20,242 bases of DNA, taken from positions 1 to 20,242 of the IMG/VR virus record IMGVR_UViG_3300034198_001115. One strand, given 5' to 3'. Of this stretch, positions 1 through 20,242 are shown piece by piece. The translations under genes were made by a program, and so were the position numbers. The DNA is from a virus. How positions within the stretch are numbered: position 1 is the first letter of the stretch; each line of letters starts with the position of its first letter. The notes under the pieces are model-generated. The model had not been told where the DNA came from. It made no database searches and was given only the letters and a program-made list of their open reading frames with translations.

Positions 1-471
1 ATCAATTGCCCACTGATACGTATTCTGCGCTTCTTTAATGAGGCGCTGCTGCCTCATCTCCCATTGATAAGCAATAATTCTATCTTCATTAATGTTATAA
101 TCAAAGTCTAAACTACTTTGTCTATTCTTAGTATCTTGATAGCGCGCATCTCGAATGACAAAGTTAAGATCCTTTGTTGGATCCGCGTATCTCTGACTAA
201 ATTCTTGAAATGAGAATGAGCGATGGCGAAGAATCTGCCGAGCAATATCTCGAGTTGTTGTAATCTCGAGACAGGCGCTTACCATTTCGAGTGGTGACCA
301 ATGCTTGTGTGTTACAAGATAGCGAATCAATTTCTCAGACGTAGCAGTATTCAACTGATTCGATGGATTAGAAACACGGGCACAGTACGCGATCTGATCT
401 TGTAGATTAGACACGCCCTGTGCTCTCATTTCTTCGCTAGGCTGCGAGATATTGATTAATTTTACATTCAT
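1..471 (-). CDS. thyX: Flavin-dependent thymidylate synthase ThyX, 3' end cut by window edge
   Basis: Makes dTMP from dUMP using FAD, NADPH and methylene-tetrahydrofolate, in the cytoplasm. The minus strand is open from an ATG at 471-469 to base 1 (157 codons) with no stop, so the C-terminal part lies outside the window. The diagnostic ThyX signature is plain: RHRSFSFQEFSQRY at about residues 82-95, matching the family pattern RHRxxSxxxxSxR that binds dUMP and FAD. Upstream, residues 55-63 read HKHWSPLEM, also typical of the family. A GGAG ribosome site (480-477) precedes the ATG. It follows the lysis genes after a gap of about 60 bases and is probably expressed apart from them, because it is a nucleotide-metabolism gene. 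T4 itself uses the unrelated ThyA-type enzyme. The identification is secure; the full length is unknown. Confidence 0.95.
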   Translation of the reverse strand, partial: MNVKLINISQPSEEMRAQGVSNLQDQIAYCARVSNPSNQLNTATSEKLIRYLVTHKHWSPLEMVSACLEITTTRDIARQILRHRSFSFQEFSQRYADPTKDLNFVIRDARYQDTKNRQSSLDFDYNINEDRIIAYQWEMRQQRLIKEAQNTYQWAID

Positions 472-500
472 AACAACTCCATACTGTAATCACTAATGTT

Positions 501-506
501 ATTATA
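501..506 (-). promoter_or_regulatory. Possible sigma-70-like -10 box ahead of thyX
   Basis: The minus strand reads TATAAT here, in the only gap upstream of thyX, about 30 bases before its ATG. The -35 region at 17-base spacing (TGTACT) is a poor match, and no MotA-type box was seen. It could be a weak early or middle promoter for thyX or chance in AT-rich sequence. Confidence 0.25.
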
Positions 507-532
507 TATCAGTACGAATGTTTAGTACATAG

Positions 533-856
533 CTATTTGATCAATTTTTGAAAAAATTCTAAATGCGCCATTAAGTAACCAATTACTATAGCGCCTCCAA
601 CAATCATCCATCTCCACCTCTCAAGAACGTTGACGCGCTCCTGAACATTATCCATACTTTTCTTTAGCGATTCATGCTGTTCTCTGTCAGCCTTAGCGAG
701 TTCATCGATTTTTTCATCGAGTTTATCCATGATCTCCCTATTACCCGTTGTAATACGAGAATGAAGGTCCTTAATGTCCTGCTTTACAGCAGCAACATCA
801 GTTTTAATACCTTCGACTTGCGCTTCCAATCTGGCTATCCTTTCTGCATCTAACAT
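533..856 (-). CDS. XhlA-like coiled-coil protein with C-terminal membrane anchor, putative lysis accessory
   Basis: Protein of 107 residues. Residues 1-78 are a charged amphipathic coiled coil. Residues 83-99 (WMIVGGAIVIGYLMAHLE region) form one membrane segment, followed by a short basic tail (QKLIK). This layout is that of the XhlA/haemolysin-like membrane proteins often found beside phage holins and spanins. The start is set at 856, not at an in-frame ATG at 895. The 856 ATG overlaps the spanin stop as TAATG and has a GGGAG site six bases upstream, whereas the 895 ATG has AGGA butted against it with no spacer. It is last in the lysis group after the embedded spanin pair, so a role in holin function or membrane disruption is likely but inferred. 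No enzymatic motif is visible. Confidence 0.75.
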   Translation of the reverse strand: MLDAERIARLEAQVEGIKTDVAAVKQDIKDLHSRITTGNREIMDKLDEKIDELAKADREQHESLKKSMDNVQERVNVLERWRWMIVGGAIVIGYLMAHLEFFQKLIK

Positions 857-1452
857 TATTTGCTCCCATACACCTTCTGCTGTTCTTTTATCCATTCCTG
901 TAACGCTTTTAGTTGTTCTGCGTTTTGGTGACAGATCGAGTAGTTTCCAGCGACTGTTTCGGTGATGGTAGAGAGTTTAGTTTCTGAGGTTCTTTCATCA
1001 GCGAGTCTGGAGGCGTCGGGAACCTCGTTACGACTGGCGCTGTCGTGGAGCACGACGAAAGCATTAGGAATATCACACTTAGCGTCAGACTCTTTAGTAA
1101 TGTATTGTGGTACTTCTTTAACGATGACATCGCCTTTCTCCTTTACAACCTTGATTTTTTCTACATACTTAGTGACAACCCTAGTGGTTACTTCCGCCGA
1201 AACAACTTCTTTTTTTGCAACTTCTAATTTTGCTTCTTCAACCTTCGCTTCCCATTCTTTTCTGGTTGATATGCTGCCTTCAAAATAAATGCCAAGTACA
1301 AGAAGTAAGGTAGCTACAAGTTGAATAGGTAGTTTATAATTTCCAATGATGGGGATTCCGCCAAGTATAATTGATGCGATTATACCAACTATTCCAACAA
1401 GAACACAGAGATGAAACACTAAATCTGGTAGCATACTTAATAGGAATGTCAT
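856..1452 (-). CDS. Rz: i-spanin (Rz-like) inner-membrane subunit with two N-terminal membrane segments
   Basis: Protein of 198 residues predicted to sit in the inner membrane and span the periplasm with its partner o-spanin to fuse inner and outer membranes at lysis. Hydrophobic segments lie at about residues 9-31 and 40-58. They are followed by a charged coiled-coil region (about 62-110) and a C-terminal domain with Cys pairs, ending in QEWIKEQQKV, as in Rz-like proteins of many marine phages. A separate lipoprotein gene lies wholly inside it in another frame, the classic Rz/Rz1 arrangement, which strongly supports the call. The start overlaps the preceding stop as ATGA (1452-1449). Oddity: classical Rz has one N-terminal anchor and this has two, so the periplasmic domain requires an N-out topology or the first segment has another role, perhaps holin-like. 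Confidence 0.8.
   Translation of the reverse strand: MTFLLSMLPDLVFHLCVLVGIVGIIASIILGGIPIIGNYKLPIQLVATLLLVLGIYFEGSISTRKEWEAKVEEAKLEVAKKEVVSAEVTTRVVTKYVEKIKVVKEKGDVIVKEVPQYITKESDAKCDIPNAFVVLHDSASRNEVPDASRLADERTSETKLSTITETVAGNYSICHQNAEQLKALQEWIKEQQKVYGSK
863..867 (-). promoter_or_regulatory. Ribosome binding site GGGAG for the XhlA-like gene
   Basis: GGGAG on the minus strand with a six-base spacer to the ATG at 856. It lies inside the end of the spanin gene and decides the start in favour of 856 over 895. Confidence 0.7.
909..1130 (-). CDS. Rz1: o-spanin (Rz1-like) outer-membrane lipoprotein, embedded out of frame inside Rz
   Basis: Protein of 73 residues: a basic N-terminus (SLKKYHNTLLK), a hydrophobic core (SLTLSVIFLML), then a lipobox LSSC with Cys at about residue 27. 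The mature part is short and Pro-rich (APVVTRFPTPPDSL), as expected for Rz1. Signal peptidase II processing and outer-membrane attachment are expected; it would pair with the i-spanin in the periplasm. The gene lies completely within the spanin gene in a different frame. A strong AAGGAG site seven bases before the ATG sits in the middle of the host gene, which a chance overlapping frame would rarely have. This marks it as a real gene despite the nested position. Confidence 0.88.
   Translation of the reverse strand: MSSLKKYHNTLLKSLTLSVIFLMLSSCSTTAPVVTRFPTPPDSLMKEPQKLNSLPSPKQSLETTRSVTKTQNN
1138..1143 (-). promoter_or_regulatory. Internal ribosome binding site AAGGAG for embedded Rz1
   Basis: AAGGAG on the minus strand with a seven-base spacer to the ATG at 1130, inside the Rz coding sequence. 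It is one of the strongest ribosome sites in the window and is the evidence that the nested lipoprotein is translated. Confidence 0.85.
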
Positions 1453-2204
1453 AGGTTTTCAACCTGAAGTTCAGGCGCTCCTTTTGATTTACGTTGTACT
1501 TTATGCCATTTACCACCACCGTGACGATTATAGCGAATCGCCTTCATTTCCTCTCCGGCTTTTAATACTAAGACTCCCTTTGGATTCTTCTTAGCATAGT
1601 GATATACTTCTTTCTGCTTAGGATCTGAGATGTCAAGATACTCAGACCACTTACTGAATTTTTTCTTGCCTTTAGCAAATCTACGTAAAACATCAGGAGC
1701 TACTTCAAAGGTGCCATATCGGCGACCTTTCTTTCCAACTCTAATTGCTGGTTGGTCTGTAGATACTGCTGCGCCCGTTACATTTGCTGGAGGTGCGCCT
1801 TCGCCGTCTTCTGAAATCAGAGTTAGGAATTCTTCTATCGCTAGTTCTTCTTCAACTAGCGTTAGGTTGTGCTCGGTTATCTTATTAAGAACCTCGTTGA
1901 ATCTAATCTCGAGTTCTCTTTCACTCATTCTATTGTCTTCTTTAATCAAGTACAGCGCGGCTACCATAGAACCAATCACTGACTTACCTCCCGGAACCTT
2001 AGCCAGGAGTCTCTTGAGGTTAAACACCATTCTATCTAGATAAGTATATGATTCCTTCTGTTCGAAGGATTGATCCTTAACCTTAACTAATAGGACGCCT
2101 TCCTTGTCAATAACACCGAGCTTAAATGCTTGTGTCTTCTCAAAGGGAGTAACGAGCATATATAAAACTCTTAGAGCCATGAAGTTATCAAACTGAGTTG
2201 ACAT
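1449..2204 (-). CDS. Conserved T4-like-phage protein of unknown function
   Basis: Protein of 251 residues. The N-terminal half (about 1-130) is predicted helical and contains VPGGKSVIGSMVAALYLI at about residues 70-87, a segment I recall as conserved among T4-like marine phages. An acidic stretch and a Pro/Ala/Thr linker (about 135-155) follow. The C-terminal part is basic (KKGRRYGTFEVAPDV; KKKFSKWSEYL; NRHGGGKWHKVQRKSKG), which may favour nucleic-acid or virion contact. No catalytic motif is visible. It starts with AAGGA upstream and TAATG coupling to the gene before it, and overlaps the spanin by ATGA, so it is co-translated with the lysis module. It could be a virion or assembly protein; no function is assigned. 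Confidence 0.8.
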   Translation of the reverse strand: MSTQFDNFMALRVLYMLVTPFEKTQAFKLGVIDKEGVLLVKVKDQSFEQKESYTYLDRMVFNLKRLLAKVPGGKSVIGSMVAALYLIKEDNRMSERELEIRFNEVLNKITEHNLTLVEEELAIEEFLTLISEDGEGAPPANVTGAAVSTDQPAIRVGKKGRRYGTFEVAPDVLRRFAKGKKKFSKWSEYLDISDPKQKEVYHYAKKNPKGVLVLKAGEEMKAIRYNRHGGGKWHKVQRKSKGAPELQVENL

Positions 2205-2581
2205 TAAAGATTCCTTAGTGCATTTATGAGAGTCTGATCTAGAGGTATATCGGTAATTCTTAATGAATATTCTGGAATATATTCTGGCATTCTATTCAAA
2301 AATATTAATACTGTTATAAGGTAACTCCATTGATCGGGATCTATCTTATGAAAGAGCATCTTAGTAGCCGCACTTCCAAATAGGTTGTACAATATAACGA
2401 TATGGTTTACTATAAGACGTTCTCTTAGCTCACCTGATAATTTATATCTCGTGAAAAGCTTCTTTAGATAAAGAAACCTTTTCAAATCATCTTCAAACTC
2501 TTCTATGGTGTGACACTGTTGATTTTCATAGTGTCTCATCGCGAAGGGAATGAATGTATCTTCAGTCAATTTTTCATGCAT
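2204..2581 (-). CDS. Conserved small T4-like-phage protein of unknown function
   Basis: Protein of 125 residues, helical and hydrophobic-rich without a clear membrane segment. Motifs such as FEDDLKRFLYLKKLFTRY (about residues 29-46), RLIVNHIVILYNLFG and the C-terminal LDQTLINALRNL are ones I recall from a small family found next to the preceding gene type in T4-like marine phages. The start at 2581 fits the family N-terminus (DTFIPFAMRHY), but no clear ribosome site precedes it: the bases just upstream are the U-tract and 3' arm of a terminator hairpin, and the only GGAGG lies inside the hairpin's 5' arm. Translation may therefore be weak or need read-through transcripts. It ends in TAATG overlap with the next gene. 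Confidence 0.8.
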   Translation of the reverse strand: MHEKLTEDTFIPFAMRHYENQQCHTIEEFEDDLKRFLYLKKLFTRYKLSGELRERLIVNHIVILYNLFGSAATKMLFHKIDPDQWSYLITVLIFLNRMPEYIPEYSLRITDIPLDQTLINALRNL

Positions 2582-2585
2582 AGTG

Positions 2586-2614
2586 AAAAACGGAGGACTT
2601 AGACTGTCCTCCGT
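2586..2614 (-). terminator. Intrinsic terminator after the Ig-domain virion gene
   Basis: Perfect 9-bp stem (2614-2606 pairing with 2598-2590: ACGGAGGAC / GTCCTCCGT), seven-base loop, then a run of T on the minus strand (2590-2586). It lies 11 bases past the stop of the gene at 2626 and five bases before the next ATG. Confidence 0.85.
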
Positions 2615-2625
2615 ATCATGGTTAA

Positions 2626-3504
2626 TTAAGATGCGGTTACTGTTAGTGCAGCAGAAGCTGTAACGCCGGTAGAATCGCCGACCTTGATCTCAACACGATA
2701 TAGATCTCCATTATCATCGGCAACCGTTAGTACACCGGTCGTGTATGACAAGCCACTTGCGCCGGCTATATTATACCATGTGCTACCGCTATTATCGGAC
2801 TTCTGCCATTGGAATGACATATCATTTGTTGACATATTCGATGTTACTGTGATAGAGAATGTTGCTCTATTACCTGCAACTACTGATTGATTGCTAGGAT
2901 CAGTATTAGAGAATGTAGCATCGGCTGCAATAGCATCGTCGGATGCATCACCAGATACGCTTGGATTCACGCGCATTGCAACTAAACATTCTGCTTTGTG
3001 ACGTGTTCTACTTTGTGCATCGGTGTATGTACGGTATGACCACCATCCTGCATTAACAAGACCGCGTGCTTTATTTGCCGTAACCATTGCTTCAAACTCA
3101 TCAACGAATATAATAGTGTGGCCGTTATTAACGTGATCGCCGTATGCGTTAGCTTCACCAGTACGTTGTAGCGAGTAAAAACCATCAGGAACGCCGCTTA
3201 AATTAACGCGTCCAGTTGTTACGCCAGGAGCAGCAATTGCATGGGCATATGTGTCATACAACGATATAAGTGCCGTACCAACAACGCGAACGTAGTATAG
3301 ATTACCACTAGTTAAGCCTCCGATTGGATCAGAGTCTGTTCCTACTACATACTTAACCTGATCCCCGGTTGAGAAACCAGTATTAGATTCTATTAAATTG
3401 ATAGTATCCGCAGATACGTTTACCTTCGTATCATTAAAGTATGCCTTACGAGTAATCCACTTAGGTTTACCAACAAGATTGTCTGTTTTTCCCCATAGTG
3501 CCAT
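2626..3504 (-). CDS. Virion structural protein with C-terminal Ig-like domain
   Basis: Protein of 292 residues. The start MALWGKTD is a form I recall from structural proteins of T4-like cyanophages and relatives. A beta-rich segment follows (about 30-110: STGDQVKYV; LTSGNLYYVRVV; a GVPDGFYSL end), then a middle domain (about 115-195: GHTIIFVDEFEAMV; AGWWSYRTYTD; AECLVAMRV). Residues about 198-292 form an Ig-like domain: core Trp in MSFQWQKSDNSG and the DNGDLYRVEI strand, ending ALTVTAS. Ig-like domains on phage particles commonly mediate weak surface or carbohydrate binding, so a capsid or tail decoration protein is likely. An AAGGAG site precedes the ATG. A terminator follows directly, so it closes its transcription unit. 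Confidence 0.75.
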   Translation of the reverse strand: MALWGKTDNLVGKPKWITRKAYFNDTKVNVSADTINLIESNTGFSTGDQVKYVVGTDSDPIGGLTSGNLYYVRVVGTALISLYDTYAHAIAAPGVTTGRVNLSGVPDGFYSLQRTGEANAYGDHVNNGHTIIFVDEFEAMVTANKARGLVNAGWWSYRTYTDAQSRTRHKAECLVAMRVNPSVSGDASDDAIAADATFSNTDPSNQSVVAGNRATFSITVTSNMSTNDMSFQWQKSDNSGSTWYNIAGASGLSYTTGVLTVADDNGDLYRVEIKVGDSTGVTASAALTVTAS

Positions 3505-3519
3505 TTTTATTTCTCCTTG

Positions 3520-3762
3520 TTAAACTGCAGTTGCTTTACCAACCCAGTCAAAAGCGCACTGATGGTCTTCATGATTTAACCAATCAGCAAATTTTGTTGC
3601 TTGTTCATCGGCTTCTGCCTTTGTTGCAAAATTTGCTGGACTTGGAAATTGAGTTGCTCGTTGCGTTGTTTCTTCTTCTGGGTTAGGAATAAACTCAGGA
3701 GCAATATTGCTTACAGTTAAGTTTTTCTTTTCAGAAGTTGCTTCGATTTTATATTGAGCCAT
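3520..3762 (-). CDS. Small hypothetical protein
   Basis: Protein of 80 residues with no family I recognise. It begins MAQYKIEATSEKKNL and is soluble and mixed alpha/beta in look. The second half (FATKAEADEQATKFADWLN) is a likely amphipathic helix, ending in FDWVGKATAV. An AAAGGAT site lies upstream. It sits between the repeat fibre and the Ig-domain virion protein with gaps of only 15-16 bases, so it is in the same late operon and may be a small virion or fibre accessory protein. This is context only. Confidence 0.65.
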   Translation of the reverse strand: MAQYKIEATSEKKNLTVSNIAPEFIPNPEEETTQRATQFPSPANFATKAEADEQATKFADWLNHEDHQCAFDWVGKATAV

Positions 3763-3778
3763 TTTGGTTATCCTTTAA

Positions 3779-4852
3779 TTAAGCTGTTATTGCGATCATT
3801 TCGCCAGTAGTCGGGTTCCATGCTACTTGATAAAAACCAGATGGAATAGAACCACCAGTAACCTGACGCAAAGATTGAATAACCGTAGTTCCAGCACCCG
3901 CACTTTGTAATGCAGAACCAGAAGAGTTGATTACGATACTATTGTCATGTTGGCTTGTGTCACCAGCCATGTTACCAATAGCGATAGCATTAGTGCCTTG
4001 AGATGTCATACCAGCATGACGACCGATAGCAACTGCGTAGCCTTCTTGCTGATATCGTCCAGCTAGCGCGCCGATAGCAACTGATTGTTGACCTTGAGAT
4101 GTTTCACCAGCCCAACGACCGATAGCGATAGCACGGAAGCTTTGTTCGTAATTAGCAGCTTCTTCACCAATTGCAACCGCTGCCCAACCTTGAGTTTCTT
4201 CACCAGCATAAGCACCGATTGCAACAGAGTGTTGCCCTTGGCTAGTTTGACCAGCATAAGTACCAATAGCAACTGATCGACTTTCTTGATCTGTTTGGCC
4301 AGCACGATGTCCAATAGCAACCGTTTGATTACTTTGTCCATCATTACCAGCTGAACGACCAATAGCGATAGCGCCCCAGTACTGATCAGTTTCGCCAGCC
4401 TGTGCACCGATAGCTATACCATGATAGCGTTGATTGCTATTGCCAGAATAACGACCGATAGCGATAGTTTCTTCTTGTTGGTCTGCATAACCAGCACGAC
4501 GACCGATAGCGATAGCGTTCCAATCCTGATTCGTTTCACCTGCTGAACGACCAATAGCGATAGCCATACTACCTTGGTTGTCATGCCCAGCATCTTTACC
4601 TATAGCAATGACATTAACACCGCCAGATATCTCACCAGCACCAATACCTAAAGTGATAGATCCACCGTATGCTGCTGGAACAGCATCACCACCACCAGAG
4701 CCAACAATAGAACCACCTGCAGTTGTTCCATCTGATAAACGCAGCACGCCATCCGTTGCATCATAGAATAGTTCGCCGGGTACTCCAACATATCCGGTGG
4801 CATCTGTGCCACCCATCTTATCTACGAAAATTTTATTTGTTATATTTGACAT
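3779..4852 (-). CDS. Beta-roll fibre/adhesin-like protein with AIGxxAG repeats
   Basis: Protein of 357 residues. Residues 1-50 resemble the N-terminal module of many phage fibre proteins (GELFYDATDGVLRLSDGTT). A Gly linker follows (51-56). From residue 81 to 304 there are fourteen consecutive 16-residue repeats with consensus (A/S)(I/V)AIGxxAGxxxQxxx, preceded and followed by one degenerate unit. The C-terminal cap is about 315-357 (VIQSLRQVTGG; GFYQVAWNPTTGEMIAI). The repeat looks like the AIGxxA head repeats of YadA-type trimeric adhesins, so a trimeric left-handed beta-roll is expected. There is no signal peptide or membrane anchor, so it is not an autotransporter; a receptor-binding or virion-surface fibre is most likely. 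It shares its operon with the Ig-domain protein. The GGGAG-containing leader supports the start. Confidence 0.82.
   Translation of the reverse strand: MSNITNKIFVDKMGGTDATGYVGVPGELFYDATDGVLRLSDGTTAGGSIVGSGGGDAVPAAYGGSITLGIGAGEISGGVNVIAIGKDAGHDNQGSMAIAIGRSAGETNQDWNAIAIGRRAGYADQQEETIAIGRYSGNSNQRYHGIAIGAQAGETDQYWGAIAIGRSAGNDGQSNQTVAIGHRAGQTDQESRSVAIGTYAGQTSQGQHSVAIGAYAGEETQGWAAVAIGEEAANYEQSFRAIAIGRWAGETSQGQQSVAIGALAGRYQQEGYAVAIGRHAGMTSQGTNAIAIGNMAGDTSQHDNSIVINSSGSALQSAGAGTTVIQSLRQVTGGSIPSGFYQVAWNPTTGEMIAITA
3941..4612 (-). repeat. Fourteen tandem 48-bp units encoding a 16-residue repeat
   Basis: In-frame repeats coding (A/S)(I/V)AIGxxAGxxxQxxx. All units keep the 16-residue length with no indels. 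They are diverged at DNA level, most conserved over the AIG-x-x-AG part, and vary at the last three residues (DWN, QEE, RYH, YWG and others). The constant frame plus variable tips suggests old expansion with selection on the exposed turn. Confidence 0.9.
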
Positions 4853-4869
4853 TTACTTAATCTCCCTGA

Positions 4870-6141
4870 TTACTTGTTCGAATTTGGTAAGTTTAGCGAA
4901 TGGAATGCAAGACCACCATATGACTTACCTGCGGCACCTGATTGGCGTGCACCTGACTTGCTACCCATTGGACGACCTCGGCCGCGTTTTTCTCCGGTTG
5001 GTTCAGCCTTTTTCTTTGGCTTGTCTTCATCATCTTCGTCATCGCCTTGATAAGACGTTCCATAAGTTCCCTTATGGACATACCGGCCATTCTTATATTC
5101 CATTTCGTTAATATATTCAATGAACTCACGATATGTAATCTTAGCCTCTTCTTTCATATGACCTGCTTTCTTAGCTGCATTTAAAACATCGGTGCGATCT
5201 TTATACGATCCATTAAAAGTGTCTTTAGTCAAGTGGGGTTTGTATAGATTATGATGTTCTGGTTTGATGTGCTTCAATAGAGCTGCACCGGCAGGATGCA
5301 TAGTATCATTAATATTAGCCTCTTTCATATCTTGTTTTGGAGGAGCCATTTTCTTTTTGATTTCGCCGGTGCCGGGTACTTCGTGATCTCCCTTTTCAAC
5401 GCCACTCTTATATACATTCTTACCTGTACTTGGGCTAACATAATAATCGCCTTTAGCATCTCGACCCGTACTCTTTACTTTGTACTTTTCGCCGCCCTCT
5501 TGAATACTTTCGACTTCTTCACCCATTCTTCTTTTTTTAACATCAGATAAAGGACTTTGTTGTATTCTTTTTCTCGATTTTTTAAGAGCATCTGAATATG
5601 CTTTATTTGTTTCTTTAGTAGATCTATTATCGCTACCGACCTGTAGTCTATTTGCTTGATCGTTATGCGCCTTTGCCGCTACAGCATTGCCTCTTTCAAA
5701 AGAATTTTGTCTTTTAGCTCTTGCAACCGCTGCTGCTCTAGCTGCTAGGTTAGAAGAAATCTCGTCGAGTCCTTCAACTTCTTCGTTGCGCTGCTTAGCA
5801 TAGTAAGCTGCAAGGGCTTGCTTCTTACGTTGTTCTTTAGACTTACCAGCAAACTTTGGATTATCACTATGCACAAAGTCATGGATCCAATCACCGGCAC
5901 TAGAGTCTTTACTGAGTACTTCATCAATCTGCTGTTCAGTCATTTGCTCGATGTCTTCTTTACGAAGCATCTTAAAGTCTTGAGCATCTAACTTACCATT
6001 TTTATTCTTATCAAGCTTGTGTTGATTGCCTTTTAGCTCTTCTTCCATATCACAACCGCACTTAGACATAGGTTTGTGACACTCAGGACACTTGGCTTCT
6101 TCATATAATCTTTTTTGCCAATCTCTGAAATTAATAGTCAT
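4870..6141 (-). CDS. Mosaic virion-type protein: Zn-ribbon, EF-hand, phage modules and AT-hook
   Basis: Protein of 423 residues made of small modules. The N-terminus MTINFRDWQKRLYEE resembles a capsid-targeting peptide ending in an (L)xE site. Residues 18-30 hold CPEC...CGC, a possible Zn-binding knuckle. Residues 44-55 (DKNKNGKLDAQD) are a canonical EF-hand Ca2+ loop. Residues 84-120 (DWIHDFVHSDNPKF... then ALAAYYAKQ) are a module I recall from marine T4-like phage proteins. Basic helices follow (130-205), then a second targeting-like stretch (ITYREFIEYINE, 335-346), an acidic linker, an AT-hook (KRGRGRPMG, 385-393) and the ending YGGLAFHSLNLPNSNK. The AT-hook should bind the minor groove of AT-rich DNA. 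An internal, DNA-associated capsid protein is the best guess. An AAGGA site precedes the ATG. Confidence 0.72.
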   Translation of the reverse strand: MTINFRDWQKRLYEEAKCPECHKPMSKCGCDMEEELKGNQHKLDKNKNGKLDAQDFKMLRKEDIEQMTEQQIDEVLSKDSSAGDWIHDFVHSDNPKFAGKSKEQRKKQALAAYYAKQRNEEVEGLDEISSNLAARAAAVARAKRQNSFERGNAVAAKAHNDQANRLQVGSDNRSTKETNKAYSDALKKSRKRIQQSPLSDVKKRRMGEEVESIQEGGEKYKVKSTGRDAKGDYYVSPSTGKNVYKSGVEKGDHEVPGTGEIKKKMAPPKQDMKEANINDTMHPAGAALLKHIKPEHHNLYKPHLTKDTFNGSYKDRTDVLNAAKKAGHMKEEAKITYREFIEYINEMEYKNGRYVHKGTYGTSYQGDDEDDEDKPKKKAEPTGEKRGRGRPMGSKSGARQSGAAGKSYGGLAFHSLNLPNSNK

Positions 6142-6197
6142 GTTTATTCCTTGCTTTAAGTTTCTTGTGCCGTTGTTATTGTTTAAAAGAATTCATC

Positions 6198-6644
6198 TTA
6201 ATCACCACTCTTCATGAATGATCTAAGCATCCATCCGTGTTTAGCATGGTGATCCAGTCTATCAGCGACAAAGTTAGCGAGCCCCTGATTACCTGCTGCA
6301 GTTGCAACTGCGAACACTTTATTTAGGGATTGGATAACTTGATTGTTTGCCGACAGAAGATTACCAAACATTTGCGCTGGGTATGAAGGCCGTGCAGTGT
6401 CTTCCATGATAGTCTTAAATGTATACATTTCTTCAAGACTTATTGGTGCATATTGATCGAGTGCGCGAATTTGTTCTGCCGTAGTATCAACTGCTTCGTG
6501 AAGTTCTGCATATAAGTCACCCAGAAATGAGTGATATTGCGCAAAGTCTCTTCCTTCTACATTCCAGTGATATGAGTGCGACTTAAAATACATGACAAAA
6601 GTATTGCCAAGTAATACTCGCATTGCTGCTGTTAATTCATCCAT
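6198..6644 (-). CDS. dps: Dps/ferritin-like DNA-protection protein
   Basis: Protein of 148 residues. Dps proteins form hollow 12-mers that oxidise and store iron using H2O2 and protect DNA. The ferroxidase pattern is visible: H26 in SYHWNVEG, H38 twelve residues later, D53 and E57 (VDTTAEQIRAL), matching His51, His63, Asp78 and Glu82 of E. coli Dps. The position of E. coli Asp67 is Gly42, with Asp43 beside it. The C-terminal helix (HHAKHGWMLRSFM) is also Dps-like. It lacks the long Lys-rich N-terminal tail E. coli Dps uses to bind DNA. An AAGAGG site (6657-6652) overlaps the stop of the preceding nucleotidyltransferase gene, and it lies among putative packaged proteins. It could protect DNA or scavenge iron during infection, or be carried in the virion. 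Confidence 0.88.
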   Translation of the reverse strand: MDELTAAMRVLLGNTFVMYFKSHSYHWNVEGRDFAQYHSFLGDLYAELHEAVDTTAEQIRALDQYAPISLEEMYTFKTIMEDTARPSYPAQMFGNLLSANNQVIQSLNKVFAVATAAGNQGLANFVADRLDHHAKHGWMLRSFMKSGD

Positions 6645-6656
6645 GTGTTTTCCTCT

Positions 6657-9620
6657 TTATCTTGACAATCTTTCTTGTTCGATCTTTCTGATCTTTGGAG
6701 CTAACTTCATTGCCATGCGATCAATAACCGCTTTACGAGCATGAATAGCTCTTTCGATCCGTTCTTTTTCTCCGACCGATAAAGTATTCAACGGTCTCTT
6801 GGCCATCTTAGTCTTCATCATCTTAATCGCTAACTTACGTGCTCGACTATTAATAGTGCTTGAACTAGAACGAGACTTTAGTGCAATCTTAATTCTACGC
6901 TCTCGCTTTGAAGCAGACTTGGCGAATCTTACTCTTGCTCTCATACGCTCGGTCCTGCTAAGTACTTCATTTAGAGTTTCTTCATTCATGCCTTTCTTAT
7001 CTTCTTTAACTTCCTCGCCGGTTTCAGCATCTACTAGAACTAGCTCATCGTCTTCATAAGCGTCGATAATATCGTCTAGAGTGTCAATATCATCAATCAT
7101 TGCATGTAATTCTTTTTCAATGTTATCGTCGTGTTCATGATCTTCTTCGGAGATATTTAGACCATCTTTATACACCGGATCTTTCTTTGCAAGCGGCGCT
7201 TCTTCATTTACTACACCGATGTAGTTATGATCGTGTACTTTATACCCTTTACGCTTATGGTGTGCAATAGCCGAATCTATTGCTTTTTCTTTACTATCGC
7301 CTTTAACGCGTACGATCTTTTCCATAGTTTCTTTACGCTTGCTCACCATAGGATGATGAGGATCGGCGACCGTTACGCTAACGCGGTGAACCTCTTCTTT
7401 TATTTCGTCTTGCTCATTAAGACCCATTGCTGCGGCAACCTTCTTGTCGCCGTATTTGTGGCGTAGATAAGCAGAGATAATATGATCTTTGCTACGGTAT
7501 TCAGATACATCGGAAACTCTACGTTGGTTTTTAATCATGTTACGCAGAGTTCCAATATCATACTTTTTCATAGCATCATATTCTTTTTTAATGTCCTGAC
7601 CTAACTCTTCGGTCATTTGACTATGCTTGTCTAGTAACTCTTTATTTTTAGCATAGTCAGTAGTCTTCATAGCAAACTTAGCAGTGCGCGCATTATTCAG
7701 GTGATATTCTTTGTTCTTATCATCGCCTCTTTCATGCGCGGCAATTGCTTTATCCATATGATACTTAAAAGAACCTTCTTCTAACTCAATTGATTCAGTT
7801 GCATACTTAATCTTTTGCTTACGGACAGAATGACTTTCGCTGCCCGAAGTCATTGAACTTCCGATTGCAATATCCTTGTTTTCGGCAGCCTTTTCAGTTT
7901 CAATATCTGAATCGTTTATCTTTGGAGTGCCGCGCAGAGTTTCTAACTTATCTGTCTGATCAGCCATATCTTGCTTTTCTTCATCGGGCGGAATAGCAAT
8001 CGCATTGCGTATTCGTGCAAGGCGTGTTCTCAATCCACTGGTATCTTTGCCGATAATAGAACCGGTTGCAATCTGTTCTAGAATATCGGAGATCTCTTCA
8101 TTCATTTTCTTCTTTTCGCCGATTACCTTATCGTCGCCTCTTGGTTGAAGTACTCCTTCGGCTGCCTTCTGAGGCACGAGTTTTTCATTATATCCAATAC
8201 CAGCTTCTTTTGCCGTAGCTAGCATGTTATGAAGAACACTCACATACTCTGGTCTCATTGGCATATTTCTACACTTACGTAGAGCATCGTTGACGAGTTG
8301 TTCTGGACTACTCTTCTTATCGACGTCTGCAACACCGAGAGTATTAGCAATGATGCGAGCAACCCTGATTTTATCCGCTGGTGTGAATTTCATTTCCTTT
8401 AAGCTTCCCTGTGAAATGTTCGATTCTGCAAAGTCTGAGCCTGCGGTGGCCATATTATAATTAGCTTCTAGAGCTTGAAGTTCATGCTCGTGCATGTGCC
8501 AGTAGTCTTCATGATGCATGAACTCCCCAATACGAAGAAGAGAATCGCGCGCCTTAGCATGGGCTTCTCTCCAAGCCTTTATTTCTTTTAAATCAGGAGC
8601 CTTGCCATCTTGAGCAAGATGTACATCGTTAATCTCCATATACAAATCTGTAGCTTTTAAAGCATTTAAGATTGCAACTGGATCATTTGGTATGAGGCCT
8701 TTCTTATACCTATCTATCGTACCTTGAAATGCTTTTGCAGCATCGGCCGAACGATCGAAACTCTTCGTGGTATAGCCTTTAAACGTAATCTGTTCAGGAG
8801 CATATCCTGGCTGAATGTCTTCTTCAATAGTTGAAACTGGTTCAACCATATTAATCCATTTCTTGGATATGTCACCTGATTCATTGACAACGGTGATATA
8901 GTTTGTGCCACGATCAATGATCTCGTATACGCCAGCATCGTCCCTTACGGATTCGCCAACATTGAATATTTCTCCGGCGTGGTATTTTTCTCTTAGGTCG
9001 GACTTATTAAACTCCACAGATTCTTTAATTGCATCTACACCCATTGCTTCACGCAGTTCATTCATTAGACGCTTAGCATCTTGAGTTGTAAGCGACGAAG
9101 GGAGGCCCTTCTTAAAAGAAGTAAAGTCCCCCTTCTTTGCGGCTTCTCTCATCTTAGTGCCTGACATACCTGATGCACCTTCTGCATCAGGATCACGCTC
9201 ACCGGCCGATACTACCTCAATAGTATCATAATGAAAGTCCTTGCCGTTGTACTTGTCTAGTATTTTTTGATATTCACCAACTCTATCAGAACCGGCAACC
9301 ATAATAAGGTTCTTATACTTTTTATTAAGAATCTTTACAGCTTCGATGAATGTACGAATCTGATCGTTTGCCGCAACAAAATTTGTATTGGGAAACATGC
9401 GCTTGAGATAGTAGACCTTACGATCTACCGGAAGCGGATTTGATTTACTGTCTTGACTACGAGAAGCATAGATGACATGATCTGCTTCTTGTTTCTGAGC
9501 AATATGCTTTACTGCCGCAACAAGAAGACCATGGCCAATCGTAGGAGGTTGATAACGACCAAAGGCGAATACAACCTTTTTACTAGGCAGTTCTTTAACT
9601 AACTGTCTGAATTGCTTCAT
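6657..9620 (-). CDS. Nucleotidyltransferase fused to a chain of virion-type modules (987 residues)
   Basis: Residues 15-175 are a cytidylyltransferase/NMN-adenylyltransferase-like Rossmann domain: FAFGRYQPPTIGHG (16-31; TxGH in place of HxGH) and the second signature GMSGTKMRE (151-159), with VAGSDRV at 108-114. It would transfer a nucleotide from an NTP; the substrate is not readable. After it come an SH3/KOW-like segment (about 210-258), helical modules (268-400, 411-500, 615-672, 673-734, 743-806), a very acidic module (825-875) and a strongly basic C-terminus (886-987, RTERMRARVRFAKSASKRER and on) suited to DNA binding. The N-terminus MKQFRQLVKE resembles T4 capsid-targeting peptides. The family core is usually about 160-200 residues, so most of this protein is added modules. 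A GGA site and a late promoter lie upstream. An injected virion protein acting on nucleotides or NAD is possible. Confidence 0.8.
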   Translation of the reverse strand: MKQFRQLVKELPSKKVVFAFGRYQPPTIGHGLLVAAVKHIAQKQEADHVIYASRSQDSKSNPLPVDRKVYYLKRMFPNTNFVAANDQIRTFIEAVKILNKKYKNLIMVAGSDRVGEYQKILDKYNGKDFHYDTIEVVSAGERDPDAEGASGMSGTKMREAAKKGDFTSFKKGLPSSLTTQDAKRLMNELREAMGVDAIKESVEFNKSDLREKYHAGEIFNVGESVRDDAGVYEIIDRGTNYITVVNESGDISKKWINMVEPVSTIEEDIQPGYAPEQITFKGYTTKSFDRSADAAKAFQGTIDRYKKGLIPNDPVAILNALKATDLYMEINDVHLAQDGKAPDLKEIKAWREAHAKARDSLLRIGEFMHHEDYWHMHEHELQALEANYNMATAGSDFAESNISQGSLKEMKFTPADKIRVARIIANTLGVADVDKKSSPEQLVNDALRKCRNMPMRPEYVSVLHNMLATAKEAGIGYNEKLVPQKAAEGVLQPRGDDKVIGEKKKMNEEISDILEQIATGSIIGKDTSGLRTRLARIRNAIAIPPDEEKQDMADQTDKLETLRGTPKINDSDIETEKAAENKDIAIGSSMTSGSESHSVRKQKIKYATESIELEEGSFKYHMDKAIAAHERGDDKNKEYHLNNARTAKFAMKTTDYAKNKELLDKHSQMTEELGQDIKKEYDAMKKYDIGTLRNMIKNQRRVSDVSEYRSKDHIISAYLRHKYGDKKVAAAMGLNEQDEIKEEVHRVSVTVADPHHPMVSKRKETMEKIVRVKGDSKEKAIDSAIAHHKRKGYKVHDHNYIGVVNEEAPLAKKDPVYKDGLNISEEDHEHDDNIEKELHAMIDDIDTLDDIIDAYEDDELVLVDAETGEEVKEDKKGMNEETLNEVLSRTERMRARVRFAKSASKRERRIKIALKSRSSSSTINSRARKLAIKMMKTKMAKRPLNTLSVGEKERIERAIHARKAVIDRMAMKLAPKIRKIEQERLSR

Positions 9621-9651
9621 CTTTATCCATCTATAAAAATATTAACTATAT

Positions 9652-9659
9652 TATTTATA
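9652..9659 (-). promoter_or_regulatory. T4-type late promoter TATAAATA for the nucleotidyltransferase unit
   Basis: Perfect TATAAATA on the minus strand in the 51-base gap between the tail fibre and the nucleotidyltransferase, 32 bases before the ATG at 9620. It matches the T4 late -10 element recognised by the gp55-type sigma, which needs no -35 box. Confidence 0.75.
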
Positions 9660-9671
9660 TGTACTTATCTT

Positions 9672-12600
9672 TTATTGACTACCAAAACCAAATATCCAAA
9701 CTCCACCGATAGCAGTGGTAGTGGAGAATACTTCAATCATCATACTATCCTGTGCTACACCGCCGCCGCCTAGCGCAAAGGTATTTTTGTTATTACTACA
9801 CTGGCTAGTAGTTACTCCGGTGAATGTGAATATATTATTAGCCGTGTGAGGCATAATAAAGATCTTGACTCTGCGGCCTGCCGTAAAGTTACTTAAAGTA
9901 ATCGCTCTATTACCATTCGCGCTGGGTTGCCAGAATATTACACTTGGGCCGGTAGTCATATCAACGGCCAGTGTGGTAATCTGTGTGGTAACTAGAGAGC
10001 TAAAAGCATCTACAGTAGTTGGAGTGGCACTGATAACACCACTGCTGATAGTGATACTGGTCCCGTCAACTTTGACTCCACCTAACACACTGGTTGTTGC
10101 TGTTGGTAATGTATATTCAGCTGGAATAGTTGGCTTGTTAGTTAAGTCGTTGTAATTACCACTGAATAGTGTTGGCTTGTTAGTTAAGTCGTTGTAATTA
10201 CCACTGAATAGTGTTGGCTTATTCTTAATAAAATCTAAACTAAGATTATTAGTTTGATTCCAGTCAGACTGTAACTGTGCAGCAGGAATAGTTGGCTTAT
10301 TGGTTAAGTCGTTGTAATTACCACTGAATAGTGTCGGCTTGTTTAGTATATAACCAGCAGCCGATGTATTTGTTTCTGTCCAGTTAGATTGAACGTGGGC
10401 AGATTGAGCAGGTATTCGGATATACTTTGTGCCATCATGGATAATTTGATCACCAACAGTATAGGCAACACTACCATTACCGAGATTTTGTGTTCCTGCA
10501 ACAGAAACAATATATTGCCAGCCATCTGTTCCGGTGGCATTACTTACGCTTGGAGTGTTAGTTGATGCATTCCATTCGCCTTTGAATACAACTGAACCTT
10601 CAATAACAGTTTCTGGAGCCCAGAAAAAATCCGTTCCATCTGTTTTTAGTAGATATCCAGCCTTACCAGTTGTACTTGGGAAATACTTTAGTCGTGAACC
10701 ATCTCTAAATGTAACACCAGAATTTACATTGGTCGTTCCAGTAAGAACTAAACCAGTATCATCTATCTTTGCGCTGGTTCCAATTGTAGTTGAATTAAGA
10801 GGAGTTGTTTGAAATACTACCTCTGTTCCAGCTGCAGAATCAGTAAATGTTTGTTTTGCTGCAAGAGCAATACGGCCAATGCTTGATACGAAACCAGTTG
10901 TTCCATATCCCTGAACGCTGATACGGAATAGTGTATCACCAGACTGAGTGGCAGTTGGAGCATCAACAGTACCACGAGCAGCACGACCAGCGATCAATGC
11001 ATATGTGTTGGTTGAACCACCAAATGTATCCATACTCACGCGAGTAGACTGACCATCTTGTCCGGTCAACTGAAGTAGAGTACCAGTAAAGTTTCTTGGG
11101 TATTGAGCACCAGTAGAACTACCGATAATGTTCAGCGCAGATTGAGTTGTGAGAAGAGTATCCGGTGTTGTAATCGTAGCAAGACCAGAACGAGCAACAG
11201 AAAAGGATTCTCTACCCACAGTTGTTTGTACCTTAATTGCACGATTGAATACAACATCGGCGGTTGCGCCTATAGATCCAATGTATACATCGCGTGCTGA
11301 ATCCTTGATCTGTAGCGTATTATCTCGAAGAACAAACTCACCAACTTCAAAACCGGCACCACCTTTGATATAGAAGTTACCAGCTTTAGCGCCGAGCGCT
11401 TGGTCATTACCAAGTGTTTCATCTTGAACGTAGATCGTTCCTGCGCCCATCCAAATCTCTTTAAATCGTTTTCCTGGAGTTCCTAGAGACCATACGTTTG
11501 TTGTATATGGAATAATATCTGAGTGAGGAACGATGTGTCCGCCAGGGCCGGCATTTAATACAATGTCGGTGTTTGAGGCTGTTGATATAGCAAGACCAGC
11601 ATTAACAATTGGCCGAGCAAAAGTAATTACTGTATTTTCTGGTGGGGGAGTTGCACCAACAGCAAAGTTTTTATCAGTAATGATAATTTTATTGTATATA
11701 CCAGAACCAACGAAAAGAATTTTACTTAGTACTGGGATTGCTGCACCACCAATAATATCATTTACCTGAAGGGCCGGTGATGGAACTTCTTTAAGTTCAT
11801 ATACTGCATATGGAACACCAGTGATACCATTAGTCAAACCATAGTCACCAATATCTAGAGCAGCAGAGTCGCCATGCTCAAGAACTGCATTCAAATTTTC
11901 GGCAGTAATATTTGCAATAATAGGAGACGTGCCAGTAAGAACAGAACCAACTGGAATATTTAATGCAGCGACTGTTATCTCATTAGTAGTTGTATTGCCA
12001 CGATCAGTTACAGAATCAAGAGTGTCAACCTCTTCTGTCAGATAGGCGGTATCATTATCTTCTGGCTTGTTCTTAATAAAGTCTGGTTTTGTATTATCCG
12101 TTTGATTCCAGTCTGACTGAATCTGTGCATCTGGAATAGTCGGCTTGTGCTTAATGTAGTCTAGTCTAGTATTATCGGCTTGCGTCCAGTCGCTTTGAAT
12201 CTGAGCTGGATAATCGATATCCTCAACTGCGGCAAATTCGAACTTCTTCTTGGTAGAGTTATATCTTAAGTATAAACCATTTGCAATCGTAGAACGATCA
12301 ATGTCGTCGAGGTAGCGAAGGTTTACTTCACCTGATCCGGGGCCCGCTGCGGATATCTTACCAACCCATTGCTCAAGAAACTTGAGTTTATTCGTGATTG
12401 CAGTAAGTTCCTTGCTAACTGGTTGCTCTATAGGATCTTGATAGGAGTGAGAGTCCTTTGGTAGAGATAAAAGATATTTTTCTACACCAATGCTACGTTC
12501 TTCGGGAGTCTTAACTTCAATTGGAGCCAACTCTTCGAGTGCTTCAACTTGCTCTAAGAGTTCTTCAATCTGTTCTGATTCGACTGTTTTATTTTCTAGT

Positions 12601-12785
12601 TGAGCAAATAGATTTGAGATATCCTTAGCGACGTTTTCACGCACCGATTGAATCATCTTTTGTTTTGGATCAGCTTTCTTTATTTCCGCAATTTGTTTAA
12701 ACATCGAAGACATATCTGTCTTCGTATTCTCTTTAATTTGTTCAAGTTGCTTTTGCTTAAGATCCTGCGATTTCAGTTTATCCAT
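9672..12785 (-). CDS. Long tail-fibre protein
   Basis: Protein of 1037 residues. Residues 1-115 are a charged coiled coil (LKQKQLEQIKENTKTD and on) that would trimerise or attach the fibre. Fibre repeats of the type SDWNQTDNTKPDFIKNKP start near residue 195 and recur near 815-905, mixed with 14-residue KPTLFSGNYNDLTN units. The middle (about 400-720) is beta-rich with segments I recall from other phage fibres (RFKEIWMGAGTIYVQDE; TGTLLQLTGQDGQSTRVS). The C-terminal domain (about 925-1037) ends in VWIFGFGSQ and may be the receptor-binding tip. It is the largest gene here and lies downstream of its own terminator-bounded gap. An AGGAT site precedes the ATG. No chaperone or adhesin gene lies immediately next to it. 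Confidence 0.85.
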   Translation of the reverse strand: MDKLKSQDLKQKQLEQIKENTKTDMSSMFKQIAEIKKADPKQKMIQSVRENVAKDISNLFAQLENKTVESEQIEELLEQVEALEELAPIEVKTPEERSIGVEKYLLSLPKDSHSYQDPIEQPVSKELTAITNKLKFLEQWVGKISAAGPGSGEVNLRYLDDIDRSTIANGLYLRYNSTKKKFEFAAVEDIDYPAQIQSDWTQADNTRLDYIKHKPTIPDAQIQSDWNQTDNTKPDFIKNKPEDNDTAYLTEEVDTLDSVTDRGNTTTNEITVAALNIPVGSVLTGTSPIIANITAENLNAVLEHGDSAALDIGDYGLTNGITGVPYAVYELKEVPSPALQVNDIIGGAAIPVLSKILFVGSGIYNKIIITDKNFAVGATPPPENTVITFARPIVNAGLAISTASNTDIVLNAGPGGHIVPHSDIIPYTTNVWSLGTPGKRFKEIWMGAGTIYVQDETLGNDQALGAKAGNFYIKGGAGFEVGEFVLRDNTLQIKDSARDVYIGSIGATADVVFNRAIKVQTTVGRESFSVARSGLATITTPDTLLTTQSALNIIGSSTGAQYPRNFTGTLLQLTGQDGQSTRVSMDTFGGSTNTYALIAGRAARGTVDAPTATQSGDTLFRISVQGYGTTGFVSSIGRIALAAKQTFTDSAAGTEVVFQTTPLNSTTIGTSAKIDDTGLVLTGTTNVNSGVTFRDGSRLKYFPSTTGKAGYLLKTDGTDFFWAPETVIEGSVVFKGEWNASTNTPSVSNATGTDGWQYIVSVAGTQNLGNGSVAYTVGDQIIHDGTKYIRIPAQSAHVQSNWTETNTSAAGYILNKPTLFSGNYNDLTNKPTIPAAQLQSDWNQTNNLSLDFIKNKPTLFSGNYNDLTNKPTLFSGNYNDLTNKPTIPAEYTLPTATTSVLGGVKVDGTSITISSGVISATPTTVDAFSSLVTTQITTLAVDMTTGPSVIFWQPSANGNRAITLSNFTAGRRVKIFIMPHTANNIFTFTGVTTSQCSNNKNTFALGGGGVAQDSMMIEVFSTTTAIGGVWIFGFGSQ
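10129..10212 (-). repeat. Two perfect tandem 42-bp repeats in the tail fibre
   Basis: Bases 10129-10170 and 10171-10212 are identical, coding the 14-residue unit TLFSGNYNDLTNKP. Perfect DNA identity beside diverged fibre sequence indicates recent duplication or recombination. Confidence 0.92.
10291..10332 (-). repeat. Third, slightly diverged copy of the 42-bp fibre repeat
   Basis: Matches the tandem copies with about two base changes, separated from them by one SDWNQTNNLSLDFIKNKPT-type unit. It gives a substrate for slippage or unequal recombination that would change fibre length. Confidence 0.85.
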
Positions 12786-12795
12786 GAACTATCCT

Positions 12796-12826
12796 AAAAA
12801 GACAACTGCACCGAAGTGCAGTTGTC
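12796..12826 (-). terminator. Intrinsic terminator with UUCG tetraloop ahead of the tail fibre
   Basis: Perfect 11-bp stem (12826-12816 with 12811-12801: GACAACTGCAC / GTGCAGTTGTC) closed by a C(UUCG)G tetraloop, then TTTTT on the minus strand. It lies after the Tyr-rich gene (stop at 12852) and its T-tract runs into the AGGAT ribosome site of the fibre gene. Confidence 0.9.
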
Positions 12827-12851
12827 GTGTCTACCGTACTTATGTTATTTA

Positions 12852-13448
12852 TTAATAACGATACAGGTTGTATGGCGTATATGGATATGGGCGTCCAAAC
12901 TGGTCAAAATATGGACGACCTAAGGTGTCATATAGTGCACGACCATACTGGTCATAATATGGATTCGATGGAATAGGGTAACCTGGATACACAACAGTTC
13001 TAGCTAGAAGAAGACTTGGAAGTGGCGCAGATGGTCGAACATAAACTATCAAGCGCGCTAGCTGAGTCTTATAATTCTGAATGCGTTGATTTGCTTGATC
13101 AATATAACTTATATAAGCGCGTGCTGTAGCGGTGTTAGCATATGGATGAGCTAAAACCCAGTTGATGCCATAGGCATTGGTGTAAACATTATTATAATTT
13201 GCTTCGCCGGTTCTATAAGCACTTTGCCAACTTAGAATTCTACTTTCATCGTTCTTGATAGCATTTATTAGCGAATTAGCAGTAGCAGTATTAGAATAAA
13301 CAACCTGTTGTGTCAGATAGTAATTCGAATTAACATACGGGTTATTCATAGTAAGGAGCTGAGGAGGAACCGAAACGGTTAATCTACTTAGAATAGCCGG
13401 TTGAGGATATCCTATTGCTCCGAAAAGTTGATTTTGAAAAATTAGCAT
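12852..13448 (-). CDS. Tyr-rich hypothetical protein with short YD/GRP repeats
   Basis: Protein of 198 residues, not recognised. Residues 45-145 are helical and rich in Asn, Tyr, Thr and Ala (NTATANSLINAIKND; TARAYISYIDQANQRIQNY). A hydrophobic, Pro-rich segment follows (146-160). The tail (162-198) is dominated by Tyr with three units of type YDxxGRxxY: YDQYGRAL, YDTLGRPY, FDQFGRPY. These resemble the core of YD-repeats in Rhs-type proteins but with a period of 8-9 rather than about 20 residues. There is no signal peptide or anchor. It has its own late promoter 76 bases upstream, an AAAGGAT site and a strong terminator, so it is probably a monocistronic late gene upstream of the fibre. Possibly a structural or fibre-associated protein. 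Confidence 0.7.
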   Translation of the reverse strand: MLIFQNQLFGAIGYPQPAILSRLTVSVPPQLLTMNNPYVNSNYYLTQQVVYSNTATANSLINAIKNDESRILSWQSAYRTGEANYNNVYTNAYGINWVLAHPYANTATARAYISYIDQANQRIQNYKTQLARLIVYVRPSAPLPSLLLARTVVYPGYPIPSNPYYDQYGRALYDTLGRPYFDQFGRPYPYTPYNLYRY

Positions 13449-13523
13449 TTTGAATCCTTTTTGTTATTAGATAGGTCAACGTGATTCATAATGTACGTCA
13501 TAGTAAAATCATATTCACTGATT

Positions 13524-13531
13524 TATTTATA
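13524..13531 (-). promoter_or_regulatory. T4-type late promoter TATAAATA for the Tyr-rich gene
   Basis: Perfect TATAAATA on the minus strand in the 98-base gap after the mosaic protein gene, 76 bases before the ATG at 13448. The rest of this gap is AT-rich and holds a small inverted repeat near 13537-13550, with no gene seen. Confidence 0.7.
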
Positions 13532-13546
13532 TCAAATTGATCTTGA

Positions 13547-15160
13547 TCAACAGTTCCACTTTCTCAGCGCTTTATTAATTCGCGAATCAGGATCACGCGC
13601 AGTTTCGGCAGAAGTTAAACGCTTCTTCATTCCACCCATGCGAGCACAGAATGATTTACGACGATTAGCCGCCTTACTTCCTGGCTTTAATTTCGAAGGT
13701 TTTGTAGTCACCGCTGTTTGCAAATTGCCTCCAGTCTTACGATTATAAGCATCTACACCTTTTTGAGTCAGACCACCTTCGGATGACTTATACCCTTTCG
13801 AATCAATTGCGTATTCAAGTAATTCCTCGTCGGAAACTTCTTCTAGCTTTTCCCAGAGTATTTCTGAATCAACATTATTAATCAGAGCTAATTCTTCGAT
13901 AGCACTTTCGATTAAATCAAACTGCGCTTCTAGTTCTTCCATATTTGGTTTGCTAAAAGAATCGAAATGCGCTTGTGCTTCTTTTTTAGATTTATGTCTG
14001 TGAATCTCGCCAGTTGGAGTTGTAACTTTCCATTCAACATGGTCAGTTGTTCTTCCTGAAGGATTGGTTGTTCTTTCAATCTTTGGGGTAGTCTTTACTA
14101 CTGGTCTAACATATTTTTTGAATTTATCTAAGTCTGCTGCTTCATTCATGTCTTCACCGAGTTCTTCTCTAGACTGAAGGTAATCTCTTACACAGGTAAT
14201 ATAATCTTGTGCTAGTGTAATCTTAGATTGAACCCACTCGGGCATGTTTTCTTCATCATTTAGCATATCAATCAGGTCTTTTGAATTTCTAAGAATAGTC
14301 TGTAACTGAGTTCGTGCCATCTGACCTTCGTAGTCATACTCACCGCTGTCAATAGCTTTAACGGCTTCTGCAATCGGGTGAAACATATAGTCAACATCTT
14401 CTGGTACACAATTGGGCACCATCTTATTACCTTTCTTTTTTACACCAACTTGCTTATAACCAACCCAACAAGCTTCTAGAATCTCTTCGTCTATGCTTTC
14501 ACCATACATCGCGTGATATTTAATAGTATGCTTGCTCGGCTTAGTCTTTGCCGTAGCATCACCCGGAGCTGGTTCATATGCGGATGGATCACTATCACTT
14601 TTATTATCCATCTTTTTCCAGTGAGCTACTCTAGCTCTAGCAGTAGAATCACTTAATCCTTTGTGATAAGCTTTATTATCTATTCTTGAATCTTCATCAA
14701 CCAGCGCTTCTCCAAACTCATGACCAGCAACGCGCTTCATTTGCGCATTGAATTCGCTTTGAGATGGTTTTTCTTTATAAAGTTTTATAGAGATCTCTGG
14801 TCTTTCTTTACCCTTAATTCTCCAGTTGTAACCCTTTTCTTTATGATCTGCATCAGTAGTTTTTACAACTCTTCTTTTATACCCCGATTCCCACGATTCC
14901 GATTCATCTAACTCTTCATGTAAGTCTTTATCTGCTCCATGATATGTTCCCTTACCTTTTGTTATGTAAGAATTTACTCGAGCCATACCCCATTGCTGAG
15001 GTGTTGTGCCAGGGCGATGGCCAGAATTCCAAGCTGCAACGCCACGACGATATACTTTACGCAGCGTGTTAATTGATATACCAGACTTTTCTGCCTTTGC
15101 ATCTAGACCAGCCTCTGCGGTCTCACATATTACATCTACGTAATCTTTAAACGCGATCAT
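13547..15160 (-). CDS. Mosaic virion-type protein of five or more small phage modules
   Basis: Protein of 537 residues. The start is set at 15160, not 15169: 15160 gives an ATGA overlap with the preceding gene and an AAGGG site at nine bases, while at 15169 the same site touches the ATG. N-terminal MIAFKDYVDVICET is capsid-targeting-like, with IxE at residues 11-13. Modules by residue: 25-80 (NTLRKVYRRGVAAWNSGHRP; TPQQWGMARVNSYI), which I recall as DUF5824-type; 158-220 (AHWKKM; TKPSKHTIKYHAMYGE); 231-253 (CWVGYKQ...PNCVPE); 275-330 (GQMARTQLQTIL; EWVQSKITLAQDYI); 372-402; and 458-537 (GLTQKGVDAYNRKTGGNL; RRKSFCARMGGM; RINKALRKWNC), which I recall as DUF6321-type. No enzymatic motif is clear. 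The basic C-terminus suggests DNA binding inside the capsid. Confidence 0.78.
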   Translation of the reverse strand: MIAFKDYVDVICETAEAGLDAKAEKSGISINTLRKVYRRGVAAWNSGHRPGTTPQQWGMARVNSYITKGKGTYHGADKDLHEELDESESWESGYKRRVVKTTDADHKEKGYNWRIKGKERPEISIKLYKEKPSQSEFNAQMKRVAGHEFGEALVDEDSRIDNKAYHKGLSDSTARARVAHWKKMDNKSDSDPSAYEPAPGDATAKTKPSKHTIKYHAMYGESIDEEILEACWVGYKQVGVKKKGNKMVPNCVPEDVDYMFHPIAEAVKAIDSGEYDYEGQMARTQLQTILRNSKDLIDMLNDEENMPEWVQSKITLAQDYITCVRDYLQSREELGEDMNEAADLDKFKKYVRPVVKTTPKIERTTNPSGRTTDHVEWKVTTPTGEIHRHKSKKEAQAHFDSFSKPNMEELEAQFDLIESAIEELALINNVDSEILWEKLEEVSDEELLEYAIDSKGYKSSEGGLTQKGVDAYNRKTGGNLQTAVTTKPSKLKPGSKAANRRKSFCARMGGMKKRLTSAETARDPDSRINKALRKWNC

Positions 15161-16389
15161 CTTTGCCATCCCTTAAGTATATCTGGTGAGAAATTATTCT
15201 TGCTGAATTCCATACGATCTACAATCTTTACCGCGCCGCCTTTTAGGTGGTCGATTGCTACGAAGCCTTCAACGCCGGTTGCTTTAAATCCCGATGAAGT
15301 CTTAATAAACGTGCTTATGTGTCCGGCCTGATTCATCTTAGCGATTATAATCGCTTTGATGTCGGCAATCATGTTTGATATTTCAAATATCTTTACGATA
15401 TCTTCTTGAGGATGATTCGCAAAGAAAGACATAATCTTCTTGCGCTTCTCCTCTTTTCCGAATTTAGATTTCTCGGTCTTAAGAGTATCAATCTCTTTCT
15501 GAAACTTTTCGTATATCCAGTCAAATAACCCCTTTACATGTGCTTTCGTATCGGTTATCTTCTCGCCGCTTCTTACCTTACTGTTATTATATGTCTTGAC
15601 TAGAGTTAGTAGTTCCTCGTCGTTGCTTATAGCGTTTAGAGTTGCGGCATTGATCTTCTTAAACTCAGAGCCTAGGTCCGATAGCATATCGGTAACTTTC
15701 TTAGTCTCTGCAGCCGTGAATGTCGCTGTTCCAGAATAGTCCTTATAGTTAGCATCATCCATCCATACGCTTGGCACATGGGTCATCTTTGATGCAATTG
15801 CCTGACCAAACGATGCCTTCATCGTCTCAAACGATGAACCAGTATATGTGGTATGCCATACTATACCAATATTTGATTTTCTAATTCTTCTTGCAAGCTC
15901 TGAGTCGGCCGGTACAGCATAGACAATAGTATTAGGATGGAAGGTTATATATTCTACATCATCTATAACAACCTTATTGATGTCTTCCTTTGTAAACATC
16001 AGATCACCTTGATATACACCGGACTTAATGCCAAGCTTCTTAAGTTCGGTTAGTGCTATCTTTAACTTATCGGCTAGATCGCCCGATGTATCTGCATCGA
16101 TTTCAGCTGGTGTTTTATATACCTTTGGCTCTTTGTTAAACACGCCTTTCTTTGCAACAAAAAACTTACCATCGCGTGGATCTACGCCTGCAAAGATTGC
16201 TGGAGCTCCATCCCACTTAACCGTTGCTGTAATCTTAGACGACGAGTGACCGGCAAGCATATCTCTTAAATCACGAAGAAAGTTAATTGCCTGACGAGTG
16301 CCATTAACGCCAGCATTGAAGACTAAGTCCTCAATGTGTTCCATATGAGTATTCTTTTCTTCAGTAATATAATTCTGTGAAGTAATCAT
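15157..16389 (-). CDS. Nucleotidyltransferase/ligase-fold protein (DUF6267-like)
   Basis: Protein of 410 residues with the motif set of covalent nucleotidyltransferases (DNA/RNA ligases, capping enzymes): motif I KWDG at 58-61, where K58 would take AMP or GMP; motif III-like GVYQGDLMF at 124-132; IV-like VEGFVAID at 373-380; V-like AVKIV at 386-390. The N-terminal MITSQNYITEEKNTHMEHIEDLV is notable: the first ten residues align with the T4 capsid-targeting peptide MKTYQEFIAE, with an IxE cleavage-type site. The start at 16389 lacks a good ribosome site; an in-frame ATG at 16344 (MEHIEDL) is possible but would remove that peptide. A long helical insert (about 225-340) separates motifs. Similar proteins in T4-like marine phages are annotated DUF6267. 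A nucleic-acid ligase or end-repair role is likely, with substrate unknown. It overlaps the mosaic gene by ATGA. Confidence 0.82.
   Translation of the reverse strand: MITSQNYITEEKNTHMEHIEDLVFNAGVNGTRQAINFLRDLRDMLAGHSSSKITATVKWDGAPAIFAGVDPRDGKFFVAKKGVFNKEPKVYKTPAEIDADTSGDLADKLKIALTELKKLGIKSGVYQGDLMFTKEDINKVVIDDVEYITFHPNTIVYAVPADSELARRIRKSNIGIVWHTTYTGSSFETMKASFGQAIASKMTHVPSVWMDDANYKDYSGTATFTAAETKKVTDMLSDLGSEFKKINAATLNAISNDEELLTLVKTYNNSKVRSGEKITDTKAHVKGLFDWIYEKFQKEIDTLKTEKSKFGKEEKRKKIMSFFANHPQEDIVKIFEISNMIADIKAIIIAKMNQAGHISTFIKTSSGFKATGVEGFVAIDHLKGGAVKIVDRMEFSKNNFSPDILKGWQR
15170..15174 (-). promoter_or_regulatory. Ribosome binding site AAGGG deciding the start at 15160
   Basis: AAGGG on the minus strand, nine bases before the ATG at 15160 but immediately against the alternative ATG at 15169. 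With the ATGA overlap it favours the shorter protein. Confidence 0.65.
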
Positions 16390-16394
16390 TTTAT

Positions 16395-17447
16395 TTAATC
16401 GCTGTACTTAACGAAAACGCTACTATTAGTAGTAGAGGAAGATGCATAGTTATATAACCATCCAGCTACAGCATTTTGTTTATTGGAAGCAAGAACAGTG
16501 TATGTAAAATAGACACCTAAGTACTTAGACATCCACCAAGTAGGATCGATCTTTGCCATAGTCATTGTCTTTTGCACGATATCTTTTTTACTTTCTTTGC
16601 TATTAGATATATCTAAATACATTTCGGCGAATTTAGTTGCAATCGGTGCGGTGACCGGTGCTAGAGGATTAAATTGATTAGGCATATTAACACTAGGAAT
16701 ACCCGATTCTTTAGCAGCTCTAATCAAAAGACCCCCACCAATCTTACCTCCTGAAGCAGACTTACCTTTAATCTCTCCTTGCCAGCTTGAAGTAACTGGT
16801 CTAGAAGAAAAGTTACGTAATTGAACTCTTGCTTCTTTTCCATCAAATTCTAAATCCCAATATACGTCCTTAGATGCTGTAACATCTGTCATCGCTTTTA
16901 CTTCTTTAAATTTTGCGGCGGGAGGCTTTCCATCATTAAATATTTTGCTATGAGCGGGACCCTTTGGAACTTTCTTCAGAGATATACCAATAAGTTGTTT
17001 ATTTTTAAATTGATCGTATATGTATTTGTTATAATCTTGTAAAGTGTCAAATCCTGTTTTATTTTTATGGCCACTCTTTATAGCCCATATGTCTGCTGGA
17101 TTCCATTTGTCTTCTCCAGACAATCCACTTGTGGCTTTAAATCTTCTAAATTCGGCATATACTTCTTCCACCTCGGAACTTCCTCTATGGAAAATATATC
17201 CGCTATTAATAGAAAAATCTTTAAATATTAAATTTGCAGTAACAACTACGCTGTGAAACCACGCAGAATCTAGTCCTTGAACACACTGTTGTAGTGTTCT
17301 ATCGCATTTTGCAGCTTTAGTATTCTTTTCAGTCAGCTCGGCAGCAGAATCTAAATCTTTACCTTTAAACTGCCGTGCTGCGCATGCATATGCTTGCAAA
17401 CTTTCTGCTAAAGCCGTTACCTCGGCTCCTGCTCCAGATTGTGCCAT
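16395..17447 (-). CDS. Conserved phage protein with possible PD-(D/E)xK-like core
   Basis: Protein of 350 residues, first gene of a late unit. Residues 1-60 are Ala/Gln-rich and helical. Residues 92-122 (SEVEEVYAEFRRF then KWNPADIWAI) and 151-160 (QLIGISLKKV) form an E...D...(S)LK pattern compatible with a PD-(D/E)xK nuclease core with Ser at the usual Asp/Glu position. SWQGEIKGKSASGGKIGGG (221-239) is a Gly-rich stretch I recall as conserved in related phage proteins. The C-terminal half is helical (TWWMSKYLGVYFTYTVLA) with Ser/Thr-rich residues. The start is supported by a GGGA site and two late promoters 25-38 bases upstream. It is five bases from the ligase-like gene, so a DNA end-processing or packaging pair is possible. 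The nuclease call is weak. Confidence 0.7.
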   Translation of the reverse strand: MAQSGAGAEVTALAESLQAYACAARQFKGKDLDSAAELTEKNTKAAKCDRTLQQCVQGLDSAWFHSVVVTANLIFKDFSINSGYIFHRGSSEVEEVYAEFRRFKATSGLSGEDKWNPADIWAIKSGHKNKTGFDTLQDYNKYIYDQFKNKQLIGISLKKVPKGPAHSKIFNDGKPPAAKFKEVKAMTDVTASKDVYWDLEFDGKEARVQLRNFSSRPVTSSWQGEIKGKSASGGKIGGGLLIRAAKESGIPSVNMPNQFNPLAPVTAPIATKFAEMYLDISNSKESKKDIVQKTMTMAKIDPTWWMSKYLGVYFTYTVLASNKQNAVAGWLYNYASSSTTNSSVFVKYSD

Positions 17448-17471
17448 AATCGTCCCAGTTATAAAGTCTAA

Positions 17472-17485
17472 TATTTATATTTATA
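17472..17485 (-). promoter_or_regulatory. Two overlapping T4-type late promoters
   Basis: The minus strand reads TATAAATATAAATA, two perfect late -10 boxes (17485-17478 and 17479-17472) sharing two bases, 25-31 bases before the ATG at 17447. They start five bases after the T-tract of the upstream terminator. Confidence 0.8.
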
Positions 17486-17490
17486 AAACT

Positions 17491-17510
17491 AAAAATGCCC
17501 TTTCGGGCAT
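17491..17510 (-). terminator. Intrinsic terminator after the C5-methyltransferase
   Basis: Stem ATGCCC / GGGCAT (17510-17505 with 17500-17495) with a GAAA tetraloop, then TTTTTAGTTTT on the minus strand. It sits three bases past the methyltransferase stop and ends the modification operon. Confidence 0.85.
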
Positions 17511-17513
17511 TGC

Positions 17514-18698
17514 TTAGAAGAATTGTTCTAGACTTTGAGAAGGTTCTGATTCTCGTATATCGTATGTCTTTTGGCCGTTATACTGATAGATTAGATTAGC
17601 GTTTATCTTATCTCTCTTACCTTCCAACACCGCTTTGATTTCATTAGCCATATCAGTTGCTGTACCAACCGGTACGTTCTGACAGATGTGATTAAGATTT
17701 CTTGATGGATTAAGAAGAGTAAAGTCTTGCGGCAAGCCCATAATACTCATTGCTTCACGATAGGTGAGATACCTATCGATAGTGGGGTGAGTAAGAAGGT
17801 TAGGGTAGTGCCCAACGAATGCTCCGATATGGCCTTTTGGAATCGTGGTGAGACGCCGCATAATATTCCCACCAACGGCAAGCTTGCTGAAGATACGATC
17901 ACAGCGATCAGCAGCACGCTCAAGCCCCTTCGAACGCATCCATTGTCCAACTTCATCATATTTCTTCCCTTTGCGCTCTAGCCAATCCATAGGATTATCA
18001 GTCTTTTCAATACGATCATAGAAGTCTTTGTGTGTGATACCACCTTCGAGTTCTTCTAGAACATATCGATACATTGGATCCCATTGACTTGGGATCTTAT
18101 CATTAGTTACTTCTTGTTGGGTAGCCAGAGCTCCCACGGATTCAAAAACGCTTTCAATAGAACGTATTGGAGTATCAAAATACTGAAATAAGGGGACATC
18201 GCTTCCTTGCCAGAAAAAGTAAAATGATCGCTCGCGAATCTGAGGCACGCCGTGAAGCAGTGACTTAGTTCTGTATATCGACATTGTATATTTATTCTCT
18301 TTGGCTATCACCATCAACTTATCTACGATAGGCTTACCTAGTTTTCCCGCAAATCCAGGTGCATTCTCTCCCCAGAATACTTTTGGTTTTATATTACAAA
18401 GCACTTCCCGTGCAGTGGTGTACATCCATTCATTGGCAGCTGCATCTGAGCTGGCGTAACCCGAAAGTGACGATAGACCGGCACAAGGACAAGTTGTACC
18501 AACAACGTCAACGCCGTGAGGAACAGTGCCACCTTCATCAAGCAAGATATAAGGTACTTCACTAAAGTAATTGACGAGGTGTGAATCGTTGCTTTTGAAT
18601 GGAGTGTATGAGAGGATATAGTCTGGTCTGGATCCAAATGCGGCCGTTTGTCCAAGAGCCTGTCCTCCGATAAGGGGTACAATGAAGGCGTGTTTCAT
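17514..18698 (-). CDS. C5-cytosine DNA methyltransferase (Dcm-like), divergent
   Basis: Protein of 394 residues. Transfers a methyl group from S-adenosylmethionine to C5 of cytosine in DNA. Motifs in order: a weak motif I (PLIGGQALGQ, 8-17), motif IV with the catalytic Cys (GTTCPCAGLS, C72), motif VI (WGENAPGF, E111), motif VIII (GVPQIRERSF, 150-159), a variable target-recognition region (about 165-300), motif IX (YREAMSIMGLPQDF, 313-326) and motif X (QNVPVGTA, 340-347). The usual PPCQ and DLFxGxGG forms are altered (CPCA; no FxG), so AdoMet binding or target may differ. It overlaps the glucosyltransferase by ATGA, so the two are translated together and a product-substrate link is likely. No cognate restriction endonuclease is seen, which argues for self-modification of phage DNA. 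Confidence 0.88.
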   Translation of the reverse strand: MKHAFIVPLIGGQALGQTAAFGSRPDYILSYTPFKSNDSHLVNYFSEVPYILLDEGGTVPHGVDVVGTTCPCAGLSSLSGYASSDAAANEWMYTTAREVLCNIKPKVFWGENAPGFAGKLGKPIVDKLMVIAKENKYTMSIYRTKSLLHGVPQIRERSFYFFWQGSDVPLFQYFDTPIRSIESVFESVGALATQQEVTNDKIPSQWDPMYRYVLEELEGGITHKDFYDRIEKTDNPMDWLERKGKKYDEVGQWMRSKGLERAADRCDRIFSKLAVGGNIMRRLTTIPKGHIGAFVGHYPNLLTHPTIDRYLTYREAMSIMGLPQDFTLLNPSRNLNHICQNVPVGTATDMANEIKAVLEGKRDKINANLIYQYNGQKTYDIRESEPSQSLEQFF

Positions 18699-19900
18699 AA
18701 GTTATCTTTTATCTTTGCCATCATCTCTGCAAAAGTATACTGAGAATCTTGGTGTTGTTTATAAAATTCAAAAGCCATATTACGATATTCATCTCGCATA
18801 ACACTATCCTTAGATAACTTAGCAACTAGATCATAAGCTGGTTGCATATCACGATCATCGAGCCACACTGTGCCAGTGTCCTTGCAGTTGATTAGCTTGT
18901 CACCAAACTTACGGTGAGTGCAACGCACGCCGTAACTCTTACGGAACACTGGAACTACACCAGTACACGCAACTTCGCAGTGAGTGTATTCGACAGAGCG
19001 CTCAATAAATCTTTCATCGAGTATTGACAACTGATAGCCAAATCCACATGCCGACATACGATAAAGCATCTGTTCGTTTATATATGGACCAAAGACATAG
19101 GCCGGTTGATTCTTTTCCATGTTTATAGTGCTAATATCATCGGCGATATGGCCGTGGAACTCTGATAGTTCTCTAAAAGCAAGATATGCTGGAGATTTTT
19201 CTATACCCTCAAAAGTAGTGATACATCCATTAGGTCGTAGGAATTCATTATGGAACTTAAACATCTGGACATAACCTTTCCAAGATGTTGTGCGCCCAAT
19301 CCACTTATGTTCGTTAGGTCTAGTCTGATCAATATCAAGCCAGTACTTAGCTCTTACTGAATCGAAGTCCATTCCTGGTTGAAAGCTTAGAATAGTCTTT
19401 GAGTTATTGTTATCAAAGAAATCTGCTAGACCCCCACCTTCAGTTGAAGAAGAAACGAGCCTAGCGAAATCGTTGCTAGAACTATGGCCAAATAAAACGC
19501 TCGCCTTTCGAATTGACTCATCAATTGCAGCATTTCTCTTAATTGATAGAGACGAGTGGTCATGTTGGATAAGTACGATTGGTTTATAAACTTCATCGAG
19601 GAACCTTTTAAATTGGTTGATACATTCTTCTGGATGACCGACTGATGGTAGACTATTAATTATAACAACATCGGCTGCGTTGCAGCCAGTGATCATCTTA
19701 TCAGTTTCTTCTTTCTTTGCAAGTTTTAACTGAACTACATTTGAAACATCATGAGCATTCTTACGGGTCCATGACTTATCTTTCGATGAATACACAGTAA
19801 AGTCATATCCATTCTTAGTCAGCCACTTTGTTTGTTCTACAGTAAACTTAGTAACACCACATCCTTCAATACCGCGCCCCATGATAATTGCTAGTTGCAT
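18695..19900 (-). CDS. agt: DNA alpha-glucosyltransferase, T4 Agt homologue
   Basis: Protein of 401 residues, nearly the length of T4 Agt (about 400). In T4 it adds glucose from UDP-glucose in alpha linkage to 5-hydroxymethylcytosine in DNA. From memory, similarity to T4 Agt is continuous: N-terminal GRGIEGCGVTKFTVEQ (T4 ARGLEGCGVTKFSLEQ), KDKSWTR, IQHDHSSLSIKRN (T4 YQHDHSVLSLRRN), WIGRTTSWKG, EGIEKSPAY, GFGYQLS, RSVEYTH, and the C-terminal QHQDS. The nucleotide-sugar and acceptor regions therefore look intact. An AAGGAT site lies eight bases before the ATG. It overlaps the UDG-like gene by ten bases and the C5-methyltransferase by four. The sugar and acceptor in this phage are not proven: the acceptor must be a hydroxylated base. 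Confidence 0.95.
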   Translation of the reverse strand: MQLAIIMGRGIEGCGVTKFTVEQTKWLTKNGYDFTVYSSKDKSWTRKNAHDVSNVVQLKLAKKEETDKMITGCNAADVVIINSLPSVGHPEECINQFKRFLDEVYKPIVLIQHDHSSLSIKRNAAIDESIRKASVLFGHSSSNDFARLVSSSTEGGGLADFFDNNNSKTILSFQPGMDFDSVRAKYWLDIDQTRPNEHKWIGRTTSWKGYVQMFKFHNEFLRPNGCITTFEGIEKSPAYLAFRELSEFHGHIADDISTINMEKNQPAYVFGPYINEQMLYRMSACGFGYQLSILDERFIERSVEYTHCEVACTGVVPVFRKSYGVRCTHRKFGDKLINCKDTGTVWLDDRDMQPAYDLVAKLSKDSVMRDEYRNMAFEFYKQHQDSQYTFAEMMAKIKDNL

Positions 19901-20242
19901 TTTAAATAATCCTTACAATCTTCTATCATTAGATCAACCCACCACTTGCGATTCAAGTTTCTATTCAGAGGAGACGGATGAGGCATAACATAGTGCTTTA
20001 CTCCAATCTTACTTAGCGCAGTGGAAGAAAAATTACCGAGAGCTAGAACACTGGCATAGCCCTTGCATGCATCTTGTAAAGAATCAAAGTCTACATTAGC
20101 TATTCGTGGCTTTCCAGGATAGTCAAACGTATTTATGAAAGAAAAATGGCGTATATTCAGGCGATCCATCCACGATTCGAGATTACGAAACGTACCATTA
20201 CGCTTATAACCTAGTGTAGGTTTATCTGAAGGACACATTCCA
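19891..20242 (-). CDS. Uracil-DNA-glycosylase-superfamily-like protein, 5' end cut by window edge
   Basis: At least 116 residues visible. The frame is open to the window edge (the codon before the Met at 20238 is Gly), so the true start is outside. Two motifs point to the UDG/SMUG fold: GMCPS at the visible N-terminus (SMUG1-type motif GMNPG) and HPSPLNR near the C-terminus (HPSP motif), with YASVLALGNFSSTALSKIG as the preceding strand-helix and FSFINTFDYPG in between. Such enzymes remove damaged or deaminated pyrimidines from DNA. The residue equal to the SMUG1 catalytic Asn appears to be Cys here, so activity may be altered. It overlaps the glucosyltransferase by ten bases, in an operon for DNA base modification. 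Confidence 0.72.
   Translation of the reverse strand, partial: GMCPSDKPTLGYKRNGTFRNLESWMDRLNIRHFSFINTFDYPGKPRIANVDFDSLQDACKGYASVLALGNFSSTALSKIGVKHYVMPHPSPLNRNLNRKWWVDLMIEDCKDYLKCN

Follow-up and report, generated by a model that had tools for sequence, protein, structure and literature searches.

The N-terminal peptides shared by four proteins of a virus fragment are, with high probability, capsid-targeting sequences (CTS) of the T4 type, borne by payload proteins that an aquatic, T4-like phage would carry into its host. The window, that is the whole stretch of DNA analysed here, is a 20,242-base fragment of a virus record, and its substantial genes lie on the minus strand without exception. 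A peptide of the same design is found on many other proteins of related phages, and homologues of several window proteins are described from the virions of cyanophages.

Shared N-termini in the window

The first-pass annotation had likened four N-termini between positions 4870 and 16389 to the T4 internal-protein peptide and predicted their packaging in the head. Each of the four peptides stands at the N-terminus of a minus-strand open reading frame, and the span is the correct one for the four genes (Table 1). The mosaic of DUF5824 and DUF6321 modules, here called the 540-aa mosaic, has 537 residues when counted from its start at 15160. An alternative start (MAK, at 15169) leaves no space for a ribosome site, and the one at 15160 is preferred to it, its ATG being preceded at a distance of about 9 nt by AAGGG.

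The peptides were scored with a profile of the DUF6267 N-termini of other phages against about 13,800 internal methionines. The resulting empirical p-values are listed in Table 1, where that of the 423-aa mosaic is reached only with a one-residue shift and a broader profile. Other window genes tested with the profile gave p 0.028 (a tail fibre) or higher. By this measure the likeness to the T4 peptide is not a matter of chance, and the full peptide pattern in the window is beyond chance.

To judge from their residues, all four peptides are degenerate and among the weaker tags. The N-terminus of the DUF6267 protein retains Tyr7, Ile8 and Glu10, with Ser4 instead of Leu or Phe. That of the 540-aa mosaic (MIAFKDY...) has Phe4, Tyr7 and Val8 and lacks Glu10, a Glu being displaced to position 13. 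The hydrophobic or aromatic residues at positions 4 and 7 are kept in the cytidylyltransferase and the 540-aa mosaic, and are shifted by one in the 423-aa mosaic. An (I/L)xE site had been reported for three of the four N-termini and is indeed present there (ITE, ICE and LYE), the fourth, in the cytidylyltransferase, being VKE. As a cleavage site at residues 8–10, ITE fits, VKE is near, and ICE and LYE are displaced. Since 23.7% of the genes in related phages have an (I/L)xE within residues 6–16, the motif alone is weak evidence, and with this background of about 24% it was dropped as a stand-alone argument.

Relatives of the window proteins carry intact forms of the tag. Those of the cytidylyltransferase start with MKKLRQFIKE, MKNFKQLIKE or MKQFKQLIKE, each followed by the same LPSKKVVFAFGR, and include the intact forms MKQFKQLIKELPSKKVVFAFGR and MKNFKQLIKELPSKKVVFAFGR. 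A related DUF5824 protein (locus L173) begins with MNNFKDHLIE/GALADKAKKSGIS, the slash here and below marking the putative cut. Relatives of the 423-aa mosaic begin with MKSYTQFLEALKG, MSINFKQFSEALVG and MKSYKEIAEALKG.

Table 1 Positions of tagged proteins, their N-termini and neighbouring features in the window, and of features in related loci (p, empirical)
Feature	Position	Strand	Evidence or remark
DUF6267 protein, likely ligase-like, 410 aa	15157..16389	-	PF19782, E 2.2e-106; K58-x-D-G61 invariant
CTS-like N-terminus MITSQNYITE of DUF6267	16360..16389	-	p 0.0005 vs internal Met
Mosaic protein of DUF5824, CW-GYK and DUF6321 modules	13547..15160	-	Pfam, PHROGs
CTS-like N-terminus MIAFKDYVDVICE of the DUF5824/DUF6321 mosaic	15122..15160	-	p 0.009
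Possible internal gp21-type site ILE/A before the CW-GYK module	14474..14482	-	sequence; weak
Cytidylyltransferase-like multi-module protein, phrog_3041/395, 987 aa	6657..9620	-	phrog_3041, E 5.6e-75
CTS-like N-terminus MKQFRQLVKE of the cytidylyltransferase (Phe4, Leu7, Val8, Glu10)	9591..9620	-	p 0.0023
EF-hand-like, cysteine-containing mosaic, 423 aa	4870..6141	-	PF13499 weak, below cut-off
Weak, shifted CTS-like N-terminus MTINFRDWQKRLYEE of the 423-aa mosaic	6097..6141	-	p 0.011 with shift only
Second, internal CTS-like peptide ITYREFIEYINE of the 423-aa mosaic, aa 335-346	5104..5139	-	score 8.5
phrog_1462 protein, 350 aa, without CTS, adjoining DUF6267	16395..17447	-	phrog_1462, E 4.2e-54
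Dps/ferritin-like gene	6198-6644		PF00210, E 4.9e-20
Tagged FDIDDT family	L128:8321-8923; L006:9375-9992 and similar		HAD-phosphatase-like, below Pfam cut-off
Tagged Acb1	L302:9800-10306 (also L081:9342-9848); L303:9171-9701		PF23474 above cut-off
Acb1-related protein of phiAS5	L309:298-795		
Acb1-related protein of Ci1	L308:301-783		
T4 gp61.1	L282:18966-19130		best T4 match to the tag
S-CREM2 gp12, Cas9-like virion protein	L278:7704-10313		tag-like peptide at residues 17-25
S-SCSM1 gene 93, DUF3008 virion protein, 69 aa	L312:36627-36836		C-terminal CTS-like peptide

The peptide pattern across related phages

We retrieved 80 relatives of the DUF6267 protein, whose N-termini follow M[KL]x[LF]K[ESTDN][YF][IL]xE, then EKN. 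In an alignment of 28 relatives, among them those of Stenotrophomonas phage DLP6 and Methylophilales phage Melnitz, Glu10 does not vary. A PWM trained only on 33 N-termini of DUF6267 relatives, with the window's own excluded, was applied to the genes of 264 related loci at a threshold of 12 bits. This was reached by 178 of 5,670 N-terminal ATG candidates in non-DUF6267 genes, a few DUF6267 proteins having passed the filter, as against none of 13,925 internal methionines. Because many of the 178 are mutual homologues, the safer count is that of protein clusters with at least one tagged member, which number 54 (BLAST E 1e-5, 50% coverage); unrelated cargo families are fewer, since some clusters share modules (cytidylyltransferase, DUF6321). 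The cluster representatives match ten Pfam families.

These clusters share the N-terminal pattern and differ downstream, and conservation ends after Glu10. When each cluster is represented by a single member, residues 2, 4, 5, 7, 8 and 10 are rich in information, with 3.6 bits at position 10, and from position 11 onward the values are only 0.3–0.9 bits. Choosing the proteins by the profile biases the values within residues 2–10 and does not affect the drop that follows. Glu10 occurs in 49 of the 54 clusters, partly through the same selection. The conserved tag positions 4, 7, 8 and 10 are those assigned by mutagenesis of the T4 CTS, in which residues 4 and 7 serve targeting and residues 8 and 10 processing (PMC9026906).

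Phage T4 served as a control. The DUF6267-only profile recovers IPI, IPII and IPIII, whose CTS gp21 removes (Mullaney and Black 1996, reviewed in PMC9026906). Of the 1,562 candidate starts, the three with the highest scores are, in order, gp61.1, IPIII and IPII; IPI comes fifth, after one spurious antisense frame. In lambda and P-SSP7, no start reaches 4 bits with this profile. The best T4 match, gp61.1 (MKTFKEFIKE/D), stands above IPII and IPIII. The literature searched, which took in few subscription journals, held no report of its packaging and, on CTS in cyanophages, nothing beyond the T4 review.

Prohead protease and putative cleavage sites

A prohead protease gene, which the first-pass annotation had proposed to look for in the full genome, was found in the relatives and is absent from the window, a 20-kb fragment that holds no gp21. 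Peptidase_S77, the gp21 family, is above cut-off in all 14 of the 14 long, near-complete relatives. In the major capsid proteins of these relatives, L[FN]E (ALNE, ALFE, QLNE) stands at the expected end of the delta-peptide, which accords with the same protease specificity, the cut sites being putative assignments. Internal [FYW][ILV]xE sites in tagged proteins number 6 against 12.6 expected (O/E 0.48, p 0.008), compared with an O/E of 1.08 in untagged proteins; because several motifs were tried, we take this avoidance as supporting evidence only. By analogy with T4, the window proteins would be processed by gp21.

Proteins that bear the tag

The DUF6267 protein is likely to be ligase-like. K58 and the DG of its KxDG motif, which is typical of ATP-dependent ligases, are invariant in 28 relatives. 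The AlphaFold2 model has a mean pLDDT of 73, with values below 50 for residues 1–16 and low values around the motif. Its VIA-align neighbours are mostly RNA and DNA ligases at Z 5.0–6.8, a range below the level trusted alone and thus suggestive only. Foldseek with the model gave no significant match (best E above 0.6), and a sequence search of solved structures gave none. No paper on DUF6267 was found in the literature searched, of which few subscription journals formed part. PHROG 455 joins DUF6267 and the cytidylyltransferase in one profile of 764 positions. In some relatives, L006 and L007 among them, the gene immediately upstream of DUF6267 belongs to a tagged FDIDDT family, and this adjacency to a ligase-like protein suggests that the two may form an end-healing and sealing pair. 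Within the window, the Dps/ferritin-like gene between two tagged genes is the sole one in a DNA-binding PHROG, and it is itself untagged.

CTS-like N-termini also occur on the anti-CBASS nuclease Acb1 (MKSFKSYLTE/Q, MKTFKDYLIE/S) and on Acb1-related proteins of phiAS5 (MIRSFSEFITE/A) and Ci1 (MKTFAQLVEE/L). Acb1 of T4 itself (57B, MMEFKDFSTG) retains Phe4 and Phe7 and lacks Glu10. A wider scan of viral contigs for tagged Acb1 returned no more than three close copies, together with a distant relative that is untagged. The tagged Acb1 predicts an anti-CBASS enzyme that would be injected.

Internal copies of the peptide

As an addition to the CTS reading, the large mosaics might be polyproteins, in which internal CTS-like peptides or LxE sites would let gp21 cut the modules apart in the head. 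We consider this doubtful. Such peptides do stand immediately ahead of internal modules, as TFKSFVAE/HCWPGYK in L241, PFKTFVDE/CWTGYK in L129 and SYKDFITE/IKLADLP in L211, L103 and L094; the window's ITYREFIEYINE/MEYKNG, ahead of the C-terminal module of the 423-aa mosaic, is alike in position. Virion protein 93 of S-SCSM1 has a tag copy at its C-terminus (TFKEFLEYIE), to which the window's internal peptide also corresponds in position. Before the CW-GYK module, [IL]xE is found in 11 of 29 internal and 23 of 48 N-terminal cases, and the reversed motif in 6 and 4. Against this, internal CTS-like peptides at 15 bits occur in only 6 CTS clusters versus 2 in reversed sequences, and [IL]xE shows no clear enrichment ahead of internal modules. 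Polyprotein processing was rejected as the main reading, since internal [IL]xE is unenriched overall in tagged proteins and strong internal sites are avoided by them; it is kept as an add-on because the internal counts are only somewhat above those of reversed sequences.

Tagged proteins in cyanophage virions

The virion proteome of cyanophage S-CREM2 has been published (PMC10665884). Of the five proteins that reach at least 8 bits among the 219 genes scored, four are detected virion proteins, and tag and detection are associated (Fisher p 0.012 with the threshold at 8 bits and 0.0008 with it at -1 bit). These four are the cytidylyltransferase (MKNFSSFLTE/A), gp13 (MKDLHSFLTE), an APH-like kinase (MKRFDAFLTE) and a SAM hydrolase (MKDFDSFLEE). 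The Cas9-like gp12 has a tag-like LRFASFMAE/A following a 16-residue extension. In two further cyanophages, the virion NMN adenylyltransferase (NMNAT) of S-SCSM1 begins with MKSFLQFLKE/A (PMC9602691) and the virion cytidylyltransferase of S-SM1 with MKKFSAFLNE/A (PMC3037559).

The cytidylyltransferase/NMNAT proteins of these three phages are homologues of the window's 987-aa protein and belong to its family, phrog_395/3041. Their tags are canonical and end in E/A; in the window protein, which is far longer, the site reads VKE. The passages of the three papers give no targeting signal for the enzyme. Gene 90 of S-SCSM1, annotated there as a virion protein beside the NMN adenylyltransferase, is of the same family as the window's phrog_1462 gene, and gp137, listed for S-CREM2 virions, has a DUF6321 domain like that of the 540-aa mosaic. 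Three window families are therefore known virion components elsewhere. Detection of DUF6267 in virions was not found in the portions of published proteome texts searched.

Purified particles analysed by mass spectrometry do not reveal whether a protein lies inside the head. The detected proteins could have reached the virion by another route, being tail-associated or surface-bound, or could be contaminants, the peptide then being an amphipathic helix with some other role; we judge this improbable. The virion-detected neighbours 89, 90 and 92 of S-SCSM1 lack an N-terminus of this kind, so that either the tag is not the sole route of entry or some detections are carry-over, which the authors mention as a possibility after CsCl (PMC9602691). 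Contamination or another route is at odds with the detection of cytidylyltransferase/NMNAT in at least three cyanophages, and with a peptide whose end is a gp21-type site and which is like the tag proven in T4. Least probable of all is that the N-termini have no role as a protein signal and go back to a common 5' end of the genes, whether by recent duplication, by recombination or as a start that enhances translation: an exchange of gene starts is plausible because several tagged genes are neighbours, but the constraint acts on the protein exactly at residues 4, 7, 8 and 10 and all conservation is lost after residue 10, the peptide recurs independently in the T4 internal proteins, and it is associated with virion detection in S-CREM2.

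Discussion

We postulate that during head assembly the ten-residue peptide would dock the cargo to the prohead core through residues 4 and 7, which are hydrophobic or aromatic. A gp21-type prohead protease would then cut after Glu10, acting through residues 8 and 10, and the cargo would be left inside the DNA-filled head and enter the host with the genome. From the likeness to T4 we infer that the cargo docks to the core, is cleaved and injected, and acts early in the host. The window would hold part of a payload locus that encodes the ligase-like DUF6267 protein, the multi-module protein resembling cytidylyl- and NMN-adenylyltransferases, and DUF5824/DUF6321 mosaics. Packaging, as predicted in the first-pass annotation, is well supported at the level of families by the many cargos, the T4 positive control, gp21 in all 14 long relatives and the homologues in virion proteomes. 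For the window's own proteins it is only partly supported, because of Ser4 in DUF6267, the missing Glu10 in the 540-aa mosaic and the shift in the 423-aa mosaic.

The tag agrees with the T4 CTS in its ten-residue N-terminal form, in having a hydrophobic or aromatic residue at both 4 and 7, in Ile or Leu at 8, in Glu10 and in the Ala that often follows the cut, and the window's relatives encode a gp21-type protease. It differs in that position 5 is nearly always Lys, that copies occur also within mosaics and at their end, and that the window's own tags are degenerate. Its cargo consists of enzymes and multi-module proteins, whereas that of T4 consists of small basic proteins. The head proteins of SPN3US and other giant phages likewise have N-terminal propeptides cut by a prohead protease, but these are mostly longer than 100 residues and do not follow the T4 pattern (PMC5694885). 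In uncultivated T4-like phages, the T4 capsid-targeting system probably serves a cargo that is broader than, and different from, that of T4.

More tentatively, and with somewhat less than even confidence, we propose that T4-like phages of seas and lakes load a variable arsenal with one swappable ten-residue tag, internal copies of which may let gp21 release modules in the head. This arsenal would comprise the ligase-like DUF6267 enzyme, cytidylyl- and NMN adenylyltransferases, Acb1 and dozens of uncharacterised modules. If this is true, counter-defence as well as nucleotide and repair enzymes would act ahead of any phage gene being read. The pattern offers an explanation for the repeated occurrence of cytidylyltransferase in cyanophage virions. 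As a predictor of unknown phage proteins that travel in the particle and are the first to be delivered, it points in T4-like phages to dozens of uncharacterised families and to the immune-evasion enzyme Acb1.

Follow-up and report, generated by a model that had tools for sequence, protein, structure and literature searches.

A C5-cytosine-methyltransferase-family gene next to a T4-type DNA alpha-glucosyltransferase gene in a probable T4-type hydroxymethylcytosine operon

A C5-cytosine methyltransferase (C5-MTase) is expected to have little role in DNA whose cytosines carry a 5-hydroxymethyl group. In the virus record IMGVR_UViG_3300034198_001115 (20,242 nucleotides; the whole analysed stretch is called the window here), a homologue of the T4 DNA alpha-glucosyltransferase (Agt) and a C5-MTase-family protein (MT) are encoded side by side, which raises the questions of where the hydroxymethylcytosine (hmC) comes from and what MT does there. 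Phage pathways are known in which cytosine is modified on the DNA by C5-methylation, TET-type oxidation, and glycosylation, and the preliminary description of the locus had joined this route to a T4-type Agt. Instead, the window, which breaks off immediately upstream of agt, probably contains the 3' end of an operon for T4-type hydroxymethylcytosine in a T4-like phage.

As first described, the two open reading frames overlap by ATGA; both lie on the minus strand (Table 1). Translational coupling of the two genes through this overlap is possible. The single terminator proposed for the pair corresponds to a terminator-like hairpin after the MT stop codon; three hairpins of this kind were found with 2.1 expected in shuffled sequence, so that the weight of this one lies in its position. 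MT was found at most 1.5 kb downstream of Agt in 66 of the 67 related loci with 500 nt or more of sequence beyond Agt, and at most 66 nt away in 61 of them (tblastn), a pairing far beyond chance. Purifying selection acts on the two genes (dN 0.06–0.07 vs dS 0.76–0.82, window vs L003). Gene order was counted in 122 loci (numbered up to L127, minus the repeats L001, L059, L060, L063, and L067), near-identical contigs such as L083 and L084 being kept. On the other side of agt, the cut reading frame resembles the uracil-DNA glycosylase (UDG) superfamily: PF03167 was the best model in four of its homologues, below the cut-off (E 0.0029 to 7.4e-05), and gave no match for the window's own fragment. 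A UDG-like gene was present in 36 of the 122 loci.

Table 1. Features at the end of the window, with positions in the window and the evidence for each
Feature	Position	Strand	Evidence
T4-type DNA alpha-glucosyltransferase (Agt), 401 aa	18695-19900	-	PF11440, phrog_2888, T4 Agt structures, T4/T6 identity
C5-cytosine-methyltransferase-family protein (MT), 394 aa	17514-18698	-	PF00145; fold match to M.HaeIII, M.HhaI, and CmoX; motif counts; alignments with six other C5-MTase-family proteins
ATGA stop/start overlap of agt and MT	18695-18698	-	junction sequence; tblastn spacing of 0-66 nt in 61/67 relatives
Terminator-like hairpin directly 3' of the MT stop codon	17494-17511	-	position
UDG-superfamily-like ORF, 3' part, cut by the contig end	19891-20241	-	sub-threshold PF03167 of homologues; frame continues from L261

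Agt matched its family model over the full length (PF11440, E 5.8e-93, residues 14–365, profile positions 1–353 of 355, 312.2 bits at a cut-off of 25), as well as phrog_2888 (2.2e-107) and solved chains of T4 Agt (e.g. 1xv5, E 6.2e-107), and is 42.6% identical to T4/T6 Agt. It would probably transfer glucose from UDP-glucose to hmC in DNA. Linkage of such an Agt to a homologue of C5-MTases makes glucosylated cytosine probable, and to this extent the earlier proposal stands. The phage probably replaces cytosine by glucosylated hydroxymethylcytosine. A tblastn search of two long relatives and six loci gave no match to T4 beta-glucosyltransferase.

A candidate hydroxymethylase lies beyond the window's edge. 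Contig L261 abuts the cut and encodes a T4 gp42-type dCMP hydroxymethylase, 57% identical to T4 gp42, together with a dCMP deaminase. It is very probably from the same phage as the window: it comes from the same metagenome as contig L002, in which 11,533 nt match the window at 100% identity; it stops at the co-linear position, overlapping the window by 8 nt, and the UDG-like frame reads through, its first codons being at the 3' end of L261; and among 185 pieces it was the one closest to the window in tetranucleotide use (GC 40.4% vs 40.5%). The 8-nt overlap falls within conserved coding sequence. A pattern spanning the junction had no exact contig match in a search from which records near the window's own were possibly excluded; with no contig across the junction, the window's own gp42 is an inference.

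Relatives of the window place the same gene upstream. By tblastn, genes 45–65% identical to T4 gp42 were found upstream in 92 of the 122 loci, all on the same strand. Of 50 related records, 42 matched PF00303, among them S-TIM5 with its thymidylate synthase (this search and those with PF12851 and the Agt family covered 50 of 123 loci, longer records first). The eight records with no match (G001, G013, G030, G035, G037, G038, G039, and G040) all end less than 6 kb upstream of MT, one of them, L070, having a gp42 remnant at its edge. In all 75 full-length gp42 relatives, Asp occupies the position of T4 Asp179, which we take to be the base-selecting position, with Asp as the dCMP type; E. coli ThyA has Asn there. 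At least 97% conservation was seen at 56 T4-identical positions of these sequences.

The linkage is one-sided. gp42 lies upstream of Agt in 43 of 44 testable loci, and upstream of MT in all 42 loci with more than 6 kb of upstream sequence and in 26 of the 31 with 3–6 kb. The five negative loci are L035, L079, L083, L084, and L087; L083 and L084 reach 5,987 nt upstream before the contig ends, and gp42 can be as far as 6.2 kb away, as in L082. In L035, by contrast, both Agt and MT are present and the 4.2 kb preceding Agt contain no gp42. Conversely, MT was present in 16 of 43 gp42 loci having at least 6 kb of downstream sequence: MT depends on gp42, and gp42 does not depend on MT. The gp42 scan covered the best 80 of at least 562 and has some records in common with the MT set. 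A small gene upstream of gp42 was considered as a gp56 candidate and rejected (a profile of ten copies showed no relation to gp56); the one member scanned with a lax cut-off gave a marginal match (E 0.043) to PF07659 (nucleotide modification associated domain 1). As tblastn revealed no homologue of T4 gp56 (dCTPase) or gp1 in the two long relatives and the six loci, complete cytosine replacement is putative.

From this gene content, a pathway can be proposed. The gp42-type enzyme, with the dCMP deaminase encoded beside it, would make 5-hydroxymethyl-dCMP, which the phage polymerase would incorporate into DNA, where the Agt of the window would add alpha-glucose. Given the gp42 linkage and the lack of a TET/JBP match (see below), hmC most likely arises at the nucleotide level, before Agt glucosylates it. 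MT, with its C5-MTase fold, would be an accessory of this pathway and not the source of hmC. We put the probability of this reading, a T4-type operon in which the gp42 pathway supplies hmC and MT is an accessory acting on (hydroxymethyl)cytosine, at roughly 0.8. The link between MT and hmC suggested earlier thus holds as gene linkage, with MT as a companion of gp42 and not its substitute.

The pathway resembles that of T4 gene 42 and agt in its gp42-type enzyme with the dCMP-type Asp, its dCMP deaminase, and its T4-type Agt. It differs in forming one compact cluster (in T4, some 10 kb separate agt from gene 42), in the UDG-like gene of some loci, and in the C5-MTase-fold gene at the cluster end, T4 not being among the six phage records that match MT. 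Environmental phages with an hmC carbamoyltransferase found by MetaGPA likewise bring together a thymidylate-synthase-family gene, a dCMP deaminase, and an hmC-decorating enzyme; their decoration is carbamoyl and not a sugar, and the main text of that paper does not contain the word methyltransferase (PMC8670742).

MT matched the Pfam DNA_methylase model (PF00145, E 6.4e-14) over residues 58–355 only. Its AlphaFold2 model (pLDDT 89, pTM 0.87) aligned best with C5-MTases, namely M.HaeIII (1dct, Z 23.7, 271 residues, 3.3 Å) and M.HhaI (2z6u, Z 22.5, 284 residues, 3.3 Å). Catalytic Cys72 (in CPCAGLS), Glu111 (in ENAP), and Arg155 and Arg157 (in Q-x-R-x-R) were recognised, along with VPLIGG and Gln340, and the residues of the C5-MTase catalytic motifs (P71, C72, E111, Q153, R155, and R157) were invariant in 49 of 49 MT sequences. 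Motif I reads PLIGG in 48 sequences and PLVGG in one, the canonical F-x-G-x-G-G kind being absent; V or I stands at the place of F18 and L at that of G20, where the comparators, a small set of only six C5-MTase-family proteins, have F (five) or C (one) and G (six). Gln340, found in 49/49, occupies the position of M.HhaI N304 and CmoX R350, at which the residue sets the use of SAM or carboxy-SAM. Both PL(I/V)GG and QNVP signatures were kept in all 15 further aligned members. The motif II acid position was assigned to Ser/Thr30 by hhalign and to the variable position 36 by MAFFT, the aligners disagreeing, and no conserved acid directly follows strand 28–30 of the model. Motif X carries CQ. In the PF00145 searches (26 records), 19 of 25 matches began at profile position 56 or later, and the other six reached the motif I–II part of the model (start positions 10–46). 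Since Asp54 (48/49) and an aromatic residue at position 31 (Tyr or Phe, 49/49) are kept and align with adenine-contact positions, MT may still bind SAM. Compared with M.HhaI, M.HaeIII, Dcm, and the C5-MTases of the RB43/GAP161 kind, MT shares the fold and catalytic motifs IV, VI, and VIII, and differs in the replaced motif I, the apparent lack of the motif II acid at the place expected from the model, and the CQ of motif X. The cofactor site thus looks altered and the catalytic residues kept.

With the residues for base flipping and covalent attack kept and the cofactor site altered, the most likely action of MT is a covalent attack by Cys72 on C6 of (hydroxymethyl)cytosine in the phage's DNA. 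That its natural substrate is hmC, some of which it would tailor or edit before or instead of glucosylation, is a reading we hold tentatively, at slightly less than even odds. Support for MT acting on hmC comes from gene linkage and altered motifs only. A narrower and doubtful proposal is that MT gave up normal SAM use and took hmC itself as substrate. It would then flip the gp42-made hmC and form a Cys72–C6 adduct with loss of water or formaldehyde; either the exocyclic methylene would receive a new group, or the hydroxymethyl group would be erased at chosen sites, giving a second, sequence-specific mark beside glucosyl-hmC. We know of no natural enzyme of such a tailoring or dehydroxymethylating kind. 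In vitro precedents are the coupling of thiols to hmC by an engineered C5-MTase and a presumed dehydroxymethylation of hmC by M.MpeI (PMC7176277, PMC11347137).

Nearly as likely as hmC being the substrate is that MT is an ordinary SAM-dependent C5-MTase with drifted motifs, which methylates residual plain cytosines in phage or host DNA. It would act before hmC is incorporated or at sites that escaped, as a backup that protects from restriction or from cytosine-specific nucleases of the phage itself. The fold, the catalytic motifs, and the kept adenine-contact residues agree with this, and C5-MTases are also carried by some T4-like phages (those of Tevenvirinae groups XV and XVI, with RB43 and RB49), for which the authors suggest a possible inhibition of DenA and dCTPase-dUTPase (PMC8056088). 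According to the same paper, however, these occur without known hmC synthesis genes, whereas gp42 accompanied MT wherever more than 6 kb of upstream sequence was present. Plain cytosine would also be scarce if replacement were complete, and the invariable PL(I/V)GG and Gln340 as well as the late start of most PF00145 matches argue against an ordinary enzyme.

A further, unlikely reading is that MT is no longer capable of group transfer and acts as a base-flipping partner, whose task would be to recognise sites and to offer hmC to Agt or some other glycosyltransferase. The possible coupling at ATGA, the closeness of Agt in 66/67 loci, and the altered cofactor site would suit such a partner, yet Cys72, Glu111, Arg155, and Arg157 are all kept in 49/49 sequences and are needless for a scaffold, which disfavours a pure scaffold. 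MT also occurs with different sugar-transferase genes and not with Agt alone: in L082, its partner matches phrog_842 (beta-glucosyl-HMC-alpha-glucosyltransferase) in place of Agt, and the phrog_14998 proteins that replace Agt in some loci are glycosyltransferases by guess, their AlphaFold2 model being too poor (pLDDT 55). Isolated carriers of MT are the cyanophages S-TIM5, S-TIM54, S-TIM61, and S-TIM66 and Pseudoalteromonas phage vB_Psh_XG4 (30.8–32.0% identity). XG4 shares the MT family and a gp42 match (E 3.7e-76) with the present phage and differs in having no Agt match; S-TIM5 and S-TIM54 have only weak Agt matches and a ThyA in which Asp takes the place of Asn177, and the S-TIM ThyA was unmatched by the gp42 profile.

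Very improbable is a role like that of CmoX, the DNA cytosine C5-carboxymethyltransferase of Synechococcus phage S-B43 (PMC12783734; PDB 8YF3), by which MT would use carboxy-SAM to install 5-carboxymethylcytosine beside glucosyl-hmC. Both are proteins of the C5-MTase fold linked to phage hypermodification, both lack Asn at the position of M.HhaI N304, and CmoX was among the closest folds (8yf3, Z 21.9, 278 residues, 3.8 Å) and the sequence-profile matches of MT. MT differs in its motif I and its gp42 linkage, and the candidate was rejected: the carboxylate-binding Arg is Gln340 in 49/49 sequences, the SPPC motif used to collect CmoX is replaced by CPCA at the catalytic Cys, and CmoA (TIGR00740) was found in none of 26 records, nearly all fragments, with 9 of 14 control genomes matched, one above the cut-off.

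TET/JBP dioxygenases (PF12851) were matched in none of 50 related records, a weak negative since the controls gave no match either; a generic 2OG-Fe(II) oxygenase (PF13640), not a TET-model match but one that may have a role, was seen in 3 of 9 records, two of which have it about 6 kb upstream of gp42. That MT makes 5mC, which an unseen TET-type dioxygenase oxidises to hmC for glucosylation by Agt at MT sites, is therefore very improbable despite the adjoining glycosyltransferase gene and this oxygenase, the gp42-type enzyme, one element of what the preliminary description had set against that route, being present upstream in relatives and on L261 with its dCMP-type Asp.

The new element is MT, a companion of the gp42/Agt cluster with invariant catalytic residues and changed cofactor motifs; a C5-MTase linked to gp42 was not reported in the titles and abstract openings listed from open-licence literature. 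To our knowledge, C5-MTase chemistry on hmC is known only from the test tube. MT stands in gp42 clusters wherever enough sequence is present. Either hmC replaces only part of the cytosine in these phages and methylation supplements it, or there is a natural C5-MTase chemistry on hmC. Each possibility matters for DNA modification in phages, for the evasion of restriction, and for enzyme tools that handle hmC, and the isolated carriers XG4 and S-TIM5 make the role of MT testable.

The two genes at the right of the window were found where the preliminary description had placed them, overlapping by ATGA as seen in the junction sequence. The 401-aa product was also correctly assigned as a T4-type DNA alpha-glucosyltransferase (Agt), with matches to Pfam AGT (312 bits), to T4 and T6 Agt (42.6% identity) and to the solved T4 Agt structures (E 6e-107). 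The 394-aa C5-cytosine-methyltransferase-family protein (MT) gave a weak Pfam DNA_methylase match starting at residue 58, and its stop codon is followed by a hairpin with a T-rich tail. The DUF6267 protein of the window was closest to those of Phage C48C1, Stenotrophomonas phage DLP6, Methylophilales phages Melnitz and Pelagibacter phage HTVC008M, and was also matched in many cyanophages; because of such kin, the virus is probably a T4-like, probably aquatic phage. A ferritin-like protein is also encoded (see the table).

Features with coordinates in the window and in related records
Feature	Record	Position (strand)	Details
MT	window	17514-18698 (-)	394 aa
Agt	window	18695-19900 (-)	401 aa
UDG-superfamily-like protein	window	19891-20241	
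DUF6267 protein	window	15157-16389	
Ferritin-like protein	window	6198-6644 (-)	PF00210, E 4.9e-20
Small gene directly upstream of gp42	L261	3022-3534	conserved
Small gene directly upstream of gp42	L004	816-1334	conserved
Second MT fragment	L034	4579-4947	C-terminal, residues 272-394, 76% identical
Second MT fragment	L035	7689-8057	C-terminal, residues 272-394, 76% identical
UDP-galactopyranose mutase	L125	4742-5743	PF03275, E 5.8e-51
Myo-inositol-1-phosphate synthase-like gene	L093	2960-4117	PF01658
Annotated thymidylate synthase/ThyA	S-TIM5 (L128)	8766-9602	
Annotated thymidylate synthase/ThyA	S-TIM54 (L281)	3114-3956	
2OG-Fe(II) oxygenase	G020	75818-76081	PF13640
2OG-Fe(II) oxygenase	G021	47948-48217	PF13640
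2OG-Fe(II) oxygenase	G008	57931-58179	PF13640

Since one contig end falls inside an ORF, the 20,242-base virus record, which the window covers in full, is probably a fragment, and because this ORF lies upstream of Agt, relatives from IMG/VR were examined (57 Agt loci and the best 80 of 105 MT loci). Oxidation of methylated cytosine by a TET-type enzyme encoded elsewhere had been proposed, with a hydroxymethylase as the other candidate to be sought. Among the relatives it was the hydroxymethylase that was found: a homologue of T4 gene 42 dCMP hydroxymethylase (gp42) was present in 92 of 122 loci (tblastn, 45-65% identity to T4 gp42), always in the orientation of Agt and MT. At the position of T4 Asp179, which we take to be the base-selecting, dCMP-type residue, Asp stands in every one of the 75 full-length copies; E. 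coli ThyA has Asn there. A thymidylate-synthase-family gene was present in 42 of 50 records searched, including cyanophage S-TIM5; a profile search for TET/JBP enzymes gave 0/50, and no control gave a signal either. PF13640 genes occur in three of nine records, ~6 kb upstream of gp42 in G020 and G021.

In locus L004, whose Agt is 89% identical to that of the window, a 172-aa gene is followed by gp42, dCMP deaminase, a 196-aa gene, Agt and MT, in that order. Six relatives have copies of the small gene upstream of gp42 with 62-80% identity to that of L004, and L072 has one with 50%; one member matched nucleotide modification associated domain 1 marginally. A homologue of the small UDG-like gene at the cut end of the window precedes Agt in L010, L015 and others, and this gene is found in 36/122 loci; removal of hydroxymethyluracil after deamination of 5-hydroxymethylcytosine (hmC) would be a plausible role.

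Contig L261 very probably (roughly 0.9) belongs to the phage of the window. It shares its source metagenome with L002, a contig matching the window at 100% identity across 11,533 nt. The end of L261 overlaps the cut end of the window by 8 nt. The two are co-linear on L010 (L261 runs to 2266, the window starts at 2259), and the UDG-like reading frame runs on from one into the other. GC is equal, and in tetranucleotide use L261 was the closest of 185 pieces, within the range shown by pieces of the window itself. A junction pattern search found no contig spanning both. L261 carries a gp42 (57% identity to T4 gp42), the small gene and a frame resembling the L004 dCMP deaminase.

Of the 67 Agt loci whose downstream sequence extends for 500 nt or more, all but L050 have MT within 1.5 kb after Agt (66/67). 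Upstream of Agt, gp42 was present in all but one (L035) of the 44 loci that offer 2.5 kb or more on that side (43/44). All 42 MT loci with >6 kb upstream had gp42 there, at up to 6.2 kb (L082), as did 26 of the 31 with 3-6 kb (absent from L035, L079, L083, L084 and L087; L083 and L084 miss the 6-kb class by 12 nt). Eight of 11 MT loci on bacterial genome contigs had gp42. Among the best 80 gp42-scan loci, 43 had at least 6 kb downstream; MT was present in 16 of these 43, and no other C5-methyltransferase was found in them. MT thus accompanies gp42, and gp42 can do without MT. The second MT fragments of L034 and L035 lie ~1.1 kb downstream of the full MT; L035 has no gp42 within the 4.2 kb preceding Agt.

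The partner genes vary, so the association of MT is stronger with hmC than with glucose. Agt is replaced by a phrog_14998 protein in L072 and L114, with homologues in L075, L081, L112 and L125, and the L082 cluster encodes a match to phrog_842 (beta-glucosyl-HMC-alpha-glucosyltransferase). The L125 mutase, between the phrog_14998-like gene and MT, hints at galactofuranose-type DNA decoration. A UDP-glucose dehydrogenase-like protein sits between Agt and MT in L045, and the L093 synthase-like gene between the UDG-like gene and MT.

The AlphaFold2 model of MT (pLDDT 89) aligned with M.HaeIII (Z 23.7), M.HhaI (Z 22.5) and CmoX, a phage DNA cytosine C5-carboxymethyltransferase (Z 21.9). Pro71-Cys72, Glu111, Gln153, Arg155 and Arg157 are invariant across 49 MT sequences. 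Motif I reads V/I-P-L-(I/V)-G-G, against F or C-x-G-x-G-G in six comparators (Dcm, CmoX and four phage MTs), and motif X reads CQ, against GN (four), CN (one) and GR (CmoX). The motif X Gln aligns with M.HhaI Asn304 and with CmoX Arg350, described as touching the carboxymethyl group of carboxy-SAM (PMC12783734). In 19/25 records the PF00145 match began no earlier than profile position 56, and in 6/25 it began at 10-46; placement of motif II differed between alignments. The altered signature was shared by Pseudoalteromonas phage vB_Psh_XG4 (XG4), S-TIM5, S-TIM54 and the remaining divergent members aligned. Asp54, which corresponds in the alignment to the adenine-binding Asp, is retained in 48/49. 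As the comparator set is small (n=6), we state only that the predicted cofactor site differs from these six; MT may still bind SAM.

By sequence, gp42 would synthesize hm-dCMP, which would be incorporated into phage DNA, where Agt would glucosylate hmC. MT could be a natural enzyme with chemistry on hmC like that described for M.MpeI, which becomes covalently attached to hmC and is presumed to release the hydroxymethyl as formaldehyde (PMC11347137), or for engineered M.SssI, which couples thiols to hmC (PMC7176277). Such an enzyme would explain both the gp42 linkage and the altered cofactor site. Nearly as likely, MT performs ordinary methylation of leftover cytosine.

Isolated relatives fit the pairing of MT with hmC synthesis. 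XG4 has gp42 (E 3.7e-76) ~4.5 kb ahead of MT. The ThyA-like proteins of S-TIM5 and S-TIM54 were not matched by the gp42 profile and have Asp at the E. coli ThyA Asn177 position, which suggests a dCMP-type enzyme. Within known Tevenvirinae, C5-methyltransferases are reported for groups XV and XVI, in which no enzymes for non-canonical bases are known (PMC8056088). Here, oddly in comparison, MT and predicted hmC synthesis genes co-occur.
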